Assembly: GCA_030765125.1 (NCBI GenBank)
Contig: JAVCDD010000128.1
Location: 1 to 44,519 of the forward strand
Source of the DNA: Candidatus Hatepunaea meridiana
GTDB taxonomy: Bacteria > Electryoneota > AABM5-125-24 > Hatepunaeales > Hatepunaeaceae
Length of the DNA stretch: 44,519 nucleotides
Direction: 5' to 3'
Shown: piece by piece, positions 1 through 44,519 of the stretch
Position numbering within the stretch: position 1 is the stretch's first letter
How the letters are laid out: every line of letters begins with the position of its first letter
Notes under the pieces: model-generated
What the model saw: the letters and a program-made list of their open reading frames with translations, nothing else
Databases searched by the model: none
Told to the model about the DNA's origin: nothing
Position numbers and translations under genes: made by a program

Positions 1-390
1 AACCAATTAAACTAACATACTGATTTATCAATAGGATGTCTTTATCAAACTTTAAACTGGATTCCCGTCTTCACGGGAATGACAGTGATTGAGCGTATTT
101 AACAACTATACAGGGACATTATCAATTTTTTCACCACGAAGTGAAAATAAGGGGACAGTATACCTATTTTTTCTATGGATTGTCGTTATTACTAAGAGTA
201 TTTATAAAAATAGGTATACTGTCCCCTTATTTTCTACGCGAAGAACATGAAGAAATTATTAATGTATTTTAATTTACAGAGCTTTGCATACTGTTGTATT
301 GCTATATTGCTGAATCATTACGAATCCCTTAAACTATTTCAAACAATCAAACAATCAAACAATTTAATCCGTTTAATCTGTTGTGAATTA
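1..390. other. intergenic region with repeats, no gene supported
   Basis: No convincing coding sequence is present; the short frame at 247-438 lies beside a repeat and has no recognisable product or ribosome binding site. The stretch holds a small palindrome at about 60-80 (ATTCCCGT/ACGGGAAT) and one 92-bp palindromic element at 143-234, listed separately. Confidence 0.6.
143..234. repeat. REP/RAYT-like palindromic element, copy 1
   Basis: This is an imperfect palindrome whose arms read GGGGACAGTATACCTATTTT and its reverse complement, around a short unpaired centre. Two further copies lie at 4027-4113 and 13758-13845. GGGGACAGTATACC ends resemble repeats mobilised by REP-associated tyrosine transposases, but no such transposase is in the window, so the class is inferred. 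Confidence 0.75.
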
Positions 391-909
391 TTAAGCTCCA
401 CTTTCAGCCGCAGGCGGTGTAAACACCCTCTTCCCTAACTCCTGATCTATCATAAAAGTGCCCGGACCAAAGTCGCCTATCATTTTCAATTTCTGCAACA
501 CGGCGTCCACTGAAGCCTCCTCCTCCACCTGTTCGGAAATGAACCATTGGAGGAAGTTGTAGGTAGCGTTGTCTTTTTCTGTCCTTGCCAGTTCAACCAG
601 ATCGTTGATCAGGCTGGTGACCTTCTGCTCGTGTTTGTAAGTAAATTCGAACACGTCCAGTGTCGAATCCCAATCTGTTTCAGGTTTATCAATTGCCTGC
701 ATAATCACTCTGCCACCACGCTCGTTGATATAGTTGTAGAACTTCTGCGCGTGAAACAGTTCCTCTTGAGTCTGAATCTTCATCCAGTTGGAGAAGCCGG
801 TCAGATTGAGTGACTCGAAATATGCCGCCATTGACGTATATAAATAAGCTGAATATATCTCAGCGTTTAACTGCGTATTGAGCGCATCGTCCATTTTTTT
901 TGGTAACAA
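391..909 (-). CDS. ftnA: ferritin (bacterial FtnA type)
   Basis: Non-heme ferritin of 172 residues, the usual length. It is expected to form a cytoplasmic 24-subunit shell that oxidises ferrous iron and stores it as a mineral. The helical bundle carries the expected diiron residues: NAEIYSAYLY near the N-terminus, EELFHAQKFYNYI in the second helix and WFISEQVEEEA in the third. The start is taken as a TTG at 909, because it begins the family N-terminus LPKKMDDALN, has GGGAG six bases upstream and sits one base after the desulfoferrodoxin stop. A longer frame to 975 would overlap that gene and adds unrelated sequence. It is the last gene of the minus-strand peroxide/iron cluster and is probably translated together with desulfoferrodoxin. 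Confidence 0.93.
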   Translation of the reverse strand: MLPKKMDDALNTQLNAEIYSAYLYTSMAAYFESLNLTGFSNWMKIQTQEELFHAQKFYNYINERGGRVIMQAIDKPETDWDSTLDVFEFTYKHEQKVTSLINDLVELARTEKDNATYNFLQWFISEQVEEEASVDAVLQKLKMIGDFGPGTFMIDQELGKRVFTPPAAESGA

Positions 910-910
910 A

Positions 911-1288
911 TTATTCTCCCTTCCAGACGCCGTGCATATTGCATAGCTCACGGGTTGAAACGTTATCTGCTTCAATGCAGAAAGTCGCTTCGGGTTTGTC
1001 GTCAGGTTTCAGGAACTTGCGATAGGCAACGCCATCTGCAATCAGTTCGATCCATTCGATATAATGGGCTTCCATCATCGGATGCTCCACGCTGCCAACC
1101 GTTACTTTATAACCGTCCTCGGTCTTCTCAATGACCGGAATGTGTTTTTCAGTTGCTGCGTCGGTTGTGCTTTCTTCCAAATAGATCATCGGCTTCCCAC
1201 AGCAGACAAGTTTACCTGCGCCTTTGTGGATGACTTCCACTATGTTGCCGCAGATTTCGCATTTATAGACTTGCAGTAAAGCTGTCAT
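911..1288 (-). CDS. dfx: desulfoferrodoxin (2Fe superoxide reductase)
   Basis: Superoxide reductase of 125 residues, which reduces superoxide to hydrogen peroxide without releasing oxygen, as anaerobes do. The N-terminal desulforedoxin domain has four cysteines for center I (C10, C13, C29, C30). The C-terminal domain carries the center II ligands: the His in EKHIPVI, two in EHPMMEAHY, and the Cys and His in CNMHGVW near the end. The start at 1288 begins [15 protein letters not shown] with GAGGG upstream; the longer frame to 1408 only reads through a repeat. Ferritin follows after one base, so superoxide removal and iron storage are coupled. The peroxide produced would be handled by rubrerythrin at 1990-2562. 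Confidence 0.95.
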
Positions 1289-1315
1289 TTTTCCCTCATA
1301 GTTTAAAATTTTTCC

Positions 1316-1371
1316 ACCGCAGAGTTCGCAGAGAACGCTGAGTCTTTTAAAAACTCTGTGCCCTCTGCGGT
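1316..1371. repeat. palindromic intergenic repeat (ACCGCAGAG arms), copy 1
   Basis: The arms ACCGCAGAG (1316-1324) and CTCTGCGGT (1363-1371) enclose a related GCAGAGAACGCTGAG core. A second copy lies at 1918-1981, so two gaps of the same cluster carry the same element. Confidence 0.7.
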
Positions 1372-1463
1372 AAGAATTATTAGACATCCTGCTGGCAGAT
1401 GCCCTCATCTGTCAGCACACAAACGATTATGCCGTAATTCTTGATGTCGGTGATCCAAACGGT

Positions 1464-1901
1464 TTAACCGTAGGGATACATTCCCTTTTTAATTGTCTCC
1501 AGGGATGCCAAAATGGTATTGTGTTTCTGCTCATCGATCATCAGATAATTCAGCAGATACTCGTGAATAACCATCTTTCTTCCCTTAAGCGCCTCCAGCG
1601 CTTCCTCAGCAAGTTTGATGGTGTTCTTCTCTATTTCGATGTGCTTTTCAACGCCATCCCAGATTACTTCCAATTCGTCAGGATTAAGGGTGATGGTCTT
1701 GCCTTCAAGTATATCAACCATAAAATCCTGCACGCGATAGTGGAATTGCGAATCCCTCTGGATTAATTCCATTACCATCCGAATGACGGGATTGTCTGTT
1801 TTGTCAATAACGTTGCCTGTAGAAGCAACCGATGCATCCTCGACCTTCTTCCAGCGGTTCAGGATGTCAACTAATTTTTCCTGTAGTTCTTTTGTACTCA
1901 T
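1464..1901 (-). CDS. ferritin-like helical protein, probably diiron
   Basis: A 145-residue, almost wholly helical, soluble protein. It has spaced acidic and histidine residues of the ferritin-like kind: MELIQRDSQFHYRVQDF, then VEKHIEIEKNTIKLAEEAL, then LMIDEQKHNTIL with an ExxH-like arrangement. It lacks a rubredoxin domain and a signal peptide. The start at 1901 (MSTKELQ) has GAGGT five bases upstream; the frame open to 1919 has no better site. It lies between rubrerythrin and desulfoferrodoxin on the same strand, separated from each by a copy of the ACCGCAGAG repeat. A role in peroxide or iron handling follows from context; its exact family is not recognised, and diiron binding is inferred from residue spacing only. 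Confidence 0.8.
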   Translation of the reverse strand: MSTKELQEKLVDILNRWKKVEDASVASTGNVIDKTDNPVIRMVMELIQRDSQFHYRVQDFMVDILEGKTITLNPDELEVIWDGVEKHIEIEKNTIKLAEEALEALKGRKMVIHEYLLNYLMIDEQKHNTILASLETIKKGMYPYG

Positions 1902-1917
1902 TAGTACCTCTTTTTTC

Positions 1918-1981
1918 ACCGCAGAGCACGCTGAGAACGCTAAGTCTTTAAAAACTCTGTGTCCTCTGCGCTCTCTGCGGT
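1918..1981. repeat. palindromic intergenic repeat (ACCGCAGAG arms), copy 2
   Basis: The arms ACCGCAGAG (1918-1926) and CTCTGCGGT (1973-1981) match the copy at 1316-1371, including the inner GAGAACGCT-AGTCTTT-AAAAACTCTGTG core. Confidence 0.7.
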
Positions 1982-1989
1982 AGATTTTT

Positions 1990-2562
1990 TTACCAATTCT
2001 CGCCTAAAAGCTCGAAATGCGCTTGTGGGTGGGCGCAAGCCGGGCATTCCTCGGGGGCTTCGGTTCCCTCATGTAAGTAACCGCAGTTACGGCAGCGCCA
2101 GATTACCACACCATCCCGCTTGAAGACACTACCGGCTTTGATGTTTGCTGCCATTTCAACGTAACGCTTCTCGTGCTGCTTCTCTGCAACAGCAATAGCT
2201 TCAAAGACTTCAGCGATGACATCAAAGCCTTCTTCGCGGGCAACCTTGGCAAATTCGGGATACATAATTGTATGCTCGTAGTTTTCGCCGGAAGCGGAAG
2301 CCATAAGGTTGTCGTAAGTGCTGCCGATAACACCCGCCGGAAATGAGCCGGTGATCTCGACCTCACCACCTTCAAGGAACTTGAACAACCGTTTAGCGTG
2401 TTCTTTTTCCTGGTTGGCGGTCTCTTCAAAGATGCTGTTTATCTGGACGTAGCCGTCCTTCTTCGCCTGGCCGGCAAAGAAAGAATAGCGATTCCGCGCC
2501 TGCGATTCACCAGCGAAAGCAGCCATTATATTTTTTTCTGTTTTTGATCCTTTTAGATCCAT
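1990..2562 (-). CDS. rbr: rubrerythrin
   Basis: Classic 190-residue rubrerythrin, a cytoplasmic NADH-linked peroxidase that reduces hydrogen peroxide to water at a diiron site. The N-terminal four-helix domain carries the diiron residues ([41 protein letters not shown]). The C-terminal rubredoxin domain has C157, C160, C173 and C176 (CRNCGY and CPACAHP), which bind the electron-transfer iron. The start at 2562 ([11 protein letters not shown]) has AAGGAG a few bases upstream. Together with desulfoferrodoxin and ferritin downstream it completes the superoxide-to-peroxide-to-water route of anaerobes. A sequence with one perfect PerR-box half lies just upstream (2581-2595), suggesting peroxide control. 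Confidence 0.97.
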
Positions 2563-2580
2563 TGGTTCTCCTTTATTCCG

Positions 2581-2595
2581 AATTTACTATTATAA
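2581..2595. promoter_or_regulatory. possible degenerate PerR/Fur box upstream of rubrerythrin
   Basis: On the minus strand the site reads TTATAATAGTAAATT. The first half matches the PerR consensus TTATAATNATTATAA perfectly; the second half matches only 2 of 7. It lies about 20-30 bases before the rubrerythrin start. Its regulator would be the PerR-like protein at 4637-5050, by inference. Confidence 0.3.
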
Positions 2596-2757
2596 TTTCG
2601 GTTATGCCTTTAGCTCAGCAATGTATAAAATTAATAACACCGGAGTAGCGAAGCTTCGGGATGGCAGCAGGGAAATCTAGGATCAGTATACTTATTTACT
2701 AATATTCTCATGCTTTTCAAAGGCATAGGATAGAATTAGTATACCTTCACTAAATTT

Positions 2758-2961
2758 CTATAGAACTTTCTTCCCTGCAACGGTAATGCTATACTTGCAT
2801 CTTGCAGGATTTTCAACTAAGCCTTTGTTTTTCAAGCTCTTTATTTTGCTGGTTACCTTCTTCGATTCTAAACATGAGGCTTCAGCTATCTTTTTTCCTG
2901 ACGAGGGTTTTGATAAATCAGCCAAAGCAGTGAGTATTTTTTTTCCTTCTTCGTCTATCAT
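2758..2961 (-). CDS. small winged-helix DNA-binding protein
   Basis: A 67-residue protein that looks like a bare winged helix-turn-helix. A first helix (EEGKKILTALADL) is followed by SSGKKIAEASCL, a recognition-type helix (ESKKVTSKIKSLKNKGLV) and a short basic wing (ARCKYSITVAGKKVL). It would bind DNA in the cytoplasm and may regulate the surrounding ferritin-like genes. Its start lies 15 bases after the stop of the gene at 2977-3486, so the two are probably cotranscribed. No ligand-binding or metal-binding domain is fused to it, although two cysteines (in EASCL and ARCKY) could respond to redox state. No family name can be given with confidence; the fold call rests on pattern only. Confidence 0.7.
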   Translation of the reverse strand: MIDEEGKKILTALADLSKPSSGKKIAEASCLESKKVTSKIKSLKNKGLVENPARCKYSITVAGKKVL

Positions 2962-2976
2962 TTCAGGTCATTTCGT

Positions 2977-3486
2977 TTATCCTGCTTCAAGATTGAATTC
3001 CGCAAAGTCAAACCAGAAACCGGTGCCCTCCATGGCGTCAATCTCTGCTTGAACGATTGCGGTGTGAGCGTCCTCAATTATAAGGAAGCGGCGGAACATC
3101 GCCTGGGCTTCGTCCTCAAGTCCGTCAACCAATTTCCGGTAGTGGTCGCTGACTTCCTCTTCCAATTTCAAGGCGCTCTTCATCATCCTGATCTCATTTG
3201 AATAATCGCGATCAAGATTAAGCTTCTGCATACGCGCCTTGCCTTCCTCAATCCATTGCCGGGAAGGCAGCGTACTTTTGAGTTCGACGCTGTCGAGACA
3301 TCCGTTTGCACGCCAGCGTTTCAGGCGTGATTCAAGGTAATCAACATGCCCCTGCTCTTCCTCGCCAAGCGCCCCGAATATCTCCCTCCCTTTAGGATCG
3401 TCAGTGTTTTTGCTTGCCTGGAAGTAATAATCCCGAACCTTGCGCTCATAATCGAGAGCGCTGATAATGGCTTCTTCAACGGTCAT
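2977..3486 (-). CDS. rubrerythrin-like ferritin-fold protein
   Basis: A 169-residue helical protein with two half-repeats of the rubrerythrin/ferritin-like fold. The first half has YERKVRDYYFQA and GEEEQGHVDYLESRL; the second has LKLEEEVSDHYRKLV and IEDAHTAIVQAEID. Each half thus supplies an E plus an ExxH-type pair for a diiron site. It has no rubredoxin domain and no signal peptide. The start follows the stop of the upstream gene by one base, with AAGGAC upstream, which indicates translational coupling with the similar protein at 3488-3937. It is likely a peroxide-reducing or iron-binding protein of the rubrerythrin superfamily; substrate and electron donor are unknown. Confidence 0.85.
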   Translation of the reverse strand: MTVEEAIISALDYERKVRDYYFQASKNTDDPKGREIFGALGEEEQGHVDYLESRLKRWRANGCLDSVELKSTLPSRQWIEEGKARMQKLNLDRDYSNEIRMMKSALKLEEEVSDHYRKLVDGLEDEAQAMFRRFLIIEDAHTAIVQAEIDAMEGTGFWFDFAEFNLEAG

Positions 3487-3487
3487 T

Positions 3488-3937
3488 TCAGTTGTCCTTT
3501 ATTATTTCATCATATTCTATTTCAAAGCGCAGCTTGTGTTTTGCTTCTTCCTGAGCTAATAATAATAAGGTGTCGCGTAAATTCTCGTAGGTAACTTCAG
3601 CAGCAAGATCGGTATAGAGCTTATAAGCAGCCTTTTCCTGTTTCATTGCCACTATAAGAGCTTGCTGGAAATCCATACCCGGACTTGGTTCAACGTCAAC
3701 CAGATAATCCCCGATTTTCAGATCGACTGTTTCTTTGAGAAATGGTGCATCAAATTCACTTTCCTTGATCGCAATCAGTTTGGCTTTGTGCCCCAATTCC
3801 TCGCGAGCAAAGTCCTCGAATACAGCGCTCATACTGGGACGATCCATTTTGGCTGCCAAGTCGATATAGAAATCGTACGCTTCTTCTTCGCGTTTGATAG
3901 CGAAATCAATTACCTCTTCTACTATTTCGAAGTTCAT
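3488..3937 (-). CDS. rubrerythrin-like ferritin-fold protein
   Basis: A 149-residue cytoplasmic helical protein of the rubrerythrin-like superfamily. Diiron-type residues appear twice: REEEAYDFYIDLA with REELGHKAKL, and QEKAAYKLYTDLA with QEEAKHKLRFEIEYD. The rubredoxin domain is absent, so it would need a separate electron donor, or it binds iron rather than reducing peroxide. The start at 3937 has AGGAG upstream. It is the first gene of a compact minus-strand operon with 2977-3486 and 2758-2961. A Fur/PerR-like box at 3963-3977 lies in its upstream region. It is similar in layout to 4135-4623, so the cluster probably grew by duplication. Confidence 0.87.
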   Translation of the reverse strand: MNFEIVEEVIDFAIKREEEAYDFYIDLAAKMDRPSMSAVFEDFAREELGHKAKLIAIKESEFDAPFLKETVDLKIGDYLVDVEPSPGMDFQQALIVAMKQEKAAYKLYTDLAAEVTYENLRDTLLLLAQEEAKHKLRFEIEYDEIIKDN

Positions 3938-3962
3938 TGTTTCTCCTTATGTAGTGTATTTT

Positions 3963-3977
3963 GAAAAATAATTACAA
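3963..3977. promoter_or_regulatory. candidate PerR/Fur box
   Basis: Read on the minus strand this is TTGTAATTATTTTTC, matching 10 of the 14 defined positions of the PerR consensus TTATAATNATTATAA. It lies 26-40 bases before the start of the ferritin-like gene at 3488-3937. The AT-rich background makes chance matches possible. Confidence 0.4.
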
Positions 3978-4026
3978 TACTGATATTTAAACATTCCCGA
4001 AGGTAATGAATGTGAATAACGGCGTG

Positions 4027-4113
4027 AAATATGGGGACAGTATAACTATTTTTCTATAGACTATCGGTCATTCTAAAAACACTTATAAAAATAGGTATAC
4101 TGTCCCCATATTT
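4027..4113. repeat. REP/RAYT-like palindromic element, copy 2
   Basis: The arms AAATATGGGGACAGTATAAC and GGTATACTGTCCCCATATTT pair around a centre with CTATAGACTATCGGTCATTC. It is nearly identical to the copy at 13758-13845 and close to 143-234. It sits between two ferritin-like genes. Confidence 0.8.
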
Positions 4114-4134
4114 AAACAATCCCTTCGGAGTTTT

Positions 4135-4623
4135 TTACGGTCCTACCAACATAATATCCGCACCGTCAATATCAAACCATTGTGGGTATTTTGTAATCGA
4201 GTCATACTCTGTCTGGAGCAGTCGCTCATGACCACGCTCAAATTCAGCGAGATACTCAAGTACGCGTTTACCGGAAGGATCGGTTGCAAGTTTAGCCGCA
4301 TCAGCATAAAATACTTGTGCTTCCTGCTCTTTTCTAATTGCAAGCTGAAGTATTTCCGGCAATGACAACTCTTCATCCGATTTACCGGATTCGCGAGGAG
4401 CTTCTTTAGGCAATGGCGGCTTCTCTTCACCAGTGTATTTGCAAAGCATTCCGTAGAGAAGCTCGCGATGAGCCTTCTCCTCATTTGCCAGCGAATTGAA
4501 TTTCTCCTGCACTAATGGGTTCTTAACCCGCGAGGCAAACAGTTGATAGCGTTTGTAGGCTTCGACCTCCTGCATTACTGCTTGTCCGAGAACTTCTATA
4601 ATAGTTAGATCAGATGCTAACAT
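4135..4623 (-). CDS. rubrerythrin-like ferritin-fold protein
   Basis: A 162-residue protein of two ferritin-like half-repeats. Residues of a possible diiron site are QEVEAYKRYQLFA with NEEKAHRELLYG, and KEQEAQVFYADAA with AEFERGHERLLQTEYD. A proline- and charge-rich linker (EEKPPLPKEAPRESGKSDEE) joins the halves. The start at 4623 has AAGGA upstream and lies 13 bases after the PerR-like gene, so the two form an operon under the promoter and box at 5068-5121. It would act in the cytoplasm in peroxide or iron handling; enzymatic activity is not proven by sequence. It has no rubredoxin domain, like its neighbours at 2977 and 3488. Confidence 0.86.
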   Translation of the reverse strand: MLASDLTIIEVLGQAVMQEVEAYKRYQLFASRVKNPLVQEKFNSLANEEKAHRELLYGMLCKYTGEEKPPLPKEAPRESGKSDEELSLPEILQLAIRKEQEAQVFYADAAKLATDPSGKRVLEYLAEFERGHERLLQTEYDSITKYPQWFDIDGADIMLVGP

Positions 4624-4636
4624 TTGGATTCCTTGT

Positions 4637-5050
4637 TTAGTCTTTTGACTTTCGTTTTTTTTCTTTTGCCTTCATAATTTCATCCTTTTTCCTGCATTCA
4701 GAACACTTACCATAGAATTCTAACTTGTGACCAAGTATTTTGTAACCGTTGTCAGATATAGAATCTTGCATCGAGACAGTTGGAGCAAAATGAATATCAT
4801 CCACTCTACCACAGACAATACAACGAATATGAGTATGTTCTTCAGGATTGCCATCGAAACGCATCCGTGTACCGTCAATACTTAACTTCCGTATTTCACC
4901 CTGATCAGCAAGGTCTTCAAGATTGCGGTAAACTGTTCCTAAGCTAATATGAGGCAGCCGCTTACGCACCATTTCATAAACCATATCTGCAGTGGGATGA
5001 CTGGTGACCTTATGCAGCTCTTCGAGTATAACTTTCCTTTGCTTTGTCAT
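4637..5050 (-). CDS. perR: Fur-family regulator, PerR-like
   Basis: A 137-residue Fur-family repressor. The N-terminal winged helix contains the recognition segment HISLGTVYRNLEDL (about residues 34-47). The dimerisation domain holds the structural zinc cysteines C77/C80 and C116/C119. The regulatory metal ligands match PerR: H18, D66, H72, H74 and D84. An aspartate at the position of PerR Asp104, where Fur usually has glutamate, favours peroxide sensing by iron-catalysed histidine oxidation. The N-terminus is shorter than usual, starting directly at TKQRKVILEEL; no earlier start in frame is convincing. It heads an operon with the ferritin-like gene at 4135-4623. A near-consensus Fur/PerR box overlaps its own promoter region, predicting autorepression and control of the cluster. 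Confidence 0.88.
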   Translation of the reverse strand: MTKQRKVILEELHKVTSHPTADMVYEMVRKRLPHISLGTVYRNLEDLADQGEIRKLSIDGTRMRFDGNPEEHTHIRCIVCGRVDDIHFAPTVSMQDSISDNGYKILGHKLEFYGKCSECRKKDEIMKAKEKKRKSKD

Positions 5051-5067
5051 TTTTAATAAATATTAAA

Positions 5068-5082
5068 TAATAATGATTACTA
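5068..5082. promoter_or_regulatory. PerR/Fur box in the perR promoter region
   Basis: TAATAATGATTACTA matches 11 of the 14 defined positions of TTATAATNATTATAA and is itself a 7-1-7 inverted repeat. It lies just downstream of the -10 element at 5093-5098, where bound repressor would block initiation. It also lies only 18 bases from the perR start. Confidence 0.65.
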
Positions 5083-5092
5083 TTACTGAAAT

Positions 5093-5121
5093 AATATACG
5101 TAGCTTTTTTTTATTTGTCAA
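5093..5121 (-). promoter_or_regulatory. sigma-70 promoter of perR
   Basis: On the minus strand a perfect -35 TTGACA (5116-5121) is followed after 17 bases by -10 TATATT (5093-5098). This is the same TTGACA-N17-TATATT pattern seen at 22960-22988 and 23095-23123. Confidence 0.7.
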
Positions 5122-5155
5122 ACTGTTTTACAGATTTTTTAAATAAAATATAAAA

Positions 5156-5968
5156 TTATCCGAGAGCTACATCCAATATCATCATAACAGTAAAGCCGAT
5201 CATAACGCCTGCGGTTGCGATATGGGTGTTTCCATTGCGTTGAGCTTCAGGGATGACCTCCTCTGCAACCACGAAGATCATTGCACCAGCGGCGAAAGCG
5301 AGTGCATAAGGAAGGATTGAGCGAGAAGTTATAACAATGAAAGCTCCGATAACTCCCGCTACAGGTTCCGGCATACCTGATAATTGACCGTACCAAAAGC
5401 TCTTCGAGCGGGACATTCCTTCGCGTCTTAACGGCATCGAAACTATCATACCCTCGGGGAAGTTCTGAATGCCGATGCCCAATGCCAATGCAACTGCGCC
5501 GGGTAAAGTTGCCGAATCCAGTCCGGCAGCTACGGCGCCAAAAGCTACACCAACAGCAAGTCCTTCCGGGATATTATGCAATGTGATTGCCATAACCAGG
5601 AGGGTCGTTCGCTGCCAGTTTGTCTTTAAACCTTCCGCTTTTTCCACCGGATCACCTTGGTGGAGATGAGGCAGGATCATATCAACAATCCGCAAGAAGA
5701 TACCGCCCAACAAAAATCCTACTACTGCAGGCACCCAAACAGGTACAGGACCTCCCTCGGACATCTCGATTGCCGGAGCCAGTAATGACCAGTAACTGGC
5801 AGCAATCATCACACCAGCAGCAAAGCCGAGCATCCCATCCAGAACCTTCTTCGGCATATCCTTAGCAAAAAACACCACTGCTGCACCCAAGGCGGTCAGA
5901 AACCAGGTGAACCCGGTACCGAATAGGGTTTGAATGATGGGATTAAATTGTTCGAGGAATGTCAGCAT
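5156..5968 (-). CDS. ZIP-family metal transporter
   Basis: A 270-residue inner-membrane transporter of the ZIP family (ZupT/GufA-like), which imports divalent metals such as zinc, iron or manganese. About eight membrane segments are visible. The metal site is seen in the paired helices: TLHNIPEGLAVGVAFGA in one and GIGIQNFPEGMIVSMPL in the next. The cytoplasmic loop between early helices has a short histidine stretch (LPHLHQGD). No clear Shine-Dalgarno lies before the ATG at 5968. It is on the same strand as perR but upstream, and perR has its own promoter in the gap. Metal specificity cannot be read from the sequence; the position next to the iron cluster suggests iron or zinc. Confidence 0.93.
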   Translation of the reverse strand: MLTFLEQFNPIIQTLFGTGFTWFLTALGAAVVFFAKDMPKKVLDGMLGFAAGVMIAASYWSLLAPAIEMSEGGPVPVWVPAVVGFLLGGIFLRIVDMILPHLHQGDPVEKAEGLKTNWQRTTLLVMAITLHNIPEGLAVGVAFGAVAAGLDSATLPGAVALALGIGIQNFPEGMIVSMPLRREGMSRSKSFWYGQLSGMPEPVAGVIGAFIVITSRSILPYALAFAAGAMIFVVAEEVIPEAQRNGNTHIATAGVMIGFTVMMILDVALG

Positions 5969-6051
5969 TTTACTATTTTAGTAAATTAGTATGCAATTCA
6001 CAACAGATTATAATGATTGAACAGATAAAATAAAAGATATAGCAATCATTA

Positions 6052-6144
6052 GAGTTCGGAGTCCAGCCTTCAGGCTGCATTTGCATACAGTTCAGAGTCC
6101 TCGTTTTGGGAAATAAAACAGCCTGAAGGCTGGACTCTGAACTC
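6052..6144. repeat. palindromic intergenic repeat (TCCAGCCTTCAGGCTG family), copy 1
   Basis: The arms GAGTTCGGAGTCCAGCCTTC and the reverse complement ending GGACTCTGAACTC pair over more than 20 bases. The same element occurs at 38171-38262 inside the CRISPR-cas locus. Confidence 0.8.
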
Positions 6145-6148
6145 ATCA

Positions 6149-7147
6149 TCAATCCATCAACCTTTTATCTCCGGAAATCTCCTGTATATCCTTTATATCC
6201 TGCGTGACCTCCATAGATCCAAGATATTTCCCCTCCTGATCCCGAACGGCGAAGTATCTGATATAGACATACTTATCCTGTAGATGAATCCAGAAGCCGA
6301 CTTCATCCTTGGCGCCGCTCTTGAAATCTGCCAGTATCTGGTTGACCATATGAACGCTTTTTTGAGGATGGCAATTCTGAACCTTTGTGCCAATCGCAGC
6401 AACAGTTCTGACGAAGACAGCGTCTTTCACCTTGTTGAAATATCTGAAGGTGTCATCCTTGTCCACAAAGGTAATCTCAACCGGCAGGGTGTTCAGCATT
6501 GCGACGAGTTCCTCTGTCGAAAGCTGACCGGAACCGGTGTCTATCCCTCCGCTGTCCAATTTCTCTTCTGTCTTTGTTTCAGCCTTTTCCACCGTCGTTA
6601 AAGCAGACTTTGGCGAAAAACAGCAATACCCGATTTCGTTAAACTGACGGATTGTTTCCTGCCATTCCTCTTCAGTGAATAGTTTAAGCGCCATTGGGAA
6701 AAGGATTTTGTTTTCCTTATTGTAATGTGTCATAAGAAGGTCAAACAAGGCTATAGCATTGCTATTGAGCCTTGACTTAAAACTACTGAAATTCGCCTTG
6801 CCGACTTCTTCCATCAATGCGTAAATCTTCTTCTCACAATCTCGAATCTGATCGTGCTCCGCCCACATCTGCGAAGGTGGTCCACTGACGCCGTGCTTCT
6901 CCAGATAGGGGAAAAGAACATTTTCCTCGCGGAGGTAATGTTTCTGCGAAGCTTTGAAGTGATCTATTATTCCCGTGATCCTGGAACCCAGTTCTCTGGC
7001 TTCTTCAAAGCTGTTCAACTCCTTCAACGCTTCGGTTGACTTCACAAACTCAGCGGCAAAGCCAAGTACTGAATTATGTTCCTCCATCAAAGTATGGATG
7101 GGATGACCTTCAGGCGCGATACTTGGTGTATTTGGTATTTCGTTCAT
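6149..7147 (-). CDS. hemerythrin-PAS protein (DUF438-like)
   Basis: A 332-residue cytoplasmic protein. The N-terminal half is a hemerythrin HHE domain with the histidine pattern of an oxygen- or NO-binding diiron centre: HPIHTLMEEHNSVL, DHFKASQKHYLREENVLFPYL, WAEHDQIRDCEKK and THYNKENKILFP. A linker of about 40 residues leads to a C-terminal PAS domain (NTLPVEITFVDKDDTFRYF, then NCHPQKSVHMVNQIL and YFAVRDQEGKYLGSMEVTQD), the layout of the DUF438/PAS family. The start at 7147 (MNEIPNTP) has AGGAG eight bases upstream; the longer frame to 7225 is AT-rich filler. Such proteins are common in anaerobes and are thought to sense or scavenge oxygen or NO; the output partner is unknown. It is divergent from the gene at 7321. 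Confidence 0.9.
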   Translation of the reverse strand: MNEIPNTPSIAPEGHPIHTLMEEHNSVLGFAAEFVKSTEALKELNSFEEARELGSRITGIIDHFKASQKHYLREENVLFPYLEKHGVSGPPSQMWAEHDQIRDCEKKIYALMEEVGKANFSSFKSRLNSNAIALFDLLMTHYNKENKILFPMALKLFTEEEWQETIRQFNEIGYCCFSPKSALTTVEKAETKTEEKLDSGGIDTGSGQLSTEELVAMLNTLPVEITFVDKDDTFRYFNKVKDAVFVRTVAAIGTKVQNCHPQKSVHMVNQILADFKSGAKDEVGFWIHLQDKYVYIRYFAVRDQEGKYLGSMEVTQDIKDIQEISGDKRLMD

Positions 7148-7320
7148 TTGGATACTCCTGATTTGATAGAAAATGCAGTTATTCTTGTAATATGTCAATT
7201 TACACATATTATGATAAATATGCAATATTTATAGAGAATTACTTGCATTTAGGAATATTGATACTTATGTTACATATTACAACGATTGTTAACAGATTGT
7301 TTGCATAATCTTAGTATAAT

Positions 7321-7911
7321 ATGAATAAACGAGAAATATTTACATCTTTACTGAACCGTCGCGCCGAGTCATCCTTCAGAACGACGTTTACCATATCGCA
7401 AGAAGCCGTCGATGGGCTTAAATGGTTATCCGATAACCTCGGAATTGCTTTCAAGGATATTATAGACACAATCCTGAATGAACATCAACCCAATACCGAC
7501 AATTCCGAAAATTCTACCTGCATTCAGGAAATTATCAGCAAACTCAATGGGGTTCAATTCGAAACCATCAAACTTTCTATACGTAAAACACTCTCTGTTA
7601 GTCAGAACGCTATACATTCATTAAGTCAGCTTTCAAAAGACAAAAATATTTCGCGGGATATTTTAGTAAACCAGATTATTATCTATTCGAGATCGTGCAT
7701 TGAAGAGATGATTGTCGAGATCGAAAAGAATCATAAGGAAGCTCTTCAGATGATAAATAATTGGGTGCAGGAAGGAAAGAATATCGATGAGAAGTTGCAT
7801 GAAATGTTAGCACCTAATGACCTTATTGTTGATGAATTTAAAAACACTCTTAATTATGTGGAGGATCGTAATAAGAGTGTTAGTGAGCGTTTATGTAATG
7901 GTGAGAATTAA
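7321..7911 (+). CDS. tandem ribbon-helix-helix-like protein
   Basis: A 196-residue protein that is not assigned to a named family. Two similar modules are visible. The first (about residues 17-53) reads SSFRTTFTISQEAVDGLKWL and then FKDIIDTIL. The second (about 83-121) reads IKLSIRKTLSVSQNAIHSL and then SRDILVNQII. Each has a short beta-like stretch followed by two helices, the order of a ribbon-helix-helix (Arc/CopG-type) unit. So one chain may supply the pair that normally forms a dimer. The remaining 75 residues are helical and charged. It is divergent from the hemerythrin-PAS gene and upstream of the octaheme cytochrome, so a regulatory role there is possible. No Shine-Dalgarno is visible; TATAAT directly abuts the ATG. 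Confidence 0.65.
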   Translation: MNKREIFTSLLNRRAESSFRTTFTISQEAVDGLKWLSDNLGIAFKDIIDTILNEHQPNTDNSENSTCIQEIISKLNGVQFETIKLSIRKTLSVSQNAIHSLSQLSKDKNISRDILVNQIIIYSRSCIEEMIVEIEKNHKEALQMINNWVQEGKNIDEKLHEMLAPNDLIVDEFKNTLNYVEDRNKSVSERLCNGEN

Positions 7912-7933
7912 ACGTCAATCATCCGTTAGGATA

Positions 7934-7975
7934 GACACTCCTGTCTGTCGGTTGACAAAGCCGGACAGGAGTGTC
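7934..7975. repeat. inverted repeat (GACACTCCTGTC), shared family with 38281
   Basis: GACACTCCTGTC (7934-7945) pairs with GACAGGAGTGTC (7964-7975). The reverse complement of its surroundings, with GACAGACAGGAGTGTCTATC, matches the direct repeats at 38281-38330. It lies between the tandem RHH gene and the octaheme cytochrome. Confidence 0.7.
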
Positions 7976-8012
7976 CAACCTACTGGAATTAATTTGCATA
8001 AATAGGTAATTA

Positions 8013-9584
8013 ATGAAAAATTATATAAGTATCCTGTTATTTTTCGGAGCTTTGCTTTTACTGATTATTCTGAGCCAACTTCCATATACTACGAAACAAT
8101 CGGATGATCTCTCTGATCTAAAGGCTGAGTATTCCCAAAAGCATATCCCCAGCGTTGATCATAGCAAACTCGGTGAACTCCAGCGGGATTTTAAGACACC
8201 ACAGGATGTTACCAAAGCGTGTATCTCCTGTCATACGGAGAGGCATAAAGAGGTTATGCAGTCTGCTCATTGGAACTGGGAGCGCGAAGCGTTCATAGAA
8301 GGTAGAGGCGTCACCTATGCAGGGAAAAAGAATTTGCTGAACAACTTCTGCATCGGCATTGGAGGCAGTGAGGTAAGCTGCACTCGCTGTCACGTTGGTT
8401 ATGGCTGGAAAGACCTGAGCTTCGATTTCACTGTAGAGGAAAACATCGACTGCATCGTCTGCCATGACGGGACCGGTGATTATTACAAGGCGATAAATGC
8501 TGCAGGTTATCCGGGAGATGACGTCGATCTGCAAAATGCTGCTCAGAACGTCGGTCATCCCCAGCGATCCAATTGCGGTAACTGTCACTTCTTTGGCGGT
8601 GGAGGCAATAACGTCAAACACGGCGATCTGGAAGAAGCGATGTTTGCACCATCAAGGGATATAGACGTTCACATGGCTGTTGAAGGTATGGATTTGCAGT
8701 GTGTTGCCTGTCATAAAGCTGAAAACCATCGCTTACTTGGCAAGATGTATTCCGTTTCCTCGATGAATAGAGATCGCGTTACCTGCGAGCAATGCCACGG
8801 TGAATCCCCACATCAGAAAAACATCCTGAACGAACATACGATCAAGGTTGCCTGCCAGACCTGTCATATCCCCATATACGCCAAAGTTAATGCAACCAAG
8901 ACATCGTGGGACTGGTCAACCGCCGGACGTTTGAAAGATGGCAAACCTTACAATGAAAACGATGATGACGGAAATATCACTTATATCTCGATTAAAGGTT
9001 CATTTACATGGGAGAAGAAGATCGAGCCGGAATACTGCTGGTTTAACGGAACTGCTGATCATTATTTCATTGGTGATAAGGTTGACACGACAAAAGTCGT
9101 TAAAATGAACACTTTAAACGGTGAATATGCAGATCCGGAATCCAAGATAATACCGGTCAAGATTCACCGCGCTAAGCAGATCTACGACTGTATGAACAAA
9201 ATGGTTATTCAGCCAAAACTATATGCGGAAGAAGAGGGACAGGGAGGCTACTGGAAGGATTTCGATTGGGACCTGGCTGCCAAGATTGGTATGGAGGCTT
9301 TAGACGTCCCTTACAGCGGGTTCTTTTGCTTTGTGAACACGGAGATGTATTGGCCCATCAATCATATGGTCTCTACGAAAGAGAAATCGGTATCCTGCAA
9401 GGAATGCCATAATCGCACTGAAAGTCGTTTGGCTGGTTTACAGGATTTCTATATGCCAGGTCGAGATCACAGCGTTGTAATTGATTTCTTTGGCATAGTA
9501 TTGATAGTTCTTTCACTCGCGGGTGTTATTATTCACGGGGTGATTCGGATTGTTGCGCATAATAAAAGGATATCAGAGGAATAA
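8013..9584 (+). CDS. octaheme c-type cytochrome, tetrathionate-reductase family
   Basis: A 523-residue exported multiheme cytochrome. Residues 4-24 form a signal or membrane anchor. Eight CxxCH motifs follow: CISCH, CTRCH, CIVCH, CGNCH, CVACH, CEQCH, CQTCH and CKECH. A C-terminal membrane helix lies at about 487-508 (VVIDFFGIVLIVLSLAGVII). Number and order of hemes fit the octaheme tetrathionate reductase (OTR) family, whose Shewanella member reduces tetrathionate, nitrite and hydroxylamine in vitro. The cytochrome b gene follows after one base, so electrons probably pass from quinol through cytochrome b to this periplasmic protein. YeeE and rhodanese genes downstream favour a sulfur-oxyanion substrate. 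The true physiological substrate, and direction of electron flow, are inference. Confidence 0.92.
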   Translation: MKNYISILLFFGALLLLIILSQLPYTTKQSDDLSDLKAEYSQKHIPSVDHSKLGELQRDFKTPQDVTKACISCHTERHKEVMQSAHWNWEREAFIEGRGVTYAGKKNLLNNFCIGIGGSEVSCTRCHVGYGWKDLSFDFTVEENIDCIVCHDGTGDYYKAINAAGYPGDDVDLQNAAQNVGHPQRSNCGNCHFFGGGGNNVKHGDLEEAMFAPSRDIDVHMAVEGMDLQCVACHKAENHRLLGKMYSVSSMNRDRVTCEQCHGESPHQKNILNEHTIKVACQTCHIPIYAKVNATKTSWDWSTAGRLKDGKPYNENDDDGNITYISIKGSFTWEKKIEPEYCWFNGTADHYFIGDKVDTTKVVKMNTLNGEYADPESKIIPVKIHRAKQIYDCMNKMVIQPKLYAEEEGQGGYWKDFDWDLAAKIGMEALDVPYSGFFCFVNTEMYWPINHMVSTKEKSVSCKECHNRTESRLAGLQDFYMPGRDHSVVIDFFGIVLIVLSLAGVIIHGVIRIVAHNKRISEE

Positions 9585-9585
9585 C

Positions 9586-10185
9586 ATGAAAAAGATATAC
9601 ATATATAAAGCATTTGAACGTTTCTGGCACTGGATGCAGGCGGCGTTGATAATCATTCTTATCATTACCGGCTTTGAAATCCACAGCTCTTTTGAGTTTT
9701 TCGGTTATGAAAATGCCGTGAATTATCATAGCAGTTCTGCCGTGATATTCATCATATTGATTATCTTCTCTATATTCTGGCATTTTGCAACCGGCGAATG
9801 GAAGCAGTATATACCAACTACAAAAAACCTAAAAGAGCAGATCGAATATTATCTCATCGGCATATTCAAGAATGCTCAGCATCCGGTAGAGAAGCACGAA
9901 TTAAGCAAACTCAATCCGTTGCAGCGTCTGACGTATCTTGGATTAAAGCTTCTGATTTTTCCGGTGATGGTCGGTTCGGGGCTGCTCTATCTATATTACC
10001 GTTATCCTCAACAGGGTGGAATACACATACTGGACATCGGCGGGCTGAAGGTCGTGGCATTATTACATACTGCCAGCGCCTTCCTGCTGGTAGCATTCCT
10101 GATCGCCCATCTTTACCTGATTACAACGGGACAGACGATTACGTCAAATCTTAAAGCGATGATTACGGGGTGGGAAGAAAAGTAA
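9586..10185 (+). CDS. membrane cytochrome b, partner of the octaheme cytochrome
   Basis: A 199-residue integral membrane protein of the cytochrome b561 / hydrogenase-formate dehydrogenase gamma type. Four or more membrane segments carry likely heme b histidines: RFWHWMQAAL in the first helix, NYHSSSAVIF and IFWHFATGEW in the second region, and LLHTASAFLL with LIAHLYLITTG near the end. The start at 9586 is preceded by AGAGGA and begins MKKIYIYKAFERFWHW; the ORF open from 9550 overlaps the cytochrome c gene. It would take electrons from menaquinol and pass them to the octaheme cytochrome encoded just upstream. The one-base gap indicates strict coupling. Confidence 0.9.
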   Translation: MKKIYIYKAFERFWHWMQAALIIILIITGFEIHSSFEFFGYENAVNYHSSSAVIFIILIIFSIFWHFATGEWKQYIPTTKNLKEQIEYYLIGIFKNAQHPVEKHELSKLNPLQRLTYLGLKLLIFPVMVGSGLLYLYYRYPQQGGIHILDIGGLKVVALLHTASAFLLVAFLIAHLYLITTGQTITSNLKAMITGWEEK

Positions 10186-10195
10186 GCAAGTAAGA

Positions 10196-10370
10196 AAGTG
10201 TGAAAGTGCAAAGAAAACTTTGTTCCGGCAGTTCTTTAAAGATTAATTTGTTCCGTCAGTTCTTTAGCTTAGCGGAGAACTGACGGGAAAGTCGCATCAA
10301 ACCGGCAGGTCTCCACTTCGTTCAAGACCTGCCGGAACAAAGTTTTCTTTCACACTTTCGTACTTTCGCA
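10196..10370. repeat. nested long inverted repeat between cytochrome b and YeeE genes
   Basis: The outer arms (10196-10231 and about 10329-10370) contain GCAAAGAAAACTTTGTTCCG and its complement. An inner hairpin pairs CCGTCAGTTCT with AGAACTGACGG. The whole could fold into a two-tier cruciform and separates the cytochrome pair from the sulfur-transport genes. Confidence 0.7.
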
Positions 10371-10397
10371 CTTTCGTACTTATTCAAGGATATTTTT

Positions 10398-10919
10398 ATG
10401 AAAACTAAACAAAATCAATATATGAACCCCTATCTGGCTGGGTTTCTGCTTGGATTGGTTTTACTGGCAGCGATATTTATCACAGGGCGAGGTCTTGGCG
10501 CAAGCGGGGCAATTAAAAGCGCTGTTATAACCGCTGTCAACACAATTGCGCCATACCACGCAGAAAATTCGGAATTCTATAGGAATTACAATGCCAGTCA
10601 TCCGAATCACCCGTTGAAATCCTGGTTATTCTTTGAAGTAATCGGGGTGCTGATCGGAGGGTTTATGTCCGGATTAATCAGTGGCAGACTGAAATTCAAG
10701 GTTGAACACGGACCTCGCATCAGATCGAAGGTTCGCCTGGTTATGGCGCTGATAGGTGGGATGTTGTTCGGTATAGGCGCCCTATTCGCAAGAGGATGCA
10801 CCAGTGGCGCTGCTCTTAGTGGAATGGCAGTTCTGTCTTTGGGTGGCTTTATCACTATGATGGCAATCTTCGGAACAGGATATGCACTGGCATTCTTCTT
10901 CAGAAGGTTTTGGTTGTGA
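10398..10919 (+). CDS. YeeE/YedE-family sulfur transport protein
   Basis: A 173-residue inner-membrane protein of the YeeE/YedE (DUF395) family. Helices are visible at about 13-33, 75-95, 113-131 and 140-168. The diagnostic loop FARGCTSGAALSG (about residues 130-142) contains the conserved cysteine that in TsuA-type thiosulfate importers relays the substrate. It is a half-size member, and the second half is probably supplied by the gene at 11014. The pair would import thiosulfate or another reduced sulfur species. An ATG at 10398 follows AAGGA. The upstream repeat may affect expression relative to the cytochromes. Confidence 0.9.
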   Translation: MKTKQNQYMNPYLAGFLLGLVLLAAIFITGRGLGASGAIKSAVITAVNTIAPYHAENSEFYRNYNASHPNHPLKSWLFFEVIGVLIGGFMSGLISGRLKFKVEHGPRIRSKVRLVMALIGGMLFGIGALFARGCTSGAALSGMAVLSLGGFITMMAIFGTGYALAFFFRRFWL

Positions 10920-11013
10920 TTGTGTCGGCAAAGGCGTTCCCGCCAGATTTCAATCAAACTTGTAACTTGTTGCTTGTAAACTTATAAACTTGCTAACTTT
11001 AAAAGGATAAATT

Positions 11014-12213
11014 ATGGCTCCTTTAGCGCCCGACATTATCGGTAATGAACTAAATTTAATGATAGCTCTGATAATAGGCATCGCTTTCGGATTTATACTC
11101 GAACAGGCTGGGTTTTCGTCTTCCAGGAAGCTTGCCGGTCTGTTTTATGGTTATGATTTCGTCGTGCTGCGCGTCTTCTTTACTGCAGCAATAACAGCAG
11201 CGAGCGGTATCGTTCTTTTAAGCCACTTCGGACTACTTAACATTGACCTCATCTATATCAACCCGACATTTTTAAGCTCAGCGATCATCGGAGGAATAAT
11301 TATGGGCGCTGGTTTTATAATAGGAGGGTTCTGCCCAGGGACGAGCGTCTGTGGCGCTGCTATTGGGAAGATTGATGCGATGGTGTTTATTCTGGGCACG
11401 TTCCTCGGTGTGTTCTTCTTTACTGAGGGATATCCTCTGTTTAAGAATCTCTATACAGCGAATAACCTCGGCAGCCCATTTGTATTCGATTCACTCGGCA
11501 TTTCCCGCGGTCTGTTTGCATTTCTACTTGTTACCGGTGCGGTGGGTGCGTTTATTGCTACCACTGTTATCGAGAATAAAGTCAACAAACGGAAGGTCGA
11601 AAAGCCTTTCCTGAAAAACTATCGTTATAGCATATTAACTGCCATTACCATTCTGATCGGTTTCATTCTAATATTTCTGCCGGATCAAAAAACCAAAGCG
11701 CTGGCGGTTGTGGCTGACAAGAATTGGGTTATTGAAGATCAAACAATACAAACAATCACGATAGACGAACTGGCGTTGCGTCTAACCGAACGTGATCGGA
11801 AAATCCAGCTCATAGATGTCCGTTCCACCAATGATTTTAATGCGGATAATATACCAACCGCTATAAACATTCCTCTTGATAGTCTTGCCAATGTCGAATG
11901 GCGCGATTTACTCACCCAGAGTAACAAAGATAATATTTTCTACTGTAAAGGTCAGCTCATGTCAAGTAAAGCAGCCGTCCTCTCGCGCCTGCTCGGAGAT
12001 AATCCGGTTAATTACGTGTTGGAAGGAGGATTGCAGGATTTCAATCATAATATTATGGATATTCAAGAAACAGAACTATCAGGCAGCAACCAGGAACTGG
12101 ACACCTATCGTTTTCGTAAGAATGTCAGGGAAAAGCTATTGATTCTTAAGAAGGAAGCGAAGAAGGAGCCTGTGATTCGTAAGAAGCCGAAAAAGGTTCA
12201 GGGGGGGTGTTGA
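11014..12213 (+). CDS. YeeE/YedE transporter fused to a rhodanese domain
   Basis: A 399-residue membrane protein. The N-terminal part (about residues 1-235) has several membrane helices and the family loop GGFCPGTSVCGAAIGK with two cysteines. The C-terminal part (about 248-355) is a rhodanese-like domain with the core LIDVRSTNDFNADNIPTAIN and an active-site loop YCKGQLMSSKAAV whose cysteine would carry a persulfide. A basic tail ends in GGC. The fusion implies that sulfane sulfur entering through the channel is handed directly to the rhodanese, on whichever side the domain lies. With the half-size YeeE upstream and the octaheme cytochrome it makes a compact sulfur module. The start follows AAAGGA. 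Confidence 0.92.
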   Translation: MAPLAPDIIGNELNLMIALIIGIAFGFILEQAGFSSSRKLAGLFYGYDFVVLRVFFTAAITAASGIVLLSHFGLLNIDLIYINPTFLSSAIIGGIIMGAGFIIGGFCPGTSVCGAAIGKIDAMVFILGTFLGVFFFTEGYPLFKNLYTANNLGSPFVFDSLGISRGLFAFLLVTGAVGAFIATTVIENKVNKRKVEKPFLKNYRYSILTAITILIGFILIFLPDQKTKALAVVADKNWVIEDQTIQTITIDELALRLTERDRKIQLIDVRSTNDFNADNIPTAINIPLDSLANVEWRDLLTQSNKDNIFYCKGQLMSSKAAVLSRLLGDNPVNYVLEGGLQDFNHNIMDIQETELSGSNQELDTYRFRKNVREKLLILKKEAKKEPVIRKKPKKVQGGC

Positions 12214-12326
12214 TGTGGTTGGTTTAGAGTTCATCCTAAAGTTTCGGGATAGAATTTGAACTTCGTACTCCTTTTTATCAGCAATTAAGACATAGTCCAA
12301 ATTCATAAAGCCGGAGGGTGTTGCTG

Positions 12327-13719
12327 CATAAGCGCTCTAATAAGAAACTTGACATCAGGTAGTTTATGTATTATATTCTACCCTATGAAAACATCACTAT
12401 TAAATGAAGATTGGGCCATCCTTACTAAATTCTTGCCTAAAGGGTGGCAAACCAAAGCAAAAGAGCTTGGTGCTTTAGTCAGAAGGAAAAAAATTGATAG
12501 TGCTAACACCTTGCTCAGGATTCTACTGATTCACCTAGCAGATGGTAAATCTCTGCGTACTACAGCAGCTTATGCTAAAGAGGTGAACCTTTGCGACATC
12601 AAAGATGTGGCTTTAATCCACCGTCTCAGGGAATCAGGAGAATGGTTGCACTGGATGGCTGTAGAACTATTTAAGTCACTTCAAAGTCATCCTTCGCCTG
12701 ATACTATTTCCAACAGGTACAGAATACGTCTTGTTGATGGTTCATTGATAAGAGAACCCGGAACGACAGGCACCGACTGGCGTCTCCATTACTGTTTTCA
12801 ACTGAACAACTTAAGATGCGATACTTTTAAGATAACATCAACGAAAACGGGTGAATCATTACAGCGATACTCGATAAAAAAGGACGACTTTTTAATCGGT
12901 GATCGCGGCTATTGTCAACGAAAAGGTATTGTGCATGTTCTTAATCATCAAGGTCATGTAATGGTGCGTTTTCATTCTACCAATCTTCCTCTCTTTACAC
13001 GGAAAGGTAGCCCTTGTCCGGTTTTGAAATATTTGCGTTCCCTGCCTGACGGTGTTTCCGGCGATTGGGATGTCTGGTTTAAAGACCCTGATAATGGTCG
13101 TTTGATCAAAGGTCGCCTTTGTTCTTTAAGAAAAAGTAAGGATGCTATAGAAAAAGCAGAAAAGCAAGCTCGCCTATCAGCTTCCAAGCGGGGACGAAAA
13201 TTGAAGCCGGAGACACTTGAGTATGCAAGATATATAACTCTATTTACAACCGTTAACCGTCACAATTTCAAAAGAGAAGACCTATTATCTCTGTACCGTG
13301 GACGTTGGCAAATTGAGCTTGTTTTTAAGCATTTAAAGAGCATTATTGGCATTGGACATCTTCCAAATCACAGCCAGAAGAGCAGTATTTCTTGGCTGTA
13401 TGGCAAGATGGTTGTTGCTTTGCTTGTTGAGAGCTTATATCAAGAAGCCGAATTTTTTTCCCCCTAGGGGTATCCGATATGAGACCTCTGTGGGTAATGA
13501 TAAAACAATATTCAAAGGTGGTGTTAGGAGTCCTTGGCGCGAGTATGAATTTTGGTTCATGGTAGTTCAACATGCTATAATTCCTAGATTATCAATAACT
13601 CAAGCCTTACAACATTGGTCTACAATTAAAAAGAACTTGATGGAGAATCCAAGAAAACGGAGATTACAAATCGAATCACTAAGTTCTGTTATTCATTAGT
13701 TCTTATTAGAGCGCTTATG
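12327..13719 (+). mobile_element. IS4-family insertion sequence, 1393 bp
   Basis: The terminal inverted repeats CATAAGCGCTCTAATAAGAA (left end from 12327; its complement ends at 13719) bracket one transposase gene. The Y-x2-R-x3-E-x6-K signature places it in the IS4 family. No clear target-site duplication is seen at the flanks; GGGTG occurs near both ends but not at matching distances. The element separates the sulfur module from the repeat-rich region near 14 kb. Confidence 0.9.
12385..13699 (+). pseudogene. IS4-family transposase, frameshifted
   Basis: The DDE transposase is open from 12385 (MKTSLLNEDWAILTKF) to a stop at 13467. Catalytic landmarks are LVDGSLIREP (first D), DDFLIGDRGYCQRKG (second D) and YRGRWQIELVFKHLK, an exact match to the IS4 YREK signature that holds the catalytic E. 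The tail continues in the next frame (RGIRYETSVGND to 13699), including QHAIIPRLSITQALQHW. The switch falls at a run of seven T and five C near 13451-13465. Either one base was gained in that run, inactivating the gene, or the run is a slippery site (polymerase slippage or +1 shifting) that yields the full protein. All catalytic residues precede the shift. Confidence 0.85.
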
Positions 13720-13757
13720 GGGTGAAACCCACCGAATTAAATCGCAAGCCCTCAACG

Positions 13758-13845
13758 AAATATGGGGACAGTATACCTATTTTTTCAATAGACTGTCAGT
13801 CATTCTAAAATTACTTATAAAAATAGGTATACTGTCCCCATATTT
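13758..13845. repeat. REP/RAYT-like palindromic element, copy 3
   Basis: The arms AAATATGGGGACAGTATACC and its complement enclose AATAGACTGTCAGTCATTC. It is nearly identical to 4027-4113. Confidence 0.8.
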
Positions 13846-13892
13846 CAACAACCCCTTCGGGGTATTTGCTAACCTGTCATTTTTGCTAACCT

Positions 13893-13964
13893 GTCATTCC
13901 GGACTTGATCCGGAATCCACTATTAACAACAACTTCCTGGATTCCGGATCAAGTCCGGAATGAC
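13893..13964. repeat. palindrome GTCATTCCGGACTTGATCCG
   Basis: GTCATTCCGGACTTGATCCG and its exact complement, with an ATTCC extension, flank a short centre. This type of element (attccgga...tccggaat) is widespread between genes of many bacteria. It forms a strong cruciform or a bidirectional hairpin next to the end of the lipoprotein gene at 14033. Confidence 0.75.
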
Positions 13965-14032
13965 AATATTAGGTATTCCCGCACATCCTGCGGTGGGTTG
14001 ATAGCGGTGGTGCTATTCTCAAGGAAATTCAG

Positions 14033-14719
14033 TTACTTGAGAAAACCCCATTCCAGAGCAATATAGCCGGTTGCCGTAGGCGCAGGATTCGCTGGAAAAT
14101 CTGTTACGATCAGTTTAACCCAACGATTTTCCGGCGTCTTAATTATCCAGATAAGTTCATCACCTGATGTTTCATTATTAGCGCTCGTTTTCCATCTCTG
14201 ACCGATCACTAATTTATTGAACTCAGCCTTAACTTCGTTTAACAGAGGTTTACCGGTATCTCCCTTTGTAAGATCGGATAGATTGAAATCCGAATCGTCC
14301 TTAGCAAATGTAAAGCTTAACAGATCGGATTCTACAAGATTCTGATAGGCAGGATAACCTTTACAGGTTGTGTCGACGGCGCTGTAATTTACAGCTTCAG
14401 CATTTGAAGCCAAGGCGATGTATGGCATACCACCTAGGCAGCCGTCGGGTTTTTCGGCTTTGACCGTGCGAATAATGGCGTCATACGCGAAATCAGACAC
14501 GGTTAAGGAATCCAGATTGTTGGCTCCTCCCTGTTCGCCACTATACTCAAAATCAAAACCTACGCCCCCCGGATTTCTGGTGGCGCAAATTAGATAGGGT
14601 GAGGATAAACTTACAAATTGTTCCTCAACGGGGTTAACGACGTTATTGTTATCATCATCGCATGATGTTAAAGCGATGAGTAGAACTGCAAGAATTAAAA
14701 CACTGATGTGTGTTTTCAT
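14033..14719 (-). CDS. lipoprotein, possibly HmuY-like
   Basis: A 228-residue exported lipoprotein with a lipobox ending at C20 (LLIALTSC), followed by an Asp/Asn-rich tether (DDDNNN). The start at 14719 has AAGGA upstream. The mature part is beta-rich and has no named domain that can be asserted. Its end (ELIWIIKTPENRWVKLIVTDF, then TGYIALEWGF) resembles the last strands of HmuY-type proteins such as the one at 18771-19700 (HIYIIRTGDGKYAKVWFKNY, then GHISIQYAY). Two cysteines at CLGG and TCKG could form a disulfide. It lies upstream of nothing obvious and downstream of the FmdE-type gene on the same strand, separated by a palindrome. A heme- or metal-binding surface role is a guess. Confidence 0.7.
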   Translation of the reverse strand: MKTHISVLILAVLLIALTSCDDDNNNVVNPVEEQFVSLSSPYLICATRNPGGVGFDFEYSGEQGGANNLDSLTVSDFAYDAIIRTVKAEKPDGCLGGMPYIALASNAEAVNYSAVDTTCKGYPAYQNLVESDLLSFTFAKDDSDFNLSDLTKGDTGKPLLNEVKAEFNKLVIGQRWKTSANNETSGDELIWIIKTPENRWVKLIVTDFPANPAPTATGYIALEWGFLK

Positions 14720-14760
14720 TGGACATCCTTTAATTTTGTTGATGTTACTAATTTTTCTTA

Positions 14761-14846
14761 TAGGAACGCGGATGACGCTGATTATGCGGATTCTCACGGA
14801 TTCTTTTCCGCGTAAATCCGTTCAATCCGCGTAATCCGTGTTCCTA
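14761..14846. repeat. palindromic intergenic repeat (TAGGAACGCGGAT arms)
   Basis: TAGGAACGCGGAT and its near-complement ATCCGTGTTCCTA bracket further GCGGATT/AATCCGCG repeats. It fills the gap between the lipoprotein gene and the stop of the FmdE-type gene. Confidence 0.65.
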
Positions 14847-15557
14847 TTACCTTCCCGCCGCTTTCGGGAACTTGTAGTTTTTAAGCGGAACGACTTCGAT
14901 AACATCCTTCGGCGTATCGAGAAGAATCGTTTTCACGAAAGATTGAACTGTCTTTCTGGCATACTCTTTTTCCTCCTGATTTGCTTTCCCTTCAGGAATC
15001 TTGTGATGGAGCAGTTGCTTCATCTTCTTTGCCGTTTTAGGTGGAATCAGATTGAACTTATGAAAGACAGTCTTAACGGATTTGCCAGTATCCTTATGTT
15101 GAAAGATCATAACGATGTCACCCGGCGTGCCGGTATTCAGCGATTTATCGATCACAAGATCATCCCCATCGTGACCGTGGGGACCAACTCTGATAATTGT
15201 GGATGCGATGCATACCGGTTCTCCCATCCCTGATGCTGCGATTTGAATCTGCCCTCGAACGGGGATGCCTTTGGGGTACAGCTCCTTCAGCGCAAGGTGG
15301 GTCATCATATAGCCTGACGCAGACGAGGCGCAGATATGCCCATTGAACTTCGCTATATCAGTAACGCTGATGTGGATAACATCCTTACCCTCAGGCAAAG
15401 ACCCTTTCATAACCGCATCAGGTTCACTGATTACGATTGTTGGCGCTTTATCGTAAAACGCATTCCATTGGTCGTGCTCGGCGGCTTGAATGCCGACTAT
15501 ACCTGTGGTTAGTGTAAAACCAAGGACGAGTATAAAGGCTATTGTGTTTCTTTTCAT
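14847..15557 (-). CDS. secreted FmdE-family protein
   Basis: A 236-residue protein with a signal peptide (residues 1 to about 24, ending TGIVGIQAAEHD), so probably periplasmic. The body matches the FmdE domain (formylmethanofuran dehydrogenase subunit E-like): FNGHICASSASGYMMTHLAL, then GEPVCIASTI, GPHGHDGDDLVI and PGDIVMIFQHKDTGKSVKTVF. Its histidines and cysteines could bind a metal. It is not part of methanofuran metabolism here, because no other such gene is present. The start at 15557 has AGGAAAGG nearby. A TAGATATGTCTA motif lies upstream and is shared with the DtxR-type gene promoter. In many anaerobes secreted FmdE proteins sit by metal or cofactor transport genes; the exact function is unknown. 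Confidence 0.82.
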   Translation of the reverse strand: MKRNTIAFILVLGFTLTTGIVGIQAAEHDQWNAFYDKAPTIVISEPDAVMKGSLPEGKDVIHISVTDIAKFNGHICASSASGYMMTHLALKELYPKGIPVRGQIQIAASGMGEPVCIASTIIRVGPHGHDGDDLVIDKSLNTGTPGDIVMIFQHKDTGKSVKTVFHKFNLIPPKTAKKMKQLLHHKIPEGKANQEEKEYARKTVQSFVKTILLDTPKDVIEVVPLKNYKFPKAAGR

Positions 15558-15622
15558 TGTTCCTTTCCTTAATGTGAATTTAGGAATGTAAATATACCTA
15601 ATATAGAATATCATTTATTCTA

Positions 15623-15634
15623 TAGATATGTCTA
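15623..15634. promoter_or_regulatory. candidate DtxR-type operator upstream of the FmdE gene
   Basis: TAGATATGTCTA is a near-palindrome (TAGA-N4-TCTA), about 66-77 bases before the FmdE start. It is related to the perfect palindrome TAGATATATCTA at 15795-15806. A second TTAGACAT...ATATCT stretch follows within 30 bases. Assignment to the DtxR-type protein is inference. Confidence 0.4.
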
Positions 15635-15760
15635 ACAAGATATGAAATGTCTAATCAAATATCAATAGAAACCTGTCAAATATTCATCGACACTAAATAT
15701 TTTCGTTATACCGAAATGTTATCAAGGGGCTCGATTAAAAGGAAGTCACTTAAAATAAAC

Positions 15761-15789
15761 TTGCATTAGCTAAACTAATAGGATATATT
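15761..15789 (+). promoter_or_regulatory. sigma-70 promoter of the DtxR-type regulator
   Basis: TTGCAT (15761-15766) is separated by 17 bases from TATATT (15784-15789). The TAGATATATCTA palindrome follows at 15795-15806, over the likely transcription start, as expected for an autorepressed gene. Confidence 0.55.
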
Positions 15790-15794
15790 GTTAG

Positions 15795-15806
15795 TAGATA
15801 TATCTA
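15795..15806. promoter_or_regulatory. 12-bp palindrome, likely autoregulatory operator
   Basis: TAGATATATCTA is a perfect palindrome six bases downstream of the -10 element and 36 bases before the regulator start. A further half-like AGTAGATATAAT follows. Related sites lie at 15623-15634 and 22973-22982. Confidence 0.5.
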
Positions 15807-15841
15807 TTAAAAGTAGATATAATAAACCTTGGAACGATACT

Positions 15842-16633
15842 ATGACAGTTAACGACAAAGGTGCGTTGGTCGGCTCGCTGACCGAGAGCCTTGAGGATTA
15901 CCTTGAGATCATATTTCTCCTGTTGCAGGAGAAGAAGGTCGCCCGAGTGCGGGACATCGCAAAAGCAAAGAACGTTAAAACCTCCAGCGTAACATCGGCT
16001 CTGCACCGGCTGGCGCAGGAAGGGCTGGTGGAATATCACGCCCGCGAGTATGTGGATCTGACGGATGACGGACGGGAGTTCGCCTTCAGGGTTCATCAGC
16101 GCCATACGTTTCTGAAGCGCTTCCTGGTCGATCTGTTGCAGGTTGATCCCGAAACTGCCGAACAGGACGCCTGCTCAATGGAGCATGTATTGAGTGTGAC
16201 AACGCTCGACCGTATGTCGTCTTTCGCTGAATTCATATCCTACTGCCCGAAAGTTGACGATAAATTGATCCAAAACTTCCGCGATAGCTGGCTGAAAGAC
16301 GCACAGGATCTGGCAGAGTGCAAGGAAACAAAAGTGCGCGGCATCTGGAAGCGAAAGGACGAGCTTGCAAGCAAACTCGGGATAAGATCACTCGATGAAC
16401 TGGAACCTGGAGCAGAGGGCTACATAGCCCGTATTATCGGTCCGGATGATGTGCGACGGAAGTTAATACAGAGGGGGATGCTGTCAGCAACTTTTATACA
16501 TTTACAAACTCATTCAACTGATGGTTCCTGTGATCTAATTGTTTCCAAGGAAACTATGCGGCTCACAACCGAAGAGGCAGCAATGGTTTATGTCTGGGTT
16601 TCTGATGAGAAAACTGGTAAGACTGTCATTTAA
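15842..16633 (+). CDS. DtxR/MntR-family metal-dependent regulator with FeoA domain
   Basis: A 263-residue transcription factor of the DtxR family. The N-terminal winged helix reads SLEDYLEIIFLLLQEKKVAR, then VRDIAKAKNVKTSSVTSAL as helix-turn-helix and LAQEGLVEYHAREYVDLT as wing. The central dimerisation domain contains metal-ligand candidates in RHTFLKRFL, DACSMEHVLS and FAEFISYCPKVDD. The C-terminus (about 195-260) looks like a FeoA/SH3-type domain (ELEPGAEGYIARIIG). The layout matches iron or manganese sensors (IdeR, MntR). The ATG at 15842 is chosen for the family N-terminus with GGAACG nearby; a longer frame exists to 15788, inside the -10 element. It probably controls the metal and heme genes around it. 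Confidence 0.9.
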   Translation: MTVNDKGALVGSLTESLEDYLEIIFLLLQEKKVARVRDIAKAKNVKTSSVTSALHRLAQEGLVEYHAREYVDLTDDGREFAFRVHQRHTFLKRFLVDLLQVDPETAEQDACSMEHVLSVTTLDRMSSFAEFISYCPKVDDKLIQNFRDSWLKDAQDLAECKETKVRGIWKRKDELASKLGIRSLDELEPGAEGYIARIIGPDDVRRKLIQRGMLSATFIHLQTHSTDGSCDLIVSKETMRLTTEEAAMVYVWVSDEKTGKTVI

Positions 16634-16659
16634 GTTTCCACTGCTAATATGGCATTTAA

Positions 16660-17196
16660 TTGCCGCTAAAAGTTAAAACTAAGGCAGATACGTTGATTCT
16701 CACTATCGGCAATTCCGGCAATGGCGATCTTATTGCACTTGCTAGAGTAATCGGACGCTGCTTCAGAGTTGACAACTTAAGCGAGTTTACAGTTCAACCC
16801 GATTCAAGCCTCGACTTATCGGTTACTTTCGCACCAAACGTAACTGGCGAGTTAACTGAGCATTTGATCATCTATTCCAACGATCCTGAGTTTGAAGAGA
16901 TTCGTATTTATTTGCGAGGGAACGGATACGAGGACAATTCGGTAGAAAACAATCAGTCAGGTATCATCCCTGAAGCATGTTATCTTGCTATACCTTATCC
17001 TAATCCTTTTAATTCAACAGTCACAATTACCTACCATATACACCAATTAATGCACATATCACTCGGTATCTGTGACCTGTCAGGTCATAGATTGTCGGTT
17101 ATATATGAAGGAAACCGACAACCCGGAATATACGTAACTGAATTTACTGCAACCGGATTGCCTTCCGGACTGTATATTGTTCGGTTAGAGACATAG
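16660..17196 (+). pseudogene. orphan C-terminal fragment with type IX sorting domain
   Basis: A 178-residue remnant of a secreted protein. The first part (TLILTIGNSGNGDLIAL, DLSVTFAPNVTGELTEHLII, YSNDPEFEEIRIYLRGNGYE) is an ASPM/choice-of-anchor type immunoglobulin-like domain. The second part is a typical C-terminal sorting signal with YPNPFNSTVTITY, CDLSGHRLSVIY and LPSGLYIVRLET. There is no signal peptide, no good start codon (only a TTG at 16660) and no ribosome binding site, so the N-terminal bulk of the gene is missing. The end is complete. It shows that the organism has or had type IX secretion, and it indicates a deletion or rearrangement just after the DtxR-type gene. Confidence 0.8.
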
Positions 17197-17250
17197 AGAC
17201 AGGTAATAAACAGGAAGGCGCTATTGGTAAGATGAGTATTATTCACTGTT

Positions 17251-17318
17251 GACGCCGGAGTAACGAAGCTTGCTTCGTTGAGAAACAACACGCAAGCAAG
17301 CTTATGCGCTCCGGTGTC
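17251..17318. repeat. inverted repeat GACGCCGGAG...CTCCGGTGTC
   Basis: The arms GACGCCGGAG and CTCCGGTGTC enclose CGAAGCTTGCTT and AAGCAAGCTT inner arms. A single related arm (CCGGAGTAGCGAAGCTTCGG) occurs near 2641. Confidence 0.65.
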
Positions 17319-17361
17319 CGGTTTGACTGACAGAGGACATCTTTAAGCTCTTCAAAATGTT

Positions 17362-18528
17362 CTAATTCCGGCTTTCCTGCGCAATATCCAGCAGAGTTCT
17401 ATAAACAGAGCTGATGCTTGAATTCGGCAGCATATAGAATGGCTTATTCAGCTTCTTGCACTGTTTCTTAACCGTCAGACATGCCCCATGGCTGTTCACG
17501 TCTACCGGGCAGATAATGATATCAGACCTCCCGATATGATGTGATAAGGCGCTGTTGCTGTTATTCGAATTTCCATTGTGATATTCAAAGACCCCACCAA
17601 AATTGGCAACTACCTGCCGATAATGAGAGAGCAATTTGGACATACCTCCGACAAGCAATACTCTCCGATTGCACAGGTGGGCATACTCACATTCACAATC
17701 CTGCGTGAAATTGGATTTGAAGGTGGTCAACATCCGTTCCATTTCTGTGCGGATATCTTCAAACAGTTTTTTCTGTTCGTTAAGATCGGTTTCTAGTTCC
17801 GTCTTTTCAAGAGTTAATGCTTCGATAGTTGAATCCTGATGATCCAGTCTTCGCTCTAATTTCTTCACCTGTTTACTCAACTTGTCATTCTCAGCCTGAA
17901 CGGGTCTGGATAGAAGTTCATCTAATTCTGATGTAAGTTGTGCTATTTCGTTTTCCTGACTGTTTATTCTTGACTTATAGTCTTCGTTTTCAAGACTCTT
18001 CGTTTTAACATCATTCTGTACTTCATATTTGACACCTTCGAGCTCTTTGCGCACCATACTATACTTATGATTCAGCCCCTCGTATTTATCTTCAATTTGC
18101 CGTGAACGCTGCAATATGGCTTGATGGTTATTGTATTGATGAATCTGAAACAAATGGATTTTACCATACAGGTAAAGTGAAATGCTGTTTGGTAAATTCG
18201 GCATAATCGCCGTGATCCATAACAACGATCCGAAGCTCTTATAACCGAAGTTTGCATCAAACAGCTTCTTCCATTGATGAGGAGAGTATTCACTCCATTC
18301 TTCGATTTCATCACGGTATTTTTCATTGAGCATCTTTTCCATACGAATAGCCAGCGGGGATTCGTTCTTCATCGAACTGATCAAAAACTCATGGAGATCA
18401 TATTGGGATAATTTTTGCTTTTTCCGTTGGGATTTTTTCAGAATGCGTTTCTGTTCTGCCGGACTATAGCAATACATTGCAATTGGACAATAGAATCCGG
18501 GGTCAATTTTCCATATTCTTTTAGGCAT
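17362..18528 (-). CDS. DUF2325 protein with long coiled coil
   Basis: A 388-residue cytoplasmic protein. The first 130 residues are basic and contain two cysteines near the start (FYCPIAMYC). Residues about 135-275 form a long coiled coil (heptads such as LTSELDELLSR and VKKLERRLDHQD). The C-terminal 100 residues are a DUF2325 domain: RRVLLVGGMSKLLSHYRQVV, then DIIICPVDVNSHGACLTVKK and KPFYMLPNSSISSVYRTLL, a Rossmann-like fold of unknown activity. DUF2325 proteins are widespread and often lie near mobile or defence genes. Here the neighbours are a sorting-domain remnant and the HmuY operon, with no shared operon visible. Start at 18528; no strong Shine-Dalgarno. Function unknown. Confidence 0.85.
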   Translation of the reverse strand: MPKRIWKIDPGFYCPIAMYCYSPAEQKRILKKSQRKKQKLSQYDLHEFLISSMKNESPLAIRMEKMLNEKYRDEIEEWSEYSPHQWKKLFDANFGYKSFGSLLWITAIMPNLPNSISLYLYGKIHLFQIHQYNNHQAILQRSRQIEDKYEGLNHKYSMVRKELEGVKYEVQNDVKTKSLENEDYKSRINSQENEIAQLTSELDELLSRPVQAENDKLSKQVKKLERRLDHQDSTIEALTLEKTELETDLNEQKKLFEDIRTEMERMLTTFKSNFTQDCECEYAHLCNRRVLLVGGMSKLLSHYRQVVANFGGVFEYHNGNSNNSNSALSHHIGRSDIIICPVDVNSHGACLTVKKQCKKLNKPFYMLPNSSISSVYRTLLDIAQESRN

Positions 18529-18581
18529 AATTATACTCCGTATTTCGTAAGGGTCAATTAATTGTGTTTACTACTTTGTTA

Positions 18582-18609
18582 AGTGGGCGGGGCGCAACTC
18601 CCGCCCACT
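18582..18609. repeat. strong GC hairpin AGTGGGCGGG/CCCGCCCACT
   Basis: A perfect 10-bp stem with an 8-base loop lies 160 bases after the HmuY stop and 50 bases before the DUF2325 start. No T-run follows on the minus strand, so it is a poor intrinsic terminator and is more like the other palindromes of the window. Confidence 0.6.
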
Positions 18610-18770
18610 TTTGCACGCCTTCAGAGAACTGAAAGCGGCAAAGTCGAGTTCGATCAAGAGGTATATACCTCCCATAGCACAGAGTTTCCGCAAGCGGCAC
18701 ACTGGCGCAGGAGAATGGCGCCAAGCTGCTACCCAATGAAACTGTTTATGTTTTTCTATCCGATTTCAGA

Positions 18771-19700
18771 CTATTCCAGACTTCTACCATCATCCGATTG
18801 GTATGCATATTGAATACTTATATGTCCAGAATTTCCTTCGACATTGTAGTAGTTTTTGAACCAGACCTTGGCATACTTTCCATCACCGGTTCTAATGATA
18901 TAGATATGATTAGTCGGGTCTATTGAAGGCGGCATGCCGCCGCTCATCACAAAGGCTTCATCCAGAACCGAACTGCCTGGTATCCAGATATACTCCGGCG
19001 GCATACTATTTTGATCTATCACTTCGATGGAATCGTCAGCGGCATAACCGTCAGCAGGGGCTTCGGTTATCGACGCGAAGTTCACAACTCCAGCATCATA
19101 GACTCCGCCCTGACCGTTTCCTGATGTGCCGCTGTTAGTCCGGAAATGGTTGCGCAACAGTCCTAAATCCCAGGCATTCGAGGTCATTGGGGCTTCCACT
19201 GTTATCACGGCTCCTTGGGAAAATGAGAAATAGACCCAGTCGGTGTAACTGGTTGCGTCAACCGTCAAGTCGCCTGTGATTATACCGGTCGATGACGTTC
19301 CTGTTAGAGTGACGGTAACTGTTTCGTTGTCCGGATCATTCGATGTTATAGTCAATGATCCGCTGAACTCGCCGCCTGACTCAGGTGCAAATGAAACAGT
19401 AACGATACTGTTAGAATTCGGCGTAACAGTAACTTCAGCAGTAAAATCATCACTGAAGTAATCACCCGTAGTTGAGATGTCGAAAATGACCAGATCAGCG
19501 TCTCCGCCATTACTGATAGTCAGATCAAGTTCTGCACTTTCACCAACCTGAACCGTTCCGAACTCCAGGTTGGCGGGGGATACTGAGATGTTTGGTTCTG
19601 ATGTCAAACCTGTAGGACTGCTGTCGTCATCATCGCTGCAACCGATGATGAATGCTGACATGAGCACAAACGACAGTATCAAGGTGAGATATTTCCTCAT
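18771..19700 (-). CDS. hmuY: HmuY-family heme-binding lipoprotein
   Basis: A 309-residue lipoprotein with a lipobox at C21 (FIIGC) and an acidic tether (SDDDD). Residues about 38-130 are an immunoglobulin-like choice-of-anchor domain (ISVSPANLEFGTVQVGE, SNGGDADLVIFDIS, ITSNDPDNETVTVTLTG). The rest matches HmuY, the secreted or surface heme-binding protein of Bacteroidetes: TSYTDWVYFSFSQGA, SNAWDLGLLRNHFRTN and HIYIIRTGDGKYAKVWF. It would capture heme and deliver it to the TonB receptor encoded 23 bases upstream. It is the last gene of the operon cbiK-like, TonB receptor, hmuY. Its fusion to an immunoglobulin-like domain is unusual for HmuY, which normally follows its tether directly. AAGGAAAA precedes the start. 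Confidence 0.88.
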   Translation of the reverse strand: MRKYLTLILSFVLMSAFIIGCSDDDDSSPTGLTSEPNISVSPANLEFGTVQVGESAELDLTISNGGDADLVIFDISTTGDYFSDDFTAEVTVTPNSNSIVTVSFAPESGGEFSGSLTITSNDPDNETVTVTLTGTSSTGIITGDLTVDATSYTDWVYFSFSQGAVITVEAPMTSNAWDLGLLRNHFRTNSGTSGNGQGGVYDAGVVNFASITEAPADGYAADDSIEVIDQNSMPPEYIWIPGSSVLDEAFVMSGGMPPSIDPTNHIYIIRTGDGKYAKVWFKNYYNVEGNSGHISIQYAYQSDDGRSLE

Positions 19701-19723
19701 AATGTTTTTTCCTTCTCTTTATT

Positions 19724-21922
19724 TTAGTTTATATTTTGTTCTGTGTCATCCTGTTTAAAGGGATTCAAATTGTAATGAATATTCAGACTGGCGAAATATC
19801 GTCTTCCCGGGTCAAGCGTGGAGAACTCCAGCCTGTCGGTATAATCGAACAGGTTGTCTATACCCAAGGTAAGATCAACCGTTGAAAACAACCTATGGAT
19901 AACAGTCAACTTCCATAAAGCATACGGCGCAAGATTATCATTCCTAACTGCTCCGGTTTCATCGATGATATATTCGTAATACCTTCTTCCAGTCAGTTTA
20001 CCCTGCAGGTTCACTGTCAGGTCATACTGATTCCGGGTGTAGGCATACTCCAGTTTCACCCTGCCGGAATGCCTGATAACACCGCCAAGCTCCAGACCGG
20101 TGTCATTATCTTTAGTATCGACAAAGCTGTAACCACCGCCGATACTAAACCCAAACCTCAGCTTTCTTTTCACCAGCACATCCATACCGAATATCGAGAC
20201 CCTCCCTACATTACGATAGTTAATAACCTTCTCCTCATCGGGGCTCTCCAGCTCCTGAATCATATTCTTCAATTCATTGCAATACATGGAAACTGAGGCG
20301 TTTATTCTGGGTTTGGAATATTCCACTGAGCCCGAAAAGTAATGCGATGTCTCCGGTTTAAGATCGGGATTGCCGTAGATACGAAACATACCGAAATGAT
20401 CGAAATCCATATATAGTTCCTTCAGTGTCGGCGCTCGGAATCCAGCACCGTAACCCGCTCTGAGATTGAAGAATAATAGCTTGTACATCAATGATACTTT
20501 TGGAGTCAGATGGATGCCGTATGCAGAATGATGATCGATCCTTAGCCCCGTCACCGCCATGAATTCTGTGGTGAAACTGATGTCATCCTGCAAGAAGACA
20601 ACCCAGTTTGTTGTTGACTGGTCTTCATCAGCAATGCGAGTTGAGAAGAGCGATTCACCGATGTATTCGCTTCCAATTGTTACCAGTTGTTTAGAACCCG
20701 AATGAACATTCCCCAACACTCTGCCGTTGTTATAGCGATGTCGATATGTCAAGCGTTCATCATTGTCAAGCAGCTCCATCACATCAAATTTCTCATACCG
20801 GTCGCTGTGCCAGCTTACTTCCAAGGAGTTATCGGATGAGTAAGTATGGTTCACTTTAGTACCGTAGGATAAACCGTAATTTCTGGGATGATATGGCTTG
20901 GTGCTGGAATCAAAACGCTCATAATCGTAATATGCAACGTTCAAACCGATATTGGTTTTGTCGTAAAGGTTATACTCGAATGACTGTTTCAGGTTTATAC
21001 ATTCGAATGATTCTTGAGTCATCGAGTTTGGGGTTTCAGGTGTCAGGTCGTATCCGTTGGAACTCCTGTGATTAATGCTGGTTCTGGATCCGATTTCACC
21101 AATTCTCAGCCCTAATGATCCTCCAATCATTTTCTCACCGAACCGGGACAGCCCGGAAACTGCCTCCATTTCAAGAGAATGCCTGGGCTTTTTACTGATT
21201 ATATTTACAACTCCGCTGATGGCGTTTGATCCGTAGAGTGAAGAAGATGCACCTTTGACCACTTCAATGCGCGCCATGTCGGAGATGTTCAGCCGCAAAT
21301 AATCGATGTTTCCCTTCGTTTCACCGGCAATGCGCTCACCGTCAACGAGAAAGAGAACATATTCATTGCTCAGCCCGTGCATTTTTATTTCAGAGCCCAT
21401 ACTTCCCGGTCTGATATCCACGCTGGGCAGTGACCATTCAAGGGCATCACTGGCAGTTACTGCTCCAGCGGTCTGCATCTGGTTGGCAGTTATGAGTTCG
21501 GTGAGGATGGGAACGTCTTTCAGCGCCTTTTCCGTGCGCGTTGCAGTGAAGACTACTTCGTCCATCTGTAATGTCATAGGAGTCAGCCTGAATACGATAG
21601 CTTTCACATCGATGTTGTTAATGGAGATATTTCGCTGCCGATTAACATAACCCAGGTGAGAAACAACAACCGTGTACGTTCCTCCGGGAACCGAAGCTAT
21701 GCGGAATCGACCATCCAAGTCCGTAGCAGCGCCCAAAGACGTGCCCTTGAGGATCACGTTAGCCCCCTGGATGGGACTGCCGGTGTCACTTGCGATTACT
21801 TTGCCTTCAATCACACCTGTACTGACTGCATCACTATCGCAACTCCACATTAACAGAAGGATAATGACAATGAAGAGGTTGGAATTACTCCGTTGCAAGT
21901 CTAAAACCTTCACTAACGCCAT
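19724..21922 (-). CDS. hmuR: TonB-dependent receptor, HmuR-like (heme uptake)
   Basis: A 732-residue outer-membrane receptor. After an N-terminal hydrophobic segment comes a CarboxypepD_reg-like domain (VIEGKVIASDTGSPIQGANV, DLDGRFRIASVPGGTYTVVV). Then follow the plug (VFTATRTEKALKDVPILTEL, VKGASSSLYGSNAISGVVNI) and the 22-strand barrel ending RLEFSTLDPGRRYFASLNIHYN. Typical receptor landmarks are YGAGFRAPTLKELYMDF and NPDLKPETSHYF. Neighbours CbiK-like and HmuY point to heme or another tetrapyrrole. The start at 21922 (MALVKVL) overlaps the upstream gene by 38 bases, showing coupling; a later TTG is possible. The signal region ends LLLMWSC, which looks like a lipobox, odd for a beta-barrel receptor. 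Confidence 0.9.
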   Translation of the reverse strand: MALVKVLDLQRSNSNLFIVIILLLMWSCDSDAVSTGVIEGKVIASDTGSPIQGANVILKGTSLGAATDLDGRFRIASVPGGTYTVVVSHLGYVNRQRNISINNIDVKAIVFRLTPMTLQMDEVVFTATRTEKALKDVPILTELITANQMQTAGAVTASDALEWSLPSVDIRPGSMGSEIKMHGLSNEYVLFLVDGERIAGETKGNIDYLRLNISDMARIEVVKGASSSLYGSNAISGVVNIISKKPRHSLEMEAVSGLSRFGEKMIGGSLGLRIGEIGSRTSINHRSSNGYDLTPETPNSMTQESFECINLKQSFEYNLYDKTNIGLNVAYYDYERFDSSTKPYHPRNYGLSYGTKVNHTYSSDNSLEVSWHSDRYEKFDVMELLDNDERLTYRHRYNNGRVLGNVHSGSKQLVTIGSEYIGESLFSTRIADEDQSTTNWVVFLQDDISFTTEFMAVTGLRIDHHSAYGIHLTPKVSLMYKLLFFNLRAGYGAGFRAPTLKELYMDFDHFGMFRIYGNPDLKPETSHYFSGSVEYSKPRINASVSMYCNELKNMIQELESPDEEKVINYRNVGRVSIFGMDVLVKRKLRFGFSIGGGYSFVDTKDNDTGLELGGVIRHSGRVKLEYAYTRNQYDLTVNLQGKLTGRRYYEYIIDETGAVRNDNLAPYALWKLTVIHRLFSTVDLTLGIDNLFDYTDRLEFSTLDPGRRYFASLNIHYNLNPFKQDDTEQNIN

Positions 21923-22919
21923 ACCCCGGATTCCAGCTTTCAATGGAATGGCAATGATAACATTTTGTGTCCTGATTAGCAGCATTAGGTTTCCGCTGAA
22001 GCGGTTTTTCGACAAATTCGTGCGGAGGAGTCATCATTTTCAGCGCCGAGTCCAATATCCATTCAGCAACCCGGCTGTCTGGCAGCAACCCTCGGCAATA
22101 ACGCACATCCTTCCCTTTCAGAATTTGTTCACCGGTTACCCGATTCCCCATAAAATTCAAGACGCTTACGCCAGCCACTTCTTTCAGATCCAAAGATAAA
22201 AAGATGTTCGCTACGATTACGGTTTCTTTTTTGTCCAGGGTGCGTTGGATCTCCGTAAGACCGTTTGCCGAGAAACTCTGACCGATATGGATGAATACTC
22301 CCCGGTGTTTTTCGATGCCCAGTTTCCCACAGATATAACTGCCCGTCTCGTGAACCAGATCGTCCCAGTAACGACCGTAGTAATCGTCGCCATGAGCCAT
22401 TACAACCACAGCTTCTCTTTCTGGATTGGTTGAAAGCTCGCGCACCCTGTCAAGGGCAATTTGGGGGATTATATCTCCGGGAAACAGCGGCTGTCCGACG
22501 ACGAATTTGATTCTGGTATCTGGAATTTTTACACTCTCTACTTTCAACGTTTCCATTATATCTGGGTCACTATAGATGCCGAGTGCCGCTGGCAAATCTC
22601 TCCCTGAATGACCTGATGGGGCGATGAACAGCGGCACTACAAACGCTTTAGTTATGTTGGCACCCTCGAACTCCTCCACGACCGAGAAGATCGACGGTTT
22701 GGCGAACTCGAGGAACGCCAATTTGATTTCATCGAAGGCATCTAAATCCCTTTGATCTGCTAATTGTCGTACTTCGTCACACACATCGCGCGACAATTTA
22801 TTCCAGTTTTCACCTGGCGCACCGTGTGCGACGATCATCAGCGCAGATTTATCATCTGCTATAGCGGTGATTGATAGGCTCAGCATCAGCAGAGCCGTTA
22901 ACAGCAAACCTGTTTTCAA
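21885..22919 (-). CDS. periplasmic CbiK-like chelatase (heme operon)
   Basis: A 344-residue exported protein. The signal peptide covers residues 1 to about 21 (LLLTALLMLSLSITAIA). The body matches CbiK/CbiX class II chelatases: LMIVAHGAPGENW at the N-terminal half, PSGHSGRDLPAALG in the middle and VVVMAHGDDYYGRYWDDL in the C-terminal half, with histidines for metal and porphyrin. Periplasmic CbiK is known in Desulfovibrio, and the heme-binding IhtB of Porphyromonas is related, so a role in heme handling or iron removal is plausible next to a TonB receptor and HmuY. The start is a TTG with GGAGG eight bases upstream. The last 30 residues contain CYHCH and appear partly derived from an intergenic repeat. 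Confidence 0.88.
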   Translation of the reverse strand: MKTGLLLTALLMLSLSITAIADDKSALMIVAHGAPGENWNKLSRDVCDEVRQLADQRDLDAFDEIKLAFLEFAKPSIFSVVEEFEGANITKAFVVPLFIAPSGHSGRDLPAALGIYSDPDIMETLKVESVKIPDTRIKFVVGQPLFPGDIIPQIALDRVRELSTNPEREAVVVMAHGDDYYGRYWDDLVHETGSYICGKLGIEKHRGVFIHIGQSFSANGLTEIQRTLDKKETVIVANIFLSLDLKEVAGVSVLNFMGNRVTGEQILKGKDVRYCRGLLPDSRVAEWILDSALKMMTPPHEFVEKPLQRKPNAANQDTKCYHCHSIESWNPGYGVSEGFRLATE

Positions 22920-22959
22920 GTATTATCCTCCAGTTAGACATTCTTAAATTTGATAGAAT

Positions 22960-22988
22960 AATATACTAATATTAGATATGTATGTCAA
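22960..22988 (-). promoter_or_regulatory. sigma-70 promoter of the heme-uptake operon
   Basis: On the minus strand TTGACA (22983-22988), 17 bases, then TATATT (22960-22965). The spacer contains TTAGATATGTA on the plus strand (22972-22982), similar to the proposed DtxR-type sites at 15623 and 15795, placed so that a bound repressor would block RNA polymerase. Confidence 0.7.
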
Positions 22989-23094
22989 GTATAAGGAAGT
23001 CCGTATCAAGCGTTTCTCAAGTTTTTTCAAATTTCCAAGGAATACAGTCATCGATTCGGTTATGCGACATTACACAGTATAACGTAATCAGGTC

Positions 23095-23123
23095 TTGACA
23101 ATAGACGAATTACAAACTATATT
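23095..23123 (+). promoter_or_regulatory. sigma-70 promoter of the second TonB locus
   Basis: TTGACA (23095-23100), 17 bases, then TATATT (23118-23123). It drives the small His/Cys-rich gene at 23283 through the palindrome at 23146-23234, which would lie in the 5' untranslated region. Confidence 0.65.
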
Positions 23124-23145
23124 AGTACTTGATTGAAATCCCCTC

Positions 23146-23234
23146 TTTGTCATTCCAGCGAAAGCTGGAATCCAGAATTTAGTTTGATAAACCGTTGTAA
23201 AAACTGGATTCCAGCTTTCGCTGGAATAACAAAG
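23146..23234. repeat. palindromic repeat CATTCCAGCGAAAGCTGGAA
   Basis: The arms CATTCCAGCGAAAGCTGGAA and its complement TTCCAGCTTTCGCTGGAAT, extended by TCCAG/CTGGA, enclose a short centre. A left-half relative occurs inside the 3' end of the CbiK-like gene (about 21927-21952). The element would form a large hairpin in the leader of the 23283 transcript. Confidence 0.75.
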
Positions 23235-23282
23235 ATACGGTAAAATTTACAAAGATGGGGGTTTTCGGTCAAATGCTATATT

Positions 23283-23573
23283 ATGAGCAAGATGAACTAC
23301 AAACGACACATACAGGCATCCTGGATTATACTGCCGTTATTCATTCTTGGCATAGGGATTATTGCCTTTCACCATCACCATGACGGAGAAGTCCACGAAG
23401 ACTGCCCTATCTGTCTGGCTGTAGCTCACACGAATGCTGTTGTTTCCTTCATTACATTCGCACCCCCCCTGCAAGTTCATTATTCGGAAACACTTCCCGG
23501 ATATACATCATTTCAGGTATCATTAATCATCACTCCTGCGAATCCTCGCGCTCCTCCTTTAACTACCGCCTAA
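23283..23573 (+). CDS. small membrane-anchored His/Cys-rich protein
   Basis: A 96-residue protein. Residues 13-28 form one hydrophobic segment (WIILPLFILGIGIIAF), either a signal or an anchor. Directly after it comes HHHHDGEVHEDCPICLAVAH, with six histidines and a CxxC, an obvious site for a soft or transition metal. The tail is rich in proline and has no domain. Small proteins of this type (histidine run followed by CPIC) often precede TonB receptors for copper, zinc or nickel, which fits the receptor gene at 23734. A role as periplasmic metal buffer or sensor is inferred. Start ATG at 23283, with a second ATG three codons on; Shine-Dalgarno weak. Confidence 0.75.
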   Translation: MSKMNYKRHIQASWIILPLFILGIGIIAFHHHHDGEVHEDCPICLAVAHTNAVVSFITFAPPLQVHYSETLPGYTSFQVSLIITPANPRAPPLTTA

Positions 23574-23590
23574 ATAAATTTTGAATCGAA

Positions 23591-23631
23591 AGTATAGAAG
23601 TACTGTTTTTATTTAGAAATACTTCTATACT
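23591..23631 (+). other. 12-bp stem hairpin in the leader between 23573 and 23734
   Basis: AGTATAGAAGTA (23591-23602) pairs perfectly with TACTTCTATACT (23620-23631) over a 17-base loop. It follows the stop of the small gene by about 18 bases, and CATTTACTATTTTT follows. It may be a weak terminator or the first arm of a larger structured leader. Confidence 0.6.
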
Positions 23632-23642
23632 CATTTACTATT

Positions 23643-23700
23643 TTTGGGAAGTGGGTGAACTCCACCTGTTTCTACGGTGGAGTATGCCCGGTTTCCCAAA
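23643..23700 (+). promoter_or_regulatory. nested stem-loop leader of TonB receptor gene, possible riboswitch
   Basis: Three stacked pairings occur: TTTGGGAA (23643-23650) with TTCCCAAA (23693-23700), GGG (23653-23655) with CCC (23687-23689), and CTCCACC (23660-23666) with GGTGGAG (23676-23682). The segment GGGAAGTGGGTGAACTCCAC resembles the conserved core of cobalamin riboswitches (GGGAA-GGTG-AA-TCC). A full consensus, including the 3' B12 box, cannot be recognised, although AGAGGATACA follows near the start codon. It lies 33 bases before the receptor start, so it could control translation. Confidence 0.4.
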
Positions 23701-23733
23701 TCCAAAAGAGATCTCTATCAAGAGGATACAAAT

Positions 23734-26016
23734 ATGAAATCCAGATATACAGTTACATTAATAACTATTTCAGTTATCGCACTCTTCCTGCTCATCGGTG
23801 AAGCCATTAGCGGAGCGATTGAAGGGTGTGTTTTTAACCAACAGACGGGACAGCCAATTCCCAGCGCCAATGTGTCTGTCCTTGACACCTATTTCGGAGC
23901 AGCTACCGATTCCTCTGGAAAATTTGCATTGAGCAATTTAAGTAATGGACAATACATTGTCCTTTTCTCATACATTGGGTTTAATGAACAGAAGCAGATT
24001 GTTACGATAGAAAACGATGAACAGATATTCCTCAACATTCAGCTTGCTCCCACGATATTACACATGGGGACTGCTGTCGTTACTACAACCCGGGGACTGA
24101 AAGACCGCTTTGAATGTCCAGTCGCCTCAGAGGTTGTAAATCGGAGCACACTGGAACATCGAAATACGGTGTCTATGGCTGAAGCGTTTGATCAGCTTCC
24201 GGGTATAACGCTTTCCACCACAGGCAAGGGCAGCATCCGTCCAGTAATTCGCGGCTTGTATGACAGCCATGTTCTTACCCTGCTTAATGGTATCCCAATG
24301 AATGATCTTCGCTCTGGAGGCAATCACGTTATGCTCATTGAACCGGAACAGATTGAACGGATGGAAGTAGTTCGGGGACCTGGTTCAGTACTTTATGGTT
24401 CTGATGCGGTCGGTGGATTGGTCAATTTTATTACTATGCCAAAAAAACCATTTGCGGGTGAAATGCTCGACTACATATGGAAGTTTCAATCGGGCTACAA
24501 TTCCAACGGTGCTCTATACAAGGCTGTGGGTGAATTAGGAATGGGCTCGGATGAAAGATTTGTAAAGGGGCGTTATGGACACAAAACGTCAGAGAATATC
24601 AATGACCCGAACCGTGAAATCCCCAACTCCAGCTATGAAGGCGACCATATTGACCTGATGGGTGGTTGGCGTAGCGATCCGATAGATATTGATCTCGTGT
24701 ATCACTATCTGATAGCGGACGTCGGAGTACCGATCAATCCAGCAATTCGGCATTCGGTTTTCGAGGATGAAAAACAACAATTCCTAAAGCTGTCAGGAAT
24801 ATGGAAACCGGCATTGAATTACCTTCCGGCCGTGGAAACTAACCTGTCCTATCAGAGGCACAACCGTCATTTCCACATGATAAAACCATTCGCTCCTAAC
24901 CCGGATACATTAGAACAGGATATGCAGATCTTCGTAACCACGGACGCCTATAACTTCCAAGTGATACCGACGACTGTTTTATCGAAACAAAGTATTCTGA
25001 AATACGGATTAGATATGCTATATCAGACAGCCTACTCAGACCGTAAGTCATTTACTACCCAACTCTTCAATGATCAACAGAACACTTTAGTTCCGCCAAG
25101 GGTAATACCAGATTCGCGACGCTCTGATCTTGCATTCTTTTTGCAAAACGAAACCAACTATCGGGATTTCTCTTTTTACAGTGGAGTTCGCTATGACTTG
25201 GTTCAAGCAGAATCCGATGCGACGGATCGATCTCCTATTCCTCCTTCTAAGATGGATGAACAGGCTTTCAGTGGGAATTTGGGTCTTGTATGGCATCTGA
25301 AAAATGGGGTGAATCTGACCAGTCAGGCAGCTCGAGCGTTCCGATCACCTACATTGCTCGAACTCTATTTCTGGGGTCCACATCAGACAACAGTGGATCG
25401 AGGCAATCCTGATCTTAAGCCGGAAACAAGCATGAACTTGGATTTGGGATTAAACCAGCGGCAGAAAGGGTATGAGTGGAGTGTAAACGGCTTTCATAAC
25501 ACTGTTTACGATTATATCAATAAACTACAGACAGGAGTTATCGATCCGGCATCGGGACTGCTTATAGATAACTGGGAGAACCTTGGTGATGTCCGATTTG
25601 TTGGCGGTGAGATTCAGGGGGTAGTGTATCTCTCCAAAACGACAGGTATATTCGGCTGTATTTCCTATGTAGAAGCTACTGATCTGGACACTAATAATCC
25701 CATTCCTTACATTCCGCCGCTTAATGGCAGCTTAAGTGTTCGGTACAGCGCCTCGATAATCTCTGGTGAACTTGGCGCTAACTTCGCTGCCAAACAGGAT
25801 CGCTTAGCATCAAACGAGACCGAGACTGCAGCCTACATTGTGTATAACGGATCGTTGGGAGTGAATCTGGCCAAGTGGCTGAAGATACCATCCAAGTTGA
25901 ATCTAACTGTGATCAACATTCTTGATACGGAGTATTATAATCATCTCTCGCGCACTAAAGGCTGGTATTCCGAGCCAGGGAGGAATGTTTCGCTTACATT
26001 AACTATTGAGAAATAA
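23734..26016 (+). CDS. TonB-dependent receptor, metal or cobalamin type
   Basis: A 760-residue outer-membrane receptor. A signal peptide (residues 1-27) precedes a CarboxypepD_reg-like domain (AIEGCVFNQQTGQPIPSANV, DSSGKFALSNLSNGQYIVLF). The plug follows (VVTTTRGLKDRFECPVASEV, MEVVRGPGSVLYGSDAVGGL), then the barrel (FRSPTLLELYFWG, NPDLKPETSMNLDLGLNQ). The end, YYNHLSRTKGWYSEPGRNVS, resembles zinc- and copper-type receptors such as ZnuD more than heme receptors. The start at 23734 has AGAGGA seven bases upstream. Together with the upstream His/Cys-rich protein it is likely a transition-metal uptake pair; the cobalamin-like leader leaves B12 as an alternative. It is divergent from the heme operon. 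Confidence 0.9.
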   Translation: MKSRYTVTLITISVIALFLLIGEAISGAIEGCVFNQQTGQPIPSANVSVLDTYFGAATDSSGKFALSNLSNGQYIVLFSYIGFNEQKQIVTIENDEQIFLNIQLAPTILHMGTAVVTTTRGLKDRFECPVASEVVNRSTLEHRNTVSMAEAFDQLPGITLSTTGKGSIRPVIRGLYDSHVLTLLNGIPMNDLRSGGNHVMLIEPEQIERMEVVRGPGSVLYGSDAVGGLVNFITMPKKPFAGEMLDYIWKFQSGYNSNGALYKAVGELGMGSDERFVKGRYGHKTSENINDPNREIPNSSYEGDHIDLMGGWRSDPIDIDLVYHYLIADVGVPINPAIRHSVFEDEKQQFLKLSGIWKPALNYLPAVETNLSYQRHNRHFHMIKPFAPNPDTLEQDMQIFVTTDAYNFQVIPTTVLSKQSILKYGLDMLYQTAYSDRKSFTTQLFNDQQNTLVPPRVIPDSRRSDLAFFLQNETNYRDFSFYSGVRYDLVQAESDATDRSPIPPSKMDEQAFSGNLGLVWHLKNGVNLTSQAARAFRSPTLLELYFWGPHQTTVDRGNPDLKPETSMNLDLGLNQRQKGYEWSVNGFHNTVYDYINKLQTGVIDPASGLLIDNWENLGDVRFVGGEIQGVVYLSKTTGIFGCISYVEATDLDTNNPIPYIPPLNGSLSVRYSASIISGELGANFAAKQDRLASNETETAAYIVYNGSLGVNLAKWLKIPSKLNLTVINILDTEYYNHLSRTKGWYSEPGRNVSLTLTIEK

Positions 26017-26413
26017 CCAGATCTATTTAGATTCACTAATTCAATTGTTAGGATTCATATTCAAGGTATGACCGGAAATCCTTCAAATGTGTATTGGATT
26101 TCTCTGTCTGAAGATAATTTGTATAATGATTTCCGGTTATGCCTGTGAAGTAGCTTGAATAGAAACGACGGCTCTTGATGAGGTTCTTGAAGTTGAAAAC
26201 ATAGGTGTTCCTATGTTGTTGTATTGTGGTGCGATAGGTCTGTCTGGAAAAGAAAAGACACAAACCAGAATTGTCCCGTTTTCCGATATACGTCAAGTTT
26301 GTATAAATCTCAGTGTTGTATGTGGTGCAGTATGCTATCTCGGGTATTGAAAGCTTGCATATTGCCACCACAGCACCCATAGCAAACGCTGGCTGCTGCC
26401 CACCTCTTAATTT
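26017..26413. other. intergenic region, possibly decayed coding sequence
   Basis: No gene is supported. A minus-strand frame at 26048-26380 encodes a basic, Tyr- and Asn-rich 110-residue sequence with no recognisable domain and no ribosome binding site. An inverted pair, TGACCGGAAATCC near 26068 and GATTTCCGGTTATG near 26130, suggests another small repeat. Confidence 0.45.
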
Positions 26414-27388
26414 CTATGTCCGCAGATACAGTCCATGCTGGAGGTAGTTCTGCACGTATTCGCGTACAGCATCTGCAAGGGGAGCAACCGGCTTTTCATA
26501 ACCCGCTTGTCGGATTTTACGTGTTTCCGCCATGGTGTGATACTGGTATTTCTCACGAAGCGCATTCGGCATTTCAACGTACTCTATGTTTTTCTTCAAG
26601 CCCATGGCGTCAAAGATGGCAGTCCCGAGCGCATTCCACGAACTTACCGTTCCAGATCCTACGTTGAAAATGCCGCATAGCGCCGGGTTATCCAAGAAAA
26701 AAAGAGTCATTTCAACTGCATCCTTGACGTAGATGAAGTCGCGGACCTGCTCACCATCGGCGTATTTACTGCGATATGATTTGAAAAGGCGCAGTCTGCC
26801 GGTTTCTTTTATCTCCTCATATCCCTTGCAGACAAGACTGCGCATATCTCCTTTGTGGTACTCATTCGGACCAAAGACATTGAAATATTTGAGTCCTGCG
26901 ATCTTGTCGAGCAATTCGTTCCTATGCGCCCATACGTCGAACATCTGCTTGCTCGTGGCATACATGTTGAGCGGCATGAATACTGACGGGTCTTCCACTT
27001 GGTCGCTGTATCCTTTTGAGCCGTCACCGTAGGTAGCTGCACTGGAGGCGTAAATAAAACGGATGGCTTCCCTGACTGCGAATTCTGCGAGATGTTTTGT
27101 GTATTCAAAGTTATTCTTAACAAGAAACACAGCGTCAGTTTCAGTTGTGCTTGAGCAGGCACCCATGTGGAAAATTGCCTCTGTTCCTTTTCTGAACTTT
27201 CCGGCAAGCACCGCGTCCAGAAAATCGCCCTTTTCAAAGTAGTCGGTGAAGGATAATCCCGTCAGATTCTTCCACTTCTCAGGACTTTCGAGTTCATCCA
27301 CAACGAGAATATCGGTCATGCCCCTCACGTTAAGCGCCCACACGATAGCGCTTCCAATGAATCCTGCTCCTCCAGTTACGATGATCAT
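26414..27388 (-). CDS. hldD: ADP-L-glycero-D-manno-heptose 6-epimerase
   Basis: A 324-residue extended short-chain dehydrogenase that epimerises ADP-D-glycero-D-manno-heptose to the L,D form used in the LPS inner core, in the cytoplasm. It has the NAD(P)-binding motif TGGAGFIGSAIV at the N-terminus, GACSSTTETDA, SSAATYGDGSKGY and the catalytic YATSK, and the family hallmark YFNVFGPNEYHKGDMRS followed by EQVRDFIYVKDAVEM. The start at 27388 (MIIVTGG) follows GGAAG; the frame open to 27553 overlaps the upstream gene. The gap of 11 bases shows an operon with the epimerase at 27400-28446. It supports an outer membrane with heptose-containing LPS. Confidence 0.95.
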   Translation of the reverse strand: MIIVTGGAGFIGSAIVWALNVRGMTDILVVDELESPEKWKNLTGLSFTDYFEKGDFLDAVLAGKFRKGTEAIFHMGACSSTTETDAVFLVKNNFEYTKHLAEFAVREAIRFIYASSAATYGDGSKGYSDQVEDPSVFMPLNMYATSKQMFDVWAHRNELLDKIAGLKYFNVFGPNEYHKGDMRSLVCKGYEEIKETGRLRLFKSYRSKYADGEQVRDFIYVKDAVEMTLFFLDNPALCGIFNVGSGTVSSWNALGTAIFDAMGLKKNIEYVEMPNALREKYQYHTMAETRKIRQAGYEKPVAPLADAVREYVQNYLQHGLYLRT

Positions 27389-27399
27389 TGCTTGGCTTC

Positions 27400-28446
27400 C
27401 TACATTATTTTCTTGAACAGTGAAAGAATCCCCTGTTTCCACGCCACACGGTGGGTTACACCTGTTCCCGCGCTGTCCGCTTGATCCTTGTTCTCGATAT
27501 ACCAGTCGTAACTCTTGATGAGTGCCTGCGCGTTGGATAACTCCGGCTTCCATCCGAGCTTTTTCTCTATTTTTTCGACTGATACGTAAGAATCCTTGTC
27601 AGCGGTGCCGTATATCCACTTGTAGAGTGGGGACAGTCCGAGTAACTCGAAGAAGGCAAGAGCGACCTTGATGGGGGCTGCGGGTATCCGCACAACCCGT
27701 GCACCGGTGCCTGCGTGCTCGCACAGCGAGCCGACATCCTCTTCCACGCTATTGAAATCCGTTGCCCCGACATTGAAAGTATCATTGGCATTTTCACGCG
27801 GTATAGTCAGACAGAGGTATATGGCACGGGCGAGATCATCCACTTCGAGGAGTTGGTAGCGGTTCTCGCCGTTGCCGATAATAGGGATGCGTTTCCCACT
27901 CTCGACCCAGTCATAGAGAATCTGAAACACGCCGAGCCTCCCTGTTCCGATGAACGTCTTCGGACGGACTACAGGGACGAAGTACCCTTTTTCTCGGAAC
28001 TCGCTACAGACTTCTTCTGCTTTGATCTTGCTTTCACCGTATGTCCCGACGCCTATCATGGGGTCGTGTTCATAAATTGGGTGCTTTGTCGGCACGCCAT
28101 AGACAGCCGTGCTGGAAATGTAAACCACTCGTTCGACCCCGTATTCACGCGAGAATTCGATGACATTGCGTGTGCCGTCTACGTTAGTTTCAATAATATC
28201 CTTCTTCCTCCATAAAGGGAGTGCGGCTGCACAGTGCACCACTGCATTGTAGTTGTTTTTCCTGATGAGCTCTTCTAGAGCGCCTCTGTTTCGAATGTCG
28301 CAATGGTGTTTCACGACTCCCGGAGGATAGTCGGCTTCCGGGTAGTCCGCTATATCGAGAAGTTCAACTTGGTGGCCCTTCCTGTGTATGATATTGGCAA
28401 CGTTAAACCCTAAAAAGCCTGCTCCTCCGGTGATCAGCAACTTCAT
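27400..28446 (-). CDS. NAD-dependent sugar-nucleotide epimerase/dehydratase
   Basis: A 348-residue extended short-chain dehydrogenase. Motifs are TGGAGFLGFNVA (NAD binding), AAALPLWRKKD, YISSTAVYGVP and YGESKIKAEEV with the catalytic Tyr and Lys, and VRPKTFIGTGRLGVFQILYD. It acts on a nucleotide-linked sugar for cell-surface polysaccharide or LPS; the exact substrate cannot be read. The start at 28446 has GGAG upstream, and hldD follows after 11 bases in the same operon. The longer frame up to 28539 adds a hydrophobic stretch without ribosome binding site and is not used. Confidence 0.9.
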   Translation of the reverse strand: MKLLITGGAGFLGFNVANIIHRKGHQVELLDIADYPEADYPPGVVKHHCDIRNRGALEELIRKNNYNAVVHCAAALPLWRKKDIIETNVDGTRNVIEFSREYGVERVVYISSTAVYGVPTKHPIYEHDPMIGVGTYGESKIKAEEVCSEFREKGYFVPVVRPKTFIGTGRLGVFQILYDWVESGKRIPIIGNGENRYQLLEVDDLARAIYLCLTIPRENANDTFNVGATDFNSVEEDVGSLCEHAGTGARVVRIPAAPIKVALAFFELLGLSPLYKWIYGTADKDSYVSVEKIEKKLGWKPELSNAQALIKSYDWYIENKDQADSAGTGVTHRVAWKQGILSLFKKIM

Positions 28447-28722
28447 GTTTTCATCTCCAATGGTTATAGTGCTATCGGATAACAGTAGAACAAGCACGGA
28501 TCGTTGAATCAACAAAACAATTGCTGCCCCAACCAGCAATGTGTTAATAACAAACTTTCGCTCCGTTGAGGGAAAGCGTGGGATTATAGCCAGAGATACA
28601 GAAGTATCGCTTGTAGTTTTGCTACTATTGAGTATGCGATTGACGGCATGGCTGCGATGCCGTTCGGTTTAATGAGAATCTGCAAAACAGATAATGCTCC
28701 GCCGGAAGAAACGGCTGTCTTA

Positions 28723-29157
28723 TTATTTTAGGTTCTCTCCTGTGGTTGTGACATTCAACTTGCCATGTCTGACACCCTTGCATGTGATGAGTTTGTCCGC
28801 TATGGCTTTTATCTCTTTCGCCTCTCCTCGCACAACCAAGACCTCCAGGCAGTTGTCGTGATCGAGATGGACGTGCAAGGTCGAGACAATTTGATCAATG
28901 TGATCATGTTGAATGGATGTAAGCAGCGCCTGGAGATTGGGTTTGTGGTGGTCATAGACCAGATTGATGGTTGCGATCGTGACCGCTTCGCCGAATTCCC
29001 ACTCGTCTGACACTAACTTATCGCGAACAATATCCCTAAGTGCCCGTGAGCGGGATGACAGCCCCTGGCTTGCTACCCAACGGTCAAACCTTTCAAGCAA
29101 CCCGGATTCCATCGTAACGCCGAATCGGACGAGAGTTTTGGACGGTTGATGTTTCAT
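28723..29157 (-). CDS. nikR: nickel-responsive regulator NikR
   Basis: A 144-residue nickel sensor. The N-terminal ribbon-helix-helix reads TLVRFGVTMESGLLERFDRW and SSRSRALRDIVRDKL. The C-terminal ACT-like domain carries the high-affinity nickel ligands with canonical spacing: H84, H95, H97 and C103 (LHVHLDHDNCLEV). When loaded with nickel it would repress nickel uptake genes. No nickel ABC transporter or Nik operon is adjacent, so its targets may be the TonB receptors of this window or lie elsewhere. Two GTGTTAC half-sites lie directly before the gene, suggesting autoregulation. Start at 29157; Shine-Dalgarno weak. Confidence 0.95.
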   Translation of the reverse strand: MKHQPSKTLVRFGVTMESGLLERFDRWVASQGLSSRSRALRDIVRDKLVSDEWEFGEAVTIATINLVYDHHKPNLQALLTSIQHDHIDQIVSTLHVHLDHDNCLEVLVVRGEAKEIKAIADKLITCKGVRHGKLNVTTTGENLK

Positions 29158-29158
29158 A

Positions 29159-29186
29159 GTGTTACCATTTTTAATATTCGTGTTAC
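29159..29186. promoter_or_regulatory. two GTGTTAC NikR-type half-sites
   Basis: GTGTTAC occurs at 29159-29165 and 29180-29186, 21 bases apart (two helical turns). The half-site equals that described for NikR boxes in deltaproteobacteria and others (GTGTTAC-N-GTAACAC), but the two copies here are direct rather than inverted. They end two bases before the nikR start. Confidence 0.5.
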
Positions 29187-29530
29187 ATTATAGGAAATAA
29201 AAAACAGAAAATCAAGTAAAATATGGTTTTCGACTTGACTATTTATCATCCTCAGTCTTGAATGATCAAGCAATTTTCCTGTTCAAATTTTGCCGTTTAA
29301 TCACCGCATCCACACCAGCTTTGGCGTGACGATCCATTCCCGAAGTTTAAAACCACCGGAACCAACACTATATTTACTTTCCTCGCCGTTATCTGATCAC
29401 GATATCATCCCAATCATCGCTATCTATTGCATCCCTGCGCTAATCCTAATATATTTCACTATCGGGTGCAAACGACAAACAATGAAAGATAAGTCGAAAT
29501 TTCGATATTATCTTAAGCAAGACACTCCTG
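29187..29530. other. intergenic region between nikR and the SWIM-family fragment
   Basis: No gene is supported. The open frame at 29290-29577 has no recognisable domain. The stretch would be expected to hold the promoter for the plus-strand gene at 29531 and, if that gene were intact, its missing N-terminal domain. No SWIM zinc-finger cysteines or histidine are readable in any frame here. Confidence 0.5.
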
Positions 29531-30805
29531 ATGCAACAACAAATAACCATGAATGGAAAGAAAAATTCGAAAGATAAGAATCCACTGGATGCGCTTGTCC
29601 AGGCAGCTGATACAACTGTTCTTCAGAAGTTGATTCAGCGTTTGGCTGCAAGCAGGCCCGATGTTCGTCGGGCATGCTTTGAGTTCCTCAAGAAACAAGT
29701 GATTTTAACTCCCGAAACTCAAGCGGATGCCGAGGCGGGAGTGGTTTTCGCCCTGTGGGATGAGTTGGAACCAGACCTTTCCGAGCTGGATGAATACGGT
29801 GGTGGCGACCACGAGACCGAGGATTATGTTGCCAACCTTCTCTATGATCTCATAGAGAAACTTGAGCAATCTAATATTCCCAAGGACGACCGCCGGGCGT
29901 TGCTCGATGATGTGATACATTACATTCGCAGTGGAAATGCCGGGATGGATGACAACCTTTATGATGTGGTGTATGCCGTATGCAAGGATGACGAGGATTG
30001 GCGCAACTTGGCGGAACGTCTGGAAGCGCTGGGTGGAGAATGGCCTCGGGATCATGCGCGACGCATCTATCGCCGTATCGGCGACCGGGAAAAGTTTCTT
30101 TCCTTGCGGGCGACCAGAATGGAATACGGTGCCGATTATCACGATCTGGCGACCTTTTATTGGGAAGAGGGTGAACAGGAACGGGCATTGGCGGTTGCCC
30201 GTGAAGGTTTGGAAAAAGCCAAGGGACGGATGGATGAACTGCGTACTTTCATGTCGGACCGTGCCAAAGAGACCGGCGACCGGCGAGGCTATCTCGAACT
30301 CCAGTTTGCCCAAGCGACTTCTTCTATGACCCTGGCGAGCTATAATGCTTTCGAGAAGCTTTGCCAGACGGAGGAATGGACAGAATACGAACCTCGGATG
30401 GTCACTGCATTGGAAGGCGCATGGAAAGATCAGCAACTTAAAATCCACATGTACCGTAAGGAATTCGACAAAGCCGTTGACATCCTGTCTGACATGGCGT
30501 ATCCCAACTGCCGCTTTGGAGAACCGGAAATCCTAAATGTTGCCGAAGAATTGGAGAAGAAATATCCGGAGCGGATTCTAAAATTTTACAAGTCCGGACT
30601 TGGAAACCTCAACCGGTCATTTCAACGAAAAATCTATGCCCAAAAGGCACATGCTGCCCTGAATGTCCGGCATATATGGCTCGATGTCTTCAAGGAACCT
30701 GCCAAGTGGGAGGCATTTGCCCGTCAGATCAAGACGGCTAACCGGAAGCGTCCGGCTTTCCAAGAGGAATTCGCAAGGGTGGTTCCTGGTTGGCGTGATT
30801 TATGA
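29531..30805 (+). CDS. SWIM zinc-finger family protein lacking the SWIM domain
   Basis: A 424-residue helical protein. The middle (EWPRDHARRIYRRIGDREKF, YGADYHDLATFYWEEGEQER, GRMDELRTFMSDRAKETGDR) is the TPR-like C-terminal part typical of bacterial SWIM zinc-finger proteins, which are about 600 residues. The CxCx-CxH SWIM motif itself is absent, so this is either an N-terminally truncated gene or a version with only the helical part. The start is uncertain: ATG at 29531 or the later one at MNGKKN; neither has a good Shine-Dalgarno. Codon use looks more GC-rich than in neighbours (many CGG, GAC, GCC), consistent with transfer. Its function is unknown. It opens the decayed accessory zone. Confidence 0.7.
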   Translation: MQQQITMNGKKNSKDKNPLDALVQAADTTVLQKLIQRLAASRPDVRRACFEFLKKQVILTPETQADAEAGVVFALWDELEPDLSELDEYGGGDHETEDYVANLLYDLIEKLEQSNIPKDDRRALLDDVIHYIRSGNAGMDDNLYDVVYAVCKDDEDWRNLAERLEALGGEWPRDHARRIYRRIGDREKFLSLRATRMEYGADYHDLATFYWEEGEQERALAVAREGLEKAKGRMDELRTFMSDRAKETGDRRGYLELQFAQATSSMTLASYNAFEKLCQTEEWTEYEPRMVTALEGAWKDQQLKIHMYRKEFDKAVDILSDMAYPNCRFGEPEILNVAEELEKKYPERILKFYKSGLGNLNRSFQRKIYAQKAHAALNVRHIWLDVFKEPAKWEAFARQIKTANRKRPAFQEEFARVVPGWRDL

Positions 30806-30833
30806 CTTGAATTTTGAACGAGGAGAAACAATA

Positions 30834-31244
30834 ATGAAAAGAAATTCGCTAAAGTCTACCAGTTTAAGATCATACTAAGGAACACTAAGCCCGATTTGGC
30901 GATGCATACAGGTTCCGGAAACCTACACATTCTGGGATTTGCACGTTGCCATTCAAGATGCGGTTGGTTGGCTTGATTATCATCTTCATCAATTTGAATT
31001 GATCAATCCTTCCACCGGAATAAAAGTGGGGATAGGAATTCCCGATGAAGATTTCCCGTCGGATATAGTGATCCTTCCAAGCTGGAGAGAAAAGATTGCT
31101 GAATGGTTTACACTGGAGAATAGGTCGGCAGCCTGTATTTATGATTTTGGGGATTATTGGTATCATGCTGTGAAATTGGAAAACATTTGGCTCTTTTTCA
31201 CTTTTGCAGGTAGAAATCTAATAATCCTTGCAAAGTTCAAGTAA
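30834..31244 (+). pseudogene. broken pRiA4b ORF-3-like gene
   Basis: Fragments of the plasmid pRiA4b ORF-3 family (also an IS1096 passenger type) are spread over three frames. KKFAKVYQFKIILRNTKP is readable from about 30838. Then a frame change leads to WRCIQVPETYTFWDLHVAIQ from about 30897 and on to DAVGWLDYHLHQFEL and IYDFGDYWYHAVKLE. One base was lost in the A-run after the ATG (AGGAG upstream) and one gained before the WR. After VKLE the sequence no longer resembles the family and stops at 31244, so the C-terminus is also missing. Normal members have about 170-190 residues. The gene is dead. Confidence 0.75.
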
Positions 31245-31261
31245 AGTAATGTTCATGATTC

Positions 31262-31462
31262 TCACCTCACACGCGCAGTAGATGATATTATTGACGGTGT
31301 TGTTGGTATTTTTTCAATCGCCCAGTTGTAATATGATTCAACCTGTACTTTGGGAACAGTAACAGCTTGCATACCCAATTCATATATGTGGCTAAACATC
31401 CTCTCGTTGTTGAATGGTTTTATCTTATTCATAAGATTATGGTTAAGCCGCTTGTTATGCAA
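31262..31462 (-). CDS. hypothetical short ORF, doubtful
   Basis: A 66-residue frame (LNHNLMNKIKPFNNERMFSH, LGMQAVTVPKVQVESYYNW) has no recognised domain. It follows the broken pRiA4b gene on the other strand in a decayed zone and has no clear ribosome binding site. It may be a remnant of a larger gene. Confidence 0.25.
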   Translation of the reverse strand: MHNKRLNHNLMNKIKPFNNERMFSHIYELGMQAVTVPKVQVESYYNWAIEKIPTTPSIISSTARVR

Positions 31463-31596
31463 TAGAGCTGAGAAAGTTTCTCTGCAAAAGTGGAAAAGAG
31501 CCTATTAAAAGCCATGCTGACTCATCCTTAGGTGAAGAGCTTCCATCTTACCAACAATTTTTGTGGCATTTATTTGACAATATAGTAGATCACACT

Positions 31597-31909
31597 ATAC
31601 CCGCTTCAAACCCACGACTTTGTTGACAATCTATAAACATCGCTATATCAATGTATTGCAAATAACCCACAATGAACCTACGACTTCTCAGATTTTCCAC
31701 GTTATTCTATTCATTTATCATTTTGCTGGAGTCCCTATTATCAGGTTAAAAAGCACATCCTCAACCCTACAGCGTCTTCTTTACCTCCCCTAATCCTGCC
31801 CCCGCTACAGGTGATAAAGAAGACCGTTTCTGTAAAAAGAGATGGTCTTCTAATTTTTACCAAAATACCGTGCAAATATTGCGCAAAGTCGTGGGTTGGA
31901 AGCGGGTAT
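31597..31909. mobile_element. 313-bp non-coding element with 26-bp terminal inverted repeats
   Basis: The left end ATACCCGCTTCAAACCCACG continues to 31622. The right end (31884-31909) is its complement with one mismatch in 26. Between them there is no gene, but inner pairs occur: GTCTTCTTTA with TAAAGAAGAC, and GAAGACC with GGTCTTC. This is the layout of a MITE, or of a structured recombination substrate. A truncated tyrosine recombinase gene begins about 200 bases to the right. No target duplication is obvious. Confidence 0.7.
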
Positions 31910-32105
31910 GGGATTAACTCTAATTATAGAGCCAAGTTAAATTTTGGCATGAAGCGACATTAGTAAACTGAGGTCGAAAAGTGTGGCGTGTGAAAGGTCA
32001 AATCGAGCAGCTGGATCTCGCTGAGATCAATCCGGACGGTTCAACGCTCAACATGCCTTTAAGACCTTTCCCGATCATGAGGCTAACTTATTATCTGTTA
32101 ACCTG
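31910..32105. other. spacer with short coding-like remnant
   Basis: From 31981 the plus strand reads VWRVKGQIEQLDLAEINPDG and goes on to a stop at about 32108, a coding-like 42-residue stretch without family assignment. It is probably a piece of a lost gene. Confidence 0.3.
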
Positions 32106-32852
32106 TTAGCGCACATGGTTTGCAATCAGGAACATGAAGCTTCCCGCTTCCAGCAAATGTGTTGCAAAACAATGTCGTAATGTATGCGGAGTTACTCTTT
32201 TGATTAGGCCTGATTCCAAACTTGCTATCCGGCAAACATGACGTACAGATGCAGGTGACATGTGCCTGTTTGCTGACTTTCCAGGAAAGAGCCACTTATT
32301 AGGACGATACATTTTCCAATAATCTCGCAATATACCCAGCAGTTTAGACGAGAGCATAACATATCGATCTTTCTTTCCTTTTCCTTGTTCCACCCGGATA
32401 GTCATCCGTTTACTATCGACATCTGAAATCTTGAGCTGTGTCGCTTCTGAAACCCTTAATCCGGTGTTATAAATAGTCATGAGAAGAACCCGGTATTTTG
32501 TGCTTCTGACAGCTTGAAAAAACCGGACTACTTCATCGGGACTTAAGACTATAGGGAGTTTTTTCTCTCTTCTGGCATAGATTATACGTTCCACATTCCA
32601 ATCCTGCTTCAGGCAAACGCCGTAAAAAAAGCGTAGGGCGCACACAGCAACATTCAGGGTACTCGATGAGAGTTTTCTTTCCTGAATAAGGTAAAGTTGG
32701 TAAGAGCGAACATCTTCCGGTCCAAGTTGTTCCGGCGATTTTCCAAAATGTCCGGCAAAATCTGAAACACGGTCAATGTATCGCTTTTGAGTATTTTGTG
32801 ACAGGTTACGAAGCTGCATCTCCTGCAGCATTCGCATACGTAATTCAGTCAT
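32106..32852 (-). pseudogene. tyrosine recombinase, C-terminally truncated
   Basis: A 248-residue remnant of an integron-integrase-like recombinase of the type accompanying IS91 elements. The N-terminal core-binding domain reads MQLRNLSQNTQKRYIDRVSD and QLGPEDVRSYQLYLIQ. The catalytic domain has the first Arg (YNTGLRVSEATQLKISDVD), the Lys hairpin (EQGKGKKDRYVML) and HTLRHCFATHLLEAG. After LLEAG the sequence diverges (SFMFLIANHVR, stop), so the final H/W and the Tyr nucleophile are lost. The enzyme cannot complete strand cleavage. The break point GGAAGCGGG also occurs at the end of the nearby inverted-repeat element, suggesting a recombination or deletion there. Confidence 0.85.
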
Positions 32853-33182
32853 GACTCACCTCATTTTAATTAACAAACCAGTACTATAGCTATAATATCA
32901 TCCAGAAGAGTCAGATAAGCAAAAGGTAAAATCAGATTAATGTGAAAAGGGAATGTAGTTTAGAAGTGGAGGGTTTGCTAACGCAAAAATGGCTGGATTA
33001 ATTTAATCACAGGGTCAGGTTGAATACCGCTGTAGCGGTTTAGTTCAATTCTAATTGTCGTCAATCAGGATATACCTATATTTGAAGTTCATGGTTAATT
33101 ATACTGCCCAATCAGCAGCTATTACTTCCGCTTGGTGGGGGAGTGTGTACATCTTCAGAACCTTGTGGACAGATTTATAATT
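32853..33182. other. intergenic region with first copy of the 29-bp direct repeat
   Basis: No gene is supported. An ACCGCTGTAGCGGT palindrome lies near 33027. The 29-base repeat at 33105-33133 (starting TGCCCAATCAGCAGCTATTA) recurs at 33731-33759. Confidence 0.5.
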
Positions 33183-33759
33183 TCACACGACATAGTTTCT
33201 GAAAATGAACTTCTGTTCATCCCAATCCCAACCAGCGAAAAGATACCTATCACCCTTCTGACTACCTTGAAAAAAAACAATACGTTCAATAAGTCCATCA
33301 ATACGACTTTCAATATTTCTGCCCTTAAAGACCATTAACCGATGCACAGCACGAGCAACAAGGAGTTTTTCAAAATCAACGCGAATATCGGTCTTTCCTC
33401 CCCATTCACTTTCTATCGCTAGGAATAGATTTTCCATTTGTCTGTTTGGATTATTTTTATCTGGATCATCGTACTTATACCATGCTAAATCATATAGCCA
33501 TTCGTGATAGTCTGCGCCATTACACTTATTAGCACTTACTTCATATCCAAGTTTGTTACCTAATTTGACGAAGCTGTTCTTTATTTCCCTAGTCCACTTA
33601 CCGTCATGCCAATGTTTTCCTGACCGTCTAGCGTCCTTTGCCCGTTCAGAAACTTCTATCAGGCAAAAACGCATATCATTTTCTGTTTTATCCAAGTCGT
33701 TCATAGCTTACAATCTCCATTTTATTTGATTGCCCAATCAGCAGCTATTACTTCAGCTT
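33105..33759. repeat. 29-bp direct repeats flanking a nuclease-like gene
   Basis: TGCCCAATCAGCAGCTATTA plus CTTC-GCTT occurs at 33105-33133 and 33731-33759 with one mismatch. The pair brackets exactly one gene (33183-33704). This could be a duplication made on insertion of that gene, or attachment sites of a small integrated unit. Confidence 0.7.
33183..33704 (-). CDS. hypothetical protein, possible PD-(D/E)XK nuclease
   Basis: A 173-residue soluble protein of no named family. The order LYDLAWYKYDDPDK, then LFLAIESEWGG and, after TDIRV, DFEKLLVARAVHRLMVFKG suggests a restriction-endonuclease-like fold with Asp and ExE residues in place of the classic ExK. The first part (KHWHDGKWTREIKNSF) is basic and could bind nucleic acid. 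The start at 33704 has AGATTG upstream, a weak site. It lies alone on the minus strand between 29-bp direct repeats, next to cas6, in a zone of broken genes. It might be a small defence gene captured near the CRISPR locus; fold and role are inference. Confidence 0.55.
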   Translation of the reverse strand: MNDLDKTENDMRFCLIEVSERAKDARRSGKHWHDGKWTREIKNSFVKLGNKLGYEVSANKCNGADYHEWLYDLAWYKYDDPDKNNPNRQMENLFLAIESEWGGKTDIRVDFEKLLVARAVHRLMVFKGRNIESRIDGLIERIVFFQGSQKGDRYLFAGWDWDEQKFIFRNYVV

Positions 33760-34026
33760 TACTGGAGGACGGTTTCGGTGGTTTCAATATTGGTATTTCT
33801 CTTATTACTTATAGACTCGACACTGTTCATAAACCTGACAGTTCTAAAGCAATTTACATTTTGCTCACGGTATCTAATTCTAACGGTTTCAACCCCATTC
33901 TCAACAAAGGCTCATTCGATGGTGTACATCGGTTTACCCCAGGGGAGGATGGTTTCAACAAATATCATGGTCTTCCAGCCGGAGGAATTTGTTGTGTACA
34001 GTCCAAGGCTGTGAAGCTGATATTGA
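33760..34026. other. possible gene remnant between nuclease-like gene and cas6
   Basis: Read on the minus strand, VETILPWGKPMYTIE, a TGA stop, then AFVENGVETVRIRYREQN look like protein sequence interrupted by a stop (CGA to TGA). The plus strand is also open over this part (to 34130). No family is recognised and no start is supported. Confidence 0.35.
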
Positions 34027-34983
34027 TTAATAACACTCATACTGCCCCATACCCATTGTTGTGCCCTTGCCAACGCCGAGATAACTTCCTAATGCAAGCC
34101 AGGGATAGAAATGATCAGGAAGGTTGGTGACGTCCATAATTCCTGTTATTCCATCGATACGGAAGCGTGACTTCTGTCGTCCGGAATAGCGACTGGCTTT
34201 TATCCGTTCAAATTCACTCTGCAAAGTTAATGCTCCCGCTTCGTCTAAAAGGTCTTTAAACTTGGCTTCTAATTCAACTCCACAATGAAAATATGCAAGG
34301 TTGCTAACCCGGCGAAATAAGGTTGAAAGTATGTCGCGGATGGTTGGGTGTGAACTGATGCGTCCGCCAGTAACGATCCTGGTTGGGGATGTGAATTCAA
34401 TTCTGTTAATCAGCGGATGTTGAGAAATTAGTTCGCTCCAGGATACCGGCTGGAATGGCAATCCCTTATCAAATCTGAACTGATCCCAAATAATTTCTTC
34501 ACCACGAATAGCATCACAGATAGTTTTTAATTGAACACTCCCGCGTTCATCATTTCGATCTTTCTTTCCGATACCATCCGATAACACCTTATCTAAAGCC
34601 ATTAATACCGGTATTGCATATTGCGATGCCTTCCCGACTATGACCAATTCAATTCTAACGTCTTCACCGGCTTCCAGAACAGGATGATCCCAAGGTTTGA
34701 CTAATAACCGCAATGGTGAAGGAACACGGTTGTATTTTCGCATACGCTCAGCCCCTTCCGGGCGTTGAGTTTCGAGGAATAGACTGTAGGGACATTGCAC
34801 GGCAAGGTAACAATCGTCACATTCACCACCTTCTACTGCGCAGGACATGTCCTTTAAGGTGAAACCAAGCGCTCCGTGCAGTACGGAACCCGGGTATGAA
34901 TTCCAGATTAAGGGTCTCCTGACAAGACCTGTAAGAGTTAGGTGTGAAAGGATTAGATTGGAATCGTTAAATGGGTGATCCAT
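34027..34983 (-). CDS. cas6: Cas6 CRISPR RNA endoribonuclease
   Basis: A 318-residue RAMP protein of the Cas6 family used by type III and related systems. It cuts the pre-crRNA inside each repeat to give units for the Csm complex. The N-terminal RRM-like half contains PGSVLHGALGFTLKDMSC and a four-cysteine patch (CDDCYLAVQCPY), perhaps zinc-binding. The C-terminal half ends in the glycine-rich loop SYLGVGKGTTMGMGQY diagnostic of Cas6. The catalytic residue cannot be picked without structure. It follows the CARF-HEPN gene by 30 bases on the same strand, behind the array, so it can be cotranscribed with the pre-crRNA. Confidence 0.9.
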   Translation of the reverse strand: MDHPFNDSNLILSHLTLTGLVRRPLIWNSYPGSVLHGALGFTLKDMSCAVEGGECDDCYLAVQCPYSLFLETQRPEGAERMRKYNRVPSPLRLLVKPWDHPVLEAGEDVRIELVIVGKASQYAIPVLMALDKVLSDGIGKKDRNDERGSVQLKTICDAIRGEEIIWDQFRFDKGLPFQPVSWSELISQHPLINRIEFTSPTRIVTGGRISSHPTIRDILSTLFRRVSNLAYFHCGVELEAKFKDLLDEAGALTLQSEFERIKASRYSGRQKSRFRIDGITGIMDVTNLPDHFYPWLALGSYLGVGKGTTMGMGQYECY

Positions 34984-35013
34984 TTTCTCAATTGTTTAAT
35001 GATAAGAGTAGCA

Positions 35014-36270
35014 TTACCAATCTCCCTCTAATTTTGGGAATTGGACAGTTTCTTGATTATCGAATAAGACACCCACAATCTTTAGCGTTGACTCGAAAGC
35101 CTTCCTGCTTACGGCTTTGATACCATGTGCCAGGATGGAATAGTTCCTTGATAACTGAACTTTCTGAATGTCTTTTTTCATTGCACAATAGCACATTCCA
35201 ACAGGATTATTCACTTTATTCAGAACTTCAAAGGTGGCATTTAACGGGAGTTTCAAATTACCATCCTTACCTGAACTGTATTTAATTTTATAATGTTTTT
35301 GAAATTGATGAGGTAATAATTCCAACGGAACATTATCCGTTTCACATCCAAACTTATTCTTAAATTCAATCTGTCCTATCATCTCAAGCGAACGGTAAAC
35401 ACGAGCGACAGCATCATCAAACCTGCCATTTTCTGCTCTACGCTTTGCATTTGATAACAGGTCTATAACAACCTCTTCGGAGAGTTCATTAAAATCCGAG
35501 GTCTTATAGCTCATTGTTTTCAGAAATTTGAAATTATCCATCACATCATTCAAATACCGTTTCAGAGAAAGACATTTTACTGTTTCGAGGCGCTCACGAA
35601 GACGCTTTGTACCGCTCTCTATGTTTTTCAAGGCATTTGTATGTCGGAATGCTTCCCACTCCTGAAAACCCACTATTATATCTCGAAGTGGAGACAGATA
35701 TGGATACCCGGCAATATTCTCACCGCGTCGCCGCAGGTTGTCTATTATTTCCAAAGCTGATCCAAATCTATAGCTGTTAACGTGCAGTTCTATAGCGCGT
35801 TTTTCTTCTACAGCAAATAATTGCCACGGACCAATTCCCTCGACTATCTTTTCAGTTCCACTAATCACAACACCCAACCCATCCTTTGTCCTTTCAGTAC
35901 CGCTTACATAGCTGAACATACACCCTTTGCCAAGAGTTGCGAGAGTGAGACCGGCTGTCATTGTTTTCGTTCCTCCGGTGTAATCAACCAGTAATTGTCC
36001 GGGTTCGAAACCTTCTTTCATTACTTCGTCAACACATTCAAGCGCCTTCCGGTAACAATCAACCAGATTTGCAGGATCGTCAACAATCACAACTTTATGT
36101 TCATACAGAATACCAGCCTTTGCTGTCAGTTCTTTAATTTCACCCAGCTTGACGACGCTGTCATGTGAAGTCAGAAAGCAGACAAGTTTTGGATTACGGT
36201 CTTTGGCTGATATTGATTTAGCAACAGGTTCAGCGGACCCACCGACCGAAATAATCATTGCTCCTATCAA
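35014..36270 (-). CDS. CARF-HEPN ribonuclease (Csm6-like, TIGR02710 type)
   Basis: A 418-residue effector of type III CRISPR signalling. The N-terminal CARF domain (about residues 1-150) begins MIISVGGSAEPV and has the ligand motif LLVDYTGGTKTMTAGLTLA; it would bind cyclic oligoadenylate made by Cas10. The C-terminal HEPN part carries the ribonuclease motif RNYSILAHG (R375-x6-H382), typical of the TIGR02710/Cas02710 family. On activation it would cleave RNA non-specifically. The start is a TTG at 36270 with AGGAG eight bases upstream; the ATG four codons later has too short a spacing. Only 18 bases separate it from the last CRISPR repeat, and cas6 follows after 30 bases. Confidence 0.9.
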   Translation of the reverse strand: MIGAMIISVGGSAEPVAKSISAKDRNPKLVCFLTSHDSVVKLGEIKELTAKAGILYEHKVVIVDDPANLVDCYRKALECVDEVMKEGFEPGQLLVDYTGGTKTMTAGLTLATLGKGCMFSYVSGTERTKDGLGVVISGTEKIVEGIGPWQLFAVEEKRAIELHVNSYRFGSALEIIDNLRRRGENIAGYPYLSPLRDIIVGFQEWEAFRHTNALKNIESGTKRLRERLETVKCLSLKRYLNDVMDNFKFLKTMSYKTSDFNELSEEVVIDLLSNAKRRAENGRFDDAVARVYRSLEMIGQIEFKNKFGCETDNVPLELLPHQFQKHYKIKYSSGKDGNLKLPLNATFEVLNKVNNPVGMCYCAMKKDIQKVQLSRNYSILAHGIKAVSRKAFESTLKIVGVLFDNQETVQFPKLEGDW

Positions 36271-36288
36271 TGTTTCATCTCCTAAATT

Positions 36289-36701
36289 TTATCAATCCTT
36301 TCTTAATCAAGGAATGTCTTCCGACTTAGATAAGGCTACTGGTGGATTGCATACAATGGAAGGGTCTCAATCCTTTCTTAATCAAGGAATGTCTTCCGAC
36401 CTATAGTCTTCTCAGAGAGTTCGGGGTTCTCAGCTGTTCAGTCTCAATCCTTTCTTAATCAAGGAATGTCTTCCGACTAAACAATAACAACGGCAGTCTT
36501 TATGTGGGTACTGAGTCTCAATCCTTTCTTAATCAAGGAATGTCTTCCGACCCATACAAGGTTCAAGTATTCCTACATACCAGTTTTTGTCTCAATCCTT
36601 TCTTAATCAAGGAATGTCTTCCGACTGAATCTTTATCAGGTGATCCGCTTGTTTATCCAAATAAGTCTCAATCCTTTCTTAATCAAGGAATGTCTTCCGA
36701 C
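36289..36701 (-). CRISPR. type III CRISPR array, 6 repeats and 5 spacers
   Basis: Six 37-bp repeats (plus strand begins GTCTCAATCCTTTCTTAATC and ends GGAATGTCTTCCGAC) lie at 36289, 36364, 36441, 36515, 36589 and 36665. Spacers are 38, 40, 37, 37 and 39 bp. The repeat at 36289 is degenerate over its first bases on the plus strand, marking the distal end. On the minus strand the repeat ends GGATTGAGAC, as usual for the crRNA 3' end side. So transcription runs leftward from a leader at 36702-36880, in the direction of the cas genes. The five spacers are all different. Confidence 0.97.
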
Positions 36702-36880
36702 CTTAATAGCTAATCTCCAAGCAGGAAGCTGATTTACAAGCTCGTTTCCCCAAACCTATTTTGAATGTCTTTCAGTTTTGTGTGTTTCATTAATCCAATT
36801 TTATATCTACTTAAAAAACAACGGCATGTATTTCCCCAAACCTACCCTTGTTTTCACCGGTTTAGAGGTTTGGTGAAATG
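36702..36880 (-). promoter_or_regulatory. CRISPR leader
   Basis: This AT-rich stretch lies between the array and cas2. TTTCCCCAAACCTA occurs twice, at 36745-36758 and 36831-36844 (86 bases apart). A near-inverted version (TAGAGGTTTGGTGAAA) lies at 36863-36878, beside the cas2 end. Such repeated motifs could be docking sites for the adaptation complex; that role is inferred. Confidence 0.65.
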
Positions 36881-37159
36881 CTATACTATATACACATCAG
36901 GAACTTCCATAGCCGTTCCGACACCGAATAATATAATGCCTTTCTTGCAGGATTCACATAGTGGATATATACGGATCGAGTCCTCTTCGTCGATTTTGAA
37001 CTTTTTTAACTTGCTCAGACAGCGGTCAAATATTTCCCTATCGAGTCTTGGCAGTTCAAATACCGATTCCTGGACGCGATCGCCGTAATTATCGAGCATC
37101 TTAGCTAATTTTGTCCGCTTCTTATCGTTAGAGATGTCGTAGCAAATCAGATAATTCAT
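36881..37159 (-). CDS. cas2: Cas2, adaptation protein
   Basis: A 92-residue ferredoxin-fold protein, the usual length. It starts MNYLICYDISNDKKRTKLAK with the conserved Asp after the first strand, then YGDRVQESVFELPRLDRE and SIRIYPLCESCKKGIILFG. With Cas1 it forms the complex that inserts new spacers; the Cas2 dimer bridges two Cas1 dimers. Its start overlaps the cas1 stop by one base, so the two are translationally coupled. The gene ends beside the leader of the array. Confidence 0.96.
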   Translation of the reverse strand: MNYLICYDISNDKKRTKLAKMLDNYGDRVQESVFELPRLDREIFDRCLSKLKKFKIDEEDSIRIYPLCESCKKGIILFGVGTAMEVPDVYIV

Positions 37160-38136
37160 TAGTGCGCCTTGAATTTAGGATGGTCGGGGAAATCTTGTTT
37201 TCCCATTATTACTCGTGCAGCGCTTTCGACCTGGCACCGCATTATTTTAAACACCTCTTCATTAGCCAGATGCTTCTCCCACTCCTTGAAGAATCTCTTT
37301 AGCGCCTTTTGCGTCAACCTTTGCCCTCCGTCGTTCTGTGGTATGAAATCATCTATTTTGAAAACACTGAGGTTAAACATTTTCACAACCCAGCGATCAA
37401 TGTAAGGGGCGCGGTAAGGCTCCAATAGATCAAGTGCAAGACTGGGACGACCATAATCCAGTTGGTGCATCCATCCTACAAACGGATCGAATCCGTGTGC
37501 ATTCAAGATCGATTGCAGCCTCGAACCAAGCAGTGTATATCCAAATGAGAGCAAAGCATTTACCGGATCCCCCGGCGGTCTGCGGCTGCGACCTTTGAAC
37601 AAGTTTGAGCCCTTTTTTAACAATAAAGCAAACGCATCGAAATAAGCTCTCGCTGCAGATCCTTCTATACCGTTTAATTCATCGATGCTTGTCGTATTTT
37701 TTACATTTTTTACAGCTTTTTTCAACCTGTTTCGAGCCTCGATAAAAGCATCATCATCCCTTCTCCAGTCCGCTTGCTTTAGAACTTCAAGGCTGTTGGC
37801 AATTTTAACACGAACAATTTCTCGTGCCTGTTTGATTACAAACTTATTATTCGACGCTTGATTATGCTGCTGGTTTCGCAGGATAACGTTTTTAGCAAAC
37901 GGTGGAATTAACTGTCCACGAAGATTACCGCTCATAGAAAGGAACGACATTTCAATATTATTCTTCAACAGCTCAACAACTGCTTGTGTAGTAAACTGTA
38001 CGTTACCGAAGATCAGGACTGAATCAATCCGATGTAATTCTACTTCCAGAAGCTCAACGTCATCCTTTTCCACTATTAAGGATTCACCGCGTTTGTGCAG
38101 TTCGGATCCTTGTTCTGTTAGATAAAGAGTCGCCAT
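37159..38136 (-). CDS. cas1: Cas1 integrase
   Basis: A 325-residue spacer integrase of normal length. The N-terminal beta domain begins TLYLTEQGSELHKRGESLIV. The helical domain carries the metal-binding triad E158 (NGIEGSAARAYF), H224 (GWMHQLDYGRPSLALD) and E239 (LLEPYR). All three are present, so it should be active. It is followed without gap by cas2. Upstream there are 189 bases filled with repeats instead of the expected csm5. The ATG at 38136 has no strong Shine-Dalgarno. Confidence 0.96.
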   Translation of the reverse strand: MATLYLTEQGSELHKRGESLIVEKDDVELLEVELHRIDSVLIFGNVQFTTQAVVELLKNNIEMSFLSMSGNLRGQLIPPFAKNVILRNQQHNQASNNKFVIKQAREIVRVKIANSLEVLKQADWRRDDDAFIEARNRLKKAVKNVKNTTSIDELNGIEGSAARAYFDAFALLLKKGSNLFKGRSRRPPGDPVNALLSFGYTLLGSRLQSILNAHGFDPFVGWMHQLDYGRPSLALDLLEPYRAPYIDRWVVKMFNLSVFKIDDFIPQNDGGQRLTQKALKRFFKEWEKHLANEEVFKIMRCQVESAARVIMGKQDFPDHPKFKAH

Positions 38137-38170
38137 TTTTCAGGGTTTAGAGTTTACGCTTCAGCGTGTC

Positions 38171-38262
38171 GAGTTCAGAGTCCAGCCTTCAGGCTGTCTT
38201 GAGCTTAAAGTTCACTCCGTTAGTTCGTTAAAGAAAACAGCCTAAAGGCTGGACTCTGAACT
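38171..38262. repeat. palindromic repeat (TCCAGCCTTCAGGCTG family), copy 2
   Basis: The arms GAGTTCAGAGTCCAGCCTTC and the complement AGGCTGGACTCTGAAC match the element at 6052-6144. It lies between csm4 and cas1, the place where csm5 is normally found. Confidence 0.8.
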
Positions 38263-38280
38263 TTTTAATTTCGGTGTAAT

Positions 38281-38330
38281 GACAGACGAGAATGTCTATC
38301 CTACCGACAGACAGGAATGTCTATCCTACC
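38281..38330. repeat. tandem 25-bp repeat overlapping the csm4 end
   Basis: Two copies (38281-38305 and 38306-38330) share GAATGTCTATCCTACC after GACAGAC; the second runs into the last codons and stop of csm4. It is the same family as the inverted repeat near 7934. Confidence 0.7.
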
Positions 38331-39282
38331 CGGCGATGACGCTATACCGCAAGGGAAGCGCTATGCTCTGACAGCCTTGAACAATGTCCGGATAAACTGG
38401 TGAGACATCGCAGACTACTCTACCACACCAGGGACGTAAATTACCATCCGATCTGAAGACGGCACCGGGTTCGAACTGTATCAATGGTCGCTTGAAGGGA
38501 AGTTCGCTTAAGGCAAGATGCTCGCCTAATGCTCCCTTCTTTACGCGGATTTTCCAGCGTCCATCGGTGGGGTCGTTAGTTGCGGGGACATAACTGGATA
38601 ACGATATAAAGCCGTCGGCATCCGGAATGTTATCCCAATCATCCAACTTTTCTATGTCAAGTAAAATGAACTGCCCCAGACCAACCGACTTGTCACGTCC
38701 GAAGCCGACTTTCGACAATAAGCCTAACAATTCCTTAAGGATCGCGAGACCGTTTTCAGAAGCGCGCACATATACCTGCAAGTTTCTGGTATTCCTCGCT
38801 GAAGCAGCGTCTTCACCAAGATCAGGCAGCCAGGCATCGGTCTGGAAAAGCTCACCTGCCGATCCCTCGCCTCCCGTGCGGTTGGTGTTTCTATCGAGTG
38901 AAGCGTGCAGAGTTTCGGTATGTTTCCAACCGGAGCCAGGCGGTTTACCTTTGTAATCCCGACCTGAGCAAACATCGTGGAACTGCGCTATTGTCAGATA
39001 TTTCGACTTGCGACGCTCCTTAAGCTCTCCATATTCCTCTACGGTTGATGCAATATCATCATCCAATCGCGAAAGCAACGGTCGCGGCAGCATTCCGGCA
39101 GGAAAACCGTCTGACAGGACATAGGGTGGATCACCGTTAAGAAATGGTTTCAGGAAGTTTTTCAGAGCGTCCTCACCATCCCGAAAGACGAGCTGCCAGC
39201 AGAGCTGCCCGAAGAGCGTATCTGACTGCCAGAGGCTGCCGGTGGGGGAAGTCAGGCATAAGTTTATGCGGTATAAATCCAC
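38326..39282 (-). CDS. csm4: Csm4, 5'-handle RAMP subunit
   Basis: A 318-residue RAMP (Cas5-group) subunit that binds the 5' tag of the crRNA and contacts Cas10. Characteristic parts are the start LYRINLCLTSPTGSLWQSDT with LFGQLCWQLVF, the middle LYGQ-less segment EHTETLHASLDRNT-like (read here as TETLHASLDRNTNR), and the glycine loop KVGFGRDKSVGLGQF. Length is normal for Csm4. It follows csm3 immediately. Its last codons lie inside a tandem intergenic repeat (38281-38330), so the native C-terminus may have been altered where csm5 was lost. Confidence 0.9.
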   Translation of the reverse strand: MDLYRINLCLTSPTGSLWQSDTLFGQLCWQLVFRDGEDALKNFLKPFLNGDPPYVLSDGFPAGMLPRPLLSRLDDDIASTVEEYGELKERRKSKYLTIAQFHDVCSGRDYKGKPPGSGWKHTETLHASLDRNTNRTGGEGSAGELFQTDAWLPDLGEDAASARNTRNLQVYVRASENGLAILKELLGLLSKVGFGRDKSVGLGQFILLDIEKLDDWDNIPDADGFISLSSYVPATNDPTDGRWKIRVKKGALGEHLALSELPFKRPLIQFEPGAVFRSDGNLRPWCGRVVCDVSPVYPDIVQGCQSIALPLRYSVIAG

Positions 39283-40029
39283 TTACACAGCCAACCTTTT
39301 CAAATACTTACTCATGGAAATCACCTCTGCTTCGTCTCCTTCTTCAGCCTCCGGGTCGAAGTAGGTTATTTCGACCTGACCGTATCCGCGGGTGCCGTTG
39401 CCACCGAGGTAGTCATCCTCCAACAGTTCGAATGCTTCACCGAGCATCCCGAAGAATTCCTTGCTTCTCGGTTCATCCTCCTCGAACAGACGAATCGTCA
39501 TAGTAAAACCGAATTCCATTCCCTCTGGAATCCGTTCCTGCTCACGGAGCGCTCCTCTTGCTGCATTTCCGGTTTTCCTGTCCATAGCAATCTCTGTTTT
39601 AACCTCGACGAAGGATCCAGGTAGGGTTTCCTTGAGTTCATTCTCCGATTCCTCTGTTAAGAAGGCGTCTCTAAAGATCAGGCGTGTAGGCTCATCGATG
39701 GGTTTAATTCCTACATCATATTTCCTTTCATAATTGGAAACATCAGATTTTTTAGGTAAACCGTGACCAAACATACTGCATATTGTACAATTACCACAAA
39801 AGCATACTAATCCAGTACGTTGGGATACCTCGCTGTATCTTAATTCAAGCAAAGATCGAATTTTCCCTTTCATCGATGAACCAGGTATGTATGGCAGGCG
39901 TGTAATCGGGTGACGGATAATTGGGTTATCGGTCTCACCAATGCCGAGTGAATCTTTCGTGCCTCCGATCTTCAATCCGGTCAGGCACTTTATTGTGCCC
40001 TGCACTTCTTTGTATTCAATGAGTTTCAT
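39283..40029 (-). CDS. csm3: Csm3, backbone RAMP and target-RNA nuclease
   Basis: A 248-residue Cas7-group subunit that forms the filament along the crRNA and cuts target RNA every six bases. D34 in GIGETDNPIIRHP is in the place of the catalytic Asp33 of other Csm3 proteins. PYIPGSSMKGKIRSLLELRY and the glycine loop LGGNGTRGYGQVEI are conserved. Four cysteines (C76, C78, C81, C84: CFCGNCTIC) form the zinc-binding patch known in Csm3. The gene directly abuts csm4 and is separated from csm2 by 13 bases, so they are cotranscribed. The active site appears intact. Confidence 0.95.
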   Translation of the reverse strand: MKLIEYKEVQGTIKCLTGLKIGGTKDSLGIGETDNPIIRHPITRLPYIPGSSMKGKIRSLLELRYSEVSQRTGLVCFCGNCTICSMFGHGLPKKSDVSNYERKYDVGIKPIDEPTRLIFRDAFLTEESENELKETLPGSFVEVKTEIAMDRKTGNAARGALREQERIPEGMEFGFTMTIRLFEEDEPRSKEFFGMLGEAFELLEDDYLGGNGTRGYGQVEITYFDPEAEEGDEAEVISMSKYLKRLAV

Positions 40030-40042
40030 AATGAACTCCTTT

Positions 40043-40579
40043 CTATTTAGGTTTGGTTTTCATTCGAGCCATTATACTGGTGAGGTATTCCACGAACCCA
40101 CGGAACTGGTCTTTGTCGCGGGTCGCTATTTCCCTGTGTTTATTAGCGAAGTCAAGGAACATATCCGGAATGATATTACGCTTGTTCTGATATTCGCAGT
40201 GTCTGATAAAGCGATAGTAGACCTCGCGCACACAATCAATATGAAATTCCTTTTCGTGCTTGATGCGACGCTCAGTGGATTTCAGCATACCGAACATAGA
40301 GCGGATTGAACTCTGTGACATTGACGGTTTTGCATTCATAAATATATCCGCCAGCGTTTCCGCTTCCTTAAGGAATATTTCCGGGCGTAAACATCCCGAC
40401 TCGGGAAGGTAGAAGTTTTCCATTGTACACTTGTCTGGAATTGTACCGCCAAAGCTCTGCGAACGACCACCCCGGGAAGCCCCTCTTGTTTGCTGACTGC
40501 AATTATAGCAGACGTCGTACGGTGGATTGGCTTTCCATTCGCCGCAGACTTTGCATTTATTTTTCTTGTTACTTTGCAT
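40043..40579 (-). CDS. csm2: Csm2 small subunit with N-terminal zinc ribbon
   Basis: A 178-residue protein. Residues about 68-175 are helical and match Csm2, the small subunit that lines the crRNA-target duplex (FLKEAETLADIFMNA, QSSIRSMFGMLKSTERR, FVEYLTSIMARMK). An extra N-terminal part has C9, C12, C24 and C27 (CKVCGEW and CYNC), a zinc ribbon, followed by a Gly/Arg/Ser-rich linker (RGASRGGRSQSFGG) like those of RNA-binding proteins. Csm2 usually has about 120-140 residues, so the extension is the odd feature. It lies between cas10 and csm3 on the same strand. Confidence 0.88.
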   Translation of the reverse strand: MQSNKKNKCKVCGEWKANPPYDVCYNCSQQTRGASRGGRSQSFGGTIPDKCTMENFYLPESGCLRPEIFLKEAETLADIFMNAKPSMSQSSIRSMFGMLKSTERRIKHEKEFHIDCVREVYYRFIRHCEYQNKRNIIPDMFLDFANKHREIATRDKDQFRGFVEYLTSIMARMKTKPK

Positions 40580-40620
40580 TATTACTCCATTTTATTTCTT
40601 GGATTGCATACTTTTTATTC

Positions 40621-42900
40621 TCACACACCATAAAGCGCATAATGGCAGCTTAACGTCAGAGCCGGCAGGTCTTTGAATGATGGGTCTTCAAGTCTTTGAG
40701 CCCAGGTTTTAGCCTCTTTCTCTTCGTAAGTCTTATCTTTCCAGTTCCGTTTCAGGTCGTAGATTAGCAGGTACACGTATCTAAGATTAGATGTGTCTCC
40801 CGTACGATGATATTCATCGAACATCCGGCTGTAGGTCATCAACCGGCGTATCTGGGAAACGTTGACTGTTCCGTTGCTGAGCCAATCCAGGAGCCGTTTC
40901 CCTCGATCCAGAGCTTTACGGGCATCCGCCCAGTTAAGAGTCTGGTTGAAGATAGTTATTTTATCTTTGGGTGGCGCTTTGGATTTGTTCAAAAGCTCAT
41001 CTGCCTGATCAACGGCTTGTAAGATCGGCGTCTTGGAATGCCCAATAAGTACACCTGCCGACAATCCCCAGTCGGGATTATTCTCAACGTATCTGCCAAA
41101 TTCCTTACGCAGGGTTATAATAAAATCGAGCGCCTGGTCCCAAGGACCAACTGCCAGCAGATCATCACCACCGGAATAAACAAGATACATGAGCGGGAAG
41201 CGTTTCTCAATCAGGTTTTCGACATATCCGCTGAAGAAACCTTCAAGAGCGCGGCTTAGAGTCGCAAAATGGGAGATAGACGTTCTATCAGGCGCACCCT
41301 CAGAGCCTTTTAATCCATTTGAGATAATGAATCCAAGGTTATCAATGTCAGCCTTGACAAATCCCAACGCAGAACGACCGGCGGCTTGATTGGCAATGTC
41401 TTCGAAAGTCAACAGTTCGCTGCCTGATTTAACAGGGACATGTCGAGCGAAACGGCTGCGAACAACAGTATCGTTGTTACCTGTCTTCAGTTCACTCCAG
41501 TTAAGTACAGCCAATGAGTTTTCAGGAATGGTCTCATTTTTCCCTATCAGGTCAAATCTTCCAAAAGGAAACCGGTTTATACCATCACCGGTATCATGAC
41601 TGAATGCCACACCCGCAGTCTTAGGTAGTCGTTGACCCATTTCACGTTCTTCTTCTATAATTTGGTCTGACAGCTTCACCTGTGGTCGCAGGAATTCATC
41701 TTCAACCCAAGCTTGCTTAATCAGACTTCGTGATAATGGACGTTTAGCTTGCTGATCCAGAGCTTCATTAACATTAATCAGTAAATTGGTAAAGTCCTTT
41801 ATTCCATCTCTATTCGTTGAAACCCAACCAAGATTAAAACGAAGCTGACCATTTGTAGTTTCAAGACTCCACGCATCCAGTTCTCTGGCGGTTGTTTCAA
41901 GGGTGTTCAGGCAGTCTTCATTATTGGGTAAAAGCAGGTACATTCGACCGCCTGCTGACATAATACGGTGTGATAAGGGAACCTGAACTTTATGCAGAAT
42001 ATGAAAAACGACATTCTCAACAAACAAGCGCACCGAAAAGGAACGTCCACGTAGAATTTTAGCAGATCCCTCTTCGCCGTGTTTTATATCAAACATATAT
42101 TTCTGTATACCGCCAAAGTCACCGGTGACAAGCAGGAATGGATTGTCTTTATCCTCATTCTTATAGATACAACCAGCAATCGCTGAAACAGCACGCGAAT
42201 GGTCATAAAGTGAAATATCAGGGAAGACATTGGTTGCCGCCGGAACGCACCAGGTGAATGCTTCCAGGTCGGAAAGCGCGCGGGTAAGATACTGCCAAGG
42301 GTCATTCAGACGGTTATTCTTCCACCTGTCAAGTAAACTATCCCAAAGCGATTTCCACTCAGCTTCCTGCACCGGAGTGTTTTCTATAGGGAACAAGACC
42401 GAACTATCCGATCCCCATTCGAGAACATTATGTCCACAAGAACTACCTGTAATTGCATTCTTATGTTCAAGTTGAATTTGTCCGCAGATTGGTATTAACC
42501 GCGCTTTTCTATAGGCGCTATAACCTTCGGGAGTAATATATTCAGGTGGATTAACTCTCTCAATCGCTGAGGCAAGGTGATCAGCCTCAGTAACAAGTTT
42601 CTGAAGGTCGGTTTCAGGTTGGTGATGCCTTGCAGACAGGTTAATCATTTGTGAAAAGTCAAAACATTCCGGCAGAGAATTCTCCACCAAGTTTAAGAAT
42701 TCGTTAGTATAAAGGACGTGCAGGTGAGAATGGAACTGTTTTTCAGGGAAACGTGGATCACCGGATTTAGGACATAATATTTCGGTCATTCTGCGGCTTT
42801 GTTCGGAAAGTCCACCTTTAGGCGGGAATGCTCTCTGACCAAGTTTGCCAATATCGTGAATTAACGCAGCAAGGCTAACATCCCAGAAAGTTGAATCCAT
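40621..42900 (-). CDS. cas10: Cas10 (Csm1), cyclic oligoadenylate synthase and DNase
   Basis: A 759-residue large subunit of the Csm complex. The N-terminal HD nuclease domain has ALIHDIGKLGQRAF (H15, D16) and a second pair in ARHHQPETD. The first palm domain (TGDFGGIQKYMFDI) and a second palm domain with YSGGDDLLAVG (GGDD at 577-580) are present, so both DNA cleavage and cyclic oligoadenylate synthesis should be possible. A C-terminal helical domain D follows. The CARF-HEPN protein at 35014-36270 is the expected receiver of the signal. It heads the operon cas10, csm2, csm3, csm4. No clear Shine-Dalgarno precedes the ATG. Confidence 0.96.
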   Translation of the reverse strand: MDSTFWDVSLAALIHDIGKLGQRAFPPKGGLSEQSRRMTEILCPKSGDPRFPEKQFHSHLHVLYTNEFLNLVENSLPECFDFSQMINLSARHHQPETDLQKLVTEADHLASAIERVNPPEYITPEGYSAYRKARLIPICGQIQLEHKNAITGSSCGHNVLEWGSDSSVLFPIENTPVQEAEWKSLWDSLLDRWKNNRLNDPWQYLTRALSDLEAFTWCVPAATNVFPDISLYDHSRAVSAIAGCIYKNEDKDNPFLLVTGDFGGIQKYMFDIKHGEEGSAKILRGRSFSVRLFVENVVFHILHKVQVPLSHRIMSAGGRMYLLLPNNEDCLNTLETTARELDAWSLETTNGQLRFNLGWVSTNRDGIKDFTNLLINVNEALDQQAKRPLSRSLIKQAWVEDEFLRPQVKLSDQIIEEEREMGQRLPKTAGVAFSHDTGDGINRFPFGRFDLIGKNETIPENSLAVLNWSELKTGNNDTVVRSRFARHVPVKSGSELLTFEDIANQAAGRSALGFVKADIDNLGFIISNGLKGSEGAPDRTSISHFATLSRALEGFFSGYVENLIEKRFPLMYLVYSGGDDLLAVGPWDQALDFIITLRKEFGRYVENNPDWGLSAGVLIGHSKTPILQAVDQADELLNKSKAPPKDKITIFNQTLNWADARKALDRGKRLLDWLSNGTVNVSQIRRLMTYSRMFDEYHRTGDTSNLRYVYLLIYDLKRNWKDKTYEEKEAKTWAQRLEDPSFKDLPALTLSCHYALYGV

Positions 42901-43415
42901 AGCAATTCCAAATTAAAATAGGGTATTGTCAACATTTAGGTGCAGATCAAGGTAAGCATCTATAAGATAATGCTATACTTTCAATCAATCAAGCATCCTG
43001 TCCATTATCGACATTGTTTAGGCTAAAACTACCTTAAGATTAATGTAGTTTTATTAAGCTGAAAGTAGTCAGGTCAAAAATAATCTGACCAGGAACACTT
43101 TCACCGTTCACGTATCGCTTCACCAGATTGCAGATAACCGAAGCAGCCATCAAAGGAGTATAGCAAATAGTTCTGGCAGTACAAGGCTCCTGCAAGGCTT
43201 AACTGTAGTTGCAGAGGCTCTGGGAGTAACGGACGCGATCCTCACGGACTTGTGGACGTACTGTTTGGACTATCAACGTTTCCAATCCCATCCTGGCATC
43301 AATAAACAGACTAACTTCAGGTTTCTTACAGCTTTAGTAAGTACGCCCTGCCGAATGCAACAACAAGAAAAGGCAGCCAAATTGAGACTGCCTTTTCGTA
43401 ATTTAATAGGTTTAC
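42901..43415. other. intergenic region upstream of cas10
   Basis: No gene is supported. A hairpin AAAACTAC/GTAGTTTT lies at 43025-43052. From about 43200 the plus strand reads VVAEALGVTDAILTDLWTYC and on to LDYQRFQSHPGINKQTNF, a coding-like remnant without start or family. The promoter of cas10 should lie near 42901-43000, but no strong -35/-10 pair stands out. Confidence 0.45.
43368..43396 (-). terminator. intrinsic terminator after the KOW/SAP-like gene
   Basis: AAAAGGCAG (43368-43376) pairs with CTGCCTTTT (43388-43396). On the minus strand the stem is followed by TTTTCTTG, about 20 bases after the stop codon at 43416. Confidence 0.8.
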
Positions 43416-43952
43416 TTATGCACTAAGCATCCGCACCAGATCAGCTTTTGTCCGTAGCCTCGAGATGTGAAGCTCAGTGACCCGGTTGAACAGTGTCTTT
43501 CCGGTGAGCTGATCCAGATCCTCGTCTGGATTTTTCTCTTTGATGATCCTGAGAAAATCGGACTTGGTTCGTGCGATGCCGATCTTACGCTGCTTTGCAA
43601 GCGCCTGCAATTGCTTAACTGTCATCTTGGTGATGTCGGTCGATTCGCCTTCACCTTGTGCTTCACTCGGTTGTTCCTCTGACTGAGAACTCGGATCCGA
43701 TTCGTCTGAAGACTCATCCTCATTCGATGAAGCATCGCTGGTGTTCTCAATCTGCTGCGTTTCTGTTGCTTCCCGCTCTTCTGCAGAGGGAAGCAGAGCA
43801 ACCATAGGAAAGGATGCTGAGACCTGCTGTCCATCCTCTAGTTCGACTGTCCACCCACTACGATTCTTGGCAGTCAGATTACCTGTCTGGTCTTTGTACT
43901 GCCCGGCAGTGATCATAACGCGATCACCAATCTGCTTTTTCACTTTACTCAT
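43416..43952 (-). CDS. KOW-like and Rho-N/SAP-like nucleic-acid-binding protein
   Basis: A 178-residue protein in three parts. Residues 1-50 look like a KOW/SH3-type barrel (GDRVMITAGQYKDQTGNLTA, WTVELEDGQQVSASF). Residues about 55-105 are an acidic Ser/Glu-rich linker. Residues 108-178 hold two related helical modules: MTVKQLQALAKQRKIGIART with KSDFLRIIKEK, and TLFNRVTELHISRLRTKADL, like a Rho N-terminal/SAP motif pair. It may bind RNA or DNA. It has its own terminator and a start at 43952 with AGGAG upstream. A phage or mobile origin is possible but not shown; function unknown. Confidence 0.75.
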   Translation of the reverse strand: MSKVKKQIGDRVMITAGQYKDQTGNLTAKNRSGWTVELEDGQQVSASFPMVALLPSAEEREATETQQIENTSDASSNEDESSDESDPSSQSEEQPSEAQGEGESTDITKMTVKQLQALAKQRKIGIARTKSDFLRIIKEKNPDEDLDQLTGKTLFNRVTELHISRLRTKADLVRMLSA

Positions 43953-44066
43953 TTCGTTCTCCTGAAATTATGTTGTTGACATTGCATTACTTAATGCAGT
44001 GTCAACTTACATCTCTGGGGTGTTATATCAAGGCATTGCTGAGAAAGGTTGAGAACAATAATAAAA

Positions 44067-44098
44067 AGGCGGAGAACTTCGTAAGAAGCTCTCCGCCT
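44067..44098 (-). terminator. intrinsic terminator after the gene at 44125
   Basis: AGGCGGAGA (44067-44075) pairs with TCTCCGCCT (44090-44098). On the minus strand TTTTATTATTG follows the stem, 26 bases after the stop. Confidence 0.85.
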
Positions 44099-44124
44099 GG
44101 ATTAGAACGTTACTTGATATCAGA

Positions 44125-44496
44125 TCAGCCTGTCGGATCCTCTGACCAGATCGTGCTATTGAATACGGAAACAGCCTGCCCGATCAGGAAATCGATCAGC
44201 TTACGCAGAAAAGGACCGTCAAACGGCTCAAGGAAAAATGGCAATGGAATCAGATCATCTATGCGATCAATAATGTGGAACTTCCGATCATAATGCTCGA
44301 AGGCTTCACGCACCAATCGATGCTTATCCTCGCTCATCTTTGGTGCGGTAATAACCGACTCTGCAGCCTGTACCAGCGACGCTACCAGATCAAAGACCTC
44401 TTTCAAATGGAACTGTCCGGAGAACAGCTCATTCCAATCCTCGCCAATAGAATCCATCTCAGCAAGAATTTTATCAAGATAAAAATTATCGTTCAT
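44125..44496 (-). CDS. hypothetical protein
   Basis: A 123-residue, helical, acidic, soluble protein (NDNFYLDKILAEMDSIGEDW, FEHYDRKFHIIDRIDDLIPL, FLRKLIDFLIGQAVSVF). No domain is recognised and no signal peptide or membrane segment is present. The start at 44496 has GAGG six to seven bases upstream; the ATG at 44508 overlaps that site and is less likely. A strong terminator follows, so the gene is a separate unit from the KOW/SAP-like gene. Its promoter may lie beyond the window. Confidence 0.7.
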   Translation of the reverse strand: MNDNFYLDKILAEMDSIGEDWNELFSGQFHLKEVFDLVASLVQAAESVITAPKMSEDKHRLVREAFEHYDRKFHIIDRIDDLIPLPFFLEPFDGPFLRKLIDFLIGQAVSVFNSTIWSEDPTG

Positions 44497-44519
44497 TATG
44501 AACCTCATTTAAAGAATAA

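Follow-up and report, generated by a model that had tools for sequence, protein, structure and literature searches.

A csm5-less type III-A-like CRISPR-Cas operon from Candidatus Hatepunaea meridiana belongs to an old branch spanning at least three phyla

Csm5 is taken to terminate the filament of the type III-A complex and to guide the maturation of its crRNA. In Candidatus Hatepunaea meridiana, a III-A operon passes from csm4 directly to cas1, which raises the question of whether csm5 was lost there recently or whether the whole lineage assembles its Csm complex without it. We analysed the stretch of DNA that carries this operon (44,519 nt, hereafter the window). Re-reading its minus strand with profile searches, we find the gene order of the original prediction: cas10/csm1 (42900-40621; 759 aa; TIGR02578, 498 bits), csm2 (40579-40043; 178 aa; PF03750, 28.2 bits against a cut-off of 24.8), csm3 (40029-39283; 248 aa; TIGR02582, 206.6 bits), csm4 (39282-38326; full length at 318 aa; TIGR01903, 93 bits), cas1 (38136-37159; TIGR00287, 249 bits) and cas2 (37159-36881; TIGR01573, 65 bits). 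The NCBIfam profile TIGR01870 gave the csm2 product only 17 bits, under its cut-off of 30.6. Of the residues said to be intact, those of Cas10 and Csm3 were also in place, with the HD motif at residues 15-16 and the GGDD motif at residues 577-580 of Cas10, and D34 in Csm3; the Csm3 alignment additionally shows a CFCGNCTIC motif.

The operon extends past the range first described. Beyond cas2, and likewise on the minus strand, lie a CRISPR array (36289-36706) of six repeats of ~37 nt and five spacers of ~37-40 nt, a Csm6/Csx1-type CARF-HEPN protein (36270-35014; TIGR02710, 224 bits; HEPN PF09670) and cas6 (34983-34027; PF10040, 64 bits; PADLOC Cas6, 226 bits). The distal repeat of the array is degenerate, and on the minus strand the repeat ends with ATTGAGAC, the presumed 5′ handle. 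Exact matches to two of the five spacers were absent from viral contigs. The Cas10 large subunit makes this a type III system. Csm2, the signature gene of subtype III-A, is present above the PF03750 cut-off and is accompanied by Csm3 and Csm4. Csm5 is missing from the canonical csm1-5 set; thus, we call the operon a III-A-like variant and keep it apart from canonical III-A.

We inspected the place where csm5 would be expected. The csm4-cas1 interval (38137-38325) measures exactly the predicted 189 nt. It consists mostly of repeat sequence and contains neither csm5, nor a recognisable remnant of it, nor a reading frame for another RAMP protein. One repeat is a 91-nt inverted-repeat element (38172-38262) whose arms (38172-38200 and 38234-38262) are 93% complementary; the other is a pair of tandem 25-nt direct repeats (38281-38305 and 38306-38330), two copies of a dispersed intergenic repeat. 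As RNA, the interval has a folding z-score of -9.9. As predicted, one element reaches into the end of csm4, where the second 25-nt repeat spans the stop codon. A gap filled largely by repeats, one of them lying over the csm4 stop codon, together with a short array, would fit a scenario in which a deletion between repeats recently removed csm5 from this genome and left the complex defective. Such a deletion had been proposed, but Csm4 has its natural C-terminus, aligning with the ends of its relatives and showing no truncation despite the stop codon inside the repeat. The repeats also occur elsewhere in the genome: the 91-nt element has a second copy at 6053-6143 of the window, and both families have more copies in ~260 kb sampled from the same genome, with none in 479 kb of control loci. 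Since these are dispersed intergenic elements, their presence between csm4 and cas1 tells little about a deletion.

Besides the operon, the remainder of the genome was searched. The Csm5 profile TIGR01899 found nothing over its cut-off in the whole 5.3-Mb assembly (92% complete), and its sole weak match was a short stretch inside csm3. The RAMP profile PF03787 had just four matches: Csm3 and, on contig C247, the Cmr1, Cmr4 and Cmr6 proteins of a type III-B operon. A csm5 in the missing part of the assembly is a remote possibility, but the III-A operon itself is unbroken. This confirms that the operon genuinely has no csm5 gene, and the same absence holds across the assembly, which answers the proposed check for a copy elsewhere. 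As the genome is 92% complete and encodes Cmr1, Cmr4 and Cmr6, a highly diverged Csm5 might still be encoded elsewhere, or the III-B Cmr proteins might cap the filament in trans. We regard both as very unlikely: the genome has just four RAMP-family matches, all of them assigned, and no Csm5 was found in eight other genomes with related loci, one of which carries its locus on a contig of nearly genome length.

The sampling for relatives covered genomes of three groups, namely the phylum of the source genome, Chloroflexota and Desulfobacterota. Three Csm4 relatives were found among genome contigs (L007, L008 and L009). L008 has csm5, and L007, from Kouleothrix (Chloroflexota), reads cas10-csm2-csm3-csm4-cas6 with no csm5. 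Searching 400 Chloroflexota genomes added a further locus (L013/L080) in which csm5 is absent and csm4 and cas6 overlap by 8 nt. Among 395 genomes of Desulfobacterota, the phylum of L009, there were five strong matches (L100-L104), all five without csm5, and a further member (L134, genome G838) was added later. A decayed member was found in genome G523 (L106, 5657-6911), with csm4 split into two frames, a csm3 fragment and no cas10; a separate contig of that genome carries an intact csm5-containing III-A locus, L107.

Profiles built from the collected loci detected csm5 in 34 others. No csm5 scored over the cut-off in the eight other genomes of the group (G039, G120, G478, G497, G565, G669, G806 and G838), whereas TIGR01899 does score in csm5-containing genomes and in control genomes. 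Most of these genomes are MAGs, and loci L100, L101, L104 and L134 end near a contig edge; G478 is a 2.5-Mb genome, and its locus sits on a contig of 2.54 Mb. The gene that follows csm4 differs between members: cas6 in L007 and L080, a CARF/Csm6 gene in L100, an unrelated gene in L101, a Card1-CARF-domain protein 9 nt downstream in L102 and a B116-like gene in L103. Csm4 identity to the window protein is 33-42% across the group, with L100 as the nearest relative (42%). Comparing the interval in relatives, as had been suggested, thus speaks against a recent deletion in the source genome: L100 and all other members lack csm5 too and have other neighbours. We consider that reading extremely improbable.

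We also looked for csm5-less relatives on mobile DNA. The window Csm4 matched neither viral contigs nor plasmids, and an alignment of the group matched no viral contig. One Csm4 of the group, searched against plasmids, matched only Thermus and Arcobacter plasmids. We opened nine plasmid III-A loci, these included, and all nine have csm5 directly after csm4; hence no csm5-less relative was found in the viral contigs or plasmids searched.

For phylogenetic analysis, the csm5-less loci were compared with 43 csm5-containing loci, nine of them the plasmid loci (from Deinococcota, Bacillota, Euryarchaeota, Rhodothermota, Cyanobacteriota and Campylobacterota); the decayed L106 was left out. Csm4 unites the csm5-less loci in one clade (9 rows, support 100/99), and so does Csm3 (8 rows, support 99/97); trees of smaller sets agree. 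Cas10 alone did not recover the clade, yet did not reject it (p-AU 0.187); the Cas10 of L007 is a very long branch. The window operon falls in the clade by both Csm4 and Csm3, with csm5 absent genome-wide. In the Csm4 tree, the clade is deeply nested among csm5-containing branches, which speaks for one loss of csm5 in an ancestor; as the trees are unrooted, the choice between a loss and never having had the gene rests on this nested position. The Csm4 identities of 33-42% to the window indicate that the clade is old. Judged by these sequences, the csm5-less loci of at least three phyla form one old branch. We therefore place the window operon in an ancient III-A branch without csm5, at the base of which the gene would have been lost once, and give this a probability of about 85%. 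The second option of the original prediction, a lineage that assembles Csm without csm5, is supported by this deep and well-supported clade, and the whole lineage probably builds its complex without the Csm5 cap.

Do these systems look maintained? Comparing two members, L103 and L104, we find dN/dS of 0.09-0.13 for cas10, csm2, csm3 and csm4, values that point to purifying selection from cas10 to csm4. Besides cas1 and cas2, L103 has kept an array of 35 repeats and genes for a Card1 nuclease and a B116-like protein, and several clade members retain arrays, cas1-cas2 and cOA-effector genes. Purifying selection and the retained parts together make the csm5-less systems look maintained. The B116-like protein of L103 (9099-9464; PF08960) adjoins Card1 and belongs to a family to which cOA ring nucleases are assigned. 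Some clade members may have changed in function. In two from Chloroflexota, L007 (cas10 at 2-2641) and L134 (2434-4245), Cas10 has lost GGDD, and that of L007 carries a ChrR-like cupin domain (PF12973) in place of the N-terminal HD domain. The position of Csm3 D34 is occupied by E in L007 (3400-4068) and L102 (6761-7606), which suggests a loss or change of target-RNA cleavage.

We then asked whether the clade has features that could stand in for Csm5. The window Csm2 consists of a helical core and an N-terminal CxxC-x11-CxxC extension resembling a zinc ribbon. Its AlphaFold2 model has a mean pLDDT of 82, low at the linker; the core is confident and the extension less certain. This zinc-ribbon-like motif is present in 5/8 clade Csm2 proteins, and the Csm2 of L007 (2657-3367) has a cold-shock domain fused at its N-terminus (PF00313, 45 bits). 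No CxxC-CxxC motif was seen in the Csm2 of the csm5-containing loci scanned, the Pfam run covering clade Csm2 only. The motif C-x-C-x(1,4)-C-x-x-C is common to the Csm3 proteins of the clade; among the Csm3 checked from csm5-containing loci, only that of L107 has it. The Csm2 modules could take over the contacts that the capping domain of Csm5 makes with Csm2 and target RNA (PMC10289348), and/or Cas6 held on the crRNA 3′ stem could close the Csm3 filament as in type I; cas6 lies in or near the locus in six members. This would refine the reading of an ancient csm5-less branch and is not an alternative to the clade. We think it possible but doubtful. The Csm2 modules are a correlation inside one clade, and an incomplete one: two of the eight proteins, from L080 and L134, have neither module. 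Moreover, the zinc-ribbon part is modelled with only moderate confidence, and cas6 also stands beside many csm5-containing systems. For the latter reason we dropped Cas6 as a distinguishing mark of the clade. Tentatively, then, the loci might represent a distinct III-A variant of at least three phyla that has no Csm5 cap, in which a Csm2 zinc-ribbon or cold-shock module and/or a Cas6 retained on the crRNA serves the distal end and the complex carries long crRNAs.

The window operon has the gene order of the III-A Cas10-Csm systems of S. epidermidis, S. thermophilus, L. lactis, T. onnurineus and S. marcescens, and shares with them Cas10/Csm1, Csm2, Csm3, Csm4, Cas6, a CARF-HEPN protein and cas1-cas2. 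In the solved Csm complexes checked, Csm5 caps the Csm3 filament, unlike in the window operon, where it is absent. The solved Csm4 nearest to that of the window is from S. marcescens (9zs2/9zs4). Because its Csm4 is by far the best PDB match, we considered 9zs2 as a candidate csm5-less complex and rejected it; this S. marcescens Cas10-Csm contains Csm5.

III-F systems repeat one cas7. The modelled III-H complex also repeats a single cas7 along the crRNA (PMC12669027), as the window variant would. However, III-H lacks adaptation genes and its Cas10 palm is inactive, whereas the window operon keeps GGDD, Csm3 D34, Csm2 and cas1-cas2 and is thus not III-H. The 2025 classification also describes III-A2, a III-A derivative that, like the window variant, is minus one canonical subunit (PMC12669027). 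The missing subunit there is Cas11 (Csm2), in contrast to the window operon, which has Csm2 and lacks Csm5. No description of a csm5-less III-A system was found in the PubMed Central papers searched; an earlier mention in subscription papers or in the supplements of the 2025 classification is possible.

A csm5-free complex is plausible, since S. epidermidis deleted for csm5 no longer matures its crRNA but still forms the remaining complex, and intermediate crRNAs can give immunity there under some conditions (PMC9762709). Structurally, the RAMP domain of Csm5 stops Csm3 extension and its capping domain stops Csm2 extension, and one reconstruction shows five Csm3 subunits without Csm2 or Csm5 (PMC10289348). 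In the window system, Cas6 would cut the pre-crRNA, and Csm4/Cas10 would hold the resulting 8-nt 5′ handle. Csm3 subunits would polymerise along the spacer, and Csm2 would make the second filament. Lacking Csm5, neither filament would be capped, nor would PNPase and RNase R be recruited for 3′ trimming, so that the crRNA would stay a Cas6-cut intermediate or end heterogeneously at the last Csm3. The variant would thus use one Cas7, Csm3, repeated along the spacer, and its crRNA would probably be longer or heterogeneous. Spacer length showed no obvious difference between csm5-less and csm5-containing loci. Target sensing and RNA cutting by Csm3 D34 may proceed as in ordinary III-A, and so may the action of the HD nuclease and of the cyclic oligoadenylates that signal to the CARF-HEPN protein. 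A natural lineage that has long been without Csm5, with its other subunits under selection, offers a test of the need for capping and 3′ trimming in type III immunity, and it points to a smaller effector set of cas10, csm2, csm3, csm4 and cas6.

Beside the III-A operon, the window encodes an acidic KOW/SAP-like protein (43416-43952). A paralogue (57% over 137 aa) lies at 5662-6267 of locus L081 (G000:C247:12000-31000), beside the III-B operon of the same genome; there is a third, weaker copy on L137 and none in the loci of other genomes compared. That III-B operon (L081, 6520-15530) comprises Cmr1, Cas10/Cmr2, Cmr3, Cmr4 and Cmr6; its neighbours are a membrane protein with a CorA domain (PF01544) and a 248-aa protein of unknown family, a layout that resembles the CorA-linked III-B signalling arrangement.
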